Origin: Chthonomonadales bacterium | Lineage (GTDB): Bacteria > Armatimonadota > Chthonomonadetes > Chthonomonadales > CAJBBX01 | Reading direction: 5' to 3' | Assembly: GCA_027459625.1 (NCBI GenBank) | Contig: DAIDHP010000011.1 | Location: forward strand, 27,929 to 91,928 | DNA length: 64,000 nucleotides | In this document: positions 1 to 64,000 of the stretch, piece by piece | Numbering within the stretch: the first letter of the stretch is position 1 | Layout of the letters: the number at the start of each line of letters is the position of its first letter | Program-made: the position numbers and the translations under genes | The notes under the pieces: generated by a model | Told to the model about the DNA's origin: nothing | Databases searched by the model: none | The model's input: the letters and a program-made list of their open reading frames with translations, nothing else

Positions 1-818
1 TGATTCCCGTAAATTGCGGTGAAATCATCGATTCCGGCACACGATCCGTATTCGCTTATCTGATACCATTCCACAAATATCAGCGGATATGGATTATCCT
101 GCCCATTGTCGAATGCCCGATTGCGTTTACTCTGTTCCTCTTCCAAAAGACTTCTCACAAACGCGATTCGCCCCACATCGTCCTCGGGGATGGTCTCCGG
201 CAGACCTTTGATCCATGGAATCCATTCAAATACGACGGAATCAAATGACGCGATCATCTCGCATTTCTTATCGATAACTGGCGTGATATCAATTCGCACA
301 TCCGGTCGAAAAGCCCCTCCTTGCACATAATCATCCCCCCAATAAGCAAGAATGGGAAGGCGTTCCAGATAGGGGGTATCCGCGCACATGGAGGCTACGC
401 GCAACATGGAAAAGGCGTCGTGGACAAGCTGACTGCAGTAACGTTGATCCCTATCCCCCACGCCAAGACGGCTAGTCACAACGATATCAGGTCCCTTTCC
501 CTCGGGACCGGTATTGCGGAGAAGGCGAATCATTTCCTCGGAATTCGCAAGGTTAACGAAAACCTCACCCTCCGGAAGCCCCATCAATTCATACTCCGCG
601 TCTATTATCTCGGAGGAGGTCTTAGCTTCGTGATAACGCCTGCGCGCCAAGGCGTCGGGATCTTGTACATACTTGCGTTCGTAATGGCTTTTGCTTCCAT
701 CCGTTACGGAAACGAAATAGACGCTGGCATTGCCCTCACGGCATAAAGCGGCAAAACCAGCCGCGTTCCACTCAATTTCCCCCGGCTTGGAACCAATGAA
801 CAGTACGGTGGACGTCAT
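1..818 (-). CDS. PIG-L/LmbE family protein, metal ligands lost (3' end cut by window edge)
   Basis: About 272 codons are visible before the left edge of the window. The start is the ATG at 818-816, with a TAGGAG Shine-Dalgarno about 6 nt upstream. The N-terminus has the LmbE fold pattern: beta strand VLFIGS, then W-N-A-A-G-F-A-A-L, then VYFVSVTDGS. The middle contains DIVVTSRLGVGDRDQRYCSQ and later PILAYWGDD and DVRIDITPVIDKK, all aligning with LmbE-like N-deacetylases. In active members the first loop reads HPDD and the second has H-x-D-H. Here they read KPGE and D-R-D-Q, so all zinc ligands appear replaced. It follows the gene at 839 by about 20 nt and is probably in the same operon. The fold assignment is good; enzymatic activity is doubtful, and a binding or structural role is inference. 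Confidence 0.75.
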   Translation of the reverse strand, partial: MTSTVLFIGSKPGEIEWNAAGFAALCREGNASVYFVSVTDGSKSHYERKYVQDPDALARRRYHEAKTSSEIIDAEYELMGLPEGEVFVNLANSEEMIRLLRNTGPEGKGPDIVVTSRLGVGDRDQRYCSQLVHDAFSMLRVASMCADTPYLERLPILAYWGDDYVQGGAFRPDVRIDITPVIDKKCEMIASFDSVVFEWIPWIKGLPETIPEDDVGRIAFVRSLLEEEQSKRNRAFDNGQDNPYPLIFVEWYQISEYGSCAGIDDFTAIYGN

Positions 819-838
819 CTTATTCTCCTAAAGCTCCA

Positions 839-2503
839 TCAGCCATCAATAATGTGATGATACCTTCCGAACCAGTAAGGCAATAACCAGAATGAACCAT
901 CCAGCTCGAAAACCCCTCCGCTGCCGCCATCAAGTGCGTAGGGATTCGAGTTCCATTTGTGGATCGCTCGTTCACTAATGGGAAGAACATGATTTGTTTG
1001 CAATTCACCCAAACGACCGCGGTAGGTGGCTATAACCACATCCTTGCGGTGGCTGTTCAACATTGTCCAATCCACCAAATCCAACGGCATGTCCTTTAAC
1101 CACTCCACCGCAACCTCGGCGTCGCACTTATTGCCTGTCAGCGCACCGTAGAGAAAATTATAAAACGGAGATTTCTGCGGTTTCAACATGCTCCAAGTCT
1201 TCTCAAGACTTAATAGATATATCTTGATTAGTTCAGGGTCTTGTTCCAACTGAAGTAATGGATAGTAGGCGCACCATGCTAGTTCATCATCCGAGTGGTT
1301 GTCGGGTCCCACGGGGGGAAGCATTTTTTGATTGATCAGGTTAATCGCATAACCGTGGTCATGGATTAAATCCCTGTAAGCCTTTTCGTACTTGTCATCC
1401 TGACAGATATGATGCGCCACCTTTAAATGCGATAGTATCTCCAGCGAATTCAAACCTCTCTCGTCCAACCATTCGGGATCCTGGTTTAGTCTTTCGGGAG
1501 CCCACACTCCCCATGAGGTTGGCTTTCCATTACGTCCCACCAAATAATAACCGTGTTCGATGATGTGATCCGTCACATCCCTGCAGGCGCTGCGTATGAT
1601 CTCCTTTTGCTCTTCGGAAGCCACCATTTCGTAACATAGGTACCAAGCCATGTAGTGACCATCCACCTCGTCGGAGGATGGGTCATCTCTCCATATATAG
1701 TTGGCATAGGGACCCTCCCCCTTGCACCAATCGCCATTCTTATCCTCGCATCCCAAACATCTCTCGGTCACTTCCACTATGGAGCGCGCCATAAACCCCT
1801 TTACGCCTGTGACATACACGAGACGAAGGAGCGCCATCAGACTTTTAATAGCGTTCTCCTTGGCGATCGGAGACTTGGTGATACCATATCGAAAACATTG
1901 GGAGGCGATATATAGCGATGTCCAAAGCCCATCGTTCGGAGTGACTACAGGTATGATCTCAGAAGTGTCGCCTGCGTTGAGCAAGGAGCATTCAGCCACA
2001 AACCCGTCACGGACATGGCGTTTCTCCGTGATTGTCTGGTAAATCTCCGATTTTTCCTGCAGAGTCATCGGGGCGAAATGAATCCATGACACCCCCTTCT
2101 CCGTTCCCACCCAAGCGTTGCCTTTGGCGTCCACGGCAATCGAGTGAACATAGTTGTGCGGGAGCCATCTTCGCCCGGAAAAATAGGTCCAGGAGCCATG
2201 CAAATATCTCGCGGCGCCGGACGCCCCGCCTATCCAAATAGAGGAATCCGGACCGAATGCCGAGCATACGATATCCTCGAAGGGGGGAGTGGATAGCGCG
2301 TGCAGAGAGGCTCTTGGTTCGGGGGGTACTGGCAGTGAAACGCTCCGCCATTCGGAGCCATCCCACATGGCTTGCTCGTTTTCCGTCTTGGCGACAACGC
2401 CCTGATCCGTTATCCAAATGCGACGCACGGAGGAGGACAAACCATTCAATGAATGAAATTGTCGACATTTTTTCTGAACAAAAGTGTCAACTTTAAGAGG
2501 CAT
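839..2503 (-). CDS. Propeller-repeat plus helical (toroid-like) protein, unknown function
   Basis: The protein has 554 residues. Residues about 77-141 contain two repeats of the two-component-regulator propeller type (IWIGGASGAARY and AWVGTEKGVSWI). The rest is mainly helical with many aromatic residues (GHYMAWYLCYEMV, SWGVWAPERLN, WCAYYPLLQLE), resembling alpha/alpha-toroid glycosidase or cyclase-like folds, but I recognise no catalytic motif. There is no signal peptide. An in-frame TGA lies directly before the ATG at 2503 and no Shine-Dalgarno is visible. A propeller normally needs six or seven blades, so having two suggests an N-terminally shortened protein. The repeat element at 2536-2620 lies only 32 nt upstream and may have disturbed the 5' part. 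It forms an operon with the PIG-L-like gene. Confidence 0.6.
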   Translation of the reverse strand: MPLKVDTFVQKKCRQFHSLNGLSSSVRRIWITDQGVVAKTENEQAMWDGSEWRSVSLPVPPEPRASLHALSTPPFEDIVCSAFGPDSSIWIGGASGAARYLHGSWTYFSGRRWLPHNYVHSIAVDAKGNAWVGTEKGVSWIHFAPMTLQEKSEIYQTITEKRHVRDGFVAECSLLNAGDTSEIIPVVTPNDGLWTSLYIASQCFRYGITKSPIAKENAIKSLMALLRLVYVTGVKGFMARSIVEVTERCLGCEDKNGDWCKGEGPYANYIWRDDPSSDEVDGHYMAWYLCYEMVASEEQKEIIRSACRDVTDHIIEHGYYLVGRNGKPTSWGVWAPERLNQDPEWLDERGLNSLEILSHLKVAHHICQDDKYEKAYRDLIHDHGYAINLINQKMLPPVGPDNHSDDELAWCAYYPLLQLEQDPELIKIYLLSLEKTWSMLKPQKSPFYNFLYGALTGNKCDAEVAVEWLKDMPLDLVDWTMLNSHRKDVVIATYRGRLGELQTNHVLPISERAIHKWNSNPYALDGGSGGVFELDGSFWLLPYWFGRYHHIIDG

Positions 2504-2535
2504 TCAAAATCCACTATCCAAATGATCTAATGTAG

Positions 2536-2620
2536 AGGTAATGGCGATCTCAAGACAAGAAGGTTGCATCTCACTATTCACGCTTGATGAATTACCTGAA
2601 AAGTGAATTTTGCAATTACC
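2536..2620 (+). repeat. Dispersed TIR element, copy 1 (left end decayed)
   Basis: The right half, from CACGCTTGATGAAT to the terminal GAATTTTGCAATTACC, matches the copies at 25065 and 46172 closely. The left end keeps AGGTAAT but has diverged after that. It lies just upstream of the gene starting at 2503. Confidence 0.75.
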
Positions 2621-2762
2621 CATAGAGCGTAACTTCAGTTTTCGAAAATCTCGGCTTCGCATAATTCTGAAAATAAACGGTAACGGTGCGGATAGCTATC
2701 GCTTTAAATCATACATGATAGTATATCCCAATTTACGCTGGAATGGGTATGAGAGGGGCGCT

Positions 2763-2803
2763 AAAAAGAAAGACCCACCATGCGATGAATATGGCGGGTG
2801 TCT
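2763..2803 (-). terminator. Probable rho-independent terminator of the TPR gene
   Basis: Read on the minus strand, AGACACCCGCC pairs imperfectly with GGTGGGTCT across a 13-nt loop and is followed by TTTCTTTTT. It lies about 25 nt after the TPR gene stop at 2827. Confidence 0.6.
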
Positions 2804-2826
2804 GATTTGCACCTATACGGGTATGT

Positions 2827-4302
2827 TTATCTTTTAAACCTATCCAAATTTCTCTGGGCATCGGCATACTTGGGATTAATTTCCAAAGCCTTGCGATAAC
2901 ATTCCTTGGCTTTGCTGATATTGCCCTTCTTCTCGTAACACACCCCGAGATTGTTGTAGGCGTATTCATATCTGGGATTCGCCTCAATCGCCTTTTGATA
3001 GTACACTATGGCGCTGTCCAGATCCCCTCGCTTGTCTTTGATCAATCCCAATCCATTTAGAGCCTCCGCGTTTTTCGGATCAATCTTCAGAGACAGTTGG
3101 TATTCCTTTTGTGATTTGTCCAATTCTCCTTTTGAGAGATAATAGCCTCCGAGCCATCGGAGAACATCCGCACGATTGGGATTTCGCTTCAGGGCGTTCT
3201 CCCACGCAGCGGCTGCCTCCTCGGCATTCCCTTTTCTGGAATATGCCGTGCCTAGGTTAACCCAAGCGAGGGCGTCCTGCGGAGAAACCTGCGTAAGACG
3301 TTGGAATATGCGAATCGCGTCATCCCATTGCGCCAGCTTGTAATACACCAAACCGAGTGCGTTCAAAGTTTCCACGCTGTTTGGGTTGATCTGCAAAGCC
3401 TTGTTATAGGCGTCAACCGCCTTGGATACTGCACCGGTCTTAGCATACAACACGCCCAAATTATAGGCGACAGTGAAATCGTTGGGTTTCAGTTGCTCCG
3501 CTTTTTGAAATTGCACGATAGCAATGGAATATTTGTTGAGTTTGGCGTAAGCCTCCGCCAAGGAGACTCGCGTGGAGTAACTGGTGGGATCCAGTTGAAT
3601 GGCGTATGACAAGGCGGTTTTAGCCTTCTCGTACTGCTGGGTGCTTAGATATGCCAAACCGAGATTAAGCCAGAAAGAACCGTTTTTAGGAGCGAGCTTC
3701 ACCGCCTTTTCGTAAGCGGGTATGGCTAGCTTTACTTTTCCGGCTTCCTGTAACGAAACCCCGAGGTTGTTCAGGATGAAAGGATCTTTCGGATTAATTT
3801 GCGCCGCCCGCTTGAACTCCGCGATTGCGGAATTCGGCTTGTTCATTTTACTATAGACGTTTCCAAGGTTGTAATGAGCGTTCGCGGCGTTTATGGAAGT
3901 TGGGTCGATCTCTATCACCCTCTTGAAAGCTCTGATCGCGTCATCCAAACGCCCCACATTAAGATATGCGTTTCCGAGGTTGGTGAACGCCTCCGCTCTT
4001 TTAGGAGTCAGTTTAACAGCCTGCTCCAGAGCAGTGACGGCGTCTGGATATTTCCCCAAGCGCAGGTCTATGAAGCCCATCCAGTTGTAAATCAAGCCAT
4101 CCTTGGGGGAAAGTGCGTTCGCCTTTTGGAATTGAGCCAGGGCATCCTCCAATTTCCCTTCATTGTAAAGGGAAACCGCCTTGTTAAACATTGATGAGGC
4201 TTCATCGGAGGAAGCCGCCCTCGCAGTGCCGCATAAGCTTAGGGGATTCAAAACAATAGCTATCATTACCGATAAAATAATTCTGATAGGGCGTGAGTAC
4301 AT
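2827..4302 (-). CDS. Secreted tetratricopeptide repeat protein
   Basis: This is a 491-residue protein with a Sec signal peptide: the hydrophobic stretch IILSVMIAIVLNPLSL is followed by a probable cleavage site around ARAAS. After that comes an almost unbroken array of about 13 TPR units of 34 residues, with the usual pattern such as A-W-V-N-L-G-T-A-Y and P-K-N-A-E-A-L-N-G-L-G. The array runs to the C-terminus, so this is a pure scaffold with no catalytic domain. I chose the ATG at 4302 because GAGGAGG lies 6 nt upstream; a TTG at 4317 would extend the frame but would contain that Shine-Dalgarno. It probably acts as a periplasmic or envelope protein-protein adaptor. The partner cannot be read from the sequence. 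It appears monocistronic. Confidence 0.85.
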   Translation of the reverse strand: MYSRPIRIILSVMIAIVLNPLSLCGTARAASSDEASSMFNKAVSLYNEGKLEDALAQFQKANALSPKDGLIYNWMGFIDLRLGKYPDAVTALEQAVKLTPKRAEAFTNLGNAYLNVGRLDDAIRAFKRVIEIDPTSINAANAHYNLGNVYSKMNKPNSAIAEFKRAAQINPKDPFILNNLGVSLQEAGKVKLAIPAYEKAVKLAPKNGSFWLNLGLAYLSTQQYEKAKTALSYAIQLDPTSYSTRVSLAEAYAKLNKYSIAIVQFQKAEQLKPNDFTVAYNLGVLYAKTGAVSKAVDAYNKALQINPNSVETLNALGLVYYKLAQWDDAIRIFQRLTQVSPQDALAWVNLGTAYSRKGNAEEAAAAWENALKRNPNRADVLRWLGGYYLSKGELDKSQKEYQLSLKIDPKNAEALNGLGLIKDKRGDLDSAIVYYQKAIEANPRYEYAYNNLGVCYEKKGNISKAKECYRKALEINPKYADAQRNLDRFKR

Positions 4303-4469
4303 CCCCGACCTCCTCAAAGTTCTAACCTGGCAATCGCCATAATCGCAACCGGAGCCATTATCATTTCGTAATCATCCATATCGATGCGGGTCGCATCCCA
4401 CCAATCAGACTATAATCCGGAACGTATACCAACAAAAGGACATCGAAATCTTGTTTGGGTATTATAGCA

Positions 4470-4504
4470 GAAAAGCCGCCACCTCGTCATGAAGATGGAC
4501 GGCT
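4470..4504 (-). terminator. Probable terminator after acs
   Basis: On the minus strand AGCCGTCC pairs with GGCGGCT (one irregularity) across a 16-nt loop, followed directly by TTTTCT. It is about 30 nt past the acs stop codon. Confidence 0.6.
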
Positions 4505-4534
4505 CGGATTATTAACATGGTTATGTACAGGGTT

Positions 4535-6493
4535 TCAGCTCTCTCCATCCGCGTAACGCTTTTTCAAGGTCGCCACCACAGTGGGATCAGCCAATGTCGT
4601 GGTGTCCCCCAACATTCTCCCCTCGGCGATATCCCTTAAAAGCCTTCTCATGATCTTGCCGCTGCGGGTTTTCGGAAGTTCCGCGCTAAACAGAACCTCT
4701 TCCGGTTTGCATATCGCACCCAGCTTTTTACCAACATACGCTTTCAGTTCCTCGGCAAGTTCCGGCGTAGCGCGGACACCTTCACAAACGGTGACAAACG
4801 CCACCGGGGCCTGCCCCTTGATGGAGTCATGCCTCCCAATCACCGCCGCTTCCGCCACCGCGTCATGCTCCACCAGGACGCTCTCCATTTCCATTGCGCT
4901 CAGGTTATGCCCTGCAACAAGCATGACATCATCCACTCTTCCAAGCAACCAAAAATAGCCATCGTTATCCACCCTGGCGCCATCCCCCGTGAAATAGAGA
5001 TTGGGAAATCGGCTCCAATACACCTGTCGATAGCGGTTATCATCCCCCCAAAGTGTTCGCAGCATGCCGGGCCAGGGGGACTTGATAACCAAGTAACCGC
5101 CGGAACCGAGAGGCACCTCCTCTCCGTTGTCATTGACTACAGCCGCGTCGATGCCGGGAAGAGGACGTGTGGCGGCCCCGGGTTTGGTGGGAGTAATACC
5201 GGGCAATGGGGCTATCATGATATGTCCCGTTTCCGTTTGCCACCAAGTATCCACCACTGGACATCTTTCCTTTCCAATGTATTTGTGATACCAAATCCAT
5301 GCCTCGGGATTGATAGGTTCCCCAACAGAGCCCAGCAAACGAAGGGAATCCAGATTGCATCCCTCCGGCAGGCTCTCCCCCCAGCGCATGAAGGTGCGTA
5401 TCGCTGTGGGCGCTGTATAGAACACCGTGACTTTCCATTTCTCGATGATTTTCCAAAAACGATCCTTCGATGGCGTGTCCGGGGAACCTTCGTACATCAC
5501 ACAGGTCGCGCCATTTGCCATTGGACCGTAAACGATGTAGGAATGCCCGGTAACCCAGCCGATATCCGCCGTACACCAATAGATATCCTCATCCTTCAAG
5601 TCAAAAACCCATTTTGAAGTGATATTCACCCCTGTGAGATATCCGCCCGTGGTATGATAGATTCCTTTGGGTTTTCCGGTGGATCCCGAAGTGTAGAGGA
5701 TAAAAAGAGGATCTTCGGAATCCATTGGTTCGGGCGCACAGGATTCGTTTGAGTCGCGCATCAGGTCATGCCACCATACATCGCGCCCCTCATGCATGGA
5801 GATCGGTGCAAGCTCCCCTATTCGACGCACGACCACTACCGACTGAATGGAGGGGGTGTTTGATATGGCTTCATCCGCCGCAGCCTTAAGAGGTATGACC
5901 TGTCCTCTCCTCCACCCGCCATCGGCGGTGATGAGAAGTTTAGCCCCGCAGTCATTGATTCTCTCACGAAGTGAATCCGCCGAGAACCCGCCGAAAATGA
6001 CGGAATGCACCGCTCCAATTCTGGCGCACGAGAGAAGAGCGATAGCCAACTCAGGGATCATTGGCATGTATATGGCGACACGATCCCCTTTGACGATTCC
6101 GAGCTTGCGCATTGCGTTTCCGAACCGCTCGACTTGCTCCAGAAGCTGCGAATAGGTAAGTGTGACGGCGTCTCCCGGCTCCCCCTCCCAAAGGATGGCG
6201 GGTTTGTCGCCCTTTCCTGCGATCACGTGCCTGTCGACGCAATTATAGCTCGCGTTAATTTTCCCGCCGACGAACCACTTGGCAAACGGCGGGTTCCATT
6301 CTAGCGTTTTGTCCCATTTCCGAACCCAATGAAGATCCGAAGCGCATTGAGCCCAGAAAGATTCAGGATCTTTCCGGGCTCTTGCGTAGATATCGGGATC
6401 GGAAATATTCGCCTGTTCCGTGAATTTAGAATCAGGCGCAAATACGCGATACTCAGCCAACAGCGCATCTATCGCCGTGTTTTGATCGGCCAT
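4535..6493 (-). CDS. acs: Acetyl-CoA synthetase
   Basis: This 652-residue protein is the usual length for AMP-forming acetate-CoA ligase, which converts acetate, ATP and CoA to acetyl-CoA in the cytoplasm. The adenylation P-loop [14 protein letters not shown] lies in the middle, followed by [15 protein letters not shown], the W-W-Q-T-E-T-G acetate-pocket motif and YFTGDGA. Near the C-terminus, [11 protein letters not shown] contains the conserved lysine that is acetylated in regulated homologues. The ATG at 6493 has GGAGGGG about 5 nt upstream. The XRE-TPR regulator gene lies 197 nt upstream on the same strand and might control it, but that is inference. The identification is secure. Confidence 0.97.
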
Positions 6494-6690
6494 AATTCCC
6501 CTCCATCCTTTTCAAGTCTCTTCAACGATAACTTTATCAACGAGAAATTTCATTTTCTTACGTATTAATTGGATGGGCTGTTCCCATGATGCGCTTATTT
6601 CCCTTGATTAGGGGCAAATTCAGTGCCCCCCCACCCCTCGCCAGCCTCTTTGGGGTTTGAAAACCAGCCTGAATTCCGCATTCGCAGATT

Positions 6691-8604
6691 TCACACTTCC
6701 GGACCAATGATACCGTATCGATACGCTTTGACCAATCTCTCCTGGGAGGCGCTATCCATTGCACCTGCGACAAGCGCTTTATAATCCTTAAAGGCGTCCT
6801 CTAACTCCGGATGAGCGATTAGATAAACGTCAGAGTCTTTCGGCGCTAGGCGGCGCAGAATATCGAAGAGCGGCTCGGACGCTTTGTTAAGATGTTCGAC
6901 CAAGTCCTCGGCGGATGCGCCTTTTTGCTTGAGAAGTTGATAGATTAAGAGGTGCACTCTCCATCGGATCTCCGGAAGGTTCAGCTTGGTGTTGTTCATT
7001 AACTCGACAAGGCTCATGAGCGGTTCGCGAAGCATCATCGGAAGATCGGCTTTCTTGCCCGTCAACGCCGATTCCATTTGGATCGCCCCGTTATCCAGGA
7101 TCTCCAGCGCGGCAAACGCCTCTTTTTCCGCAGCATCAAGATTCCCGATACGAACAAGACATTCCGCGAGGTTCATCCTGCTGATCAGTATCTCGAACGG
7201 GGAACCGTTTCTTTGCGCGGCGTCAAGGATGTTGACCGCTTCATTGAAGCTTTGTCCATCCACCTCTTGGGACTTGCTCGCCTGCAATCGCATCATCGTT
7301 TGATTGCGAACAATCCTCGCAGGGATGATGACGCAATTGATTCGCCATCTTTGCGCATCCCGAATGGTTTGATCGGCAAGCGAAATGGCATCCTCGAACT
7401 GCTGATCCTCCAAATGCGCCTTGGCGAGTGCCAAATAACCGATCAAGGGACCGTATTGCTCCGAATTCTCTCCTGAGGAAAGCATTGCGGTGCGCGCCTC
7501 GGATTTGGCGTCAGCGGATCTGCCAATGCCCGCATACGCGGCGGAGAGCATATTTAAGGCGATAATGCATTTGGACTTGATATCCGGATAGAAGCGCGAC
7601 AGGGTGATAATCTTCTCCAGATTATCTATCGCTTCGCCATACATCCCTTGAACCACTTGGATCTGCGAGAGATGTAACAAAACGCCGACATATGAAATGA
7701 TGTCGTTGTCCAGCATGTAGTCCTGAGCATCCATTCGACATAACGCCAAAGCGGCATCATAGTGACCGTACTCGTTAAGAATCGCGGCAAGATTCGTGCG
7801 GATGCCATGCCGAGTCTCGACAGTATCCTCGTTATTTTTTTCAATGATTTCCGCAGTCTGAATCGTCGCCTTAAGGGCTTCGCTTGTTTTCCTGCGTTTG
7901 ATATGAAGTTGAGCAAGCAAAAGACTTGCCCTGATCTGATGCTCCACGGTTCCGCGCTTGGCAATCTGATCGCAGTAATCCATCGCGGCGTTCACAGCGC
8001 CAACCTCGGACAAACATCGGGCGAAACTGAGTTGTGCCGCATGCAGTCTCTGAGTAAGACCGAGGTCCTGGAAAACATCGCAAGCCATATCCAGATAGGT
8101 CCTTGCCTCCTCGAAATTCCCCACCTTCGAGAGAAAATCGCCCAAGGACAAAAGATGCTCCCCCTCCGCGGTGCGATCATTTCGAGTGCGAGCATCGGAA
8201 AGTTTTTGCTGCAAAACGTCCATGAACCCTCGAACATTGCGCTGAGGTTCGGCATAAGCGGCGGAGAGTTTATCGAGGTACTGATTAGATAACGCGAATG
8301 TATCAGCCCTCATTCGAAGAGTGTCGGGGTGAACCGTGGCTTCATAAAAACTACTCCTTGGGTCCAGTTCAGGATCGAAAAACTCTATGTTCAGCTTGGT
8401 TGTTGCCGCCACGGATTCAATGACCTCCGGCGGAACATTGGTTATGCCACGGACATACTGATACATTAATGACACCGGCAGATTGATTCCTTCCGCTAAC
8501 TCCTTGAGCGTCATGCCGGCGCTCATGGCAGACATCTTTATTCTTTCACCAATTCTTGCTCTCTTCTCCGGTGACGATATTTTCACTGAAGCTTTCCTAC
8601 GCAT
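6691..8604 (-). CDS. XRE-family regulator with long TPR-like C-terminal domain
   Basis: This 637-residue protein has an N-terminal XRE/Cro helix-turn-helix at about residues 15-70 (GERIKMSAMSAGMTLKELAE, then PVSLMYQYVRGITNVP, the recognition-helix region). Residues about 110-640 form degenerate TPR-like helical hairpins with many Ala/Leu pairs. This arrangement resembles peptide- or signal-sensing XRE-TPR regulators (RRNPP-like or the general XRE-TPR class). The start is the ATG at 8604, with AGGGGG about 8 nt upstream. No ligand or target can be named. It is followed on the same strand by acs after 197 nt. A 6-bp inverted repeat, TAAGTC/GACTTA, at 8667-8686 lies just upstream and could be an autoregulatory operator. 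Confidence 0.85.
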   Translation of the reverse strand: MRRKASVKISSPEKRARIGERIKMSAMSAGMTLKELAEGINLPVSLMYQYVRGITNVPPEVIESVAATTKLNIEFFDPELDPRSSFYEATVHPDTLRMRADTFALSNQYLDKLSAAYAEPQRNVRGFMDVLQQKLSDARTRNDRTAEGEHLLSLGDFLSKVGNFEEARTYLDMACDVFQDLGLTQRLHAAQLSFARCLSEVGAVNAAMDYCDQIAKRGTVEHQIRASLLLAQLHIKRRKTSEALKATIQTAEIIEKNNEDTVETRHGIRTNLAAILNEYGHYDAALALCRMDAQDYMLDNDIISYVGVLLHLSQIQVVQGMYGEAIDNLEKIITLSRFYPDIKSKCIIALNMLSAAYAGIGRSADAKSEARTAMLSSGENSEQYGPLIGYLALAKAHLEDQQFEDAISLADQTIRDAQRWRINCVIIPARIVRNQTMMRLQASKSQEVDGQSFNEAVNILDAAQRNGSPFEILISRMNLAECLVRIGNLDAAEKEAFAALEILDNGAIQMESALTGKKADLPMMLREPLMSLVELMNNTKLNLPEIRWRVHLLIYQLLKQKGASAEDLVEHLNKASEPLFDILRRLAPKDSDVYLIAHPELEDAFKDYKALVAGAMDSASQERLVKAYRYGIIGPEV

Positions 8605-9642
8605 TTCATTTCCCCCTCTCTTGTTCCCATTGCGGAAACGATGATTAAAACGGTATTAGTTTAGGATAAGTCTGATTCCGGACTTACTTCACGCACACCC
8701 AGCGAATGCATCCTTAAAACATGCCGATGACGTCCCAAGGCGATCCCCCATCCAGAGCATATAGAGTAATACGATAAATTTCATGATAATGTTCATTTAA
8801 AAATTACAGCTTGACGAAAACGAAACTTGTCTTCTGATAACAAAATGTTTGATCAACTGGGAGGATAAATCACCTAAAAAGGAAAAACATATCTCAAAAG
8901 AGTGATACGCTGACGATGCATACATTAACGAATTTTCACATACGTGTTTTACCGTAAATAGAATACACTAAATCAATGTAAATTTGTCTGTTTTTGATGA
9001 AATCACATACATATTTTTCGCATGCGGTCGTTCATTGCCATCACAACCCCTTATAGGACGGGGATAAGCGAAAGTAGGAGTGCGTCAGATCATCGAAGGA
9101 AACGGATAAAGGCGCCATGGCGAATGGATCGACTCATTGTCGAAGGTCATAAAGAACGCAAGTTGAAATGAAGTGCGTTCAATAAGCGTTTTCACCAATC
9201 ACGTCGGAAACAATGACTGCCCAATTTCCGGGGGAGAGAGTAACATCATGGATGGAAGGAGAATCACGCGAAACAAACGCGCGTTCCGGCGGATCGGGAT
9301 GACCATGACATAGAGATATCATCAACTGTTGTGGGCAATGAAAATACAGATGTCATTCGAACCGTTCTCGCTTCATTGGACCCCATAATATTGCACCCGT
9401 GCAAAACAGAACACCATGTGATTGAGGAGACAATTCTTGGAAGACTCCGCCAAATGCGAAAAAACCGCAGGACTTCCAACAGAATTGATTTTACACGCCA
9501 ACGAAAGTCGAAAGTACGAATGAACGGTTCCCCCTTGTCGGCGGGTGATTTTCGTCACCAACAGGAAGCGATTTGCTCCGTAATCGGCTTTGAGGGGGGA
9601 TCAAAGTCGATTACGCTGAAAAATGCCGCTCAGTAAACAGCC
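8605..9642. other. Long intergenic stretch without a convincing gene
   Basis: This kilobase separates the XRE-TPR gene from the repeat protein. Short ORFs exist (for example a GTG-initiated 101-codon frame at 9331-9636 on the plus strand) but none has a Shine-Dalgarno or recognisable motif. I see a 7-bp perfect hairpin, GAACGCA/TGCGTTC, at 9154-9180, and a CTTAT/ATAAG hairpin near 9050. The sequence is AT-richer between about 8760 and 9010. It may hold the regulator's promoter, a decayed gene or a non-coding RNA; nothing can be assigned. Confidence 0.5.
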
Positions 9643-10311
9643 TTATACCACAGCAATCTTGGAGGCGGCAAGGGTTTTCTTTCGCTTGAATGGTTTACGC
9701 AACACGATCTTGCTTGAATCCAAGCCAGCCGCAGTCAACGCCTTGTCCCATGAATCAAAACGTCTGCGTGCGGCGGTAATCAGCGTTATATCAAACTCCT
9801 CCATGCTCTTGGCGTTCAAATCCACCCCTTTGGAGTATAAATCCTTCAGTCGTTTAATAACCGTATCCTTATCCCATTCCTGATACTTGCGAATATCCGA
9901 ATAATCCAATCCCGCAGCTTGAATGGCGTTCTTCCACGAACCAAAATGCTTTCTTTTCGTAGCGGCGGCTGCAAGCTGCGGATCCACCTGGGTGCTGATG
10001 TGCCTCCAGGAGAGATCCACGCCCTTTTCATGCAACTCACGGATACGCTCAAGTATCAGATCGCGATTCCAAGTCTTATATCTTCGGATATCGTCGTAAT
10101 TCAACCCCGAATACTCCACGGCGTCACGCCAAGAGCCGAAATAACGCGTGGCTGCACGAAGCAAAGCGACATGATTTTGGGAAATTGCGGAGTAGTTCAA
10201 GTCATCTCCGGCATGATACATACGATTTATTTCAGAGCCAATAGACTCACGATTCCATTTGCGCACAGGCTGACCTTCCTCATTTTTTCCAAACAGCCTC
10301 CTAATCGCCAC
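9643..10311 (-). CDS. Protein of tandem homing-endonuclease-associated repeats
   Basis: The 222-residue basic protein consists of three repeats of about 60 residues. Each has the pattern W-x-R/K then a helix (ILERIRELHEKGVDLSW), then AAAxxxFGSWxxAxxxAGLDYxxIR. The phrases YFGSWRDAVEYSGLNY, HFGSWKNAIQAAGLDY and RFDSWDKALTAAGLDS mark the three units. This matches the repeat found next to HNH/homing endonuclease domains, where it is thought to bind DNA. No nuclease domain is present here, so the protein would be a stand-alone DNA-binding repeat array. The C-terminus is lysine-rich. Start is a GTG at 10311 with no clear Shine-Dalgarno, so the exact N-terminus is uncertain. The function is not known. 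Confidence 0.65.
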   Translation of the reverse strand: MAIRRLFGKNEEGQPVRKWNRESIGSEINRMYHAGDDLNYSAISQNHVALLRAATRYFGSWRDAVEYSGLNYDDIRRYKTWNRDLILERIRELHEKGVDLSWRHISTQVDPQLAAAATKRKHFGSWKNAIQAAGLDYSDIRKYQEWDKDTVIKRLKDLYSKGVDLNAKSMEEFDITLITAARRRFDSWDKALTAAGLDSSKIVLRKPFKRKKTLAASKIAVV

Positions 10312-10658
10312 ACAAGCAATTTTGCGGAGATAGGGATAACACTTCTCCCATCTTCAAACAACGGCCACAACATGATGGCGCAAGAGCGTTTTCCAATTGT
10401 TCAGACTGCTTGATTATCATAACATTTTAGGCTTATTTGGCTGATAAAGTCAAGATCGAACGTATCCCTTTGGCTATATTTGAGATACAATCTCTCATAC
10501 GCGCCATGAACCTCAATCCGATGAATTCCATCAGTTTTTCTTGGAATGGTTCTATTGCAGACTTGGCGAGTTATGTCGCGCAAGCCGTTTTCACAAACTC
10601 GCGCGAGCAAGTTTGTGCATGCGCCTTCGATGCAGTCTTAATTCCAAATTCCTAATGC
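10312..10658. other. Divergent intergenic region upstream of mutS2 with hairpin
   Basis: No gene is convincing here, although a short frame (10437-10655) is open on the plus strand. An 8-bp perfect inverted repeat, CACAAACT/AGTTTGTG, at 10592-10617 sits about 40 nt upstream of the mutS2 -10 box and could be an operator or a hairpin. Confidence 0.5.
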
Positions 10659-10664
10659 TACAAT
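10659..10664 (+). promoter_or_regulatory. -10 box for leaderless mutS2 transcript
   Basis: TACAAT ends 6 nt before the mutS2 ATG. Transcription starting about 7 nt after the box would begin at the A of the start codon. No -35 consensus and no Shine-Dalgarno are visible. Confidence 0.55.
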
Positions 10665-10670
10665 AGATTT

Positions 10671-13028
10671 ATGAACGAGCACACACTACAACTTTTGGAT
10701 TACCATGAGATACTCAGCCGTATCAAGACGCATCTATCCACCGCGATGTCGATGGAATCGCTTCTTGAACTCGCCCCAAGCATGCATTCGGAGGTGATTC
10801 TTCTCAGGCATCAGGAGACTCGGGAGGCGCGGCTTTTGTTGGAATTAGACTCCGGAATGCCTTTGGGCGGCGTAAGAGATATCCGGGGTCCGATTGAAAA
10901 CGCCGTTAAATTCATCCAATTGACGCCTCGGGAGCTCCGGGATGTCTCTCAAACGATCCATTCATCCCGCCGCTTAAAAACCTATTTATTGAAACAGGCG
11001 GAAAGATGCCCCTTGCTCGCCGATATATCGCGCAATATCCCCCCTCTCACCAACCTGGACACACGTATTGACGATGCGATCTCGGAAAACTGCGAAGTGA
11101 GGGATAACGCCTCGGCGGAGCTATCATCCATTCGTAGCCGACAACGTTCCTTGCATGCACGCCTGATGGAAAAGCTCAATTCGGTGCTCGCATCCGATAA
11201 CCGCCGCTCATTGATACAGGAGCCAATCATCACCCTGCGTGAGGGCAGATATTGCATACCGGTCAAATCGGAATGCAAAGGACAGTTTGGGGGAATCATC
11301 CATGATGCAAGCGCGAGCGGCGCCACGGTGTTCATCGAACCAGGCGGTTGCGTGGACCTCGGCAACGATTTAAAGGAACTCGCATTGAAGGAGGAGCGGG
11401 AGGTATTCCGCATCCTGGACCAACTTACCAGCCTCGTGAGGGAGCGAGCGGATGATCTGAAACGATTATGCGCAATAGTGGTGAATTTGGATATGGCGAA
11501 CGCGAGAGCGATTTACGCCTTGGAAATCGACGCCGTCGAGCCCAAGTTCAACAGGAATGGATCGATACGCATTCGAGCTGCGCGCCATCCGCTGCTGCAA
11601 GCCGATGTGGTCCCCATAGATATCGAATTCGGTGTCAAATGTAAAACCTTGCTTCTCACCGGACCAAACACCGGAGGAAAAACCGTCTCGTTGAAAACCG
11701 TGGGGTTATTGACACTCATGGCGCAATCGGGCATGCAGGTGCCGTGCGCTCCGGATTCGGAACTGGCCATTTTCGATCAAGTCTTCGCGGATATAGGGGA
11801 CGAGCAGGATATCCGGCAATCGCTCTCCACGTTCTCCGCCCATCTTAGTCATATCGCGAAGATCATAGAAACAATCGGAGACAACGCATTGGTGTTGCTC
11901 GACGAAATTGGAGCGGGCACGGATCCGGCGGAGGGGGCGGCTCTTGCGAAGGCGATTCTGGATGAGTTGATGGGAGGGAACGCGAGGGTTATGGCGACCA
12001 CCCATTACGGAGAGTTGAAGGAGTACGCCTATACGCACCCTCTGGTGGAAAACGCCGCAGTGGAGTTTGACAGAGAGACCTTGCAGCCCACCTACCACAT
12101 CCTTCAGGGAACCCCGGGAAGCTCTCACGCTTTTTACATATCGGAACGTCTGGGCCTTCCCCGCCGCATTGTCGACGATGCGAAAAAGCATTTATCCAAT
12201 CGTGACAGGGATAGCGCCGAGCTTTTACAAAGGATCGAGCAGAGCCGCAAAGCCGCGCGCGAAGCCGAGGATTGCGCAAAACGGGAATGGTGCGTAGCGC
12301 AAAAGGCGAAAGAGGAGTATCAGGAGCGTTTGAATGAGATAACCGAGATTCAAAGATCCATCCGCAAGAACGCCTCCGAAGAGGCGCGTCTCATTCTAAG
12401 CCGCACATCCGAGAAGGCGGAGGCGATCCTTGCCGATCTGCGAAAAATGAACAAGGGGGCACGAAAGGGTCCCTCCACTCGCAAAAAGATAGTCGCTCTG
12501 CAAGAGGAGGCGACGGAAAACCTGAAGGCTCCCGAACCTCCCATGGAGGAACTGGCTCCGGTGGATCACGTTTACTCCATGGGAGATCGGGTACGGGTGA
12601 CCACGCTAAACATGGAAGGGGTGATCCTCGAACTTCCAAACGACTTTGAGGCGAAAGTGCGTATCGGTTCCATGCATACCACATTGCCACTCGACATATT
12701 GCGTCCCGTAGTCACCAAAAAAGACGAAATGCCGAAGAAATCCGATGGTTCCGATTTATCCCTGCAAAAAGCGATAGAGATATCCCCAGAACTATCCTTG
12801 AGAGCCATGCATCTGGAGGAGGCTGAACCCATTCTCAGCAAATACTTGGATGACGCTTACGCCGCCGGTCTGAAGCAGGCGAGAATCATTCATGGAAAAG
12901 GGACTGGCGTGTTGCGGCGCTTCGTAAATGAGTATCTGAAAAACCATCCGGTCATTCTTTCCCTTCGAGCGGGGGACTCGGACGAAGGCGGCCAAGGTGT
13001 GACGATTGTGACATTCAAGGAGAACTAA
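10671..13028 (+). CDS. mutS2: MutS2 family ATPase/endonuclease
   Basis: The 785-residue length and domain order fit MutS2, which acts on branched DNA or recombination intermediates and, in some bacteria, on collided ribosomes. There is an N-terminal clamp-type region, the Walker A motif GPNTGGKTVSLKTV near residue 330, STFSAHLSHIAKII, Walker B ALVLLDEIGAGTDP, and ATTHYGELKEYA. A long charged coiled coil follows at about 510-610, and the C-terminal Smr domain begins near 700, with HGKGTGVLRRFV. The Smr nuclease motif usually written LDLRG reads LSLRA here, so the acidic residue is missing. It appears leaderless, with a -10 box 6 nt before ATG. It is followed by cdd after 14 nt. Confidence 0.95.
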   Translation: MNEHTLQLLDYHEILSRIKTHLSTAMSMESLLELAPSMHSEVILLRHQETREARLLLELDSGMPLGGVRDIRGPIENAVKFIQLTPRELRDVSQTIHSSRRLKTYLLKQAERCPLLADISRNIPPLTNLDTRIDDAISENCEVRDNASAELSSIRSRQRSLHARLMEKLNSVLASDNRRSLIQEPIITLREGRYCIPVKSECKGQFGGIIHDASASGATVFIEPGGCVDLGNDLKELALKEEREVFRILDQLTSLVRERADDLKRLCAIVVNLDMANARAIYALEIDAVEPKFNRNGSIRIRAARHPLLQADVVPIDIEFGVKCKTLLLTGPNTGGKTVSLKTVGLLTLMAQSGMQVPCAPDSELAIFDQVFADIGDEQDIRQSLSTFSAHLSHIAKIIETIGDNALVLLDEIGAGTDPAEGAALAKAILDELMGGNARVMATTHYGELKEYAYTHPLVENAAVEFDRETLQPTYHILQGTPGSSHAFYISERLGLPRRIVDDAKKHLSNRDRDSAELLQRIEQSRKAAREAEDCAKREWCVAQKAKEEYQERLNEITEIQRSIRKNASEEARLILSRTSEKAEAILADLRKMNKGARKGPSTRKKIVALQEEATENLKAPEPPMEELAPVDHVYSMGDRVRVTTLNMEGVILELPNDFEAKVRIGSMHTTLPLDILRPVVTKKDEMPKKSDGSDLSLQKAIEISPELSLRAMHLEEAEPILSKYLDDAYAAGLKQARIIHGKGTGVLRRFVNEYLKNHPVILSLRAGDSDEGGQGVTIVTFKEN

Positions 13029-13042
13029 CGCGGAGAGGAAAT

Positions 13043-13441
13043 ATGCTAAGTGATATTCAAATCGCCGTCCTGCTCATGCATGCGGTTCGCGTAAGGGAAA
13101 ACGCATACGCCCCATACAGCGGATTTAAGGTCGGCGCGATCGTCATTGACGAGCAAGATAGAGTTTTCCCCGGTTGCAACGTGGAAAACGGCTCCTACGG
13201 CTTATCTCTATGCGCCGAACGAACAGCCATTTCCATGGCGATAGCTCACGGTGCGAAGAGCTTGCAAGCCATTCTGCTTGCGTCCCAATCGACCCCCCCG
13301 GCAACCCCCTGCGGCGCCTGCCTGCAATGGATGTCGGAGTTGGCATCTCCTGATATGGAGATTATCACCGCCGCTCCGTCCGGGGAATTCAGGCGATATC
13401 GCTTAAGGGATATGCTTGGACATCCGTTTCATCTGAGATGA
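13043..13441 (+). CDS. cdd: Cytidine deaminase
   Basis: The 132-residue protein matches the short homotetrameric class of cytidine deaminase, which converts cytidine or deoxycytidine to the uridine form in pyrimidine salvage. The substrate-binding phrase NVENGSYG is followed by the zinc/catalytic motif CAERTA, where Glu is the proton shuttle. The second zinc motif is PCGACLQW. The start ATG at 13043 has GGAGAGG a few nucleotides upstream, and the gene lies 14 nt behind mutS2, so the two are probably co-transcribed. Nothing unusual is seen in the catalytic residues. Confidence 0.95.
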   Translation: MLSDIQIAVLLMHAVRVRENAYAPYSGFKVGAIVIDEQDRVFPGCNVENGSYGLSLCAERTAISMAIAHGAKSLQAILLASQSTPPATPCGACLQWMSELASPDMEIITAAPSGEFRRYRLRDMLGHPFHLR

Positions 13442-13913
13442 TGTGGCATACGATCCGGCAAATCACGGGATTGTGGGTTACGAAGATAGAGGAAGGATCG
13501 ACCATGGCATATTTCGCGTTTCAAGTTTTTCATCAATCCTCTAACTCTCGAAGAGACTTCATGCGCTGAATTATTGTCAATATCCTAAAACACATTAATA
13601 ATATATTACTTTTAATTATTATATAATATCCGTCTCATTCTCTCGAAAATCCGAATACGGGTTTATATGATTTCGGTATATTTCAATTCCGATTCGATAT
13701 ATTTTATGGTAATATACTGATGTGTTTCAATTTGGAAGGAATCGCCTCCAATGCGTTCGGCGTCCGCCGAATGTTCATATAGCGAAAACAACAAAATAAC
13801 CGATCCCGATCCTTCCCATGCGGAGACCTGACCGGCGCATGGTTTATTTTTTGCATGAGACCATTGCGTCTTACGCGACACCTCCCGCATGCCTGTAATT
13901 TTCGGATAAGACC
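13442..13913 (+). other. AT-rich intergenic region upstream of the hydrogenase operon
   Basis: The part from about 13570 to 13720 is very AT-rich and contains several TATAAT-like boxes (for example 13622-13627). The ech promoter is probably here, but I cannot choose one box. No gene is supported. Confidence 0.5.
13816..13852 (+). terminator. Hairpin with T-rich tail upstream of ech operon
   Basis: CCATGCG pairs perfectly with CGCATGG across a 13-nt loop and is followed by TTTATTTTTT. It sits 60 nt before echA, so it is either a terminator for upstream reading or an attenuator in the ech leader. Confidence 0.55.
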
Positions 13914-15878
13914 ATGAGCAATTTCATATATTACGTTCCGCTCTCGATTATCTTAGTCGCTTTGATTCTTGCGCCTCTTGTATTCGCTTTTGTGATATCC
14001 ATTGTTCGTTCCGACTACCTTTGTTCCCTGATTATCATCGTGATAGCTGCGGTTTTGGCGATTTCCTCCCTTATCCTTTTCGCGCGTGTGACGATCACGC
14101 ACCAGATCATTCACTACGCACCGGGATTGATCGACTGGAACCTTCTCGTAACGATTGCGGATTTCGGCTTGATGGCGATGTTTATTCGGATGGGCGTTCG
14201 ACGCAAAAGCGTGCTCATACTTGTATTCGCCGTCATTCAGACCATCATACTCGCATGGGTGGAGTTTGGTCCGAAGCACACGGAGATGGCGTATCCGCCG
14301 ATTTTCATCGACTGGCTTTCCATCGTGATGACGCTTATCGTATCGATAGTGGGGTCCATTGTCGCCATTTATTCGCTGCCCTATATGCGCGAACACGAAC
14401 GGCATCAAAACCTGACGGTCAGCAAGCAACCTCAATTTTTCCGCACGCTCCTGCTATTTCTGGGAGCCATGAATGGGATGGTTTTATCAGGCAATCTCCT
14501 ATGGATCTATTTTTTCTGGGAGATAACCACATTATGCAGCTTTTGCCTCATCAGTCATGACGAAACCGAGGAGTCGCTGCGTTACGCCACCCGCGCTTTG
14601 TGGATGAACATGGTGGGAGGTGTGGGGTTTATCACCGGTATCGCCCTGATACAGTTAAAAAATCTGCCGATGGACGCCAGTCGTCTCTTGCAGCTTGTGC
14701 ATACGGGTAATGAGGCGCATCTTGTCGCCCTCCTGATGCTCCCGATGGCGTGTTTATGCTTTGCGGGTTTCACCAAGGCGGCTCAAATGCCCTTCCAATC
14801 CTGGCTGCTTGGAGCGATGGTGGCGCCCACGCCGGTATCCGCACTTCTTCACTCCAGCACCATGGTGAAAGCGGGCGTCTATTTAATCATCCGTTTCGCG
14901 CCGATTTTCCGTCACACCGGCCTGAGCGAGATGGTGGCGATCGTGGGAGCCTTCTCCTTTATCACCGGTGCGATGCTCGCCATTGGTCAGTCCAACGCCA
15001 AAAAGGTCCTCGCCTATTCCACGATCTCCAATCTGGGCTTGATTATCGCATGCGCCGGATTGAACACGCCCCTCGCCTTGGCGGCGGCGGTGATGCTCAT
15101 CATCTTTCACGCGGTCTCCAAGGGGCTGCTGTTCATGGCTACGGGCGTGGTGGATCAATCCATCCACAGCAAGGATATCGAGGACATGCAGGGCTTATGG
15201 GCAAGCATGCCTTTAACATCTCTGATCATGGTGATTGGGATCCTCTCCATGCTCCTGCCGCCGTTCGGAGTGCTGATCGCCAAACTCGCCGCGATAGAAT
15301 CCTCCATCCAAAATCCTCTGGTGATGGCCATGCTTGTGATCGGCAGCACGCTCACCGTTGTATTCTGGACGAAGTGGATGGGGAGAATGCTGGCGACGAA
15401 TCCCCGAGCGGACGGACGCAAGAGGGAGAGTCTTCCCGCGCTGTATGCCGGCACATTAGCCGTCCTTGCAAGCGGAGCCGTTATTTTGAGCCTTTTTGTC
15501 AAGCCGATTCTGGAAAACCTTGTGCTTCCCGCAGTGGCGAATTATTATAACGTCGCCGGCATGGAAATGACCCCCACGGTTCTAAGCGCACCGTGGTTAA
15601 TGATATTCCTTGTTATTGCGCTCTCCGTTTTGGCCCCGACTTTCTTCAACCATCTTCGATCCAGCCAAATCAAGCCGGCGTATTTATGCGGAGAGCAGAT
15701 CGCCTCCCATTCCACAACGGCTCAGTTTTTGACCGTTGCGGATAGCGCCGCGGAGATGACGGTGCGGGGTTACTATTTTGAAAAGGTTACGGACGAGTCC
15801 GTTCATGTGAAATGGGTGACGATAGTTGCCACTCTATTGATAGTCATTCTATTTGGAGCAGTCTATCTGTGGAAATAA
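13914..15878 (+). CDS. echA: Ech hydrogenase subunit A (NuoL-like ion-pumping membrane protein)
   Basis: This 654-residue, very hydrophobic protein has about 15-16 membrane helices and belongs to the NuoL/MrpA antiporter-like family. It carries family features such as SGNLLWIYFFWEITTLCSF, PFQSWLLGAMVAPTPVSALL and HSSTMVKAGVYL (residues about 313-324), with the conserved lysine and histidine positions for proton or sodium transfer. It is the first of six genes in the order A-B-C-D-E-F, identical to the known ech operons. In the complex it would couple electron transfer between ferredoxin and protons to ion translocation across the cytoplasmic membrane. The 3' end overlaps echB by 10 nt. The Shine-Dalgarno is weak (GGATAAG). 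Confidence 0.92.
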   Translation: MSNFIYYVPLSIILVALILAPLVFAFVISIVRSDYLCSLIIIVIAAVLAISSLILFARVTITHQIIHYAPGLIDWNLLVTIADFGLMAMFIRMGVRRKSVLILVFAVIQTIILAWVEFGPKHTEMAYPPIFIDWLSIVMTLIVSIVGSIVAIYSLPYMREHERHQNLTVSKQPQFFRTLLLFLGAMNGMVLSGNLLWIYFFWEITTLCSFCLISHDETEESLRYATRALWMNMVGGVGFITGIALIQLKNLPMDASRLLQLVHTGNEAHLVALLMLPMACLCFAGFTKAAQMPFQSWLLGAMVAPTPVSALLHSSTMVKAGVYLIIRFAPIFRHTGLSEMVAIVGAFSFITGAMLAIGQSNAKKVLAYSTISNLGLIIACAGLNTPLALAAAVMLIIFHAVSKGLLFMATGVVDQSIHSKDIEDMQGLWASMPLTSLIMVIGILSMLLPPFGVLIAKLAAIESSIQNPLVMAMLVIGSTLTVVFWTKWMGRMLATNPRADGRKRESLPALYAGTLAVLASGAVILSLFVKPILENLVLPAVANYYNVAGMEMTPTVLSAPWLMIFLVIALSVLAPTFFNHLRSSQIKPAYLCGEQIASHSTTAQFLTVADSAAEMTVRGYYFEKVTDESVHVKWVTIVATLLIVILFGAVYLWK

Positions 15879-16720
15879 TTAACATATTCTTTGTTGTTGT
15901 GATCGCCCCGGTCATTGGCGGGTTGCTGTTTGGATTGGATCGAAAATTGACCGCGAGGCTGCAGAAACGGATGGGCCCGCCGATATTGCAGCCTTTTTAC
16001 GACCTGATTAAGCTTTTCGGAAAAGGCAGGATAGCGGCGAATCAATTTCAGTTGATCAGCGTATCCGTTTACATAGCCTGCACGATCCTCTCTTTGATAT
16101 TGCTGGCTACGGGGCAGGATCTGCTCGTGCTGCTATTCGTACTGGCTCTGGGTCATATCATGCTGATACTTGGGGGGTTCAGCGTCCGTTCCCCCTACAG
16201 CCAGATAGGGAGCCAGAGGGAGATACTGCAGTTGATGGCGTATGAGCCATTGCTGGTATTTATGGTGATAGGAACCTACCTGAAGACGGGCAGCTTTTTG
16301 GTATCCAACCTGATGACCGGTTCATACAAGCCTCTCTTGATCTCCCTTCCGGCGTTTCTACTGACCCAGATAATCGTTATGGCGATCAAACTGCACAAAT
16401 CCCCTTTCGATATCTCCGCATCGCACCACGCACATCAGGAGCTTGTGAAAGGGATATACACCGAGTTCTCCGGGGCGCAACTCGCCTTGATCGAAATGGC
16501 GCACTGGTACGAACTCATTCTTTTAATGGGCTTTATCGCCCTTCTTTGGCAGACGAACCTCATTATCGGCGGATTAATCGCCTTCGCCTGCTTCCTGGCG
16601 GTGATTCTTTTGGATAACATCTCCGCCAGATTAACTTGGAAATGGATGATCCGGTTCGCATGGACGTTCGGTGTTGGGATATCGGTGGCGAACCTTACTG
16701 CGATTTATATATTAAGGTGA
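15869..16720 (+). CDS. echB: Ech hydrogenase subunit B (NuoH-like membrane anchor)
   Basis: The protein is 283 residues from a GTG start at 15869 that overlaps the end of echA, with GGAG upstream at 15854-15857. It has about eight membrane helices and the NuoH/HycD signature elements: LTARLQKRMGPPILQPFYDLIK near residue 25 and SPFDISASHHAHQELVKG near residue 180, the last containing the conserved acidic or polar residues of the quinone-chamber equivalent. The translated frame extends further upstream inside echA, but the GTG start gives the family length. The subunit anchors the hydrophilic arm to the membrane and connects it to EchA. Identification is firm from sequence and gene order. Confidence 0.93.
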   Translation: MEIINIFFVVVIAPVIGGLLFGLDRKLTARLQKRMGPPILQPFYDLIKLFGKGRIAANQFQLISVSVYIACTILSLILLATGQDLLVLLFVLALGHIMLILGGFSVRSPYSQIGSQREILQLMAYEPLLVFMVIGTYLKTGSFLVSNLMTGSYKPLLISLPAFLLTQIIVMAIKLHKSPFDISASHHAHQELVKGIYTEFSGAQLALIEMAHWYELILLMGFIALLWQTNLIIGGLIAFACFLAVILLDNISARLTWKWMIRFAWTFGVGISVANLTAIYILR

Positions 16721-16727
16721 TTGTAAA

Positions 16728-16823
16728 ATGCGCTCGGCATTCTTCAATAAATGCGTTAAACACCGCCAAATGCACTTTGGGAGGATTTTGCAGTCACCGT
16801 TATTGGAAGGCTTTGCGAGATGA
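16728..16823 (+). CDS. Possible 31-residue ORF coupled between echB and echC
   Basis: An ATG at 16728 opens a 31-codon frame whose TGA overlaps the echC start as ATGA. AAGGTG, which spans the echB stop, lies 8 nt upstream as a Shine-Dalgarno. It therefore fills the only long gap in an otherwise tightly packed operon. The peptide starts MRSAFFNKCVKHRQ and is basic; I recognise no family. It may be a translational coupler for echC or an accessory peptide. Coding status is not proven. Confidence 0.4.
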   Translation: MRSAFFNKCVKHRQMHFGRILQSPLLEGFAR

Positions 16824-17242
16824 ACATACTGCAAAAATCCCGCGCCAAGTCCCCTTGGATACTGCATTACGACGCCGGGGCTTGCAACGGCTGCGACATA
16901 GAGATACTGGCGTGTCTGACTCCGGTGTATGATATCGAGCGGTTCGGGATGGTCAATGTGGGAAACCCGAAGCATGCGGACGTGCTGCTTGTGACGGGAA
17001 CATGCAACAAGCGTAGTGCGCGGGTGTTGAAAAACCTCTATGACCAGATGCCCGACCCCAAGGTTGTAGTCGCCGTGGGGGCGTGCGCTCTCTCCGGGGG
17101 AATCTTTCACGAATGTTACAACGTATTGCAAGGCGTTGACGGCACGGTACCCGTGGATGTTTACGTTCCCGGGTGCGCCGCGCGCCCGGAGGCGATTATG
17201 GAAGGGGTTATGATGGCCCTGGAAAAGATGAACCAAAGATGA
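16820..17242 (+). CDS. echC: Ech hydrogenase small subunit C (NuoB-like)
   Basis: The 140-residue protein is the small electron-transfer subunit that holds the proximal [4Fe-4S] cluster next to the nickel-iron site. Cysteine ligands are visible in ACNGCDIE (near residues 18-21), in AVGACALSGG and in VPGCAARPE, all as in NuoB/EchC. The ATG at 16820 overlaps the stop of a 31-codon ORF, and the stop overlaps the echD start (ATGATG). Both overlaps suggest coupled translation. Length and motifs agree with group 4 hydrogenases. Confidence 0.95.
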   Translation: MNILQKSRAKSPWILHYDAGACNGCDIEILACLTPVYDIERFGMVNVGNPKHADVLLVTGTCNKRSARVLKNLYDQMPDPKVVVAVGACALSGGIFHECYNVLQGVDGTVPVDVYVPGCAARPEAIMEGVMMALEKMNQR

Positions 17243-17634
17243 TGGAAACCATGGAGATCAAACCTCAGGAAATTATTGACATTCCGAATATCCGCGACGT
17301 GGATGTTTCCGAATTGCTGGACAGGGTCAAAAAAGCTGCGGACGAAAAGAGACGATTTGTGACGATGACCGCTCTGGATCGCGGGGATCATTTCGAGGTC
17401 CTTTATCATTTTGATCGGGACCTCCATTTGGAGCACCTGCGAGTAAGAGTCCCAAAGGGGCAGACACTTCCCAGCATCAGTTCCGTGTACTTAGCCGCCT
17501 TCCTGGTGGAAAACGAAATCAAGGAGCTATTCGGACTCGAAATAACCGATATCGCCATTGATTATCAAAACCACCTCTATCTCATCGAGGGAGTTGAACC
17601 GGCGCCGATGGCAAAGGATAAGCCGCTTGAATAG
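17239..17634 (+). CDS. echD: Ech hydrogenase subunit D (NuoC-like)
   Basis: The 131-residue soluble subunit is related to the NuoC 30-kDa protein of complex I. The typical C-terminal pattern is LRVRVPKGQTLPSISSVYLA followed by A-x-F-L-V-E-N-E-I-K-E-L-F-G, which is the conserved ELFGL motif. The start is ATG at 17239 (or 17242), overlapping echC. It contains no metal ligands and probably stabilises the EchC/EchE pair. The gene lies 22 nt before echE. The family assignment is clear from the ELFGLEITD stretch and the operon position. Confidence 0.92.
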   Translation: MMETMEIKPQEIIDIPNIRDVDVSELLDRVKKAADEKRRFVTMTALDRGDHFEVLYHFDRDLHLEHLRVRVPKGQTLPSISSVYLAAFLVENEIKELFGLEITDIAIDYQNHLYLIEGVEPAPMAKDKPLE

Positions 17635-17656
17635 GATGAATCGCTAGGAAAAAAGA

Positions 17657-18736
17657 ATGTCAAACAGAACAGTAATACCTTTCGGCCCTCAGCACCCCGT
17701 CCTTCCCGAGCCGATTCAATTGAAATTGGAGTTGCAGGATGAGACCGTGGTGAGCGCCATTCCCCATATCGGCTATGTGCATCGAGGAATCGAGAAAGCT
17801 GCGGAGCGCATGGAATACACTCAGAACGTATTTCTAGTGGAGCGCGTTTGCGGCATCTGCAGCTTTATTCACGCCCTCTGTTATTGCCAAGCGATCGAGC
17901 AGTTGCAAAACATCGAAGCTTCTCCTCGCGCAAAATATCTGCGGGTGATTTGGAGCGAATTGCATCGTCTTCACAGCCACCACCTGTGGCTAGGACTTTT
18001 CGCGGACGCCTTCGGCTACGAGAGCCTCTTCATGCAATTTTGGCGCAACCGCGAGATGCTGATGGATATCTTCGACAAGACCGCGGGCAGCCGGGTGATC
18101 ATCTCCACCTGCGCCATCGGCGGCACAAGGAGGGATATCAGCGATGTCCATCTCCAGGAGATACTGGATACGCTCGACGAAGTGGAAAAACAACTCGACA
18201 AGACACTCCCCGTCATCCTTAATGATTATACGGTCAAAAAACGCACTGTCGGAATTGGAAAGATAACCCGGGAACAGGCTCTGGAACTTGGAGCGGCAGG
18301 ACCGGTGTTGCGCGCCAACGGGGTGGCGCAGGATATGCGACAACTGGGTTACGCCGCCTACGGGGAGCTTGGCTTTGAACCTGTGACGGAAAACGACGGC
18401 GACTGCTACGCCAGAGCGAAAGTGCGCGCCAGAGAGTGCTACCAAAGCGTGGAGTTGGTGCGAAAAGCCATTCGGCAGTTGCCAGACGGGGAGATTCTAA
18501 CCAAACCCAAGGGGAGGCCGAAAGGTCAGGTTATCTCCCGGGTGGAGCAGCCGCGAGGAGAATTGCTCTACTTTCTATCGGCGGACGGAACGAACCGGTT
18601 GGACCGGCTGCGTATTCGCACCCCCACCTTCGCAAATGTGCCCCCATTGGTGGCGATGCTCCCAGGATGCGAGCTGGCGGATGTTCCAGTAATCGTGCTC
18701 TCCATAGACCCATGCATCAGCTGCACGGAGAGATGA
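17657..18736 (+). CDS. echE: Ech hydrogenase large subunit E, [NiFe] catalytic (NuoD-like)
   Basis: The 359-residue protein is the catalytic subunit of a membrane-bound group 4 [NiFe] hydrogenase. Both nickel-ligand motifs are intact: RVCGICSFIH near residues 63-72 and DPCISCTER at residues about 351-359, at the extreme C-terminus. Having both separates it from complex I NuoD, which has lost them. The protein ends right after the second motif, so no C-terminal peptide cleavage by a maturation protease is expected, as in Ech enzymes. AGGAAAAAAG precedes the ATG at 17657. No hyp maturation genes lie in this window. The reaction is H2 evolution or uptake with ferredoxin through EchF. Confidence 0.96.
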   Translation: MSNRTVIPFGPQHPVLPEPIQLKLELQDETVVSAIPHIGYVHRGIEKAAERMEYTQNVFLVERVCGICSFIHALCYCQAIEQLQNIEASPRAKYLRVIWSELHRLHSHHLWLGLFADAFGYESLFMQFWRNREMLMDIFDKTAGSRVIISTCAIGGTRRDISDVHLQEILDTLDEVEKQLDKTLPVILNDYTVKKRTVGIGKITREQALELGAAGPVLRANGVAQDMRQLGYAAYGELGFEPVTENDGDCYARAKVRARECYQSVELVRKAIRQLPDGEILTKPKGRPKGQVISRVEQPRGELLYFLSADGTNRLDRLRIRTPTFANVPPLVAMLPGCELADVPVIVLSIDPCISCTER

Positions 18737-18760
18737 ATGAAAGAAACCGGAGGACACTCC

Positions 18761-19114
18761 ATGATAAATAACGTGCTTTCCAACCTGTTTTCCAAACCGG
18801 CGACGCGAGACTTCCCGGCGAAAATGCGCGAAATCGCCGAGAACGTGCGTGGCTCGGTGGAGTTCAACACAGAAAACTGCGTGTATTGCGGCGCGTGCGC
18901 ATTAAAATGTCCCGCAAACGCCATCGAGGTGGATCGACCCGCCAAGAAAGTCACCTTCGATCTGTACAAATGCGTGGCGTGCGCCTGTTGCGCGGAGGCT
19001 TGCCGCAAAGGGTGCATCCAGATGGCGAAGCAATACGCGCATCCCTCCTACCGAAAGATGGATGTCGTATTCCAAGGCGAGCCTCTTTTAACGGATGCAA
19101 ACGGCGATTCTTAA
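18761..19114 (+). CDS. echF: Ech hydrogenase subunit F, 2[4Fe-4S] ferredoxin
   Basis: The 117-residue polyferredoxin subunit has two [4Fe-4S] binding motifs: NCVYCGACALKCPANAIEV at about residues 38-56 and KCVACACCAEACRKGCI at about 67-83. It would receive electrons from soluble ferredoxin and pass them to EchC. I place the start at the ATG at 18761, which has GGAGGA 6 nt upstream, rather than at an in-frame ATG 24 nt earlier that lacks one. It is the last gene of the ech operon; the following 344 nt carry no terminator of obvious strength. Confidence 0.93.
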   Translation: MINNVLSNLFSKPATRDFPAKMREIAENVRGSVEFNTENCVYCGACALKCPANAIEVDRPAKKVTFDLYKCVACACCAEACRKGCIQMAKQYAHPSYRKMDVVFQGEPLLTDANGDS

Positions 19115-19168
19115 GCCATGTAAATTTTTTTTAATATTCACCACGGAAACGGACTGATGAGCGTTCTT

Positions 19169-19184
19169 TGGCATGCCTTTTGCA
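19169..19184 (+). promoter_or_regulatory. Sigma-54 promoter, upstream copy
   Basis: TGGCATG-N4-TTGCA matches the -24/-12 consensus (TGGCAC/T-N5-TTGCA/T) with exact spacing. It lies 290 nt upstream of the first PEP-CTERM gene, 145 nt before a second site of the same type. Confidence 0.7.
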
Positions 19185-19313
19185 GTATGTATATGTGTGT
19201 GCGTTTGCTACGCTGATCCGACGATGGATTTGACCAGCCTTATGAGCCGTAGAAAAGCCGCTTTTTGGCTTTCCCTGATAATTTTTCTTGTTTTTTCGGG
19301 TAATCGGGGATTT

Positions 19314-19329
19314 TGGCACGCTACTTGCA
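19314..19329 (+). promoter_or_regulatory. Sigma-54 promoter, proximal copy
   Basis: TGGCACG-CTAC-TTGCA is a perfect -24/-12 match, including the GG and GC doublets with correct spacing. It is the closest promoter to the PEP-CTERM gene starting at 19459. An RpoN-dependent activator is implied but no gene for one is in the window. Confidence 0.85.
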
Positions 19330-19458
19330 CTATACTCATATGGGAGTAAACCGAGAAGGCGAATTCGCAGTGACGATCCGTTCAGGCTTTCTCTATACAT
19401 TTTTGTGGGGGACACCCCCTCACGCCACAGAGGACACTCACAGGAAGGAGAGTTATAA

Positions 19459-20148
19459 ATGATGCAAAGTTTTAAGAAATTGATTATCGGGCTTGCAGCC
19501 CTTTTGTTGTTGACGGTAGGACATTCAGCAAATGCAGTGACGTTGGACACACTTTTAAGTGGAGGAACCATTACATCGGGGAACTTGACTTTTGGTAACT
19601 TCTCTTATACTGATAGTGCAAACTTGTCCGTCCCAGCCTCGACAATAAATGTAATTCCAATACAACAGCCTTTTTCTAAGACATATGGATTGGAATTTAG
19701 CGGCTCTTGGGTTACAAGTACGACCCCGGTCACTGCTGATTATACTATTTCCTATACTGTAACCGCACCCACCGCAACTATTGATGATTACGAACTGAAT
19801 ATGACGGGAGCTATAATAGGTACTCCACCAACAGGACAAATAACAATCGCTGAGAACGCCATAGATCAAAATAATAACGGATTGGCATCTATCGGTACAG
19901 CATTAGCCTATAATGGTTCATATACACCAACATTGTCTATATTAAGTGCCAAAGGGTATTTTCCCTTGCAGTCAAAGCTTTTAATAAATAAAAACATCAA
20001 TATTTCAAATGGTGCAGGCACTATTACACACCTATCGGTTGTAGATCAAAACTTCTCACAAGTTCCGGAGCCGAGCGCTTTGATGATGCTCTTCGGATCG
20101 GGCATCTGCGGAAGCCTGTTCTTCCTGCGAAAGAGGAGCGTCGCCTAA
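19459..20148 (+). CDS. PEP-CTERM sorted exported protein (first of two paralogues)
   Basis: The 229-residue protein has a signal peptide (KKLIIGLAALLLLTVGHSANA) and a C-terminal PEP-CTERM sorting signal: VPEPSALMML, a hydrophobic helix, then the basic tail FLRKRSVA. The exosortase EpsH/XrtA-type system would recognise it and process it at the membrane. The middle is Thr/Ser/Asn-rich and probably beta-rich. It starts with LLSGGTITSGNLTFGNFSY, which is nearly repeated in the protein at 20482, so the two are paralogues. Start is ATG 19459 (or 19462), with AAGGAG about 10 nt upstream. Expression is predicted to be sigma-54 dependent. The likely place is the outer surface or matrix; the function is unknown. 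Confidence 0.88.
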   Translation: MMQSFKKLIIGLAALLLLTVGHSANAVTLDTLLSGGTITSGNLTFGNFSYTDSANLSVPASTINVIPIQQPFSKTYGLEFSGSWVTSTTPVTADYTISYTVTAPTATIDDYELNMTGAIIGTPPTGQITIAENAIDQNNNGLASIGTALAYNGSYTPTLSILSAKGYFPLQSKLLINKNINISNGAGTITHLSVVDQNFSQVPEPSALMMLFGSGICGSLFFLRKRSVA

Positions 20149-20191
20149 TTCGGACGGACACCAAGGATTTATACGCCTTCTCCCCTAAACT

Positions 20192-20222
20192 CTCCCGCCT
20201 TCTCTGTGGCGGGAGTTTTTTT
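20192..20222 (+). terminator. Strong rho-independent terminator of PEP-CTERM gene 1
   Basis: CTCCCGCC pairs perfectly with GGCGGGAG over an 8-nt loop, followed by seven T residues. The stem is the same sequence as in the terminator after the second PEP-CTERM gene. Confidence 0.92.
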
Positions 20223-20338
20223 GCGCGGGTAAGAGGGAAATGGACATGCAATATTCCCCGGTTACCTTCTCCAAGCGATCCGCACCTCACCATCGTATTA
20301 TTGCCTGATTTTCAAATATTGCCGTTTTGACAACTTTA

Positions 20339-20354
20339 TGGCATGCATTTTGCT
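20339..20354 (+). promoter_or_regulatory. Sigma-54 promoter of PEP-CTERM gene 2
   Basis: TGGCATG-CATT-TTGCT fits the -24/-12 consensus with correct spacing. It is 128 nt upstream of the start codon at 20482, similar to the promoter-start distance of the first gene. The stretch 20223-20338 before it shows no gene and may hold activator sites. Confidence 0.8.
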
Positions 20355-20481
20355 CTATTCATTATTAGGATGTGTTCCGAGGAAGACCCCCGCCAACAAC
20401 CTGACCGGAAGGGGCGCCCCTTGGATTTCACCAAAATCGCGAGGATCGCCGAAGGATGATCCAAATAAGGAGTACGCGCAA

Positions 20482-21222
20482 ATGCGAAAAACATGCTTGT
20501 TGACAATCGGTTTGGCTACGGTCATGATGCTATCGGTCGGGTTGACCGCTAATGCGGCTTCATTGACCTTATATGACCTGTTAACCCCTGGCTCAACCAT
20601 CACATCGGGGAATTTAACGTTCTCCAACTTCAATTTCTCCGGGGGTTCTCTGCCCGACTACATCACTGATGCGGATGTGGAGAACAACATAACGGTATCT
20701 CCCTATGCGAACCAAACTGGCTCGGGGTTGGATTTCAACATGATGCCACAATCCAACATGTTTTGGTTCTTATCGAATTTGGCGTATAACAATGCCAACA
20801 TATCCTGGGGGTATGATGTTTCATCCGATCGAATACTCTCCAACGCTTTGACCTACAATTGGATTTTGTTCGGGGCTTCAGGCGGATCGAATGGTACGGG
20901 GAGCGTCGATTTGACGGAAACCGCTACCAACAACAATAACACTCTCTCAGACTTGTCGCTGTCAACCACAGTTTCGTCGACGGTTGGCATCAACGGGACA
21001 TCCATCACTGCATCTTCCCCGAATATACCAGCCCCCGCCAATTACTCGCCGTATTCCATGTTGCATGTGGATAACAACCTCGCATTCACATCCAATAATG
21101 CGGCTATCACATTAGGCCATATAGATGAAACCTTCGTACCGGAGCCGAACTCCCTGACAATGCTGCTTGGATTGGCTGTTTGTGTCAGCCTGGTCTTCCC
21201 GAGGAAGAGGAGCGTCGCCTAA
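20482..21222 (+). CDS. PEP-CTERM sorted exported protein (second paralogue)
   Basis: The 246-residue protein has a signal peptide (LLTIGLATVMMLSVGLTANA) and a C-terminal PEP-CTERM signal (VPEPNSLTMLLGL, hydrophobic helix, then FPRKRSVA). The mature N-terminus, LLTPGSTITSGNLTFSNFNF, matches the neighbouring paralogue. The rest is Asn/Ser/Thr-rich with little charge. The start is the ATG at 20482 with AAGGAG 9 nt upstream; a longer in-frame ORF begins at 20338 but would include the sigma-54 promoter. The gene has its own promoter and terminator, so the pair is not an operon but a duplicated transcription unit. The function is unknown; the shared N-terminal domain defines a small family. Confidence 0.88.
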   Translation: MRKTCLLTIGLATVMMLSVGLTANAASLTLYDLLTPGSTITSGNLTFSNFNFSGGSLPDYITDADVENNITVSPYANQTGSGLDFNMMPQSNMFWFLSNLAYNNANISWGYDVSSDRILSNALTYNWILFGASGGSNGTGSVDLTETATNNNNTLSDLSLSTTVSSTVGINGTSITASSPNIPAPANYSPYSMLHVDNNLAFTSNNAAITLGHIDETFVPEPNSLTMLLGLAVCVSLVFPRKRSVA

Positions 21223-21263
21223 GCCGCGCGAGCTCCCTGGGATTTTACACGCCTTATCCTTTC

Positions 21264-21297
21264 ACTCTCCCGCCTACTCCGTGGCGGGAGAGTTTTT
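21264..21297 (+). terminator. Strong terminator of PEP-CTERM gene 2
   Basis: ACTCTCCCGCC pairs with GGCGGGAGAGT across an 8-nt loop, followed by T residues. It ends a few nucleotides before the convergent pfkB-type gene. Confidence 0.9.
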
Positions 21298-21304
21298 GGA
21301 TTGT

Positions 21305-22198
21305 CTAATCCGCCTGATCGGAGAGGAAAGCCATGGTTTGCGCGTAGCTTGGGATACCGGTTCTGCCGCCCATATGCGTGCATTTCAAAGCGGCGACGGC
21401 GCCGGAGAACCTGCAGCACATCTCAATCCCCCACCCGTTCGCCATGGCGAACGCAAATGCGCCGTGAAAGACATCCCCCGCCCCCGTGGTGTCCGCCTCC
21501 TTCACGGAGAAAGCCTCCCCTTTTCCCACCCCCTCAGGCGATGAATATATCCACCCCTTCTCTCCGAGAGTGATCACGGCGACGGAGGGGCCGTATGCGT
21601 GAATGGCGTCCAATGCGTATCGAAAATCCCCTTTCGAACCGACTTTCTCCATAAAAAAACGAGGGACGATAAGCACATCCACTAGCTTTAGCAGCGATGT
21701 ATTACGGGGGGAAGGCATAAGGTCCGCCACGACGGGGTTTCCTCGCTCATGAGCGGCGGACGCCACAGCCATGGAGAGATCCGGCATCGTGTCATCCACG
21801 AGCACGGCGTCCGAACATAGCGCGTCCTCAAGATCCGGAGGAGAACTGGGTTGCGGGGTAATTCGCATGGATCGAAAGAAGATGGTGCGCTCCTTGGTGA
21901 TCTCATCCACGTGAATGAAGCTGAAGGGGCTGGAGGCATTCGGAAAAAGCTGTATGTTTCTTACGCCCACCCCCTCCTCCCGAAATTCCCTTAGGATACT
22001 CTCTCCCACCTCATCCATGCCTAACCGTGTGTAGAGCGAGGTTTGGGAACCCAAACGAGCGCAAGCGACAAGAGCGGTGCCGATCAACCCTCCCCCTTGA
22101 ATCAGGAAATCGCTGACGGGCGCCGATCCGCCGCGCGGAGTCTCCGGTGCGGTGAAAAGATAATCCTGACAAGCTATTCCCGCACCGGATATGAGCAT
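21305..22198 (-). CDS. PfkB-family carbohydrate kinase
   Basis: This is a 297-residue ribokinase-like sugar or nucleoside kinase. The N-terminal glycine-rich region QGGGLIGTALVACARLG and the C-terminal signature DTTGAGDVFHGAFAFAMANG contain the anion hole and the catalytic aspartate (the D of GAGD). The start is taken as the ATG at 22198, with GAGGGG close upstream, one nucleotide after the stop of the preceding gene (TGAGATG), so translation is likely coupled. A longer frame upstream would run through that gene. The substrate cannot be told from the sequence; ribokinase, fructokinase and KDG-kinase types are all possible. Confidence 0.88.
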   Translation of the reverse strand: MLISGAGIACQDYLFTAPETPRGGSAPVSDFLIQGGGLIGTALVACARLGSQTSLYTRLGMDEVGESILREFREEGVGVRNIQLFPNASSPFSFIHVDEITKERTIFFRSMRITPQPSSPPDLEDALCSDAVLVDDTMPDLSMAVASAAHERGNPVVADLMPSPRNTSLLKLVDVLIVPRFFMEKVGSKGDFRYALDAIHAYGPSVAVITLGEKGWIYSSPEGVGKGEAFSVKEADTTGAGDVFHGAFAFAMANGWGIEMCCRFSGAVAALKCTHMGGRTGIPSYAQTMAFLSDQAD

Positions 22199-22199
22199 C

Positions 22200-22625
22200 T
22201 CACCCCTCGCTCTTCCCCATATGGCGCAGCAACTCCCGCTCCTCCGCCTTTTCGATATCCGTAAGAGTCTTACGAGCCTGGGAAGCCTCCGTGCCAGGCA
22301 TTTCAAGGTCGTCGGGGTTCACAAGCAGTGCGTAATGGAGAACAAAATCCTTCTCTCGCTCCGTCAAACGACTTCTGCCCTCCTCGGAGAGCCCCTCCAA
22401 CCATTTAGTCTTCATCTGATCACGAATATCATCGTGTCTTTTACGGATGTCCTTGGGAAGACTCTCCGGTTCAACATCCACGACGGATTCCTTTTCGTTG
22501 TATACTTTTTGCACCACACCGGTGAGCCCGGCGAAATACGGGAAATAGTTGCAGTTCTTCGCATCCTCCGAAGTCTGCGCTCTGGCGCGAATTCGCACCC
22601 TATCCCCTTCCTTCCAATTGGCCAT
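22200..22625 (-). CDS. Small conserved protein with SH3/KOW-like N-terminus
   Basis: The 141-residue protein begins MANWKEGDRVRIRARAQT and continues to FAGLTGVVQKVYNEKESVVDV, a pattern of short beta strands like KOW/SH3-type nucleic-acid or ribosome-associated domains. The C-terminal half is a charged helical region (LTEREKDFVLHYALLVNPDDLEM). I place the start at the ATG at 22625, with AAGGAG upstream, rather than at an earlier in-frame start. It is translationally coupled to the pfkB-type kinase. I do not recognise a named family. Confidence 0.7.
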   Translation of the reverse strand: MANWKEGDRVRIRARAQTSEDAKNCNYFPYFAGLTGVVQKVYNEKESVVDVEPESLPKDIRKRHDDIRDQMKTKWLEGLSEEGRSRLTEREKDFVLHYALLVNPDDLEMPGTEASQARKTLTDIEKAEERELLRHMGKSEG

Positions 22626-22739
22626 TCCTAACTCCTTCATGAGTATATATTTCAAACGCAGGCTACTGTGAAATTGTACATTCGATGCGCCGTCCTCACA
22701 TTATGATATGCTTGAACGCGATTTTCGCAATGGATACTA

Positions 22740-23846
22740 TCAACTATTATGGCAAGTCAATCTGACCGAGAGCCAATCCATCAGCAGCGGAACGCTCACA
22801 TTCCTATCCAAACTTCTCCTTGCTTTGAGGATAAAATCCAGCGATTCCCGCCAGCCTTCCGGCGATCTTCCGCTGGACAACCGCAGAATTTCATCCCGAT
22901 GATTGATAAAGATAAGCTCCGCGTCCTCCCCTAGGATTGAAGCCGCCATGAAGTCGCGATAACAAAGCGCCATCAACTCCAAAAGCGTCCCAATCTGCGT
23001 TCGTCCGACCTTCTCCTTGCTCGAAGGTTCATCCGTTTCATCCTCGGCGCCATCCCCCTCCTGTGAAATCAGAGCTTTGGACGTCGCCGCCTTTTTTCGT
23101 ATCTGTTCCGCGTATTTAAACGCCTCCAAAGGCGGAAGTTGCGCGGACTGAAAGGTGAATCGCGCCAAATCATCCATCGCCTCAAAGGCATTGGGGTTTG
23201 ACGCCAGCCGAAAAGCGGTTCCGACCCGCCCTTCCGCATAGGCGGCAAAGAGCCTAGCCTGCTCCATGGTGATATTCAACTCCCGTTGAAGGTATTCCGC
23301 CAGTTCCCGCAATGGCGCAGGCGTCAGACGCAAAATCATGGATCTGGAGAGAATCGTCGGCAACATGCGCGCGGGATGCGTCGCGAGAAGCAGGAAAACC
23401 GCATATGACGGCGGCTCCTCCAACACCTTTAAAAGGCTATTCGCCGCCGGGATGGTTAACGTCTCAGCCTTTTCGATGATGAACACCCTTTTTCTCCCGA
23501 TTACAGGGGAATGAATCAGTGTGTTTTCGAGCTTGCCTCCCGGTTTGCCATCTCTGTCCCAAAACTGCCAAATCTGAGTCTGATCCCCGGCAGGCGGGAT
23601 TAACACTATTTCCGGCTGCGAAGCTGACGCAACCCTACGGCATGATTCGCACACTCCGCACGCGTCAAATGGGGATCGGATGGGGTTGAGGCATGCCGCT
23701 GCCTTGGCGAACGCCAAAGCGAGCGTGGTTTTCCCCACCCCCTCGGGTCCCGTGAAAAGATAGGTTCCGGCGATTTGATCGGCATCCAAGGCGTGCTGCA
23801 ACGCTCTTACGGCGCTAGCGTGCCCCATTATTTTGGACAGGGTCAC
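22740..23846 (-). CDS. holB: DNA polymerase III subunit delta prime
   Basis: The 368-residue AAA+ clamp-loader subunit has Walker A GPEGVGKTTLALAFAKAA near residue 33, a zinc module with four cysteines (ACLNPIRSPFDACGVCESC), and the stretch VFIIEKAETLTIPAANSLLKVLEEPP followed by LLATHPARMLPTILSRS, as in DnaX/HolB proteins. The sensor/SRC motif reads SRS, as is common in delta prime, which does not hydrolyse ATP itself. The start is a GTG at 23846 with GGGAGGG upstream. It lies 57 nt downstream of trxB and probably in the same transcript. Confidence 0.9.
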   Translation of the reverse strand: MTLSKIMGHASAVRALQHALDADQIAGTYLFTGPEGVGKTTLALAFAKAAACLNPIRSPFDACGVCESCRRVASASQPEIVLIPPAGDQTQIWQFWDRDGKPGGKLENTLIHSPVIGRKRVFIIEKAETLTIPAANSLLKVLEEPPSYAVFLLLATHPARMLPTILSRSMILRLTPAPLRELAEYLQRELNITMEQARLFAAYAEGRVGTAFRLASNPNAFEAMDDLARFTFQSAQLPPLEAFKYAEQIRKKAATSKALISQEGDGAEDETDEPSSKEKVGRTQIGTLLELMALCYRDFMAASILGEDAELIFINHRDEILRLSSGRSPEGWRESLDFILKARRSLDRNVSVPLLMDWLSVRLTCHNS

Positions 23847-23903
23847 CTAACAACCCTCCCTTCGTGATAAGAGGAGACTATGGGGATTTCACCTCGACAC
23901 CGC

Positions 23904-24899
23904 TCACCACTCCTCATGCACGCCTGCATCCTCCGCAGCGAGAAACCTCTCAGCCTGAATAGCCGACATGCAGCCTGACCCTGCGGCGCTGATCGCCTGC
24001 CGATACTCCGAATCCTGTACGTCCCCGCAAGCGTATACGCCAATTTTCGTGGTGCGGACGTCATGATGCGTGCGAATATAACCAACCTCATCCATATCTA
24101 TCTGACCGAAGAAAAGCTCGCTATTGGGTTTATGACCGATCGCCATAAAAACACCGGCTATCTCTTTCTCCGAGAGTTGGCCCGTGACGGTATCCTTCAA
24201 GGTGACGCCCGTGACCTGCTTCTTCTCCGGATCGTGTATTTTCCGTATCACTTTGTTCCACAAGACGGTAATTTTCGGGTGATTCAGGATGCGCTGCTGC
24301 ATAACCATGGAGGCGCGCAATTGGTCGCGTCGATGAACTATGTAGACCCGACTGGCATAATAGGTGAGGTAAAGAGCCTCCTCCGCCGAAGTATCCCCGC
24401 CTCCCACAACGATGAGTTCTTTGTTGCGAAATGCCGGCATCGCGCCATCACACGTGGCGCACGCCGAAACGCCCGCTCCGCCCAGCCCTCCCTCCCAAAC
24501 GGGTTTCTCCTCATCAAGCCCCAGCCACCTCGCGGATGCACCGGTGGCGATGATCAAGGCGCGTGAGGTGTAGAGATCATCATTCACCCACACTTTGAAG
24601 GGACGCTCGGATAGGTCCACCTTCGTCGCCATCTCCTCCACAAAACGCACGCCAAAACGGGCAACCTGTTCGCGCATTCGAGTCATCAACTCGGGTCCCA
24701 TAATCCCTTCCGGAAACCCGGGGAAGTTCTCCACCTCTGTGGTTATGGTGAGCTGTCCGCCTTGTCCTTGCATCCCCTGCCCCATTCCGACCCCACCGTC
24801 AATAAGGAGCGGGTTCAAATTGGCGCGGGCTGCGTAGAGCGCGGCGGTATAGCCTGCCGGACCGCTACCCAGTATAATGATGCTATTCTCCGATGACAT
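23904..24899 (-). CDS. trxB: Thioredoxin reductase
   Basis: The 331-residue flavoprotein has the FAD-binding motif GSGPAGYTAALYAARANL at its N-terminus, the redox-active pair CATC within ACATCDGAMP, the NADPH-binding GGGDTSAEEALYLT, and the C-terminal ACGDVQDSEYRQAISAAGSGC with the FAD-contact motif. It reduces thioredoxin with NADPH in the cytoplasm. GGAG precedes the ATG by 9 nt. It is the first gene of the minus-strand group trxB-holB. All catalytic positions are present. Confidence 0.96.
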   Translation of the reverse strand: MSSENSIIILGSGPAGYTAALYAARANLNPLLIDGGVGMGQGMQGQGGQLTITTEVENFPGFPEGIMGPELMTRMREQVARFGVRFVEEMATKVDLSERPFKVWVNDDLYTSRALIIATGASARWLGLDEEKPVWEGGLGGAGVSACATCDGAMPAFRNKELIVVGGGDTSAEEALYLTYYASRVYIVHRRDQLRASMVMQQRILNHPKITVLWNKVIRKIHDPEKKQVTGVTLKDTVTGQLSEKEIAGVFMAIGHKPNSELFFGQIDMDEVGYIRTHHDVRTTKIGVYACGDVQDSEYRQAISAAGSGCMSAIQAERFLAAEDAGVHEEW

Positions 24900-25324
24900 T
24901 ATCCGCTGATCTCCATAATCTTTCGAAATTACAATTTATCAAACGCCATGGAAAACACTCGATGGCTTACTAATAGGATACCGAAAAAAACGGCTTGATT
25001 TCACTCTGAAGGCGGAAACGGAATCTCTTAACACTCCATCAACCGAAACAATCCTTTATATAAGAGGTAATTGCAAAATTCAGAAAATGAGGCTAATATC
25101 GCTCATTTCATGCTCGGCGAAATACCTGAAAAGCGAATTTTGCAATTACCTGTATAATCCAACATTTTTCCACTCGGTTTGAAAATCGTGAAGGAATTTC
25201 CCGAATAATGGTGAAATGTGACTACTGGGTTTAAGAAAGTGACGACACGCTTACATAATAACAGCTTTATTCCAATTTCGCCAATTTGGATCACTTGAAA
25301 CCAAAAACAACAAAGGAGAAAAAC
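24900..25324. other. Divergent intergenic region between trxB and the zinc-ribbon gene
   Basis: Apart from the repeat element at 25065-25151 I see no gene. The last 100 nt before 25325 are AT-rich and should contain the promoter of the downstream gene, but no clear consensus pair is evident. Confidence 0.5.
25065..25151 (+). repeat. Dispersed TIR element, best-preserved copy
   Basis: The ends are a perfect 17-bp inverted repeat (AGGTAATTGCAAAATTC and its complement). The interior reads AAAATGAGGCTAATATCGCT in its first part. This copy serves as the reference for the family. Confidence 0.9.
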
Positions 25325-26176
25325 ATGTACTGTCGATCATGCGGAGCGCAAAATCCCGAAGGCGCTGCCATCTGCGCGGTTTGCAGCAAGCCGATCAGCG
25401 GTCAACCGGCAACGTCACCTCAACCCATCGCTCACGGAGGCCCATACATCGTCCAGCCAAAAAAGACCAGCACGCTGGCGATCGTCTCGCTTGTTCTTGG
25501 GATACTGGCTTTTTTCTGCTTTGGCATCACCTCCTTGTTTGGAGTTATTTGCGGCGTTATCGCCCTTAATCAGATCAACCGAGATGAAAAGTACGAAGGA
25601 AAAGGCATTGCGATTGCTGGAACGATCCTGTCAGGCGTTTCCTTTGCGTTTTTATCCATCTTACTCGCCATCCTTTTCCCCGTCTTTGCGCAAGCCAGAG
25701 AGAAGGCGAAAGAGGAGAGTTGCATGACCAATCAAAGGTATCTCTCGCGCGCTATGTTAATGTACGCCCAAGATCATAACGAATCCCTGCCTCCCAATAA
25801 AGATTGGTGCGATCTCATCACGCCCTACATCACGGACAAAAAGATTTTTCAATGCCCTTCCGCCGATTCCAATACCAATAATGTCGGTAAATCAACCACT
25901 TACGCCTATAACTCACATTGCAATCATTTGAATATCCTAAAGGTCAACATGCCAAGCATAACACCTATGACCTTCGACGCGAAAAACTCCAAGTGGAATC
26001 AATCCGGCGGTGATGAGCTTGTGGCATGCAGACACGTCAATAAAACCGTTATGTCGTTCCTTGACGGGCACGTGGAAAGCAAAACCCCTGAGGAGGCGCG
26101 GGAGACCATTTGGGACCCCATGGGCTTTTGGCATCCGGATCCAAGCAGGATAAGGATGATACCCACAGGGAAATAA
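25325..26176 (+). CDS. Zinc-ribbon, DUF4190 and H-X9-DG prepilin-like chimera
   Basis: The 283-residue protein begins with a zinc ribbon (CRSCGAQNPEGAAICAVC). Two membrane segments of the DUF4190 type follow at about 55-125 (LAIVSLVLGILAFFCFGITS, GTILSGVSFAFLSILLAILF). Then comes PVFAQAREKAKEESCMTNQR and a globular tail that ends with RHVNKTVMSFLDGH, an exact H-X9-DG motif as in DUF1559-type pseudopilin-like proteins. The usual type IV prepilin N-terminus is replaced by the DUF4190 membrane part. ATG 25325 has AAAGGAG 6 nt upstream. It is probably an envelope protein with its C-terminal domain outside. The function is unknown. Confidence 0.8.
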   Translation: MYCRSCGAQNPEGAAICAVCSKPISGQPATSPQPIAHGGPYIVQPKKTSTLAIVSLVLGILAFFCFGITSLFGVICGVIALNQINRDEKYEGKGIAIAGTILSGVSFAFLSILLAILFPVFAQAREKAKEESCMTNQRYLSRAMLMYAQDHNESLPPNKDWCDLITPYITDKKIFQCPSADSNTNNVGKSTTYAYNSHCNHLNILKVNMPSITPMTFDAKNSKWNQSGGDELVACRHVNKTVMSFLDGHVESKTPEEARETIWDPMGFWHPDPSRIRMIPTGK

Positions 26177-26214
26177 GCTCGAAGTGGTGCTTTTGGGAAA
26201 GCGAAACGCGCTCA

Positions 26215-28581
26215 CTATACGCTTTCATGCTCGGTGCGTGCGATGATCTCGTTCTGCAAACTGATACCGAGATCGCGAAAATAGTCGCTATACCCAGCCA
26301 CACGCACAATGAGATCACGATGCGCTTCGGGATTCCTTTGCGCCTCACGCAACGTCTCCGCCGTAACCACATTGAACTGAATATGATGCCCGTTCATGCG
26401 GAAATAGGTGCGTATGATGGAGGCGAGACGCTCCACTCCGCTCTCCCCTTCCAACGCTTGCGGGGAGAGTTTCATATTTAACAGAGTTCCTCCGGTGCGA
26501 AGATGGTCCATCTTACCTGCGGATTTCAGCATGCCTGTGGGTCCAAGACGATCCGCCCCCTGCACAGGCGAAATCCCCTCCGAGACGGGTGTTTTGGCTC
26601 TCCGGCCGTCAGGCGTGGCGCCGGTGACGCTTCCGAAATAGACATGGCATGTGGTGGGAAGCATATCGATATGATAAACGCCTCCTCGCGTGTTCGGTCT
26701 TCCCTCGACCGCCTCGTAATAGGCTTCAAAGCAGTCTCTCATAAACCGATCCGCAGTCTCGTCATCGTTGCCGAATTTGGGAGCCTTGTTCAACAATAGC
26801 TGACGTATGCGCTCCTTGCCGTCGAAATCCGCATCCAGAGCCTCAAGCAACTCCGTCATCGACATCGTATTTTCCTCGAAAACCAGTTTATTGAGGGCAG
26901 CGAAGCAATCCGTAAGAGTCCCGATGCCAACGCCCTGAATGTAAGAGGTGTTGTAGCGCGCCCCGCCGGCATTGTAGTCCTTGCCGTTGGCAATGCAGTC
27001 ATCAATTAAAATCGAAAGGAACGGTGCGGGGGCGTACAAGGCGTACATCCTCTCGATAATCTGACTGCCTCTCACCTTGATATCCACGAAATGGCGAACC
27101 TGACGCTCCCATGCGTCCTGTAATTCCCGAATGGATTGAAAACCTCTCGGATCTCCCGTGCGCAATCCAATGAGTTTTCCCGTGGCGGGATTCACTCCGT
27201 CATGAAGAGTGATTTCCAATATCTTGACAAGGTTGAAGTAGCCCGTGAGGATGTACGCCTCTTTGCCGAAAGCCCCCGTCTCCACGCAGCCGCTCGTGCC
27301 CCCCTGCCGGGCGTCTTCAAGGCTCTTTCCCTGTCGCAATAGTTCCTGCACAACCGAATCCGCGTTGAAAACCGACGGAAACCCGTAACCTTTCCGAATG
27401 ACCCGGCATGCGGCGCGAAGAAAATGGTCTGAGTTTTGCCGGGATAGCTGGATATTGTTACCTGGCTGCAGGATATGCATCTCATCTATCACTTCCAAAA
27501 GCAGATAGGAGAGATCGTTCACACCGTCTTTGCCATCCGGGGATATGCCGCCAATGTTGATGTTGGCGAAATCCGTGTATGTGCCGCTCTCCGCAGCGGT
27601 CACCCCCACCTTTGGTGGCGCGGGATGGTTGTTAAATTTGACCCAAAAGCACTCCAGCAACTCCTTGGCGGAATCCCTTGTAAGAGAGCCTTCCGCCACA
27701 CCCTTCTCATAGAACGGCAATAGATGCTGATCCAGATGCCCGGGATTGAAGGAATCCCATCCGTTCAACTCCGTTATGACAGCGAGATGACAGAACCAGT
27801 ACATTTGCAACGCTTCATGGAAATCCCTTGGGGCGTGCGCAGGCACCCAGTCGCAAACATCGGCGATTTTCTCCAACTCCATGCGCCTCGCTTCGTCGCT
27901 CACATCCTTCGCCATGCTCCGCGCCAATTCGGCGTGGCGATGAGCGAAAAGGATACAGGCGTCCCCGGCGATATCCATCGCCTTCAACTGCTCTCGTTTG
28001 ACGTAGGCATCCGGATCATTGGCGAAATCCAACGATTCGATGGCGCGACGGATATCCTCCTGAAAATCCTCAAGCCCTTTCCGGAATATCTTTCCATCCG
28101 CGACGGTATGTCCCGGAGCGCGCTGCTCCATGAACTCCGTGAAGATTCCAGCCTCGTACGCCGCCTTCCATTCCTCGCTCATCTCGTTAAAGATGCGTTC
28201 GCGCATGGAACTCCCCGTCCAGTAAGGTACCACGGTGGATTCATAAATACGCATCGCCTCATCGTCCACCATATAGGAGGTCTTCTCGCGGCTGTTGAGG
28301 ATTTGGAGGTCCTGGAGGGAATGACAGGTTAGTTCGGGAAATGTAGGCGTGACCTTTGGCGCGGGTCCCCGTTCCCCCACGATGAGTTCCTCATCGCCGA
28401 TAAGGATGGTCTTATTCTCACATAGATGAAAAAAGGCTCTGGCGCGCATAACCGGCGTGGAATATTTGCCTTCGTTCTCCCGATAAAACTCCGTCATCAG
28501 CAAGGCTCGTTCCGCCGATATTGCAGGGATCGCCATTTGGCTTCGTTCGCGTAAATAATTCACTCTTTCCGTCATTTTCAT
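26215..28581 (-). CDS. hypD: Trans-4-hydroxy-L-proline dehydratase (glycyl radical enzyme)
   Basis: This 788-residue glycyl radical enzyme has the catalytic cysteine in GGTSGCVETGAFGKEAYILT (Cys near 431) and the glycyl radical in RVAGYSDYF (Gly near 763). Several long stretches match the clostridial HypD as I remember it, including EFMEQRAPGHTV, GGARYNTSYIQGVGIGTLTD and the CVETG-FGKEAY context, better than pyruvate formate-lyase or choline lyase. The reaction removes water from trans-4-hydroxyproline to give pyrroline-5-carboxylate under anoxic conditions. The start overlaps the stop of the activase gene (TGATG), so both are in one operon. The ATG at 28575 is an alternative start. No proC is next to it. 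Confidence 0.88.
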   Translation of the reverse strand: MKMTERVNYLRERSQMAIPAISAERALLMTEFYRENEGKYSTPVMRARAFFHLCENKTILIGDEELIVGERGPAPKVTPTFPELTCHSLQDLQILNSREKTSYMVDDEAMRIYESTVVPYWTGSSMRERIFNEMSEEWKAAYEAGIFTEFMEQRAPGHTVADGKIFRKGLEDFQEDIRRAIESLDFANDPDAYVKREQLKAMDIAGDACILFAHRHAELARSMAKDVSDEARRMELEKIADVCDWVPAHAPRDFHEALQMYWFCHLAVITELNGWDSFNPGHLDQHLLPFYEKGVAEGSLTRDSAKELLECFWVKFNNHPAPPKVGVTAAESGTYTDFANINIGGISPDGKDGVNDLSYLLLEVIDEMHILQPGNNIQLSRQNSDHFLRAACRVIRKGYGFPSVFNADSVVQELLRQGKSLEDARQGGTSGCVETGAFGKEAYILTGYFNLVKILEITLHDGVNPATGKLIGLRTGDPRGFQSIRELQDAWERQVRHFVDIKVRGSQIIERMYALYAPAPFLSILIDDCIANGKDYNAGGARYNTSYIQGVGIGTLTDCFAALNKLVFEENTMSMTELLEALDADFDGKERIRQLLLNKAPKFGNDDETADRFMRDCFEAYYEAVEGRPNTRGGVYHIDMLPTTCHVYFGSVTGATPDGRRAKTPVSEGISPVQGADRLGPTGMLKSAGKMDHLRTGGTLLNMKLSPQALEGESGVERLASIIRTYFRMNGHHIQFNVVTAETLREAQRNPEAHRDLIVRVAGYSDYFRDLGISLQNEIIARTEHESV

Positions 28582-29495
28582 CAGCCTCCAATACCCGCTT
28601 CCAATCCTCTTTGTCGGAATAAACCCGTCAACTCCTCCATCCTCTCGATAGATGGCGTCGCTCTGGACGTCAGAGGGGAGCTACGCCCCAACCGCTCATA
28701 CTTGCCCTCCGCCATGGCATGGTAAGGCAAAAGCCGCACTGCTAGTATGCGCGGCAGGGAGAGCAAAAAATCAGCCATGGCGTTCAGGTTCTCCTCCGCA
28801 TCCGTGATTCCCGGCACCACGGGCACGCGTATCTGAACATCGGAACCGGTCGCCACAAGCAATCTCAGATTGTCCAAAATCAGTTTGTTTGACACGCCTG
28901 TGTATAACCGATGCGCATCCTCATCCATTAATTTTATATCATAAAGAAAGATATCCGCATATTGGGCGACCTTCATCAGCGTGGGCGGCGCGCAATAACC
29001 GGAAGTATCCACGGCGGTGTGAAAACCGACATCATGGCACGCTTTCAAACAGCATATTAGAAACTCGGACTGAATGAGAGGCTCCCCGCCGGAGAATGTC
29101 ACTCCACCGCCCGACTCCTCGTAGAACGCCCGATCTTTCCGCGCCTCAAGGAGGATTCGAGGAACATCCATTGTTTCGCCTAGAAGGTTTCGCGCCTCGG
29201 TTGGGCAGTTTTCCACGCACGCCCCGCAACGGATGCATCTCTCACCGTTCGGAAAATTATCCCCAGGGCATACCGCGGCGCACGCCCCGCAGTGAATGCA
29301 GCGATTCGCCTGATAGGATATCTCCCGCGCACCCGATTGGCTCTCCGGATTATGACACCAGGAGCATCTCAGCGGACACCCTTTCAGGAAGAAGGTCGTG
29401 CGGATGCCGGGGCCATCATGCAGGCAGAACCGCTGGATGTTGAAAACCACTCCAGTTGTGGCGGATAGCTCTTTTGACTGGGTAAGAACGCTCAT
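28581..29495 (-). CDS. Glycyl radical enzyme activase (radical SAM)
   Basis: The 304-residue radical-SAM protein has GPGIRTTFFLKGCPLRCSWC with the CxxxCxxC cluster motif, then a ferredoxin insert with two cluster sites (CIHCGACAAVCP and CIRCGACVENCP), then SGGEPL and the rest of the TIM-barrel (SAM-binding GGE motif). This layout is that of activases for PFL-like enzymes. It generates the glycyl radical on HypD, encoded directly downstream. I chose the ATG at 29495; a -10 box TATAAT lies 6 nt upstream and no Shine-Dalgarno is seen, so the transcript may be leaderless. Confidence 0.92.
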   Translation of the reverse strand: MSVLTQSKELSATTGVVFNIQRFCLHDGPGIRTTFFLKGCPLRCSWCHNPESQSGAREISYQANRCIHCGACAAVCPGDNFPNGERCIRCGACVENCPTEARNLLGETMDVPRILLEARKDRAFYEESGGGVTFSGGEPLIQSEFLICCLKACHDVGFHTAVDTSGYCAPPTLMKVAQYADIFLYDIKLMDEDAHRLYTGVSNKLILDNLRLLVATGSDVQIRVPVVPGITDAEENLNAMADFLLSLPRILAVRLLPYHAMAEGKYERLGRSSPLTSRATPSIERMEELTGLFRQRGLEAGIGG

Positions 29496-29501
29496 GCATC
29501 T

Positions 29502-29507
29502 ATTATA
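29502..29507 (-). promoter_or_regulatory. -10 box TATAAT of leaderless activase-hypD operon
   Basis: A perfect TATAAT on the minus strand ends 6 nt before the ATG at 29495. The sequence 17 nt upstream does not match a -35 consensus. Confidence 0.6.
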
Positions 29508-29700
29508 CCGGAAGGCGATGTCCCGCGCAGAAAGAGGGTTCTTTATTTTCCTGCTAACCAGGAACAATTCTTTTTTCCGAATTATGACGAAACGATTCCG
29601 GTCCTAACGAGGAACCATACGACATATAACCCCATGCGCCATGAATGGCATTGGGGTCGCCCGCATCATAGGATTCATGAAATACGCTATGAGGATCGAT

Positions 29701-29729
29701 TTGGCAATATTTCTCCAGCGTGTTACAAT
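29701..29729 (+). promoter_or_regulatory. Housekeeping promoter of the secreted hydrolase gene
   Basis: TTGGCA and TACAAT are separated by exactly 17 nt. The predicted start lies about 75 nt before the ATG at 29810. Confidence 0.65.
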
Positions 29730-29809
29730 TCCCATCAAGAGGGTGTAATATCTTAGGCAATCGTTAATTCCGCCAATATATCCCATCGTTTCGTTATCGG
29801 AGACGCCAA

Positions 29810-32800
29810 ATGAAACACTTTCCAGTCATCCTTTTCCCCCTTTTGGCAATTCTAATCATCGGGTTCCAAAGTAACTCATCCGCCGCCGCTCCAATCACCA
29901 TCACGCTCTTCTCCACCGCCCCCTCCATGCAACTGCCACTCAATGCAAAAGAGTGGGGAAACGCGGCTCAATTTGATGGATTCGCATGGAACGGGAAGTT
30001 GGAGCGTCGAAAAGCGAGCGCATGGATCGGCGCCACAAAGGATGCCATATATATCGCTGTGTCGTCACAACTCCCCATCAAAGGGAATCTCACCACCGAG
30101 GTGATGAGAGGCACGGTGCGATTGGTGTTCGACGATTCCGTGGAGATATGGATTGACCCGACGCCCGGTACGGAAGCCGGAGAGACATACCAAATGCTCG
30201 CAAACTCCGCAGGAAAGCAGGCTTGGGTGATGCATCCTCGCGGAGGAGCGCCGGAGAACCCCGTTTGGAGGGGCGATTGGAATATGGTCTCCGGAATGGA
30301 GAATGGATGGTGGCAATGCATCTTTCGCATCCCTGCAGCGGGCATTGCTCCGGGACGAACCACGGACCAAGGGATGTGGGGCATCAATGTGTGCCGAAAC
30401 TGGAAAAACCCGTGGATGTTCTCTTCTCTCGGAGGAGGACCGTACCCGCCTTCAATGACATTCCGATTCACGGATCAACCGACGTTGGCGATTAGGCAAT
30501 CGTTGCTTTCGGACCCCTTCACGGGAAACGTGGACGCCCTTCTCGGCTTTTTCAATCCCTCATCCAAACCAATCACCGTCACCGGATCGCTTCTTCTCAC
30601 TCGTGACCGAATGCCGGATGCGAATGAACGACAAATCCTCACGATTGCTCCTGACGCGACGCAATCGGTGGAATTGAAGGTGACTGATAACATCTCCCAT
30701 AACTTTCAACTCAGCATGCTGGCGTCGGGAGAGGACGGCGCCCCGGTTTTTCAGAGAGATATCGCATGGCAAGCCGCACCTCCATGGCAATGGATTACGG
30801 TGCAACAAACGCCACCGCCCATCGACATGCAGTTCGCCTATTACCCCTATAAGAACCTGCTGCGCGTGCACGTGGACGCCACGGGAATCCCCGCCAATGC
30901 GACTCTCAAGGAGATAAGGTTATCCGTCAGAAAAGCGGGTGATGTGAATCCGCTGAAAACGGTTCTCCTGAAGGATATCGTAAACAAGAAGGTCTCCGCC
31001 AGATTCACACTACCGGAACTGGATGGCGAATATCAACTTGCTGCAGTTCCAATCGGAACGGGGCTGCCGAAGGGCGATATAATCAAAACCTTTGTGCGAA
31101 AACATTTTCCTTGGGAGCATAATAAACTTGGCGTCACCGATAAGGTCTATCCCCCCTTCACGCCGTTGGTGGTGAAGCGGGACGAGGTGTTTTCCGTGTT
31201 AAGAAAGCACCGGATGAATGGGGAGGGGTTATGGAGCCAAGTTTGGTCCAAAGGCGTCCCGCTTCTTGCCTCCCACATGAGTTACGAGGCGATAGAGGAC
31301 GGGAAATCCGTTCCAGTGAAAGCCGGCCCATTACGGTTCACACACGTTGCGGGAAACAAAGTGATCGCGAGTTCCAACCTATTTCTGGGCTCTCTCAAGG
31401 CGAAAAGCGTGGAGACATGGGATTACGACGGTACGATGCGCGTGGATTTGACTCTTCTGGGTTCGAAGAGGGATACCGTGAACGATCTCACATTTGACAT
31501 TCCCCTGTCTGACCGAGAGGCATATCTAATGCACGCCATGGGGGACGGCATACGAAACACCGTCAGCGGCGCCATCCCAAAAGGCGAGGGCGTGGTTTGG
31601 ACCAGTTCGGAAGTGCAGGACGTGGAGATGCCCCCCAATTTCTGCACCTACATCTTTCTTGGAAACCCGAACCGGGGGCTTTGCTGGTTCACGGAGAACA
31701 ACAAAGGTTGGAGTTGGGATCCTCAAAAGCCCAATTTGGATCTCTACCGGGAAAACGGTGTCATTCACTTGAGAGTGCACTTGATAGACGAACCCACGGT
31801 GATAGCCTCTCCTCGCACCATCACCTTCGGTTTGCTCGCCGCTCCCGTGAAACCGCGGATAAAGCCATGGCGTTTCGAGTGGGTCAGAGGCAAATACACT
31901 CTGCTTGGCACGGACATTAACTGGCTGGCCCTTGGAGATTGCGGCTCGGTTTACCCCGCTGGGAAAGACATGCGCTTATGGCAAATGATCATACTCGGAA
32001 ACCGCGAACATCTCACCGATGAGCAAATTCAGAACACCTTCAATATAGGGAAAAAGTACTTCGAGCCCTATGGACAGGATTTGGTGAACGAGTTCCACGC
32101 CCAAGTCAATTACAACCTCAGATCAAGATATGGCATGAAAATGGTGTTCTATTACAACCGCTCCAGTTATCAGGCGGCGGATGAGTTCCAAACCTTTCAA
32201 GACGAATGGAACTTAACGGATTACAGGTCGGTGGGACCCGGCGACAGCCGAAACGAGATCCCTATCGTCCCCAGCGAATCCTACGATGATATGGCGGAAT
32301 ACTGGTACGGGAAATCTTTTGACATAGGCGGAAATCAGGGGGTTTATTGGGACAACTGGTTCTTCAATCCCTCATCAAACACCGAAATGACATCCGCATT
32401 CAAGGATAAGAGCGGGACAATCGTGCCTTCCACGGGTGTATGGGAGTTGCGCGAGTTGGCGAAACGCTCTTTCCAATACATGAACCAGCGGGGCATGAAG
32501 CCTATAACCATGGCTCACATGACCTCCACATCCATCCTACCGATGCTCTCCTTCACAACACTGCAATATGATTGGGAGTGGAAATACTCGGAAGGGGATT
32601 TCCAGGATAGGTTTACGAGAGATTACATTCTTCTGGTCACTGACGGGGAGTTGGCGGGAACGTGGCCTGTCGTCTTGGGGGACCATGGGCCTTTGGAAAA
32701 TGACATCCACACGCAAAGAACCATGGCGGGTGTATGTCTCGTTCATGAGATCGATCCAAGTGGATGGATGGACAAAGTGTGGAGTCCTCTCTTCGCTCCG

Positions 32801-33166
32801 ATCTTCGAAATCCTGAACCAAACGAAACATAAGGTGTGGACCTATTGGGCGGACGGGAAAAGACTGGTTCAAAGCGGGGTGAACACTCCATGGATCGTCT
32901 ATTCATCACCAGGCAAGGAGGCGGTTCTGGTTGTCACAAGCTACATGAAAGAGGATGCGGTGGCGAAGGTGGACATCAATCTGGAGATGCTTGGTTTGGG
33001 CGATCATGCAACGATTACGAATGTTGAAACCGGCGCTTCCAGCGATTTGCAGGCGGTAAAAGATGGCGTCGCCGATTTTAGCTTCGCGTTGCCGAAACAT
33101 GATGTTCGAGAGTTTCGCATCATACCTGCGGGGGCAACGCAGCCAAGCGGGCACGGAGGCAAATAG
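29810..33166 (+). CDS. Secreted CBM9-like plus DUF6067 (GH123-like) protein
   Basis: The 1118-residue exported protein starts with a signal peptide (FPVILFPLLAILIIGFQSNSSA). Residues about 45-225 look like a family 9 carbohydrate-binding/DOMON-type domain (AWIGATKDAIYIAVSSQ, SVEIWIDPTPG, GMWGINVCRNWKNP). The large C-terminal part has features of DUF6067, a family distantly related to GH123: YIFLGNPNRGLCWFTENNKG, FGLLAAPVKPRIKPW and GVYWDNWFFNP. Substrate is probably an extracellular polysaccharide or glycoprotein glycan. It forms an operon with the LamG-like gene starting 2 nt downstream. Catalytic residues cannot be fixed from sequence alone. Confidence 0.8.
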   Translation: MKHFPVILFPLLAILIIGFQSNSSAAAPITITLFSTAPSMQLPLNAKEWGNAAQFDGFAWNGKLERRKASAWIGATKDAIYIAVSSQLPIKGNLTTEVMRGTVRLVFDDSVEIWIDPTPGTEAGETYQMLANSAGKQAWVMHPRGGAPENPVWRGDWNMVSGMENGWWQCIFRIPAAGIAPGRTTDQGMWGINVCRNWKNPWMFSSLGGGPYPPSMTFRFTDQPTLAIRQSLLSDPFTGNVDALLGFFNPSSKPITVTGSLLLTRDRMPDANERQILTIAPDATQSVELKVTDNISHNFQLSMLASGEDGAPVFQRDIAWQAAPPWQWITVQQTPPPIDMQFAYYPYKNLLRVHVDATGIPANATLKEIRLSVRKAGDVNPLKTVLLKDIVNKKVSARFTLPELDGEYQLAAVPIGTGLPKGDIIKTFVRKHFPWEHNKLGVTDKVYPPFTPLVVKRDEVFSVLRKHRMNGEGLWSQVWSKGVPLLASHMSYEAIEDGKSVPVKAGPLRFTHVAGNKVIASSNLFLGSLKAKSVETWDYDGTMRVDLTLLGSKRDTVNDLTFDIPLSDREAYLMHAMGDGIRNTVSGAIPKGEGVVWTSSEVQDVEMPPNFCTYIFLGNPNRGLCWFTENNKGWSWDPQKPNLDLYRENGVIHLRVHLIDEPTVIASPRTITFGLLAAPVKPRIKPWRFEWVRGKYTLLGTDINWLALGDCGSVYPAGKDMRLWQMIILGNREHLTDEQIQNTFNIGKKYFEPYGQDLVNEFHAQVNYNLRSRYGMKMVFYYNRSSYQAADEFQTFQDEWNLTDYRSVGPGDSRNEIPIVPSESYDDMAEYWYGKSFDIGGNQGVYWDNWFFNPSSNTEMTSAFKDKSGTIVPSTGVWELRELAKRSFQYMNQRGMKPITMAHMTSTSILPMLSFTTLQYDWEWKYSEGDFQDRFTRDYILLVTDGELAGTWPVVLGDHGPLENDIHTQRTMAGVCLVHEIDPSGWMDKVWSPLFAPIFEILNQTKHKVWTYWADGKRLVQSGVNTPWIVYSSPGKEAVLVVTSYMKEDAVAKVDINLEMLGLGDHATITNVETGASSDLQAVKDGVADFSFALPKHDVREFRIIPAGATQPSGHGGK

Positions 33167-33167
33167 T

Positions 33168-34019
33168 ATGAGGCACACCTCGATCGTCAACGAAATACAA
33201 CATGCACTTATCCGTTCACATATAGTCATAGCTTTCCTCTTCACATTCGCATGCCTCTTAGGAGCGGCGGGATTTAGTCGGGCGCAAGGGACTCCGAATG
33301 GTACGAACGCCATGGCATTGGATGAGGCCAACATCCCGCCCTCATGGGACAATCGGTTGATTTACTATCAGAACTTTGAGAACCCGAACGGAACTCCCGC
33401 ATACAACTCCGCCAATCTGCGCGCCTCCGGGGTGATCTCAACCATGAAAGGCGGTCTTTTTGGCGAATGTGGCAAGATAGGCGAAGCGATCAATCTTCAA
33501 GGCGAGGCGTTATCACCGAACCACCCGTTGACAATATCCTTTTGGTGGTCGCTTAACTCTCTTCCCAATAATCAATCCGGTTTCAATCTTATCTCCTTGA
33601 CGGGGCAGGGATTGATCTCTAATTTCGTGCGTTCCGGCCCATGGTGCGGTCTTACCCAGCCTGCCGCGGTTTGCCAGGTTTACTACTTCAAAGGGATCAA
33701 GGACGTAAACGGCCTATACAACACCACGATATTGGAGAGCCTCGATTTGAAACCAGGGGTTTGGCATCACACCTTGATGATGATAACCGCAGCTTCGAAG
33801 GTGGAGGTATGGACGGATGGATCGAAGGTGTTTGAAACGCGAACGGTCGGCAGGGATTTTAGGGATACCGACCATGTGATGAACCTGCAAATCGGCGACA
33901 ACGGGCCGCTTGGCATGTCCTTGGCAGAGGTCGTCATTCTTAACCGTCCGCTCGCTCCTGAGGAGATCACGGATTATTACAACGCGGTGCGTCAGATGAC
34001 GGAGGCGCATGAAAGATAA
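33168..34019 (+). CDS. Secreted LamG/concanavalin-like protein
   Basis: The 283-residue protein has a signal peptide (HIVIAFLFTFACLLGAAGFSRA) and a LamG/concanavalin A-like jelly-roll domain: LIYYQNFENPNGT, then HPLTISFWWSLNSL, PGVWHHTLMMI and ITDYYNAVRQM at the end. Such domains bind or act on glycans. Start ATG 33168 has GGAGG 8 nt upstream and comes directly after the stop of the large hydrolase gene, so the two are co-translated and probably act on the same substrate. No catalytic residues are recognised. Confidence 0.8.
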   Translation: MRHTSIVNEIQHALIRSHIVIAFLFTFACLLGAAGFSRAQGTPNGTNAMALDEANIPPSWDNRLIYYQNFENPNGTPAYNSANLRASGVISTMKGGLFGECGKIGEAINLQGEALSPNHPLTISFWWSLNSLPNNQSGFNLISLTGQGLISNFVRSGPWCGLTQPAAVCQVYYFKGIKDVNGLYNTTILESLDLKPGVWHHTLMMITAASKVEVWTDGSKVFETRTVGRDFRDTDHVMNLQIGDNGPLGMSLAEVVILNRPLAPEEITDYYNAVRQMTEAHER

Positions 34020-34084
34020 GCTCCTTTCCCCTCTTAATGGAACGAATAAGAGAGATGCATGGTACTGATTGAGTAAGTCTGCAT

Positions 34085-34120
34085 TCCGCGAGGCTTCATC
34101 CTCGTCTCGCGGATTTATTT
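34085..34120 (+). terminator. Terminator of the secreted hydrolase operon
   Basis: TCCGCGAG pairs perfectly with CTCGCGGA across 13 nt and is followed by TTTATTT, 66 nt after the LamG gene stop. Confidence 0.85.
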
Positions 34121-34139
34121 AACCCGGATACATTCAGGG

Positions 34140-34145
34140 TATAAT
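34140..34145 (+). promoter_or_regulatory. -10 box of the pdh operon
   Basis: TATAAT with a weak TTTAAC 16 nt upstream. It implies a 5' leader of about 120 nt before pdhA. Confidence 0.5.
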
Positions 34146-34223
34146 TTAAAACGGTTTTCGGAACCCTATTTCACGCTTCCGAGATCATGGAACAATTAAA
34201 AGATGCGTATTTAAGCTTAACAA

Positions 34224-34248
34224 GGCGGTTTTAACACCGCCCTTTATT
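34224..34248 (+). promoter_or_regulatory. Hairpin with T-rich tail in the pdhA leader
   Basis: GGCGGT pairs with ACCGCC around a 6-nt loop and is followed by CTTTATT. It lies between the promoter and the pdhA start, so it may work as an attenuator or protect the transcript. Confidence 0.5.
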
Positions 34249-34274
34249 ACGACACGCTCGCAGGAATATTTAGA

Positions 34275-35279
34275 ATGACAAAATCCGCTGTGGAAGCAAA
34301 TCAAAAGGAGATGTTATCAAAGGAGGAGATGCTGTCGCTCTATCGCCTGATGTTGCTCATACGTCGATTTGAGGAATCCACATATCGCAAATATCGCGAA
34401 GGCAAAATCGGGGGTTATCTCCATCGCTATGATGGTCAGGAGGCGTTGGTGGCGGGGATCATCCCTCAGTTACGCAAGGATGATTATATCCTCTGCACCT
34501 ACCGAGATCATGCTCATGCATTGGCGTGCGGCACGGACCCGCGACAAATCATGGCGGAGCTAATGGGACGAGCGACCGGGTGCGCTTATGGCAAGGGAGG
34601 GTCGATGCACCTCATTGACCCGGATAACGGCTTTTACGGAGGGGACGGCATCGTCGGCGGGCCCGTGCCCATCGCCTTGGGGGTTGGATACGCCATCAAA
34701 TATCGAGGCGGCGATCAGGTGTGCGTCTGTTATTTCGGGGATGGAGCTTTCAACCAAGGAGGCGTGCATGAATCGTTAAACATGTCCGCACTCTATGGCA
34801 TCCCGGTGCTCTTCATCCTGGAAAACAATAAATACGCTATGGGAACCGGCGTGGAGAGATCCACCCATCAACCCGATTTCCTGTTGAAAGCTCGCGCTTA
34901 CGGCATCGAGGCTGAGAGGATGGACGGAATGGATATCCTTGAAATTCACTCCAGAACGCAGGCGATCATCTCTAACATACGTCGTGAGAGCAAGCCCTAT
35001 TTCATCGAAATGAATGCTTACCGATTCCTAGGGCACGGCGTTGCGGATAACCCTCAACAGCAAAAGTTTTATCGCTCCGAATCGGAAATCGAGGAGTGGA
35101 AAAACCGCGACCCCATTCATCTCTTAGGGCGAAAGCTGGAAAAAATGGGATGGCTGGACGATTCAGAGAAGGAGCGAATTGAGGAGAGCGTGAAGCTTGA
35201 GGTGGAGGAGGCGATCTCTTACGCGGAGCGCAGTCCGGAGCCTGCCATCGAGGCTCTTTACGAACATGTATTCGGTTGA
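34275..35279 (+). CDS. pdhA: Pyruvate dehydrogenase E1 component, alpha subunit
   Basis: The 334-residue protein has the thiamine-diphosphate motif GDGAFNQGGVHESLN starting near residue 155 and ending with NN in FILENNKYAMG. It also has GKGGSMHLIDPDNGFYGGDG, typical of PdhA/AcoA, and the regulatory-loop region GVERSTHQPDF. It would decarboxylate pyruvate (or a related 2-oxo acid such as acetoin in AcoA relatives) together with the beta subunit encoded downstream. AGGA lies about 9 nt before ATG. The gene is followed by a TIR element before pdhB. Substrate choice between pyruvate and acetoin is not certain. Confidence 0.9.
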   Translation: MTKSAVEANQKEMLSKEEMLSLYRLMLLIRRFEESTYRKYREGKIGGYLHRYDGQEALVAGIIPQLRKDDYILCTYRDHAHALACGTDPRQIMAELMGRATGCAYGKGGSMHLIDPDNGFYGGDGIVGGPVPIALGVGYAIKYRGGDQVCVCYFGDGAFNQGGVHESLNMSALYGIPVLFILENNKYAMGTGVERSTHQPDFLLKARAYGIEAERMDGMDILEIHSRTQAIISNIRRESKPYFIEMNAYRFLGHGVADNPQQQKFYRSESEIEEWKNRDPIHLLGRKLEKMGWLDDSEKERIEESVKLEVEEAISYAERSPEPAIEALYEHVFG

Positions 35280-35293
35280 TATCCAAACAACGA

Positions 35294-35379
35294 AGGTAAT
35301 TGCAAAAAAGAGTTTCAAACGTTTCATTATGCGTCAAAAACGTGTTTCGAGCCTCACATTCCGAATTTTACAGTTACCT
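35294..35379 (-). repeat. Dispersed TIR element inside the pdh operon
   Basis: It begins 14 nt after the pdhA stop. The copy is in reverse orientation relative to the one at 25065; the end GAATTTTACAGTTACCT and the start AGGTAATTGCAAAA are clear, the interior has diverged. Confidence 0.8.
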
Positions 35380-35504
35380 CTTGTGATTGAAAGATTTTCA
35401 TCAAGCCAGGCAAGCGCAAAATTAGCAGGAACGGTCATCAATGATCGTGAGTGCGCATCAGGTTTATTATATGTAATTTTGCCGATGCCTTTTCGGAGAT
35501 AATG

Positions 35505-36482
35505 ATGTCGGTTATGAGATACGCTGAAGCGTTGCGTCTCGCCATGACGGAGGAGATGGAGCGCGATGATAGGGTTTTCATATGCGGGGAGGAAGTGGGG
35601 CAATACCAGGGAACCTTCCGGGTGACCGAAGGACTTTTGGAGCGTTTTGGAGCGCGAAGGGTTGTTGACACCCCTATAAGCGAAACAGGCATATCCGGAC
35701 TTGCCACAGGCTCCGCGATGGCGGGACTTCGCCCCATTGCGGAGTTCATGACGTGGTCATTCGCCTTGGAGGCGATGGATGTACTGGTGAATCACGCCGC
35801 AAAGATTACCTATATGAGCGGCGGAAGGGTGAAGTGTCCGGCGGTATTTCGCGGGCCTGCGGGAACGGGAAATCAGCTATCAGCGCAGCATTCCCAGAGT
35901 CTCGAAGCATGGTACGCGCACATCCCAGGTTTCAAAATCGCCATGCCTGCGACTCCGGAGGATGCCAAAGGACTCCTTAAAACCGCCGTTCGAGATGATG
36001 GACCGGTGATCTTCATGGAACACGCAGGACTCTACGCTCAACGGGGCGAAGTGCCGGAGGATCCTGAATTCACCGTCCCATTTGGGCTAGCGGCCGTTCG
36101 ACGTACGGGAAGCGATGTGACGGTCATCTCCTATTCGCACATGGTCGGTTCATGCCTAAAGGCGGCGGAAGTCCTTGAAAAAGAGGGGGTCTCGTGCGAA
36201 GTGATTGATTTAAGGACGATTGTTCCATTGGACACCGAAGCGATCACCGCATCCATCCGCCACACCCATCGCGCAGTGGTGGCGCAGGAGGAATGGAAGA
36301 GCGTAAGCATTGTCTCCGAGCTTGCCTCTTTAATATACGAACTTTGCTTTGATGATCTGGACGCCCCCGTGGAGAGAGTGGGCGGTCCGATGACGCCGAT
36401 GCCGTACGCCAAGAACTTGGAACGAGCCGCCATTCCGAACGAGAAAAATGTCATCGAGGCGATCAGAAAAGTTTTAGCGTAG
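35505..36482 (+). CDS. pdhB: Pyruvate dehydrogenase E1 component, beta subunit
   Basis: The 325-residue protein is the transketolase-like beta subunit. Motifs are RVFICGEEVGQYQGTFRVTEG, DTPISETGISGLATGSAMAG, RGPAGTGNQLSAQHSQS and DGPVIFMEH, as in PdhB. The E2-contacting C-terminal part contains RVGGPMTPMPYAKNLERAAIP. GGAG lies 6 nt before the ATG at 35505; another ATG lies 3 nt upstream. The 225-nt gap to pdhA is unusually wide because of the repeat element, so pdhB may have additional transcription signals. The reaction is 2-oxo-acid decarboxylation and acetyl transfer to E2 lipoyl groups. Confidence 0.92.
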   Translation: MSVMRYAEALRLAMTEEMERDDRVFICGEEVGQYQGTFRVTEGLLERFGARRVVDTPISETGISGLATGSAMAGLRPIAEFMTWSFALEAMDVLVNHAAKITYMSGGRVKCPAVFRGPAGTGNQLSAQHSQSLEAWYAHIPGFKIAMPATPEDAKGLLKTAVRDDGPVIFMEHAGLYAQRGEVPEDPEFTVPFGLAAVRRTGSDVTVISYSHMVGSCLKAAEVLEKEGVSCEVIDLRTIVPLDTEAITASIRHTHRAVVAQEEWKSVSIVSELASLIYELCFDDLDAPVERVGGPMTPMPYAKNLERAAIPNEKNVIEAIRKVLA

Positions 36483-36512
36483 GATAATTCAACTAACGAG
36501 CGAGGAAATGTG

Positions 36513-37802
36513 ATGGCGGAAGTTCATATGCCGAAAATGGGCGACGGGATGGAGGAAGGAAAAATCCTGCGCTGGCTGAAGAAAGAAGGCGACTTGGTGG
36601 CGTTGGAAGAGCCGATTGCGGAGATCGAAACCGACAAAGCCAGCGTGGAAATTCCGGCGGAGGATGCGGGAGTTCTCAGCCGCATCATTGTCAAGGAGGG
36701 GGAAACCGTGCCTGTGGGAGAGTTAATCGCTTTAATCGGCGATACGAAGGTTTCCGCGTCCGTCACATCAAATCCACCGAATATGAACTCTGAGTTGGTA
36801 ATGGATCGTACGGCTACCGGAGAAGCGGGCACCGCTCCGGAAAATGCGGAGGCGGAAGCCCCCGGCGGACCGTTTTCCCTTGAAATCCCTTCAGAGGGTG
36901 ACCATGAACGCATAAAAAGCTCGCCGCTCGCCAGAAAAATGGCGGAAACCCTTGGGATCAATCTCGCAATGGTGACGGGAACTGGACCCAATGGGCGGAT
37001 ACTGGAGAGAGACATCAACGCATTCACAAGCAGAACCACGACTTCGCAGCGATCCAAGCAGGTGGCGTCGCCGACCGCGTCACCCATACGTCCAACGTTG
37101 CCCATGCCTGAAGCTACTGGCGTGGACATGGATATCAGCAAAATGCGCAAGGCGATCGCAAGAAGAACCGTCGCGAGCAAGCAGCATGTTCCTCATTTCT
37201 ACCTCACCATGCCCGTCATCATGGATTCAGCCGTGGCTTTGCTGCATGAATTAGACACACTGTCGCCCTCCACGAAAATCACCATCAACGATCTGATTAT
37301 TAAAGCGGTGGCGGTAACACTCGAAAAGATGCCGGATGTAAACGTATCCTACACTCCGGATGATAAAATCAGGCATTACGATAAAATTAACATCGGAATC
37401 GCGGTGGGCAGTGAAGAAGGTCTGACGATCCCTGTCATTCAGGATTGTGGATCGAAGAATCTCCGACAGATATCCAAGGAGGCGAAGGATCTCATTTCCA
37501 AAGCGCGAACAGGCGGGCTTTCCCTGCAGGAGATGAGCGGAGGCACTTTCAGCATCTCCAACCTAGGAATGTACGGAATAGAGGAGTTCGCCGCCATCAT
37601 CAATCCGCCAGAATCCGCAATTCTGGCGGTTGGGGCTGTTATACCTGAAGTGACTGTGGATGAAGCAGGGGCGTTCCTGGTTCGAAAGATGATGAGAGTG
37701 ACACTTTCCTGCGATCACAGGGCCGTGGACGGATTGCTAGGGGCTCAGTTCCTTCACGCACTAAGAGAGGCACTGGAAAAACCTTACAATCTACTCACCT
37801 AA
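36513..37802 (+). CDS. pdhC: Dihydrolipoyl acetyltransferase (E2) of pyruvate dehydrogenase
   Basis: The 429-residue protein has one lipoyl domain (IETDKASVEIPA, lysine near residue 42), an Ala/Pro/Glu-rich linker, a peripheral subunit-binding domain at about 135-170 (SSPLARKMAETLGINLAMVTGTGPNGRI), and a catalytic domain with the active-site motif DHRAVDGLLGAQFLH near the C-terminus. The start is ATG 36513 with GAGGAAA upstream; the preceding codon GTG could also serve. It is the third gene of the pdh operon. The E3 gene is not next to it but at 52805. Confidence 0.94.
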   Translation: MAEVHMPKMGDGMEEGKILRWLKKEGDLVALEEPIAEIETDKASVEIPAEDAGVLSRIIVKEGETVPVGELIALIGDTKVSASVTSNPPNMNSELVMDRTATGEAGTAPENAEAEAPGGPFSLEIPSEGDHERIKSSPLARKMAETLGINLAMVTGTGPNGRILERDINAFTSRTTTSQRSKQVASPTASPIRPTLPMPEATGVDMDISKMRKAIARRTVASKQHVPHFYLTMPVIMDSAVALLHELDTLSPSTKITINDLIIKAVAVTLEKMPDVNVSYTPDDKIRHYDKINIGIAVGSEEGLTIPVIQDCGSKNLRQISKEAKDLISKARTGGLSLQEMSGGTFSISNLGMYGIEEFAAIINPPESAILAVGAVIPEVTVDEAGAFLVRKMMRVTLSCDHRAVDGLLGAQFLHALREALEKPYNLLT

Positions 37803-37868
37803 ATCAGTTCCAATGCAGATATATTGGGGGTTCCGGTCTTCAATCGCGTAGGAGACGATAGTTCGGGT

Positions 37869-39110
37869 TTACGATTGGGCGCCGCATGAGCTATCCATTG
37901 GGACACGGTTCAACACGAGTCTCATAGTCAGCAACAATCCGCCCGCTCCGCAAATAAGCGCTGCGGTAAACACAGGACCGTAAGAAAACTCCTGCAACAA
38001 CAGCCCCCCGAAAGGCCCCCAAAGCGCCGACGGCATTTGAAAAAGAGAGGAAACCGCCAAAGTGAAGGGACGATCATGCTCCCCCGCCGCGCATAGAACG
38101 GCGTTCGTGGTAGTCATCCAGCATCCATCCTGCACCGCTCCCACCAAGTAGAACACTCCGGGGATCATCCATACCCCTAAGCGCCAGGATAGAAGCGCGA
38201 ACAGCGGAGCGCAAAATATCGCGCCGGCAACCCATCTCAACCCCACATGGGCGCCGTATCTATCCGAAAGCCATCCCCATAGCGGGCCGGTGGATAGTCT
38301 GCCTATATTCTGCACGAAGAGATAGATTCCCACCATGCCGAGCGAGATATGGAATCGCTCTCTCGCAAAAAGGATATAGAACGGAAGCGCCATCCCAGCC
38401 CCGTCCATTAGCAGTTTCGCCCCGATGATTCTTCCAATGGACGGATGGTCCCGAAGAAGCGGAAATACGCGGCGGAGGTAATCCTTTGAAGAGGGCTTCA
38501 GTTCACCGGCATTAATCACCCCCTCCGGTTCGCGTATCATGGAGAGCATCACCTGGGCGATACCCGCAGCGACGCACCATACGGCCGCAAGCAAAGCGAA
38601 ATTATATGGGAAAACTAAAAAACGTCTGGAGAGTATCGCGGCGGTGGCGATTCCAGCCCCCATCGCCGCCATCCCTCCGAATGTTTGCATGACGCCGAAA
38701 AATCGTCCGCGAATTCTTTCATGGATCGCTTTCCCAAGGATATCCATCCAGGATATCGCGCTTGCTCCATCAAATAGCCAAAACACGCCCAATGAGGAAA
38801 CACAAACAAGCGCTACTGAGAATGGATGAGTTCCTCCCCAAAGAAGCAACGAAATCGGAATGGCAAGCAAAGCCGTTCTTGAAATCCCGCACATGGTGAG
38901 CATCACCCATTTATGCCTGATCCTGCCGTGCATGAGACGGGCGGCGAACAGAGCGGGAAATGCATAACCCATTACGGAAAGAAAGCGTGTGAAGCCGATA
39001 AGGAAATCGGAAGCCCCAAGTCGATGCAAGAGGACGGGAAGAACCGTGTTGAAGTCGAAAAAAGCCATGCCACCCAAGAATATGATGGCTTCCAACTCTA
39101 GAAATGTCAC
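37869..39110 (-). CDS. Major facilitator superfamily transporter
   Basis: The protein has about 413 residues with twelve predicted membrane helices. Typical phrases are RFLSVMGYAFPALFAARLMHGR (loop 2-3 region), ERIRGRFFGVMQTFGGMAAMGAG and GPLWGWLSDRYGAHVGLRWVAG, the last being the second MFS motif A copy. The frame is open further upstream to 39158, but that extension crosses the terminator hairpin at 39126-39150, so I prefer a GTG at 39110; the start is uncertain. The substrate is unknown. The gene converges with the pdh operon. Confidence 0.78.
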   Translation of the reverse strand: MTFLELEAIIFLGGMAFFDFNTVLPVLLHRLGASDFLIGFTRFLSVMGYAFPALFAARLMHGRIRHKWVMLTMCGISRTALLAIPISLLLWGGTHPFSVALVCVSSLGVFWLFDGASAISWMDILGKAIHERIRGRFFGVMQTFGGMAAMGAGIATAAILSRRFLVFPYNFALLAAVWCVAAGIAQVMLSMIREPEGVINAGELKPSSKDYLRRVFPLLRDHPSIGRIIGAKLLMDGAGMALPFYILFARERFHISLGMVGIYLFVQNIGRLSTGPLWGWLSDRYGAHVGLRWVAGAIFCAPLFALLSWRLGVWMIPGVFYLVGAVQDGCWMTTTNAVLCAAGEHDRPFTLAVSSLFQMPSALWGPFGGLLLQEFSYGPVFTAALICGAGGLLLTMRLVLNRVPMDSSCGAQS

Positions 39111-39118
39111 ATTCCAGT

Positions 39119-39150
39119 GCAAATTGAGGGCGGCATATCTCGCCGCCCTC
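39119..39150 (-). terminator. Terminator after the secreted protein gene at 39188
   Basis: GAGGGCGGC pairs perfectly with GCCGCCCTC across a 7-nt loop. On the minus strand it is followed by AATTTG, a short T-run. It falls between the stop of the 39188 gene and the MFS gene. Confidence 0.65.
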
Positions 39151-39187
39151 ACCCGCACCTCATCATCAATTACGTTATTTTTTGGTT

Positions 39188-39868
39188 CTATTGAGCTGGC
39201 TCCTGAGAAGGTGTTGATGGGGCGGTCTGCACTCCGGCGGATGAATCCGATCTGGCTTTCACCATCTCCTTCAACAATGGAACAATGCGCGGGTACTCCA
39301 CGAATGTTCCAAGGACATAGTAGTTAAAATATTGGTCGCTCGTTGTGTCCGGAGCAAACTTGGTGAGTTGTTTGACCACCTTCACCGCAGTACTTACCTG
39401 TTCCTGAGTGAATATCTGTTTCATGCCATCAATTATGGCTAGGAGAGTCCTGTTATCCTCATTTTTACGCTGCTTTATGAAATTGGTCTGAAGCTCTTTC
39501 ACCTGGTCGTCAAAATCCGCCGGAATATTCCCGCCCTTGAGCAATTTCGCCTTGACATCCTTGATCTGCTGCGCAATCGCATCGATGGGAGGAACCGCTT
39601 CCTGAGCCAACCGCATGTTGTATGCATCCTCCGACTTCGAGATCAACGCGATCATCTTATTAAGTTGATCGGATGTTAGGTCCAGAGGGTTTAGAACTCG
39701 GAGTTTGTCGATATCGCTTATATCGTTAAAAAGTGCAACAACCTTCTGGGGCACTGGCCCTGCGTTATTCTCATTATTTCGTTGGGATGGCTGGCTTTGC
39801 TGAGCGTTGACTTTTATCGTAAACAGGATCAATGGCAAAAGAATTAACGCAATTCGTATGGTTTTCAT
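39188..39868 (-). CDS. Secreted protein of unknown function
   Basis: The 226-residue protein has a signal peptide (MKTIRIALILLPLILFTIKVNA) followed by a Gln/Asn-rich linker and a helical, charged body with many Lys/Gln/Asp (AYNMRLAQEAVPPIDAIAQQ, VDDQVKELQ-type helices). The tail is Pro/Ser/Thr-rich. ATG 39868 has GGGAGAG 6 nt upstream, which fits better than the longer upstream frame. I do not recognise a family. It resembles Spy/CpxP-like or LTXXQ-type periplasmic helical proteins in general character, but the LTxxQ motif itself is not clear (LTSDQLNKMIAL is close). Confidence 0.65.
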   Translation of the reverse strand: MKTIRIALILLPLILFTIKVNAQQSQPSQRNNENNAGPVPQKVVALFNDISDIDKLRVLNPLDLTSDQLNKMIALISKSEDAYNMRLAQEAVPPIDAIAQQIKDVKAKLLKGGNIPADFDDQVKELQTNFIKQRKNEDNRTLLAIIDGMKQIFTQEQVSTAVKVVKQLTKFAPDTTSDQYFNYYVLGTFVEYPRIVPLLKEMVKARSDSSAGVQTAPSTPSQEPAQ

Positions 39869-40065
39869 TTTTTCTCTCCCAAATAGATGGATCTTCACCG
39901 GATATTGCAAACGGAAATTATCTTGCATGCAAGGATAGGCGCTTACCTGCAATCCTTGAGGTTCACGTTGAAGACACCCACCATGCCTGAGGTGCATCGC
40001 ACTTCATTAAAATAATAATACATCATAGGAACGAATAGAGCAAGAGAAATTAGCAGTCGTTAAAC

Positions 40066-41925
40066 TCATTCACGGTCGCCGCGAAAGTTTCCGACCGATT
40101 GATCGGTAAGCTGCTTTGAATCATCCAGAAGATAATTCAATCTTCTGATGGTCACAAAAGTGTAACCTTTCTCCTTAAGAGCGTGTATGATATCCGGCAG
40201 AGCGTCCACCGTGGTTTGGAGACCATTGTGCAACAATAGGATTGTGCCCGGGACAACACGGGGAACCACCCATTTAGCCAAATCGGTCGCGGTCGTTCTC
40301 TCCATGTCCCATCCATCCACAGTCCACATGCAGGGAGTTAACCCCCAGTCCGTGGCGATCCTTCGCACATTGGAGTCGATATCGCCCCCCGGTGGTCGAA
40401 AATAGCGTATATTTTCACCTGTCGTCAGTTTCACCGCCGCGACCGTCTCCATAAGCTCTCTTTCCACTTGGATGTCGGGTAGTTTGGTGAGATTGGGGTG
40501 GGTGTATGTGTGGCACTCGATCTCCATCCCGGCCTTGCGAATTTCGTCCGTGAGCTTTGGATAAGCCATGACATGCCTTCCGATAACGAAAAAGGTACCC
40601 GGAACTCGCTCCTGTTCGAGGATTGCTAGTAACTGCTCCGTGATTCCCGGCTTCGGGCCGTCATCGAATGTTAATGCGACGGTTTTTTGCCCCTTTTCGC
40701 CCCTCCAGAAAGAATCCTCCGCGTCATGCTTGATCAGAATCAGATAGAGGGAGCGCAAGCCCTGATAGTCCGGCGAAATGCTCGCCGCCACATCCAGATA
40801 CTTTCGCTCCGAATCCATATCGGAGTTCACTTTGGCGCAGATCCCTGCGCTATAGGCAAGTGTAAACCGGTCCGGTTGCATTTCCAATAGTTTCCACATT
40901 CCCGCATTGATGGCGCTTAGCCTCTCCGAGGGGCTTAACGCGGGAGCCACGGGATGGGAACTGTTCCGAGTGGAGATGGTTTTAGTTGCATGGGATATGA
41001 CATTCCCCTCGTTGTCGAAAATGGTGATGTCCAATTGATGGGTTCCATTCGAGGCTTTTGCGGTATCCCAGTGGAAAGTATACGGCGGACTATTCGTTAG
41101 GTATTTCACCGATCCATCCACTCTGAAGACCACGTACCCTGTATCGGAATCGGTGTAATCCGGCGAAACGGTGACAACCCCGGACACAACCTGACTACGG
41201 GGTTGTATAATGGACGGAGGCGGAAGCGTAGGAAGATGCGGTCCCGAACTAAGGAGAACCGGAGTTTTTCTATCGAAAGTCATGAACACCCCAACCGTCT
41301 CAAACAGCGGGTTCCCCGGAAGGTTGTCGAACGCCTCGTTCAAATCCGAAAACGCCGAATTGTAATCGCCGGAGTTGTATTCAAGCATTCCATTGACATA
41401 ATGCGTGGAGGCGCGATAGGTGTCCGGCAAAGGCGGTAACAATTCCCGAGTATCGCCCTCGACCCATTTCAGATATCCCAAGGATAACAGACAAGCGGCG
41501 CTGTCACCGTCGTGTTGAGCTTTGGAGAGCCATCGCCTGGCGGCTTGCGGGTGAGAGTTCGCAATAGCCACTATCCCCAAGCCGTATTCCGCCAGTCCAT
41601 CCCTCGGGTTAAATTTTAGGGAGGCGTTCCATTCGGCGGAGGCGTTGATAAGATCACCCTCGATGATATAACTGGCTCCCAACAGGTCGTGCAACAGGCT
41701 GTTTTGCGGAGCGTTGTTTAACGCTTGGTAAAGAATTTGCCTGGCGTGTAGGATATCCCCCGTTTCCAGGAGCGGTAACGCTTTCTCCGCAACCTCAAGT
41801 ACGGATTCGGATGCGACGGAAGGTGCGCTTGCGCGTGAGGTAACGGGATATGCAAGAAGAAACAGAGCGATCGGAACAATAAAAGAGATAAAATTTGCTT
41901 TGTAACGCTGTTTGGATTTGTGCAT
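40066..41925 (-). CDS. TPR, Ig-like and NodB polysaccharide deacetylase
   Basis: The 619-residue exported protein starts with a hydrophobic signal region (FISFIVPIALFLLAYPVTSRA), followed by TPR-like repeats to about residue 210, an Ig-like domain (VVFRVDGSVKYLTNSPPYTFHW), and a C-terminal NodB domain. NodB motifs are complete: TFDDGP near 417, HTYTHP near 470, RPPGG near 508, W-x-x-D-x-W-D and LLLHNG. These give a metal-dependent polysaccharide or peptidoglycan deacetylase acting in the envelope. The start is the ATG at 41925; a -10 box TATTGT lies 7 nt upstream, so the mRNA may be leaderless. Upstream on the same strand is an MFS gene. Confidence 0.88.
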   Translation of the reverse strand: MHKSKQRYKANFISFIVPIALFLLAYPVTSRASAPSVASESVLEVAEKALPLLETGDILHARQILYQALNNAPQNSLLHDLLGASYIIEGDLINASAEWNASLKFNPRDGLAEYGLGIVAIANSHPQAARRWLSKAQHDGDSAACLLSLGYLKWVEGDTRELLPPLPDTYRASTHYVNGMLEYNSGDYNSAFSDLNEAFDNLPGNPLFETVGVFMTFDRKTPVLLSSGPHLPTLPPPSIIQPRSQVVSGVVTVSPDYTDSDTGYVVFRVDGSVKYLTNSPPYTFHWDTAKASNGTHQLDITIFDNEGNVISHATKTISTRNSSHPVAPALSPSERLSAINAGMWKLLEMQPDRFTLAYSAGICAKVNSDMDSERKYLDVAASISPDYQGLRSLYLILIKHDAEDSFWRGEKGQKTVALTFDDGPKPGITEQLLAILEQERVPGTFFVIGRHVMAYPKLTDEIRKAGMEIECHTYTHPNLTKLPDIQVERELMETVAAVKLTTGENIRYFRPPGGDIDSNVRRIATDWGLTPCMWTVDGWDMERTTATDLAKWVVPRVVPGTILLLHNGLQTTVDALPDIIHALKEKGYTFVTIRRLNYLLDDSKQLTDQSVGNFRGDRE

Positions 41926-41932
41926 GTTATCT

Positions 41933-41938
41933 ACAATA
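41933..41938 (-). promoter_or_regulatory. -10-like box for the NodB-domain gene
   Basis: TATTGT on the minus strand, 7 nt before the ATG at 41925. It fits the same leaderless pattern as mutS2 and the activase, but the box is weaker. Confidence 0.4.
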
Positions 41939-41999
41939 CATAACTTGGCGGACGCGATGTTCCAAGGTATGGCTTTATGAATACGAAACCGCATGGAGG

Positions 42000-43262
42000 T
42001 TATTCTCCCTCCAAAACGGGTTTTGAGAGAGATATTTTACGCGCTTCTTCATCTCTGAATAGGATCGGGAACAAAATGGCGCACAAGAGAAGCATGCAAG
42101 CTGGAATGACAAACACCGCTCTCCAATCCGTGATGGCGGGAGAACCTGGATAAGCAACCGTGAACATGTCCCTGAAGATACCCGCAATGAAACTGCCGAT
42201 ATATCTCCCCAATCCGAACACTGCCAGCGATGCGAGGCTCTGAGCCGATGCGCGAATGGAATCGGGGGCGACTTCGTTAACATACATTACGGACAGAATA
42301 ATATAGAAGGAGATGCAGATGCCGTGCAATAACAGCGCGAACATGGCGAATGTCTTTATCGGAAATAGTGCGAGCAAAAAGAAACGCAAGCTCCATGTCC
42401 CCATCCCAAGAGTGATTCCCCTGCGAAAGCCAATCTTAGGAAGCAGCCACGGAAGAATCACCATGATAACCACTTCGGAAACCTGAGACAAGCTCATAAA
42501 GAACGGAAGAATGCTGACGGAAAGCCCAATGCCATGCTGGCTGACTGGAGTGGACAAATAAGCGCTGCCAAATATATAGTAGAAATCAAACTGCGTGGCG
42601 CCGATAAATGTCATCAGCATGAAGATGAGGAAATTTCGATCCTTGAAAAGCTGCAGCGCATCAAGGAACGCCAACGGATTGGCGCTATCGGCCTTGGGCG
42701 GGGTGGGAGGAAGAAAGAAGGAGTAAGCTCCCATTACGACTGCAAGGATGGAGGCGACGAAAAAAAGGTCGCCATGGTGCATCCCACCGCCCAATATCCT
42801 CCACATTCCTAACAGACACGCACCCCCCATCCATCCAATCGTGCCTCCCACGCGGATATGGCTGAAGATGCGAGCATTGGAAGCAAGATGATGGAATGCG
42901 ATCGCATTGGTGAGCGCGACGGTGGGGGCAAAAAACAGGGCGAATACGAACATAAAGACAGCCATGGGCATGAAATTCCACTGGCTTCCTATAAAATAAA
43001 GCAGAATCGCCCCGGTCAGATGGAGGATTCCAAGCAGCTTTTCCGCATGTATCCAGCGATCGGCGATATGTCCGACGAAAAACGGGGAGAGGATCATCGC
43101 CAGCGGCATTAGGCTAAACATCGCCCCCATGGTTTTACCGGTAAATCCATGGGCGACGCCAAGGGAGGTGTAATACTGCCCCGCCACAGCCGACCACGCC
43201 CCCCAAATGCTATATTCCAGCGCCATCATGACGGTAAGTTTCAGGCGCAAATTTAAATTCAT
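42000..43262 (-). CDS. MFS transporter, nucleoside:H+ symporter-like
   Basis: The 420-residue membrane protein has about twelve helices and resembles NupG/XapB: MALEYSIWGAWSAVAGQYY in the first helix, PFFVGHIADRWIHAEK after helix 2, and VMYVNEVAPDSIRASAQSL in the second half. The ATG at 43262 has AGGGA 7 nt upstream; an upstream in-frame start at 43316 is very close to the -10 box at 43319-43324 and less likely. It probably imports nucleosides or a related solute; this is inference from family resemblance. The gene is followed closely by the NodB gene on the same strand. Confidence 0.8.
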   Translation of the reverse strand: MNLNLRLKLTVMMALEYSIWGAWSAVAGQYYTSLGVAHGFTGKTMGAMFSLMPLAMILSPFFVGHIADRWIHAEKLLGILHLTGAILLYFIGSQWNFMPMAVFMFVFALFFAPTVALTNAIAFHHLASNARIFSHIRVGGTIGWMGGACLLGMWRILGGGMHHGDLFFVASILAVVMGAYSFFLPPTPPKADSANPLAFLDALQLFKDRNFLIFMLMTFIGATQFDFYYIFGSAYLSTPVSQHGIGLSVSILPFFMSLSQVSEVVIMVILPWLLPKIGFRRGITLGMGTWSLRFFLLALFPIKTFAMFALLLHGICISFYIILSVMYVNEVAPDSIRASAQSLASLAVFGLGRYIGSFIAGIFRDMFTVAYPGSPAITDWRAVFVIPACMLLLCAILFPILFRDEEARKISLSKPVLEGE

Positions 43263-43318
43263 CGATGATTCCCTAAACGCCGATGCAATCTCTTCGGAGA
43301 TTTCCATCCCATACATTC

Positions 43319-43324
43319 ATTATA
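43319..43324 (-). promoter_or_regulatory. -10 box of the MFS gene
   Basis: A perfect TATAAT on the minus strand; predicted transcription start near 43312, leaving a 50-nt leader with an SD. Confidence 0.5.
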
Positions 43325-43352
43325 GACTATTGAATGATAGGATTGGGAGACA

Positions 43353-43386
43353 AAAAAAATTCCCGTCTTCTTTGAGGGAAGACGGG
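43353..43386 (-). terminator. Strong minus-strand terminator with no visible gene
   Basis: CCCGTCTTCC pairs with GAAGACGGG around a short loop and is followed by AATTTTTTTT on the minus strand. No protein gene lies upstream on that strand between here and galT. Confidence 0.8.
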
Positions 43387-43425
43387 CGTCCATCTAATCT
43401 GATGGAATTCATTGAAAAGGAGGAC

Positions 43426-43476
43426 ATGCGCTACTTAATTTACGACACGGAAGCCGGTTTTGTTCCATATGTGTAA
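43426..43476 (+). CDS. Possible 16-codon ORF with strong ribosome site
   Basis: AAGGAGG lies only 2 nt before an ATG that opens a 16-codon frame (MRYLIYDTEAGFVPYV). The spacing is too short for an efficient start, so this may be a chance match. It could also be the end of a longer frame starting at 43402. Not confirmed. Confidence 0.2.
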   Translation: MRYLIYDTEAGFVPYV

Positions 43477-43738
43477 AAAAAGGATTTTATTTAAAAAACA
43501 TTTTTTGGGATATGTGTTTCAGTTTGAAATAATCCCCCGCCCGACAATTTCCACCCACCTTGCGTAAAAGACGAGGAAAAACTCGTATTTATAACAGATT
43601 CGCTTCGTTTAGTGGAATGCAGGAAAACATGGAAAAAACAAGTAATACATGCAGTATCGATATTGACGATTTTTTCCCCCTCCCTATAGTGACTATAGCC
43701 AGGAGTGGGGATGAGAGATATAAGGAAGGAGTTCATTC

Positions 43739-44806
43739 ATGCCGCAACTGAGAAAAGATCCGGTCACACGAGAGTGGGTGATTATCGCCACGGAGCGAAG
43801 CCGCAGACCAACGGATTTCAAATCGAGCGAAGATCTCACCGGCCGTCCGTCATACAAGCCGGAATGTCCTTTCTGTCCCGGAAACGAGGCCACAACTCCT
43901 CCCGAGGTGATGGCGTATCGTCCTGCATTCACACCCACGAACGGGACGGGATGGTGGGTGAGAGTGGTGCCGAACAAATTCCCCGCACTGGCGATAGAGG
44001 GCACCTTGGACCGTACGGGATACGGTCTGTATGACATGATGAACGGCATAGGCGCCCACGAGGTGATCATCGAATGCCCCGATCACGATAAATCCATCGC
44101 CACCGTGTCCGCGCAGCAGGCGCAGGAGGTGTTATGGGCTTACCGGGATCGTTGCCTGGATCTCATGCAGGACAAGCGTTTCAAGTACATCATGCTATTT
44201 CGTAATCACGGTAAGGTTGCGGGAGCCTCGCTGGAGCATCCGCATTCGCAGTTGATCGCTCTGCCCATGGTTCCGCAGGACGTCCTTCTTAAAATCGAGG
44301 GGGCGGCGCGTTATTACGATTACCATGAGCGATGCATCTACTGTGACATGGCGAAGCACGAGATGAACTACAAGGAGAGAGTGATCAGCGTGAACGAGGA
44401 CTTCATCGCGTTCACCCCGTTCGCTGCGAAATACCCCTTCGAAACATGGATTATGCCGCGCGAGCACTCTGCGTCGTTCATCTATGAGGAACGAAAAAGG
44501 ATGATCTCGTTCGCATCGATTCTGCAGGATTCCCTGAATCGCATCGGAGCGTGCCTGAATTACCCGCCCTACAACTACACCCTGCACACCGCCCCCATCA
44601 ATCAGGACAAGGAGAGGGATTTCCACTGGCATCTCTCGATCATGCCCAGATTGACGATCGCTGCAGGGTTCGAAATGGGGACGGGAATCTACATTAACGT
44701 CACCGCCCCGGAGGACGCCGCTAGGCATCTGCGAGAAGTCACGGCTCCTCAATCCGGCTCAAACGGGGTGCACCCCCCTTCGGAATTGGAATCACAAAAA
44801 GCTTGA
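43739..44806 (+). CDS. galT: Galactose-1-phosphate uridylyltransferase
   Basis: The 355-residue GalT of the Leloir pathway transfers UMP between UDP-glucose and galactose-1-phosphate. The N-terminal metal site is CPFCPGNEATTPPE near residue 40, the catalytic HPHSQ is in GASLEHPHSQLIALP, and a second CIYCDM site follows. AAGGAG stands 7 nt before the ATG. Downstream a strong hairpin closes the unit. The alternative is a general HIT-family nucleotidyltransferase (ADP-glucose type); the length and HPHSQ context favour GalT. Confidence 0.92.
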   Translation: MPQLRKDPVTREWVIIATERSRRPTDFKSSEDLTGRPSYKPECPFCPGNEATTPPEVMAYRPAFTPTNGTGWWVRVVPNKFPALAIEGTLDRTGYGLYDMMNGIGAHEVIIECPDHDKSIATVSAQQAQEVLWAYRDRCLDLMQDKRFKYIMLFRNHGKVAGASLEHPHSQLIALPMVPQDVLLKIEGAARYYDYHERCIYCDMAKHEMNYKERVISVNEDFIAFTPFAAKYPFETWIMPREHSASFIYEERKRMISFASILQDSLNRIGACLNYPPYNYTLHTAPINQDKERDFHWHLSIMPRLTIAAGFEMGTGIYINVTAPEDAARHLREVTAPQSGSNGVHPPSELESQKA

Positions 44807-44818
44807 GCTATGTTATTT

Positions 44819-44872
44819 CGGAACCCCTGAGCGACGCGTAAGCATCCTCACCCAGGGGTTCCGCGTTATTCT
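44819..44872 (+). terminator. Terminator of galT
   Basis: CGGAACCCCTG pairs perfectly over 11 bp with CAGGGGTTCCG, loop of 23 nt. The T-run after it is poor (CGTTATTCTT), so efficiency is uncertain. Confidence 0.7.
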
Positions 44873-44945
44873 TGATGAACCATCTTGCTTTTCGCTCTCT
44901 CCGTGGGCTATCCTTTAGCCATCCCATTTCAAGAGGTTCATTCAT

Positions 44946-46142
44946 ATGATCCCGATCTCCGATATTTTCAGATTCCATCTTCATCCGCTATTATTTTGCT
45001 CCATCCTGACATTATCCTTTTTCAGCATCGATGGCTTTGCTCAGAACATCACCCCGGAAATGTACGCACGCTCCATTGTAAGCGAGGGAAACACCGCTCG
45101 ACTGGAACATGTGTTTCGCAAGGCGCGGGAGGGAAAGCCTATCACTGTGGCGGTCATCGGCGGATCCATCACTGCGGGGGCGAAGGCGACAACTTGGGAA
45201 AAAGCATACGGGAACCTGGTGGCGAACTGGTGGAGAGCGCAGTTTCCCATGGCGAAGATCACTTATGTAAATGCAGGGATTGGGGCGACAGGTTCGGATT
45301 ACGGAGCGTTGAGAGCCGGCAGAGACTTGTTGAATCACAAACCGGATTTCGTGGTGGTGGAATACGCCGTAAATGACGGCTCCGCGCCCTATTTTCAAGA
45401 GACCCTGGAGGGTTTGCTTCGGCAAATTCTGCGCCAGCCCAATCATCCCGCCATTGTGATGCTCTTCATGATGAATAACATGGGCGGAAATGCACAGGAG
45501 TCCCAAATCAAAGTCGGGTCTCATTATAATTTGCCGATGATCAGCTATCGGGACGCCTTTTGGCACGAAATCGAAAGCAAGCGAATGGATAAAAGCGTGA
45601 TCTTCGCGGATGAGGTCCACCCGAACGACACGGGGCACGAAGATGTGGCGGAGCTATTGGACCACTACCTGCAGGGCGTGTTGGATAAAACTCCATCCAA
45701 AGGCGCATTGCCCTCGATCCCACCGGTCCCCTCCCCCCTTATTTCCGACCAGTATTCTCATGTGCGTCTTTACGAAGTTGATAACCTTAAGCCAACGGTA
45801 AATCAGGGGTGGGAGATGAACGGGAAAGAGCAATTCTGGGAATCCAAAACCCCCGGCAGCGTGCTTGAATTTAACGTGAGCGGAAAGCAGCTTCTGATAA
45901 GCTTCTTTAGGATACGAGGGGACATGGGGCGCGCTTCGGTGCAGGTGGACAATCTCCCCGCGCAGACGCTGGATGGGTGGTTCGACCAAACCTGGGGCGG
46001 GTATCTTGTGACCCAACTGATTGCCAAAAACATTTCGAGCGGCACTCACAGCATTCGAATCGAGTTGTTGAATGATAAGGATCCGCAAAGCGCCGGCAAT
46101 GATTTCAAAGTCTACTATATCGGCGCCGCCGGAGTAAAATGA
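44946..46142 (+). CDS. Secreted SGNH/GDSL hydrolase with C-terminal beta domain
   Basis: The 398-residue protein has a signal peptide (HPLLFCSILTLSFFSIDGFA) and an SGNH hydrolase domain. Block I is VAVIGGSITAGA with the nucleophile serine, the glycine of block II lies in NAGIGATGSDYG, the Asn of block III is in VVVEYAVNDG, and the catalytic Asp-His pair is in FADEVHPNDTGH. After about residue 240 comes a beta-rich domain (VLEFNVSGKQLLISFFRI, VQVDNLPAQTLDGWF), similar to the second domain of CE2/CE3-like carbohydrate esterases. It probably removes acyl groups from polysaccharides. AGAGG precedes the ATG. The TIR element follows 30 nt after the stop. Confidence 0.85.
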   Translation: MIPISDIFRFHLHPLLFCSILTLSFFSIDGFAQNITPEMYARSIVSEGNTARLEHVFRKAREGKPITVAVIGGSITAGAKATTWEKAYGNLVANWWRAQFPMAKITYVNAGIGATGSDYGALRAGRDLLNHKPDFVVVEYAVNDGSAPYFQETLEGLLRQILRQPNHPAIVMLFMMNNMGGNAQESQIKVGSHYNLPMISYRDAFWHEIESKRMDKSVIFADEVHPNDTGHEDVAELLDHYLQGVLDKTPSKGALPSIPPVPSPLISDQYSHVRLYEVDNLKPTVNQGWEMNGKEQFWESKTPGSVLEFNVSGKQLLISFFRIRGDMGRASVQVDNLPAQTLDGWFDQTWGGYLVTQLIAKNISSGTHSIRIELLNDKDPQSAGNDFKVYYIGAAGVK

Positions 46143-46171
46143 GCCGATAACCACCATGCATCTATCATTAG

Positions 46172-46258
46172 AGGTAATTGCAAAATTCGGAAAATGAGGC
46201 GAATTGAGTTCATCTCACGCTTGATTGGATATCTTAAAAGCGAATTTTGCAATTCCCT
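46172..46258 (+). repeat. Dispersed TIR element, copy near DUF1638 gene
   Basis: The ends AGGTAATTGCAAAATTCG and CGAATTTTGCAATTCCCT are inverted repeats with one mismatch. The interior shares AAAATGAGGC and CACGCTTGAT with other copies. Confidence 0.88.
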
Positions 46259-46278
46259 GATTATATCAAATGAAGGGA

Positions 46279-46310
46279 TTCGCGATATGCGAGCAAGAGC
46301 ATATCGCGAA
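46279..46310 (+). promoter_or_regulatory. Perfect 12-bp inverted repeat upstream of DUF1638 gene
   Basis: TTCGCGATATGC and GCATATCGCGAA are exact complements around an 8-nt spacer. The repeat ends 2 nt before the GATAAT box, covering the -35 region, as expected of an operator. No T-run follows, so a terminator is unlikely. Confidence 0.65.
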
Positions 46311-46312
46311 TG

Positions 46313-46318
46313 GATAAT
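46313..46318 (+). promoter_or_regulatory. -10-like box of DUF1638 gene
   Basis: GATAAT lies 8 nt before the ATG at 46327, leaving a leader of about one nucleotide. Confidence 0.4.
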
Positions 46319-46326
46319 AGTTACGA

Positions 46327-47070
46327 ATGAAATATCGCTTAATCACCTGCGAGGTTTTTTACCGGGAGATGTGCTACGCCATCTCTCAATCCCCCCATCA
46401 GATTGATGTGCATTTTCTGCCGAAGGGGCTTCACGACATCGGTGCCAAACCGATGTCGGAGCGGATACAGGCCGTGTTGGACGAAGAGACTCATGAGGAG
46501 TACGATGCAGTCCTCTTCGGATATGGGCTCTGCAACAACGGTTTGGTCGGACTAACCGCGCGAAAGACAACGGTGGTGATCCCGCGCGCTCATGACTGCA
46601 TCACCCTGTTCCTCGGATCCAAGGATCGGTATATGGAGTATTTCAATGCGCACCAAGGTGTCTACTTCGAAACGACAGGGTGGCTGGAGCGAGGCGAAGG
46701 ACCAGGGGAGCTCTCTCAGCTTTCCATCCAACGCCAGATCGGCATGGATATGCAGTATGAGGAGTTAGTGCGAAAGTACGGCGAGGATAACGCAAAATAT
46801 CTGTGGGAGACGCTCTGTGACACGACGCACAACTACGGACAGTACACCTTTATCGAGATGGGAATCGAACCAAACGACAGCTTCGAGCGGCTGACGAGGG
46901 AGAAGGCGGAGGAGAGAGGTTGGACCTTCGAGAAGGTTAAAGGGGATATGCGTCTAATATGGAAACTCGTGAATGGGGATTGGGATGAAAATGAGTTCCT
47001 CGTATTGCAACCCGGGCAAAGAGTGACGGCGAGTTATCAAGAGGATATAATCAGGGCGGAGACGGAATAG
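46327..47070 (+). CDS. DUF1638 family protein
   Basis: The 247-residue protein starts MKYRLITCEVFYREMCYAI and has the family phrases DAVLFGYGLCNNGLVGL and IPRAHDCITLFLGSKDRY. A further conserved stretch is YFETTGWLERGEG. DUF1638 proteins often occur next to corrinoid-dependent methyltransferase genes, but their biochemical role is not established, as far as I know. The Cys and His positions (CEVF, GLCNNG, RAHDC) could bind a metal; this is inference. The upstream promoter region contains a striking palindrome, so regulation by a DNA-binding protein is likely. Confidence 0.88.
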   Translation: MKYRLITCEVFYREMCYAISQSPHQIDVHFLPKGLHDIGAKPMSERIQAVLDEETHEEYDAVLFGYGLCNNGLVGLTARKTTVVIPRAHDCITLFLGSKDRYMEYFNAHQGVYFETTGWLERGEGPGELSQLSIQRQIGMDMQYEELVRKYGEDNAKYLWETLCDTTHNYGQYTFIEMGIEPNDSFERLTREKAEERGWTFEKVKGDMRLIWKLVNGDWDENEFLVLQPGQRVTASYQEDIIRAETE

Positions 47071-47230
47071 CATGTCTCATTCATTCTTTAAAAAATCTGG
47101 GAATTCCCTCGTGGTCGCCCATCTGAAATAGAACATATGACAAATGAGACAAACAAGACTTGTATATTTCATGTCCCCCCCTATGTCCTGTCACGCCTAT
47201 CGATGGTGGATTATCCGGTTCCAGAGTTAA

Positions 47231-48583
47231 TCAGGGAATAATCCCCATATCGCATAAAAACTCTCGGGGTTTAATTCCAACTACGCGAAGGTTCCCGCCG
47301 GTTTGTGAAGCAAGCTCACTCACCGTAATGTCGTCGAGAAAGAGGTTACGGTCGCGAAGGCAGATGGAGGGAATGCAAATGGTCTCCCTGGTGTCGAAGA
47401 CGGCGAGGCTTTCACGAATGTCCTGGGCTGTCATCAAACCGGCAATGTTGATACCGCCTCCGAAGAATCGGTTTTTGACAACGCAGACATTCAGGTCCAC
47501 GCCATCAATTCGGTTCAGCCGCTCCGCGAAATCGCTGACGACTTGTGACGCCAATTCCCCGGTGACCAGAGTGGCGGATATCGGAACTAAAACCGAGTCC
47601 GGCAGAGAACGATCCGCCTTGCGAGCCTCATGCAGGAAGAGGCGCACCGTGCCCACTCCATCCTCCAATTGAGGGAACTGTTCATAATGGGAGATTCCTG
47701 GGAAGGGTTTTTGCGCCTTGAAGTACCATTCATCCGAGAGCCAGACGAAACGCGTGCCCAATCTTTTGAGATATAATTGCTGCCTTTTGCGATTGGTGCG
47801 TATCATAGCCGAAGCGTATTCATTGTCCGGGGAGTTGAGGTAAACGAGGCGTTCCCTGAACTGGGTCAAACCAACGGGAACGACAGCCACGGATTCCACA
47901 CCCGCACGAAGCCCCGTCTGCGAGGGATGCTCTCCAGCCAAATCCTCCAAAGTGCGAGCCAGATTCTCGCCATCGTTCCAACCCGGACAGAGCACCACCT
48001 GAGCGTGAACTGAGATTCGGTTCTCAGCCAGGCGGCGCAGATGAGGCAGGATCGGTTCGGAATTTTTCTTTCCCAGAAGCATCCCGCGCAAATCAGGATC
48101 GGTGGCATGGACGGACACATAGAGGGGCGAGAGCCGCTGTTCGATGATTCTTTCGAACTCATCCTCGGAAAGATTGGTGAGAGTGATATAGGCTCCGTGC
48201 ATGAACGAAAGGCGAAAATCATCATCCATAAGGTATAGGGAGCGGCGCATCTGTTTTGGCATCTGATGAATGAAGCAGAAGACGCATTTGTTGACGCAGG
48301 TATGGATTTTATAAGCAAGGTCGTCCTCGAAATGAATCCCGGCGTCATCCTCTTCATCCTTTCGGATACGGATTGTCATCTCCCCGTCAGGTGTTTCGAA
48401 CGTAAAAAGAGGATTACGCGAAGAGGAATGAAACTGATAATCCAGAATGTCAAGAATGGGTCTTCCGTTGATGGCTTTGAGGAGAAACCCGGGGCGCACC
48501 CCTTTGCGAAACGCAACGCTTCCCTTATCCACATCCGAGATCACAAGGGAGTCAGTCTTTTTTTGTTTGAGATTTTCAGACAT
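47231..48583 (-). CDS. PDZ plus radical-SAM-like DUF512 protein
   Basis: The 450-residue protein begins with a PDZ-like domain (VISDVDKGSVAFRKGVRPGFL, then INGRPILDILDYQF). A radical-SAM-type cluster motif follows near residues 95-104 (CVNKCVFCFIHQMP), then SFMHGAYITLTNLSEDE, and the C-terminal DUF512 domain ends around GGGINIAGLMTAQDI and CDMGII. Proteins of this architecture are widespread in Firmicutes and Cyanobacteria; their exact reaction is not known to me. A TATAAT box lies 8 nt before the ATG, so the transcript is nearly leaderless. Confidence 0.9.
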   Translation of the reverse strand: MSENLKQKKTDSLVISDVDKGSVAFRKGVRPGFLLKAINGRPILDILDYQFHSSSRNPLFTFETPDGEMTIRIRKDEEDDAGIHFEDDLAYKIHTCVNKCVFCFIHQMPKQMRRSLYLMDDDFRLSFMHGAYITLTNLSEDEFERIIEQRLSPLYVSVHATDPDLRGMLLGKKNSEPILPHLRRLAENRISVHAQVVLCPGWNDGENLARTLEDLAGEHPSQTGLRAGVESVAVVPVGLTQFRERLVYLNSPDNEYASAMIRTNRKRQQLYLKRLGTRFVWLSDEWYFKAQKPFPGISHYEQFPQLEDGVGTVRLFLHEARKADRSLPDSVLVPISATLVTGELASQVVSDFAERLNRIDGVDLNVCVVKNRFFGGGINIAGLMTAQDIRESLAVFDTRETICIPSICLRDRNLFLDDITVSELASQTGGNLRVVGIKPREFLCDMGIIP

Positions 48584-48591
48584 CGCAGGTT

Positions 48592-48597
48592 ATTATA
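48592..48597 (-). promoter_or_regulatory. -10 box TATAAT of DUF512 gene
   Basis: Perfect TATAAT on the minus strand, 8 nt before the ATG at 48583; the leader would be about one nucleotide. Confidence 0.55.
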
Positions 48598-48692
48598 CGA
48601 CACTAGGGAATTATATGCAAGCGCAAATAAGAGAATGAGTACGGTGAAAATCGGAAATATCCATATTTCCTCTCGACTAAATAAAATAGCAC

Positions 48693-48732
48693 TTGCATAT
48701 CCGTCCCTCGCTATTGTATAATTGCATACAAT
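48693..48732 (+). promoter_or_regulatory. Promoter with overlapping palindrome, lipoprotein/lpt unit
   Basis: TTGCAT at 48693 and TATAAT at 48717 are separated by 18 nt. The -10 and start site overlap a 7-bp inverted repeat, ATTGTAT/ATACAAT at 48713-48732, which could be an operator. The leader to the ATG at 48933 would be about 200 nt. Confidence 0.55.
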
Positions 48733-48932
48733 GGATTGCCGTAATGATGCAACGTCGGTTCTATGAACGTGCGTGATAACAGGCATCAGTGAAAAGATGG
48801 TCGTCGTTTTTCGAAAGCATCCGGAAAATTCCTGATAGACGGACGCGAGACCAGCTTTTGCGCAATTCCCAATCCGTGACGGATACCATGCGGGGTGTGG
48901 GATCATTCTCCGCTGGAATAGGAGGACAGTTC

Positions 48933-49505
48933 ATGAATCATCTGCCGGTTAAGAAATCCGGAGTTTGGAAACAGTATGCGCTGGCTCTTTCAGCGGTAGG
49001 TTTTTCACTCATCATGATTGGTTGCGGCGGCGGAGGCGGAGGCGGCGGAACCAACGGTGGGGGTGGGGGAGGCGGTGTGCCAGGCGCATGCGGGAGCCCC
49101 GCAGGCAGCAATCTCACAGTGGTTTGCGGAACCGTGGAGGACAATGGGGGCAATCTCGTTCAGGGAGCCACCATTCAATTGTATGACAACAAGAACAATC
49201 CGGTCGGTTCGCCCGTCACGACAAACGCCAATGGAAGATATGTGATTTCAAACCCACCATCATCCGTATTCATGTACGCGGTGGTTCCCCCTGCCGGCAC
49301 GGGCACGACTTCCGGTTATGATCAGAACATGGCGGCGGTTAGCAATCAAACCTATTTGTGGCAAAGCGGTGCGCCCCTCGCCTCGAATGGAACTCTGTGC
49401 ATGCCGTTGCTGAACATAATAGCTCAAACGGACAACGATCAGGGGATCATAGAGGTATTCAGCAAGGGATATCCTCCTCCCGCTCCGAACAACTGCCCAA
49501 GATAA
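48933..49505 (+). CDS. Lipoprotein with polyglycine linker and carboxypeptidase-regulatory-like domain
   Basis: The 190-residue protein has a lipoprotein signal peptide ending in the lipobox IMIGC, followed by two runs of glycine (eight and seven residues) with TN between, a flexible linker at the membrane. The rest is a beta-sandwich of the carboxypeptidase regulatory/SdrB type: GTVEDNGGNLVQGATIQLYD, then TTNANGRYVIS. It has several cysteines. The start ATG 48933 has AGGAGG 7 nt upstream; an in-frame ATG at 48789 lacks one. It is anchored to a membrane on the periplasmic side. The function is unknown. A hairpin separates it from lptC. Confidence 0.82.
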   Translation: MNHLPVKKSGVWKQYALALSAVGFSLIMIGCGGGGGGGGTNGGGGGGGVPGACGSPAGSNLTVVCGTVEDNGGNLVQGATIQLYDNKNNPVGSPVTTNANGRYVISNPPSSVFMYAVVPPAGTGTTSGYDQNMAAVSNQTYLWQSGAPLASNGTLCMPLLNIIAQTDNDQGIIEVFSKGYPPPAPNNCPR

Positions 49506-49519
49506 TCGCAATCGGTTTG

Positions 49520-49557
49520 ATCCCCCTGCGTTCCACTCGATCGGGCAGGGGGATTTC
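49520..49557 (+). terminator. Hairpin terminator after the lipoprotein gene
   Basis: ATCCCCCTGC pairs perfectly with GCAGGGGGAT across 15 nt, with a short TTTC tail. It may be only partly effective. Confidence 0.7.
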
Positions 49558-49590
49558 TCCGCTTAACGGTTTTACACTCCGTTTACGAAT

Positions 49591-50370
49591 ATGAAGCCCT
49601 ATTTATCGCTCCTCACAACATGCCTCGTCTTGATTGCACTCGCCATCATATATCACCAAATGGATAAGGCAAACCGAACCATGGAGGGTCATTTCAATAA
49701 TAATGAGATGGGTTTGAGCGAAGCTTCCCTGACTTTGGATGGCGTCACCATCTATTCAAGGAGCAAGGGAGAGACGGAATGGGAGGCGAAGGCAAAATCC
49801 ATTGAGCTTTTCCACCCGTTAGACGGGGATATCGGGCAACTGCAGACCGCGGGTATTACGAATATATATTACGGAAAGCTTTACGACAAAGGCAAATCGG
49901 CAATGCGGTTTTCCGCTCAGTCGGCGGAATGGAACAATACGAACAGAATGCTTACGATACGTGGCGACATACTCTTGAAGGGGGAAAGCTCAAACACATT
50001 GAAATCCAATCTCTGCTATTGGACACAGAGCGACGGATATCTTCGTTTCCCCGAAGGGGCGGACGCCAGCTTTCAGGGCAACCGTTTCACCGCCCCGACT
50101 CTGAATTACTCCCCCTCTGCGGAGATATTGCAATGCCCGCTAGGGGCGACTGGGATTTTTCAGGGAATAAAGCTTCATGCAGGTTCGTTGCTTTGGTCTC
50201 TCAAAAACCAAACAATCACCTGCCCCGCGCCGGTAACGGGAGACAAGGGCGACTTCCATTTCACCGCAATGAGTTTCGATTTGGATTTGAGGCGCAAGGT
50301 GTGGAAAGCGAACGTTGGAACCATACAAGTACGTATAGATAATAACTTTCCGCCGAGGAATGGGCTATGA
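49591..50370 (+). CDS. lptC: LptC-like LPS export protein
   Basis: This is a 259-residue single-pass protein with an N-terminal membrane helix (LSLLTTCLVLIALAIIYHQM) and a periplasmic beta-jellyroll of the LptC/OstA type (GVTIYSRSKGETEWEAKAKS, then SAEWNNTNRMLTIRGDILLK). LptC sits in the inner membrane and passes LPS from LptBFG to LptA. The sequence is diverged, so I base the name on the family pattern and on the adjacent lptA-like gene, with which it overlaps by 4 nt (ATGA). It implies an LPS-containing outer membrane. No Shine-Dalgarno is evident for this start. Confidence 0.78.
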   Translation: MKPYLSLLTTCLVLIALAIIYHQMDKANRTMEGHFNNNEMGLSEASLTLDGVTIYSRSKGETEWEAKAKSIELFHPLDGDIGQLQTAGITNIYYGKLYDKGKSAMRFSAQSAEWNNTNRMLTIRGDILLKGESSNTLKSNLCYWTQSDGYLRFPEGADASFQGNRFTAPTLNYSPSAEILQCPLGATGIFQGIKLHAGSLLWSLKNQTITCPAPVTGDKGDFHFTAMSFDLDLRRKVWKANVGTIQVRIDNNFPPRNGL

Positions 50371-51179
50371 GGAGCCTCCCAGCGATAGTAATTTGCATCC
50401 TATTGGCTCTGGTATACGCGGCGGGCGGGACAGAGACACCGATTCCTGACTCAAAAGGGAAGCCTGCGTCGAATTCACAAGCCAAAACCACACCTGTGCG
50501 GCAATTGGAGATTCAATTTGATCAGGCGGAGGAGGATGAGAACCGTTCGATTGGGATATATACGAATGCCACAATAACCGACGGAGATACGGTTATTCAT
50601 TGCGCAAAAGCCGTTCTGCATCGCAAGGATCACATTATCGATGTGAAAGGAAATGTGACGATCAGCAATCCGCAGGCGGATGTGAGCGGAGGCGGTGGGA
50701 CAGTGGACTACACCTCGCATGTGAGAACCGCGACCCTAACCGGTAACGTGGTGATGATTATCAAGCCAAAGAAGACGGACGAGTCTCAGGCAAAGCAAAC
50801 CACAGCGCCGTCGAACTCGAGTAACGATGCTGAGATTAGGAAATACCCTCTGGAAGTTCATTGCGACAAGATTATATACGAATATGCGAAAAACAAAAAA
50901 CACGCTCTCCTGACGGGGGATTTTCATATCATTCAAAAGTTACCTGACAAGACGAGAACTCTCACCGCCGATCATGCGGAATGGATCGGATTGGAGGACA
51001 AGGTCATCCTGTATCCGCCTGTTCATGTGCAGGACGATAAAGGGTTCCAAGGCGACACTGACGAGCAGGTGGTCATACTGACCGGAAAAGGGAACGACAC
51101 CATCAAATTGGGCAAGGGGAAGGCTGTGATTCCGATTAAAGAGGATGAAAATCCCATACCAAGCGGCTCTGGAAAATAG
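50367..51179 (+). CDS. lptA: LptA/OstA-like periplasmic LPS transport protein
   Basis: The 270-residue protein has a signal peptide (LPAIVICILLALVYAAGG) and two stretches of OstA-like beta repeats: ATITDGDTVIHCAKAVLHRK, DVKGNVTISNPQADVSGGGG, and later HALLTGDFHIIQKLPDKTRT. These are the repeated strands that form the LptA bridge between the membranes. The start overlaps lptC. In length it is longer than E. coli LptA because of a Gln/Lys/Thr/Ser-rich insert near residues 130-155. It is followed after 11 nt by the VKOR gene. Confidence 0.8.
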   Translation: MRSLPAIVICILLALVYAAGGTETPIPDSKGKPASNSQAKTTPVRQLEIQFDQAEEDENRSIGIYTNATITDGDTVIHCAKAVLHRKDHIIDVKGNVTISNPQADVSGGGGTVDYTSHVRTATLTGNVVMIIKPKKTDESQAKQTTAPSNSSNDAEIRKYPLEVHCDKIIYEYAKNKKHALLTGDFHIIQKLPDKTRTLTADHAEWIGLEDKVILYPPVHVQDDKGFQGDTDEQVVILTGKGNDTIKLGKGKAVIPIKEDENPIPSGSGK

Positions 51180-51190
51180 AGAGTGGAAGA

Positions 51191-51667
51191 ATGAACACGA
51201 AACTATCCAATCGCCTTCTTTTTATATTATCATTCATAGGAATAGCCATAGCATTGCATTTGACGCTTGCGGACCTGAATTATGTGGACATGGGGTGCGG
51301 TCCATCGAATGGGTGCGAGCAGGTTGCCGCGCAGCCAACCGCATACGGATTTGGTATTCCCGTTTTGGCGAAAATTCCGACTGCGGCGTTCGGAGTCGCA
51401 TTATACGCCGTTCTTGCTCTGACGGGTTTTCTTCGAGTAACGAAATTCGGAGAAGCAAAGGATACGCCGCTTCGCCGTCTCCAATGGGTTCTCCTTTTGG
51501 GTGGCGTCGGAGTATCCGCATGGCTTACCTATTTGGAGGGTTATGTGATTCACGCTTGGTGCCGTTATTGCGTGGCATCGGCGATCATCCTCCTGATAAT
51601 GTTTGCTATTTCCTCGGTTGAGCGTCATAATATTATGCATATTACCGCTATGGAGTCTGGCAATTGA
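51191..51667 (+). CDS. Vitamin K epoxide reductase family protein
   Basis: The 158-residue membrane protein has four helices, the loop cysteines in DMGCGPSNGCEQVAAQP and the active-site CxxC in HAWCRYCVASAI. Bacterial VKOR proteins reoxidise DsbA with quinone, in place of DsbB. It is directly upstream of, and overlaps by 4 nt, the DsbA-like gene, which supports a working pair. GGAAG lies close before the ATG. It belongs to the operon lptC-lptA-vkor-dsbA. Confidence 0.93.
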   Translation: MNTKLSNRLLFILSFIGIAIALHLTLADLNYVDMGCGPSNGCEQVAAQPTAYGFGIPVLAKIPTAAFGVALYAVLALTGFLRVTKFGEAKDTPLRRLQWVLLLGGVGVSAWLTYLEGYVIHAWCRYCVASAIILLIMFAISSVERHNIMHITAMESGN

Positions 51668-52356
51668 AAAATTCAGGGGAAACGAAACTCTTTCTAGGAA
51701 TTTTAGTCGTAGCTATTATTCTTGTGGCTGTTGCGGTTTTGCCGGGTTATTTAAATCAGAAGAAGCTACCACCTCCAATACCCGTACTTCAACCCAAAGA
51801 TATTACGCGCTCTTTGCTAGTAACTCCAACATCTCATATGAGAGGCGCCCCCGAGGCACCGGCAACTTTGGTGGAGTTCGGTGATTTTCTCTGTCCCGCC
51901 TGCAAAGCATCCGTACCAAAGGTTGAAAATCTGTTAAAAACGCATAAGGGGCAGATGAACTGGGTGTTTCATCTGTTTCGCGCGGCTTCCGCTCACGTAA
52001 ACGATCCACTGATCGTTCAGGCGGCGGAAGCTGCGGGAAATCAAAACAAATTCTGGGAGATGTTCAAGGCGATCTTCGCGGAACAGGATAAGCTTGAGTT
52101 CATGAATGCTCCGGATGTAACCTCGGAGATGATGAAACTCGCCGGCAAGCTGAAATTAGACCTGATTCGATTCAACGCCGATTACAACAGTCCGCAAATC
52201 GTAGCCAAGTTCGAAAAGCAGCAGGTATTGGGCACCAAAGTGGGCGTTAACAGCACACCCACCTTCTATTTCATATCCAAATCGGGTAAGGTGACCATGC
52301 TGCCCAACACTCAGGTGATGTTGGACTTTCTTAAAGTTCCCGCTAATTGGAACTGA
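51664..52356 (+). CDS. DsbA-like thioredoxin-fold protein
   Basis: The 230-residue protein has an N-terminal membrane helix (FLGILVVAIILVAVAVLPGYL), then a thioredoxin_4 domain with active site DFLCPACKAS and the cis-Pro region VNSTPTFYFIS. It catalyses disulfide formation in the periplasm, receiving oxidising power from the VKOR protein. The start is TTG at 51664, overlapping the VKOR stop (TTGA), with GGAG 8 nt upstream. Being in an operon with lptC/lptA may reflect the need for disulfides in LPS-export proteins such as LptD (known from E. coli); this link is inference. Confidence 0.9.
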   Translation: MKNSGETKLFLGILVVAIILVAVAVLPGYLNQKKLPPPIPVLQPKDITRSLLVTPTSHMRGAPEAPATLVEFGDFLCPACKASVPKVENLLKTHKGQMNWVFHLFRAASAHVNDPLIVQAAEAAGNQNKFWEMFKAIFAEQDKLEFMNAPDVTSEMMKLAGKLKLDLIRFNADYNSPQIVAKFEKQQVLGTKVGVNSTPTFYFISKSGKVTMLPNTQVMLDFLKVPANWN

Positions 52357-52804
52357 ATTCAATCCCTCGTTTCACTTGAGAAACAACGGCATGCGCGAAT
52401 CCGTAAATCCGCAGGGCTTCCAGGATCAAAGCGTAATGCCGCCTTTTTCAACTTATTGAGGTATCTGCAAAAATCAAGGCGATAAGCCCAATATCGCTCA
52501 ATTCAAGCTTGTTGACGCTCTTGAACGTGAATTTTGAAATTATCCATAATAACATTCCATTCCGGCGCACGGCCATTTTATTCATTTCGAAACCGGCGCA
52601 AAATTCAAGATATCGCACATGCAGTTAACTCACAATAAGCAATCCATTTCATGCCAAACGAAAAGGAACCGAGAAGAATTGTCCTCCAAAGTACAATCCG
52701 TTCTGATGATGCCACCGGACACCAAGGATTTTCCGCTTGGGATGGCTGAATCCTTCCTTCCACCTTTTTCCGGCATGGATGTGGAAGAGGAGGTACGCAA
52801 GCTA
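52357..52804. other. Intergenic region before lpdA with TIR element
   Basis: Besides the repeat at 52459-52545 nothing else is seen except the in-frame extension of lpdA from 52619, which I do not consider coding. Confidence 0.5.
52459..52545 (+). repeat. Dispersed TIR element, diverged copy
   Basis: It starts AGGTATCTGCAAAAATC, contains AATATCGCTCAATTCA like the reference copy, and ends GTGAATTTTGAAATTATCC. It is about 100 nt downstream of the DsbA-like gene. Confidence 0.75.
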
Positions 52805-54220
52805 ATGTCTCAATCTGAAACATACGACGCGGATATATTGATTATCGGTTCCGGTCCGGGTGGTTATGTTGCCGCCATCCGTGCGGCTCAACTAGGCGCC
52901 CGCACGGTCTGCATCGAGAAGAATCCCCAGGAGTGGGGCGGGGTCTGCCTTAACTGGGGATGCGTTCCCACTAAAGCCATGATCGCCAGCGTGGAGCGAT
53001 TGCACGCCGCAAAGCAATCGGCGAGGATGGGCGTCCTAACGGGGGATGTCGATTTCGACTTCGATAAGATCATGGAGCGCAAAACCAAAATTGTCCAAAC
53101 CCTCCGGGGAGGTGTGGAGAGCCTTCTAAAATCAAACAAAGTACGCAAGGTTGTCGGCGTGGCGAAGTTAACCTGTCCGCATAGTGTGGAAGTGACTTCG
53201 GAAAGCGGCGAAAAGGAGGCGATCACTTCTCGAACCATTATCGTCGCAACAGGCTCCTCCCCTATTCTCCCTCCTATACCAGGTTTGGAGGGGGAAGGCG
53301 TTTGGACCAGCAACGAGGCCGTCTCAGCCAAGTTCGTGCCGAAAAGCATGCTCATCATAGGCGCAGGAGCGGTGGGCTTGGAGTTCTCCTATGTGTACAA
53401 CGGACTCGGTGCGAAATGCACGGTTGTGGAAATTATGCCTGAGATCCTTCCCATAGCCGACGCCGAAGCTGCGAACGAACTGCGGAAAAGCCTGAAGAAA
53501 CTGAAGATCGATTTTTATGTCAATAGCAAAGTGTCGGGTGTGCAGCGCAAGGATGGCGGTTATATCGTCACTGTGAGCACGGAAAAAGGGGATATCCAAA
53601 TCGAAGCCGAGGTTATTCTGGTCGGTGCGGGAAGACGCCCCAATCTTGATGGCATCGGGCTGGAGGATGTTGGCGTCGCGGTGGAGAAGCGCGGCGTGAT
53701 TGTGGATGAAAAGATGCAAACGAACATTCCCTCCATTTACGCCATAGGCGACGTAACCGGCAAGATGGCGTTGGCGCATGTGGCGTCGCATCAAGGGATT
53801 GTGGCGGTGGAAAACGCGATGGGACTGCCCGCCAAGATGGATTATCGAGCCGTACCAAGCCCTGTTTTTACTGAACCGGAGATGGCTTGGGTCGGAATGA
53901 CGGAGAAGGATGCCATGGATGCGGGATATGACGTGGCTTTGGGCAAATTCCCCTTCCGCCCGCTGGGCAAATCGATGGCGATTGATCAGCAGGATGGCAT
54001 GGTGAAAATCGTATCCGAGCGCAAATACGGAGAGATACTGGGGGTGCACATCGTTGGACCGCATGCATCCGATCTCATCCATGAAGCCGTAATGGCAATC
54101 AAGCTGGAGGCGACAGTCGAGGAGTTGATGACCATGGTGCACGCCCACCCCACCTTGGCGGAGGCCATTTTGGAAGCATCCCTCGACACCATGGGCCGAG
54201 CCATCCACAAATTAAAATAA
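52805..54220 (+). CDS. lpdA: Dihydrolipoyl dehydrogenase (E3)
   Basis: The 471-residue flavoenzyme has the FAD motif IIGSGPGGYVAAIRAAQLG, the redox disulfide GGVCLNWGCVPTKA, NAD-binding IIGAGAVGLEFSYVYNGLG, second FAD motif YAIGDVTGKMALAHVASHQG and the C-terminal HAHPTLAEAILEA with the catalytic His-Glu pair. It reoxidises lipoyl groups of E2. I chose the ATG at 52805 (AGGAGG 11 nt upstream), which gives normal family length; longer in-frame starts exist to 52619. It stands apart from the pdh operon and may serve several 2-oxo-acid complexes and glycine cleavage. Confidence 0.95.
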   Translation: MSQSETYDADILIIGSGPGGYVAAIRAAQLGARTVCIEKNPQEWGGVCLNWGCVPTKAMIASVERLHAAKQSARMGVLTGDVDFDFDKIMERKTKIVQTLRGGVESLLKSNKVRKVVGVAKLTCPHSVEVTSESGEKEAITSRTIIVATGSSPILPPIPGLEGEGVWTSNEAVSAKFVPKSMLIIGAGAVGLEFSYVYNGLGAKCTVVEIMPEILPIADAEAANELRKSLKKLKIDFYVNSKVSGVQRKDGGYIVTVSTEKGDIQIEAEVILVGAGRRPNLDGIGLEDVGVAVEKRGVIVDEKMQTNIPSIYAIGDVTGKMALAHVASHQGIVAVENAMGLPAKMDYRAVPSPVFTEPEMAWVGMTEKDAMDAGYDVALGKFPFRPLGKSMAIDQQDGMVKIVSERKYGEILGVHIVGPHASDLIHEAVMAIKLEATVEELMTMVHAHPTLAEAILEASLDTMGRAIHKLK

Positions 54221-54232
54221 CATCCGTAAATG

Positions 54233-54262
54233 GCGGCGTTGCAACCGGCGACGCCGCTTTTT
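54233..54262 (+). terminator. Terminator of lpdA
   Basis: GCGGCGT pairs with ACGCCGC over an 11-nt loop, followed by five T residues, 13 nt after the stop. Confidence 0.88.
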
Positions 54263-54371
54263 CCATATTTGGACCTATTGCGTTACTTTATGAAAACCCG
54301 ATCCCTTCAATCATGAGCCACTTAACCCTTCGCCGCACCCATTCAAAGGTATAATTAAGAGGGAGGCTGAA

Positions 54372-55673
54372 ATGCAAAAAACACGACAAGCCTTGCCCTT
54401 GGTGGCGGCGTGTGTTTTGACCATACCCGGAATCTATCTTCATATCGCTAATTTTCTTCATGCATCCCCCCATCTCGCCCCTGGATGGATCGCGTTATTA
54501 TCCGGTTTGGCCATCTTGGGAGCCTCCTTTTTGCTCCTTTGGGCGTGCGACGCCGTCCAGGCGGATGTCTCCGCTTCCTTGGCGCTGGCTTTCGTGGCAT
54601 TGGTGGCGGTTTTGCCTGAATACGCGGTGGATATGTACTTTACATGGGAGGCTGGTCAGCACCCTGGAGCTCATTACGCCAGTTATTCGGTAGCCAACAT
54701 GACAGGCGCCAATCGATTGTTAATTGGAATCGGCTGGAGCCTCATCGCCCTCATCGTCTGGATACGTTTTCGCAAGCCCGTGCAAGTAAGCAAGAATCGA
54801 CGGACTGAGATCATATTTCTTGCCATGGCCACCATATACGCATTTAACATCCCGTTAAAGAACAGCCTCTGTTGGTATGATGGATTAGTGTTTCTTGGAA
54901 TATATGTCACATATCTGGCAATCTCCAATAAACGTCCCGAATGCTCCTGCGAGTTCCATGGCCCGGCGGAACTGATCGTAAGCTTGCCCAAGCATAAGCG
55001 TCGCATGGGAACCATTTCCCTATTTCTCATCGCCGCCGTTGTTATCGGGTTCAATGCGGAACCCTTCTCCGAAGGTTTGATCGGCATGGGAAGGTCGCTG
55101 GGCATCAATGAATTCCTATTGGTGCAGTGGCTTGCGCCTATCGCATCCGAGGCGCCGGAGTTCATCGTGGCTTTGATGTTCGCCATACGCGGCGAAGGGG
55201 GAATGGCGTTGGGCAGCCTTTTATCTTCGAAATTGAACCAATGGACCCTGCTTGTAGGCATGATTCCGGGGGTATATGCGGTATCCGCGCATACGTTGGC
55301 GCATCCGATTCCCATGGATCCGCTTCAAATCCATGAAATCATGCTGACTGCGGCGCAATCCCTTTTGGCGATAGTCATTCTTGCAAATTTAAGATTGACC
55401 GTAGGACAAGGTTTCCTGCTTTTTTGGCTATTCATGGGACAATTTTTAGCGCCGGTAATCCACCAGTTCTGTCCGTTTCTCATCCCTTGGGGATTAAGCG
55501 GCGATGAGGTTCACGAACTATTCTCCCTGATTTACGGAGTGATCGCAGTCGCGTTGATTCTTGACTACCCGGGGAGGCTGCATTATCTGAAGCGACCTTT
55601 CATTTGCAAATGCGAGGAGGATGCCACGGAGGAAAACGCCTTGGAGCATGAAAGGAGCAAGCAACCCGAGTAG
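54372..55673 (+). CDS. Sodium/calcium exchanger family membrane protein
   Basis: The 433-residue protein has about eleven membrane helices and the two alpha-repeats of Na/Ca exchangers: VLPEYAVDMYFTWEAG with NMTGANRLLIGIGW in the first half, and SEAPEFIVALMFAIRG with GSLLSSKLNQWTLLVGMIP in the second half. The acidic ion-binding residues are in both repeats. A GGGAGG lies 6 nt upstream of the ATG, and a TATAAT lies at about 54350. The transported ion pair is probably Ca2+ against Na+ or H+, but this cannot be determined. It converges with glyQ. Confidence 0.9.
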   Translation: MQKTRQALPLVAACVLTIPGIYLHIANFLHASPHLAPGWIALLSGLAILGASFLLLWACDAVQADVSASLALAFVALVAVLPEYAVDMYFTWEAGQHPGAHYASYSVANMTGANRLLIGIGWSLIALIVWIRFRKPVQVSKNRRTEIIFLAMATIYAFNIPLKNSLCWYDGLVFLGIYVTYLAISNKRPECSCEFHGPAELIVSLPKHKRRMGTISLFLIAAVVIGFNAEPFSEGLIGMGRSLGINEFLLVQWLAPIASEAPEFIVALMFAIRGEGGMALGSLLSSKLNQWTLLVGMIPGVYAVSAHTLAHPIPMDPLQIHEIMLTAAQSLLAIVILANLRLTVGQGFLLFWLFMGQFLAPVIHQFCPFLIPWGLSGDEVHELFSLIYGVIAVALILDYPGRLHYLKRPFICKCEEDATEENALEHERSKQPE

Positions 55674-55716
55674 ACCGTCAAGTTATCATGTTTAAGTGCG
55701 ATGCACTGACAGGATC

Positions 55717-56592
55717 CTATCCTTTTCGGGCAAGCAGAGGATAATTCATCTCTTCGCGCTGTCGAAGATATTGCAAACAACACTTACGAGACATGGACCG
55801 AACCCGATTGATAAAACTTGCGCGTTCGGTTACGGAGACGCTTCCTCTCGCATCCAACAGATTAAACAGGTGAGAACACTTCAGAGCGAGATCGAACGCC
55901 GGATACACCAACCCTTTCTCCGCTATTCGATGGCTTTCCTTTTCATACATATCGAAAATGGAAAAGAGCATGGAAACGTCCGCCTCCTGGAAATTGAAAA
56001 GACAGTTCTGATACTCCGCCTCCTTCTCCGTCTCCCCGTAGGTAACGCCATACGCCCATTCCATATCCCACACGCTGTCCACGCTCTGCAGACAGCACGC
56101 CAATCGCTCCGTTCCATAAGTTATTTCCGCTGAAACGGTTTTACAGTCGATACCGCCCATTTGCTGGAAGTAGGTGAACTGGGTGATCTCCGTACCATCC
56201 AGCCAAACCTCCCAACCGACCCCTGAAGCTCCGAGCGTGGGCGCCTCCCAGTCATCCTCCACGAAACGGATATCGTGCTCCTCAAGAGATATTCCCAACG
56301 CCATCAGGCTCTCCAAGTAAATATCGACGATGTTTTCCGGCGATGGCTTCATTATCACCTGATATTGGTAGTAGTGCTGCATTCGCATTGGGTTGAGCGC
56401 GTATCTGCCATCCGCCGGTCGCCTGGAGGGTTGGACATAAGCCACATTCCATGGTTCGGGACCTAGAGCTCGCAGGGTTGTGGCGGGGGCGTTTGTGCCC
56501 GCTCCAACCTCCACGTCATATGGTTGCAGAATAAGACAGCCATGTTCGGACCAGAATTTTTCAAGCGTGATCAGTAGGTTTTGAAATGTCAT
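55717..56592 (-). CDS. glyQ: Glycyl-tRNA synthetase alpha subunit
   Basis: The 291-residue protein is the alpha chain of the heterotetrameric bacterial glycyl-tRNA synthetase. Motifs are [35 protein letters not shown] and [20 protein letters not shown]. It binds glycine and ATP. The ATG at 56592 gives the canonical N-terminus [13 protein letters not shown]; no SD is visible, and a frame extends upstream to 56718. The beta subunit gene glyS usually follows directly; here the next gene on that side is the convergent exchanger, so glyS must be elsewhere or missing from the local operon. Confidence 0.95.
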
Positions 56593-56703
56593 GAGGATAT
56601 TCAATTCGTTCAACACCGTAAAGAACGGTGGGTAGTAGGATACATTCATGATACACGATAAGGGCGCCCTGAAGCAAGAGCGAAATGTGACGCCATGCGG
56701 GCG

Positions 56704-56732
56704 TTGAAACCATCCCACATATGATACATAAT
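56704..56732 (+). promoter_or_regulatory. Promoter of the UroD-like gene
   Basis: TTGAAA and CATAAT with a 17-nt spacer; predicted start near 56739, 40 nt before the TTG start codon. Confidence 0.55.
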
Positions 56733-56778
56733 GGAACTCAGAATAAACTTTTACGATCCTATGCGAAGGAGGCGGATT

Positions 56779-57996
56779 TTGAATTCACGAGAACGAGTGC
56801 TCAAGGCTTTGAAATTTGAGGAAACGGATCGGGTTCCCTGTGACCTGGGGGCGATGCGATCCACGGGGATCAGTTGTTTCGCTTATCCAAAACTTGTGGA
56901 GGCGTTGGGTCTTCCACCACGACGCCCAAAGGTTCACGATACGGGACAGATGCTGGCTCTACCGGACAAGGATGTGCTCGACGCGTTGGATTGCGATGTG
57001 GTGACCATTGACGGAGGGGTGACCAACGCATTTGAGGAGCCTGAGAAATGGCATGAATACGATTTCGGAGGACGACTGCCTGCGAGGGTGCAAACCCCGT
57101 CCGCTTTTCATACACTGCCGGACGGCACGATTTCGCAATGGGGCAATTCCGTGATGCCTGCATCCTCCTTCGTGTTCAACGCTGATCACAGCGGACAGCC
57201 CATTTTGGACTTGGATCAGCCTCTTCCTCTTTTGGATTTGAAGAAATACAAGCAGGATATTGACGCACACCCAATCACCGACAGGCAGGTAACGGAACTA
57301 AAGGATTTAATAAGACGCGTCAAGGATTCCACCGACCGAGCGGTTTTTTTAGCCGATTACTGCAGTGCGGGTATCGGCATTGGGGGATATTGCGGAATCG
57401 GGATTTATCCAATCATTTGCAAGTTGGAGCCGAACTTTGTAACCGAATTCCATGACATCACCGTGAATCACGCGATAGAGACGATCCGCGCCGTATTACC
57501 GGAGGTGAAAGACGATGTGGATATCATCCTCGCCACAGCGGACGATTGGGGCACGCAATCCTCCTTGATCTCATCCCCCGACACCTACCGAAAGCTGTTT
57601 TTGCCATTCTATCGCCGTTTTAACGACGAAGTACACCGGATTGCTCCTCACGTCAATATCTTCATGCACAATTGCGGCGGAATCTATCCGCTGCTTGATT
57701 TAGTTGTGGATAGCGGCTTCGACATTATCAATCCAATTCAATGGTCGGCGGGTGGCAAGTCCTTCCGGGATTGGAAGGATTGCTTGCGGGGACGAATTAC
57801 GATGTGGGGAGGGGGTGTGAACGCCCAGCACACCATCCCGCACGGCTCCGTCGAGGATGTGAAACGTGAGGTCGAGGAGGTCGTTCGTTATTGCAAAAAA
57901 GATGGCGGATATGTTTTCTGCAATATTCACAATCTGCTGGCCGAGGTGCTTCCGGAGAAGGTGATAGCCATGTATCGCACGGCTTTGAGCGTTTAA
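56779..57996 (+). CDS. UroD/MtaA-like (uroporphyrinogen decarboxylase fold) protein
   Basis: The 405-residue protein belongs to the UroD superfamily: N-terminus [23 protein letters not shown], middle [18 protein letters not shown] and [21 protein letters not shown]. The histidine-cysteine pair in MHNCGG resembles the zinc-binding region of corrinoid methyltransferases (MtaA/MtbA type) rather than true HemE. It is therefore more likely a methyltransferase-like enzyme than a haem enzyme. I take the TTG at 56779 as start, because AGGAGG stands 6 nt upstream and this gives the family N-terminus; ATGs at 56731 and 56761 are upstream. The substrate is unknown. Confidence 0.85.
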
Positions 57997-58027
57997 ACAA
58001 GGAACAAATCGTTTTTTTAGGTTTAAG

Positions 58028-58056
58028 TTGACTTTTATCTATGAATAGGATATACT
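58028..58056 (+). promoter_or_regulatory. Sigma-70-type promoter of rpsO-pnp
   Basis: TTGACT and TATACT are separated by exactly 17 nt. The start would be near 58063, 33 nt before the rpsO GTG. This is the best housekeeping-type promoter in the window. Confidence 0.85.
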
Positions 58057-58095
58057 TTGTCAGTCTACGAAGGTCAAACAGGAGGATGTTACAGA

Positions 58096-58371
58096 GTGCC
58101 CTTACTCCGTGAGCAGAAAATATCAATCATTGAGGAACATAAGACGCACGATACGGATACTGGTTCGCCCGAGGTGCAGGTAGCATTGTTGACGGCTCGA
58201 ATCAATGAGTTGAATGAGCATTTGAAAGTCAACAAAAAGGATCATCACTCTCGCAGAGGGTTGATGATGATGGTTGGACGTCGCCGACGCATGCTCAATT
58301 ACCTCAGTTCGAAAGACATCGTGCGATATCGCGCACTTGTGGCGCGCCTCGGTATTCGCAGCAAGATTTAA
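58096..58371 (+). CDS. rpsO: Ribosomal protein S15
   Basis: The 91-residue S15 binds 16S rRNA in the 30S platform. It has the standard start [15 protein letters not shown], the [15 protein letters not shown] signature, [20 protein letters not shown], and [12 protein letters not shown] at the end. The start codon is GTG at 58096 with AGGAGG 10 nt upstream; the longer frame from 58057 would include the promoter start region. As in many bacteria it is followed by pnp, and the two share the promoter at 58028. Confidence 0.97.
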
Positions 58372-58379
58372 CTATTGGT

Positions 58380-58455
58380 GTTCGGATGTTCGGGTAATGG
58401 ATGTCAGGTAAGGAATGACAACGCCTGATCATCCGAACTCCCGAACATTTTTTTT
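58380..58455 (+). promoter_or_regulatory. Terminator/attenuator-like structure between rpsO and pnp
   Basis: TGTTCGGG (58387-58394) pairs with CCCGAACA (58440-58447), followed by eight T residues, as in an intrinsic terminator. A competing 9-bp stem, GTTCGGATG with CATCCGAAC (58380-58388/58430-58438), uses the same left arm and encloses a TCAGG/CCTGA stem. The two alternatives suggest partial termination or processing before pnp. Confidence 0.7.
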
Positions 58456-58468
58456 CAGGAGAAGAGGC

Positions 58469-60745
58469 TTGATAAACACAGTTGAAGGTACGTTTGGTGG
58501 CAAGACGCTCCGTCTCGAGACGGGCAAAGTCGCCAAGCAGGCCGGCGGAAGTTGCTGGCTACAGATGGGTGATACCATCTTATTGGGAACAGCCACTATG
58601 GCGCCCGAAGCAAGAGAGGGAATGGATTTCTTTCCTCTGACTTGCGATTACGAAGAGAGAAAATACGCCATCGGCAAGATCCCTGGCGGATTTGTTAAAC
58701 GAGGAGGAAGACCCTCCGACAAGGCAATTCTGGTTTCCCGTTTGATTGATCGCCCCGTCCGTCCCTTATTCCCCTATGGAATGCGCAATGACGTTCAAGT
58801 AATCGCCACCCCTCTTTCAGTAGGACATGACAATCTCCCGGATGTTTTGGCGGTCGTGGCGGCATCGACGGCACTGATGCTTTCAGATGTCCCGTGGAAC
58901 GGTCCGATCGGATGCGTGCGGGTGGGAAAACTGAATGGGGAGTTAGTAATCAATCCCAGTCTTGAGGAGACTGAGGCCTCGGAATTGGATCTGATTGTGG
59001 CCGGCACGAAGGACGTGATCAACATGCTTGAGGCTGGCGCTCAGGAGGTGAGCGAGGAGGACATTCTGGAGGCTATCAAATTCGCGCATGCTGCCATCAA
59101 GGAGCAGTGCGCAATGCAGGAGGAGTTAGCCGCCAAAGTGGGTAAGCCCAAACGCGAGATAACCTATCACCTTGTCAATGAGGATATCCTGACAGCGGTG
59201 AGGGAGAGATGCGGCGCGGAAATCAGGCAAGCCATACAAAATCCCGACAAGGCGGCGCGTGAATCCGGCATCACGGATTTGAAGAACGAAATCGTGGCTC
59301 GCTTAGCCGCCGATTTCCCCGACCAGGAAAGCGATCTTGGCGAAGCAGTGGAAAAAGTGGTCAAGGAGCAAGTGCGCTCCTTGATTATCGAGGAGAAGAT
59401 TCGCCCGGATGGTCGCGCCCTTACCGAAGTGAGAAAAATCGACGTGGAAGTAGGACTTCTACCTCGGGTCCATGGCTCCGGATTATTCACGAGAGGTCAA
59501 ACCCAAGTATTAACCGCTTTGGTTTTAGGAGCGCCGGACGATGCCCAAACCGTGGACGGACTAGAAGGCGACATGGTCAAGAGGTACATGCATTTCTATA
59601 ACTTCCCCCCCTATTCCGTAGGCGAGGCTCGCCCTTTGCGCGGTCCCGGACGGAGGGAGGTGGGACACGGTGCCCTTGCCGAACGAGCATTGCTTGCCGT
59701 AATCCCCTCACTTGAGGAGTTCCCCTATGTAATGCAACTCACCTCCGAGGCCGTGGAATCCAATGGCTCCACATCCATGGCGTCCACTTGCGGATCCACT
59801 CTCGCCCTGATGGATGGCGGCGTTCCGATCAAGGGACCTGTCAGCGGCGTGGCGATGGGTCTGATGACGCGAGATGATCAGTTTGAGGTTCTGACGGACC
59901 TCCAAGGCATGGAGGATTTCTCCGGCGACATGGATTTCAAAGTGGCTGGAACCTCGAAAGGCATCACCGCCATCCAATTGGATACAAAAATCCGGGGGCT
60001 GACCTACGAAATTATTGAGCGGACATTAAGTCAGGCGAAGGAGGGTAGAGCGTTTATTCTCTCCAAGATGCTTGAAGTGATTGACACTCCAAAGCCCAAT
60101 CTTAGCCCCTTCGCGCCAAGTATCTGCAAGGTTCAGATCAATCCGGAAAAGATCGGCGCCGTGATCGGTCCCGGAGGCAAAAACATTAAGCAGATAGAGG
60201 CGGAGACCGGAGCGAAGGTCAGCATTGAGCAGGACGGAATGGTTTACATCGCGGCGATGGATGGTCCCAGCGGAGAGCGCGCCATACAGATGATCAAAGC
60301 GATCACGGCGGATATAACCGTGGGCGAGGATTATGTCGGCAAAGTCACGCGATTAATGAGCATGGGGGCGTTCGTGGAATTTCTCCCCGGCAAGGAGGGA
60401 TTGGTGCATGTCTCCCATCTATCGGAAACACCTATCCGCCGCCCCGAGGACGTTGTTAAGGTCGGCGACACATTGCCGGTGCGCGTGATCGAGGTGGATA
60501 GTCAGGGAAGAATCAACCTAAGCGCCATCGGGTTGGATCAGCCCTTTGATTCCTCTCAGATCAAAGCCAGAGAGGATCGGGGACGCTCAGGCCCTAGAGA
60601 CAGAGATCGGGGAAGCAGAGACCGCTCCCAGCGTTCCAGCGACGCCGACAGGGGGTTCCGAGGTGCGGTATCGGCGAGCACCGCCACCAACACTGGCGAT
60701 GACGAGGAGGATTCACCCAAGGCGCGATTTCGACCAAGGCGTTAA
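58469..60745 (+). CDS. pnp: Polynucleotide phosphorylase
   Basis: The 758-residue enzyme has two RNase PH domains (first GKTLRLETGKVAKQAGGS; second VRKIDVEVGLLPRVHGSGLF and SMASTCGSTLALMDGGVPI), an alpha-helical spacer, a KH domain with GPGGKNIKQI, and an S1 domain (YVGKVTRLMSMGAFVEFLPG). It ends in an Arg/Asp/Ser-rich disordered tail after residue 700, which may bind RNA or a partner. It degrades RNA phosphorolytically. I chose a TTG at 58469 (CAGGAG 7 nt upstream), giving the usual N-terminus; the ORF also runs upstream through the T-rich hairpin region to 58415. Confidence 0.97.
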   Translation: MINTVEGTFGGKTLRLETGKVAKQAGGSCWLQMGDTILLGTATMAPEAREGMDFFPLTCDYEERKYAIGKIPGGFVKRGGRPSDKAILVSRLIDRPVRPLFPYGMRNDVQVIATPLSVGHDNLPDVLAVVAASTALMLSDVPWNGPIGCVRVGKLNGELVINPSLEETEASELDLIVAGTKDVINMLEAGAQEVSEEDILEAIKFAHAAIKEQCAMQEELAAKVGKPKREITYHLVNEDILTAVRERCGAEIRQAIQNPDKAARESGITDLKNEIVARLAADFPDQESDLGEAVEKVVKEQVRSLIIEEKIRPDGRALTEVRKIDVEVGLLPRVHGSGLFTRGQTQVLTALVLGAPDDAQTVDGLEGDMVKRYMHFYNFPPYSVGEARPLRGPGRREVGHGALAERALLAVIPSLEEFPYVMQLTSEAVESNGSTSMASTCGSTLALMDGGVPIKGPVSGVAMGLMTRDDQFEVLTDLQGMEDFSGDMDFKVAGTSKGITAIQLDTKIRGLTYEIIERTLSQAKEGRAFILSKMLEVIDTPKPNLSPFAPSICKVQINPEKIGAVIGPGGKNIKQIEAETGAKVSIEQDGMVYIAAMDGPSGERAIQMIKAITADITVGEDYVGKVTRLMSMGAFVEFLPGKEGLVHVSHLSETPIRRPEDVVKVGDTLPVRVIEVDSQGRINLSAIGLDQPFDSSQIKAREDRGRSGPRDRDRGSRDRSQRSSDADRGFRGAVSASTATNTGDDEEDSPKARFRPRR

Positions 60746-60759
60746 ATATACTCATAATC

Positions 60760-60846
60760 AGGCAACTGCAAAATTCGCCATTGAGACGATCCACCAAACG
60801 TGAAATGAGCGATATGAACCTCATTTTTCGAATTTAGCAAATACCT
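60760..60846 (-). repeat. Dispersed TIR element after pnp
   Basis: It begins 14 nt behind the pnp stop. In reverse orientation it reads AGGTATTTGCTAAATTCG, then AAAAATGAGG and CATATCGCTCATTTCACG, matching the reference closely, and ends GAATTTTGCAGTTGCCT. Confidence 0.88.
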
Positions 60847-60877
60847 ATTGAGGCACCCGATAAGAGTATTGAGAAGA

Positions 60878-61288
60878 CTAATCTTCGTTATCCGGAGATT
60901 GGTCTTCCTTTCGTTTGAACCCCAGGCTGACGGAATTGATGCAATAACGTAGTCCGGTCGGCTTTGGTCCATCCGAAAACACATGTCCCAGATGCCCTCC
61001 GCAACGGGAGCATAACACCTCGATTCTTCTCATACCGAGACTATTATCCTCTTGCTGCACAATGCGATCCGGGGAAATCGATTCCCAGAAACTCGGCCAA
61101 CCGCATCCGGCGTCGAACTTGGTTTCCGCTTGAAAAAGCTCCTGCCCGCATCCCGCGCACACATAGGTCCCAGGCTCAAAATGATCCCAATATTCACCGG
61201 TAAAAGGTCTCTCGGTCCCCTTTTTTCGCAGCACCCTGTACTGTTCCGGATTTAATTCCTTGCACCACTCATCATCGGATTTCATCAT
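60878..61288 (-). CDS. msrB: Peptide methionine-(R)-S-oxide reductase
   Basis: The 136-residue MsrB repairs oxidised methionine in the cytoplasm. Motifs are [49 protein letters not shown] and the catalytic cysteine in [13 protein letters not shown]. The two CxxC pairs bind structural zinc. The start is the ATG at 61288 with AGGAG 10 nt upstream; an upstream frame to 61390 has no ribosome site. The C-terminal tail is charged. It appears monocistronic. Confidence 0.95.
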
Positions 61289-61623
61289 CCACTCATTACT
61301 CCTCTTTGGATATTTCCGTTTTAATACATCATTCATAATACCAGACGATTCCCTCATTCGACCTAATACGATTATCAGTGCTACTTCCAAATGATTTTAT
61401 CCTCATCCAAATCATTCAATTGAAAGAATCTCTCATCCGGGATGTTTCATTCCCATCCATTTGAGGATATCATTACTGAAACAGGCTGATGCTCAAAAGC
61501 CTTTCACGGAATGTTCCTTTCGCACATGAAGAGACATAGTATAGCATTCCGAGTTTCACCCGACAATTCGCGCTCGAACCCAACCGTTTCGGACGCATTA
61601 CAGATATTATCCGGAGGTTCCCA
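61289..61623. other. Divergent intergenic region between msrB and the oxidoreductase
   Basis: No gene is seen; a TATAGC-like box at 61541 might belong to the plus-strand gene. Promoters could not be fixed. Confidence 0.4.
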
Positions 61624-62757
61624 ATGGAAATGATGGGAGTAGGTGTCATAGGTTATGGTTTTATAGGAAAGGTTCACACCTTGGCGTACCGCGCCATTCC
61701 GATGCTTTACGATCCGCTACCGATCCAACCACAGCTTATCGGTGTGTGCGCACTCACGGAGAAAAGCAGGATGAAAGCCATGCAGCAGGCGGGCTTCCAA
61801 TTCGCCACGAAGAATTATCATGAACTATTGGAAAGGGAGGATATCGGAATCATACATGTATGCACTCCCAATGACACACATCACCGGCAAGTGCTGGATG
61901 CCATCAGGGCGGGGAAGCATGTGTATTGCGATAAACCCCTGGCGCTCAATGTGGAACAAGCTGCAGAAATGACGAACGCAGCCGAGAATAGTTCCTGCGT
62001 ATGCGGAATGACCTTCAATTATCGTTTCATACCAGCCACATTGCGGGCGAAGGAATTGATTGACGACGGTTTCATAGGGGATCCATTGCATTTCAGAGCG
62101 GCATATCTGCACGCAGGCTATCTGGACCCGATGCGCCCCATAACTTGGAGAACAGACATTGGCAGAAGCGGCGGAGGCGCGATTATGGACCTCGGAGTGC
62201 ACATTTTCGATCTGATAAGGCATTTACTGGGTGAAGCGTCGGAAGTGCATGCGATGTTGGAAACCCGCATTCCCCGCAGACATGATCCCGTCACAGGCGA
62301 AATGAAAGACGTGGAGGTGGATGATATCGCTATCGTGCAAATACGAATGCAAAACGGAGCGGTGGGAGTCATTGAGGCTAGCAGATTGGCGACTGGCAAA
62401 CAGGATGAACTTCGATTTGAGATTCACGGCACACGGGGCGCACTATCGTTCAATATGATGGATCCCAACTGGCTAGTCGCCTACGATGAGAGTTTGCGGG
62501 AGGCTCCGCTCGGAGGAAATCGAGGCGAGCAAAAGATCGAATGCGTGGCGAGATACCCGAAACCGTTCGCGTTAGGCATAACGAAAAACACAATTGGATG
62601 GCAGCAATTCCATTTTCACTCCCTCTATTCCTATCTTTCAGCCGTGGCCAAGGAGGGCGCTCGCATCCCTAATTTCCAAGATGGACTGGCCGCTCAACGG
62701 TTCGTGGAAGCCTCTCAGCAATCGAACAGGATACGAAACTGGATTACAATGGCTTAG
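61624..62757 (+). CDS. Gfo/Idh/MocA family oxidoreductase
   Basis: The 377-residue NAD(P)-dependent dehydrogenase has the Rossmann motif GVGVIGYGFIGKVHTLAYR, then IIHVCTPNDTHHRQVLDAI and KHVYCDKPLALNVEQA (the EKP-type catalytic lysine). The C-terminal alpha/beta domain contains the conserved GGGAIMDLGVHIFDLIRHLLG with the catalytic D-x-x-x-H. It acts on a sugar or inositol-type substrate, which cannot be specified. GGAGG is 6 nt before the ATG. It converges with the B12-regulator gene, 6 nt apart. Confidence 0.93.
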   Translation: MEMMGVGVIGYGFIGKVHTLAYRAIPMLYDPLPIQPQLIGVCALTEKSRMKAMQQAGFQFATKNYHELLEREDIGIIHVCTPNDTHHRQVLDAIRAGKHVYCDKPLALNVEQAAEMTNAAENSSCVCGMTFNYRFIPATLRAKELIDDGFIGDPLHFRAAYLHAGYLDPMRPITWRTDIGRSGGGAIMDLGVHIFDLIRHLLGEASEVHAMLETRIPRRHDPVTGEMKDVEVDDIAIVQIRMQNGAVGVIEASRLATGKQDELRFEIHGTRGALSFNMMDPNWLVAYDESLREAPLGGNRGEQKIECVARYPKPFALGITKNTIGWQQFHFHSLYSYLSAVAKEGARIPNFQDGLAAQRFVEASQQSNRIRNWITMA

Positions 62758-62763
62758 TCGGGA

Positions 62764-63729
62764 TTAAAACCATGTATTCAGGATTTGCATGAGCCCGCGA
62801 GCGTCTCGGGATGTGGCGTCCGCTCCCAATTCAATCGTCACATCCTGGTGAGCGTTCAAATAGCCGCCGCCGAGCATTATCTTCATATCCTGCGTATCCT
62901 CTTTTTTCCTGCTACGGTCGCGAAAGCTATTCAGTCCGTCCATAAGACATTTCAGCTCCAAACGCATCTCCTCCTGGGCGCAGGATATGATTACCAAGTT
63001 CGGCTTCACTTGCCGGACCAATGACAGAAACCCCTGAGTTGGCACGTTGGACCCCAGCATGTACGTTTTCCACCCCTCCTGCTTGAGAAGATAGGAGATC
63101 ATCCACAGTCCCAAATCATGCCTGTTCCCCGATACGGCTCCCAGCATCACCTTTAATCCATTATAGGATTTGGCGGGGAACCGATGAGAGATTTGCGCAG
63201 CGAGATTAGCGGTTATGTTTGATAGAAGGTGCTCCTGCGCCTCCGTTATTTTCCCTTCCATGTACGACTGCCCAACCTGATACATCGCAGGCTGGAAAAT
63301 ATCAACATAGATTTCCATCATGGATAGCGAACAGGACAGACATTCCGCCACCACGCTTCCAGCCACATCCTCATCAAAAGTCATCAAAGCCTGCAAGTAT
63401 CTTCGCGCCATCTCATCCAAATTCTTGGAACTGACGGGGAGCAACGTTGGCGTTGACTGACTTGGAAAAGCGGCGTCTAAAAGCTCCTCGGCTCTACGAT
63501 CCGAAAGACGATAATATACACGTTTACCGCATCTTTGTGCGCATACTATGCCTTGTGATCGCATTTTCGCCAGGTGATTGGAGACATTTGGTTGCTTCAA
63601 CCCGGTTTGTTCCACAATGGACATAACCGATTTAGCTCCGGACCTCAGAGTTTGCAGGATGGTTCTTCGCGAAGGATCCGCTAGATCATTTAGTATTGGA
63701 TGAATAAGCAATGGTTTGTATTCTTTCAT
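62764..63729 (-). CDS. ArsR-type HTH fused to CarH-like cobalamin-binding sensor
   Basis: The 321-residue regulator has an ArsR winged helix (residues 1-85: LADPSRRTILQTLRSG, GLKQPNVSNHLAKMRSQGIV, KRVYYRLSD). Next comes a helix-bundle cap (about 105-190), then a B12-binding Rossmann domain with N-R-H-D-L-G (His near 204, lower cobalt ligand) and the later GGGYLN. In CarH the cap has W-x9-E-H; here it reads Y-x9-E-H (Tyr near 156, Glu-His 166-167), so the light-related tryptophan is a tyrosine. It would bind adenosylcobalamin and regulate DNA binding. A palindrome lies directly upstream of the start. Light sensing is possible but not shown. Confidence 0.85.
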   Translation of the reverse strand: MKEYKPLLIHPILNDLADPSRRTILQTLRSGAKSVMSIVEQTGLKQPNVSNHLAKMRSQGIVCAQRCGKRVYYRLSDRRAEELLDAAFPSQSTPTLLPVSSKNLDEMARRYLQALMTFDEDVAGSVVAECLSCSLSMMEIYVDIFQPAMYQVGQSYMEGKITEAQEHLLSNITANLAAQISHRFPAKSYNGLKVMLGAVSGNRHDLGLWMISYLLKQEGWKTYMLGSNVPTQGFLSLVRQVKPNLVIISCAQEEMRLELKCLMDGLNSFRDRSRKKEDTQDMKIMLGGGYLNAHQDVTIELGADATSRDARGLMQILNTWF

Positions 63730-63745
63730 AGGCTTTCTTTAGCGG

Positions 63746-63759
63746 ATGATATTTATCAT
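63746..63759 (-). promoter_or_regulatory. Operator-like palindrome upstream of the ArsR-B12 gene
   Basis: ATGATA-TT-TATCAT is a perfect 6+2+6 palindrome beginning 17 nt upstream of the start codon. It is a plausible autoregulatory site for the ArsR-type protein. Confidence 0.5.
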
Positions 63760-63924
63760 AATTAACATTTCAACAATACGTCAAAACAGAGTGACTTTCT
63801 TCTATAATCGATTATTAATAAACAAGAAATTTCAAATACGTTCCGTGAGCTCTGGTTTGTTCGTGAAAAATCTCTTTTAAGTACGGCCCCGCAGACAATT
63901 CTCACGCTTAACACGAAAAAGGCA

Positions 63925-64000
63925 ATCGGGTAGGCGGGGTCATTACTGATCCCGCCTCCCACACCACCCGGCATGCGGGTCCGCACCGGGCGGTTCACAC
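63925..64000 (-). mobile_element. 3' end of a group II intron (domains V and VI)
   Basis: On the minus strand the sequence forms domain V: lower stem ACCGCCCGG/CCGGGTGGT of 9 bp with one G-T wobble, a two-nucleotide bulge (TG), and an upper stem TGCG/CGCA. A three-nucleotide CGC sits where the catalytic triad is expected. Domain VI follows: GGG-A-GGCGGG paired with CCCGCC-TA-CCC, with a bulged A seven nucleotides before the end. The intron ends CCCGAT at 63925. The rest, including any reverse transcriptase, lies outside the window to the right. Confidence 0.85.

Follow-up and report, generated by a model that had tools for sequence, protein, structure and literature searches.

The best-known cases in which sigma-54 is served by a single activator and without enhancers are those of Chlamydia and Helicobacter, where CtcC and FlgR, respectively, activate without enhancer contact. 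Both proteins have been described as activators that lack a DNA-binding domain (type Ic in the available text of PMC3162934; for CtcC, also the available text of PMC7482065), and since about 4% of the activators surveyed in PMC3162934 lack a DNA-binding and/or a signal domain, the architecture itself is not new. For the proteobacterial PrsK/PrsR system, the available text of Haft et al. (2006; PMC1569441) describes an enhancer motif 1 of 17 nt, which has the 3′ end TTTACA and lies about 63 nt upstream, together with a PrsR of the Fis type, and reports that, among the species compared there, the motifs were common only to Proteobacteria. In Aquincola, the RpoN dependence of the PEP-CTERM gene pepA has been measured (PMC9850573, available text).

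We compared these systems with a locus in a window of 64,000 nucleotides from a Chthonomonadales bacterium (GCA_027459625.1, contig DAIDHP010000011.1, positions 27,929 to 91,928). A pattern scan combined with PEP-CTERM models confirmed the proposal of an earlier, sequence-only reading that three exact TGGCAYG-N4-TTGCW sites, designated P1, P2, and P3, precede PEP-CTERM genes with exact spacing. As summarized in Table 1, all three lie on the + strand; the window holds no other exact match, and the −24/−12 spacing is standard at each of them, with 10 nt from GG to GC. Allowing up to one mismatch gave five matches in the window versus a shuffle mean of 1.44, and five were reached in 2 of 100 shuffles. 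P1 and P2 are 145 nt apart and end 274 and 129 nt, respectively, before the ATG of gene 1, while gene 2 has a single site, P3, which ends 127 nt before its ATG.

Table 1. Features of the tandem-promoter locus and the two PEP-CTERM genes (window positions; C11, contig coordinates)
Feature	Sequence	Position	Strand	Evidence
P1, distal tandem sigma-54-type −24/−12 site of gene 1	TGGCATGCCTTTTGCA	19169..19184	+	exact consensus match; retained in G131
P2, proximal tandem sigma-54-type −24/−12 site of gene 1	TGGCACGCTACTTGCA	19314..19329	+	exact consensus match; retained in G131
5′ leader of gene 1 after P2		19330..19458	+	two-sequence alignment, strongly conserved between species
Gene 1, PEP-CTERM protein, 229 aa		19459..20148	+	PF07589 27.8 bits, TIGR02595 19.1 bits
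Gene 1 PEP-CTERM sorting signal (VPEP, hydrophobic stretch, RKR)		20059..20136 (= C11:47987-48064)	+	PF07589 genome scan
Terminator-like hairpin and T run 3′ of gene 1		20192..20215	+	consensus scan
P3, sigma-54-type −24/−12 site of gene 2	TGGCATGCATTTTGCT	20339..20354	+	exact consensus match
Gene 2, PEP-CTERM-like protein, 246 aa		20482..21222	+	ORF; VPEP, hydrophobic stretch, RKR
Gene 2 PEP-CTERM sorting signal		21136..21195 (= C11:49064-49123)	+	PF07589 genome scan
Terminator-like hairpin and T run 3′ of gene 2		21264..21293	+	consensus scan

Gene 1 scored above the cut-offs of both PEP-CTERM models (20.7 bits for PF07589 and 16 bits for TIGR02595). With PF07589, gene 2 reached 16.1 bits in a single-protein scan, in which a TIGR02595 match was absent, and 20.8 bits in the genome scan, which includes neighbours in frame, against the same cut-off of 20.7. 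The two genes are paralogues with 32% identity, and since each is followed by a terminator-like hairpin, each looks like a transcription unit of its own. Upstream of the pair, a gene cluster at 13914-19114, the end of which is 54 nt from P1, has translations that resemble, by eye, a membrane-bound NiFe hydrogenase/complex-I-like set whose last gene encodes a ferredoxin.

The tandem promoters that had been pointed out before gene 1 proved to be conserved in a second species. In the orthologue of gene 1 in the sister species (G131), both sites are present with a spacing of 149 nt, at distances of 279 and 130 nt from the start. In the alignment of the window with this species, the P1-P2 spacer is strongly diverged; the two cores, as well as the stretch leading from P2 to the start, are conserved. 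This pattern is the best evidence we have that the tandem arrangement serves a function rather than having arisen by accident. The conservation of the leader after P2 also raised the suspicion of a structured RNA, a candidate that was rejected: no Rfam family was found in 19330-19458, the only match (15.9 bits, threshold 80) lying elsewhere in the stretch, and the folding energy of 19336-19470 was ordinary (z −0.64). As judged by eye from two sequences, a short hairpin at about 19405-19423 in this leader seems to be kept through a G-U to A-U change.

The genome searched comprises 4.55 Mb in 114 contigs and is 96.55% complete. It yielded 16 exact consensus matches versus 2 in a reversed-pattern control, and 101 versus 41 when up to one mismatch was allowed; the gene context was examined for 100 of these 101 sites. 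The consensus was derived from the three window sites, so that the 13 exact sites outside the window constitute the independent test, and 6 of these 13 are followed by PEP-CTERM genes. Overall, 9 of the 16 exact sites precede PEP-CTERM genes (8 genes). At least 84 one-mismatch sites were listed, 57 of them inside ORFs of at least 150 aa and 27 outside such ORFs, and 9 of the 27 precede PEP-CTERM genes. Since the 57 sites within ORFs are probably due to chance, any single one-mismatch target is weak.

Starting from the genes, a PF07589 scan of the genome at E up to 10 returned 14 loci, 9 of them over the cut-off, and a site with 0 or 1 mismatch on the coding strand was located just upstream of 12 of the 14. 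Because E up to 10 is loose for this model, which at that setting also matched 13 of the 14 control genomes, though nowhere over the cut-off, the loci over the cut-off were counted separately, and 8 of those 9 have the site. At the site density of this genome, the chance of 12 of 14 is about 1e-28, and that of 10 of 12, with the window genes excluded, about 1e-23; the enrichment before other PEP-CTERM genes that had been suggested as a check on the sequence-only reading is thus present. An alignment of the genome's own PEP-CTERM C termini (A1) found 18 loci below E 0.001, and these loci, C47, and C49:25058 make up an extended list of 20 PEP-CTERM genes. An upstream sigma-54-type site accompanies 17 of the 20, a count that is partly circular because the A1 C termini were partly picked for having a site; the independent figure is 12 of 14. 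The remaining three genes showed no weaker site with a position matrix, their best scores being 11.8, 1.0, and −2.0 versus 22.3 to 32.2 for the training sites; this matrix of 18 sites consists of a T-rich lead, TGGCATG, four weakly fixed bases, and TTGCA or ATGCA. One PEP-CTERM gene (C16:33460-34709, with the one-mismatch site C16:33669 upstream) is split into several frames in the assembly and was included in the 12 and the 17 on the basis of its PEP motif and the distance of its first piece to the site. Near this broken gene, a DUF1559 prepilin-like gene with its own exact site runs in the opposite direction.

The other seven exact sites were found before a bacterial sugar transferase gene, a glycosyltransferase cluster (assigned by eye, its first gene having no Pfam match), a REC-PilZ gene, a DUF1559 prepilin-like gene, and a gene for a membrane protein (by eye; no Pfam match), as well as 435 nt away from a glycosidase-like ORF and within an opposing ORF. 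Behind one-mismatch sites lie, in addition, a glycosyltransferase gene, a gene for a Wzx-like flippase, one for a Wza-like export protein that carries SLBB domains, and one whose 614-aa product has no Pfam match.

The genome also contains predicted machinery for such sites. One RpoN was found, whose presence had likewise been proposed as a check (TIGR02395, 317.9 bits; cut-off, 277.35), and it carries AID, CBD, and DBD domains. A genome scan with PF00158 gave seven matches, a single one of which was strong and spanned the full domain (246.5 bits), the others scoring at most 33.6. This activator is a protein of 403 aa in which a receiver (REC), a sigma-54 AAA+ domain, and a lid are followed by the stop; HTH_8 (PF02954, the Fis-type DNA-binding domain) was not found in it. 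Ending as it does after the AAA+ domain, it is without the usual DNA-binding domain, and since the same protein, again of 403 aa and with the same end, occurs in two near relatives, MAG MAS4.bin79 and G131, the short end is not an assembly error. A second activator could sit in the sequence missing from this 96.55% complete genome. The contact loop of the activator reads NAFTGA rather than GAFTGA. The adjoining gene encodes a kinase of the composition GAF-GAF-PAS, HisKA, and HATPase, in which no clear membrane segment was seen (the top 19-residue hydropathy, 1.67, falls in the second GAF region). Between the activator and REC-PilZ genes lies an exact sigma-54-type site, 20 nt past the activator stop and 86 nt before the REC-PilZ start. 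Three PF09721 matches over the cut-off represent exosortases in this genome.

In a homologue search with the activator over 5.8 billion proteins, 7998 candidates were scored, 5968 were within E 1e-100, and the best 120 of these were examined. The best 120 of the 5968 homologues are 346-429 aa in length, and PF02954 is annotated in none of the 120. Six of the 120 are taxon-named, and all six are from Armatimonadota (Chthonomonadales, Chthonomonadaceae, Armatimonadetes, Armatimonadota), which agrees with the earlier impression of an Armatimonadota-like genome. Following a GNVREL-type motif, 28-60 residues remain in the 114 measurable proteins of the best 120, compared with 88-128 residues in named homologues outside the close relatives (40 measurable of 45). 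Likewise, HTH_8 was detected in 0 of 22 clade proteins in an alignment (A3) taken from the best 120, this activator included, and in 22 of 22 controls chosen from 80 named homologues, all outside the close relatives. The loop was NAFTGA in 69 of the best 120 homologues, GAFTGA in 27, and SAFTGA in 2, with 22 unmatched; among the 22 activators that were aligned, its F, T, G, and A never vary. Over the activator clade, we observed mostly NAFTGA, with GAFTGA and GSFTGA elsewhere.

Across the phylum, matches to the activator were present in 102 genomes, and 30 loci, one per genome, were taken from 30 of them. The short C-terminal end was seen in 27 of the 29 measurable activators, the long ends coming from G002 and G016. 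Of 29 loci read, 10 have a site with at most one mismatch within 200 nt past the activator gene, and these 10 belong to families f1, f2, f6, and f8. Nine receiver-like neighbours were tested; all nine are REC-PilZ proteins, and eight of the nine have a site after the activator gene. At most of the remaining activator loci, the neighbour is of another kind or is too short. Within the order (families f1-f3), RpoN is present in 12 genomes, every one of which has PEP-CTERM genes and a single activator match at E 1e-60. Of the 8 genomes in which RpoN is absent, none matched the activator, and PEP-CTERM genes occur in 2; these activator counts per genome rest on the best candidates scored, at most 12 in each.

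Can these sites be explained otherwise? One explanation is that a true PrsK/PrsR system of the proteobacterial type was acquired horizontally and acts via enhancer sites upstream of each promoter. The target class and the sigma factor are indeed the same as in Proteobacteria (PMC1569441, available text), and the activator does match the PrsR model TIGR02915 with 387 bits. This score, however, is below the cut-off of 502.6, and the AtoC (494) and NtrC (449) models score higher. With the PrsK model (TIGR02916), the best protein in the genome reached 92.5 bits and the neighbour kinase 79.6, against a cut-off of 300; the prsR and prsK homologues that the sequence-only reading had proposed to look for were therefore not recovered at these cut-offs, and the activator is without the Fis domain. 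PrsR scoring covered the activator and seven homologues from the named-homologue list, with known PrsR proteins outside the scored set, and none of the seven passed the PrsR cut-off; the nearest named homologues beyond the phylum come from Bdellovibrionaceae, Rokuibacteriota, and deltaproteobacteria, at 50-57%. Of the proteobacterial enhancer motif, the search covered the 3′ end, TTTACA; on the coding strand, a single one of the 23 upstream regions contained it (expected, 1.4), and 4 of 23 did when both strands were considered. Moreover, the 156 nt before the 23 sites contained no shared upstream element except A/T runs when 6-8 k-mers and simple dyads were compared with shuffles. A homologous PrsK/PrsR system was rejected on the basis of the activator, kinases, and homologues scoring below the cut-offs and of no shared enhancer being found among the words and simple dyads searched, and we regard such a transfer as very unlikely.

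The same upstream regions bear on another explanation, in which the sigma-54 promoters are real and a separate DNA-binding partner recruits the activator, so that control would be promoter-specific and enhancer-based. Nothing direct speaks for such a partner; in its favour are the AT-rich DNA before many sites and the A/T runs, the one kind of word more frequent than in shuffles. Against it, no common 6-8 k-mer or simple dyad beyond these runs was found at the 23 sites in a search of short ungapped words and simple dyads; a partner of this kind appears unlikely to us. Alternatively, the matches might be due to chance or serve another purpose, with ordinary sigma-70 promoters driving the genes. 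A sigma-70-like match (10 of 12) does exist at 20500-20528, inside gene 2, and is among three such matches in the region, where shuffles gave 3.7. This explanation is opposed by the genome-wide enrichment of the sites before PEP-CTERM genes, by the retention of the two tandem cores in G131, and by the finding that neither gene has an upstream sigma-70-like match at the scan threshold, and we consider it extremely improbable.

We consider it likely, instead, that the sites form a genome-wide promoter set, comprising those of 17 of the 20 PEP-CTERM genes and of several exopolysaccharide genes, and that the only RpoN found, together with the only clear activator found, which lacks the usual DNA-binding domain, fires all of them at once. 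Judged from sequence, the best reading is that of a separately recruited sigma-54 switch for a PEP-CTERM/exopolysaccharide matrix. Such a switch would resemble the proteobacterial PrsK/PrsR in that PEP-CTERM units, mostly of one gene each, lie behind sigma-54-type promoters, and in having a two-component activator of the NtrC type, an exosortase, and a link to exopolysaccharide genes. It would differ from PrsK/PrsR in that, here, the curated cut-offs yield no PrsR or PrsK, the search for an enhancer element found none, the one clear activator of the genome is without a DNA-binding domain, and the phylum is a different one. With the CtcC/FlgR type it shares a regulatory domain joined to a sigma-54 AAA+ domain and no helix-turn-helix; unlike for CtcC and FlgR, the phylum is another, the predicted targets are PEP-CTERM and exopolysaccharide genes, and activation from solution is what we propose. 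The predicted regulon, being one of surface and exopolysaccharide functions, also accords with the view of sigma-54 as a controller of the bacterial exterior in the available text of PMC3162934.

In the mechanism that we propose, the GAF-GAF-PAS kinase would phosphorylate the 403-aa REC-AAA+ activator, and the phosphorylated activator, acting from solution and with no need of an enhancer, would engage RNA polymerase-sigma-54 at all of these promoters. Specificity would rest on the single activator and on the placement of the −24/−12 sites, and transcription of gene 1 would have two sigma-54 start points, owing to its tandem promoters. The product of the REC-PilZ gene, which is itself predicted to belong to the regulon, may link the matrix with c-di-GMP. 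For the order as a whole, we see an even balance for and against the wider proposition that sigma-54 is now dedicated to the matrix, that a lone activator which has lost its DNA-binding domain fires all sigma-54 promoters at once, that this scheme came about independently of PrsK/PrsR, and that c-di-GMP is joined in through the switched-on REC-PilZ protein.

If this reading is true, sigma-54 control of PEP-CTERM proteins arose more than once with different regulators, which would suggest a functional reason for the pairing; a multi-megabase environmental genome would provide an example of enhancer-less, single-activator sigma-54 control; and the gene list would name probable matrix-building genes of a phylum that has been little studied. 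Neither exosortase nor PEP-CTERM is mentioned in the main text of PMC3162934 or in that of a sigma-54 survey of 16 phyla (PMC12316311). Among the open-licence papers listed, titles and abstract openings revealed no report of such an arrangement; in the same part of the literature, nothing was found for Armatimonad together with rpoN, and Armatimonad together with PEP-CTERM led to a LuxI/LuxR survey.

Among eight relatives, exact sites preceding HMM-supported PEP-CTERM genes numbered 5 of 12 in G131, 6 of 14 in G036, 2 of 7 in G141, 3 of 15 in G067, 3 of 16 in G114, 3 of 9 in G057, 0 of 10 in G007, and 0 of 12 in G126, that is, 22 of 95 in sum, and three more were obtained with a looser pattern. 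G007 has RpoN, yet none of its 10 sites precedes a PEP-CTERM gene; in G126, which has 28 PEP-CTERM matches, RpoN was not found. In G114, a Pfam-confirmed exosortase gene (L360:297-1241) lies 80 nt behind an exact sigma-54 site, and the ORF behind the site at L234 (G062) ends, by eye only, like this exosortase.

The phylum set consisted of 151 genomes, counted regardless of kinship, of which nine with weak partial RpoN matches were set apart by hand. The 95 genomes with RpoN contained 621 exact sites (control, 143), and 90 of the 95 had PEP-CTERM genes; the corresponding values were 81 sites (control, 50) and 22 of 47 for the 47 genomes without RpoN, and 20 sites (control, 7) and 3 of 9 for the nine genomes with weak matches. 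In family f1, each of the four genomes with RpoN combines PEP-CTERM genes with a site excess, and both are lacking in the five without RpoN. However, a site excess was not seen in 14 genomes in which RpoN is accompanied by at least 20 PEP-CTERM genes, and the top-scoring PEP-CTERM genes across the phylum had an upstream site in 0 of 29 readable loci (one further locus was unreadable). The latter result ruled out a phylum-wide sigma-54/PEP-CTERM rule, and both indicated that the link belongs to some lineages and not to the phylum. The suggestion that the sigma-54/PEP-CTERM logic extends more broadly than Proteobacteria is thus upheld as to a similar logic, while the parts are different and the link is not phylum-wide.

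The C-terminal ends of the site-less PEP-CTERM proteins of the phylum (L245-L274, of the ALLGLGLA...RRRK type) look unlike the sigma-54-linked ends of this genome, hinting at two classes of sorting signal with different control. Lastly, the weak partial RpoN matches (about 40-80 bits) come from ORFs of about 430-590 aa, for instance in G033, G063, G065, G073, and G025, and suggest a second, divergent sigma-54-like family that occurs beside full RpoN or alone.
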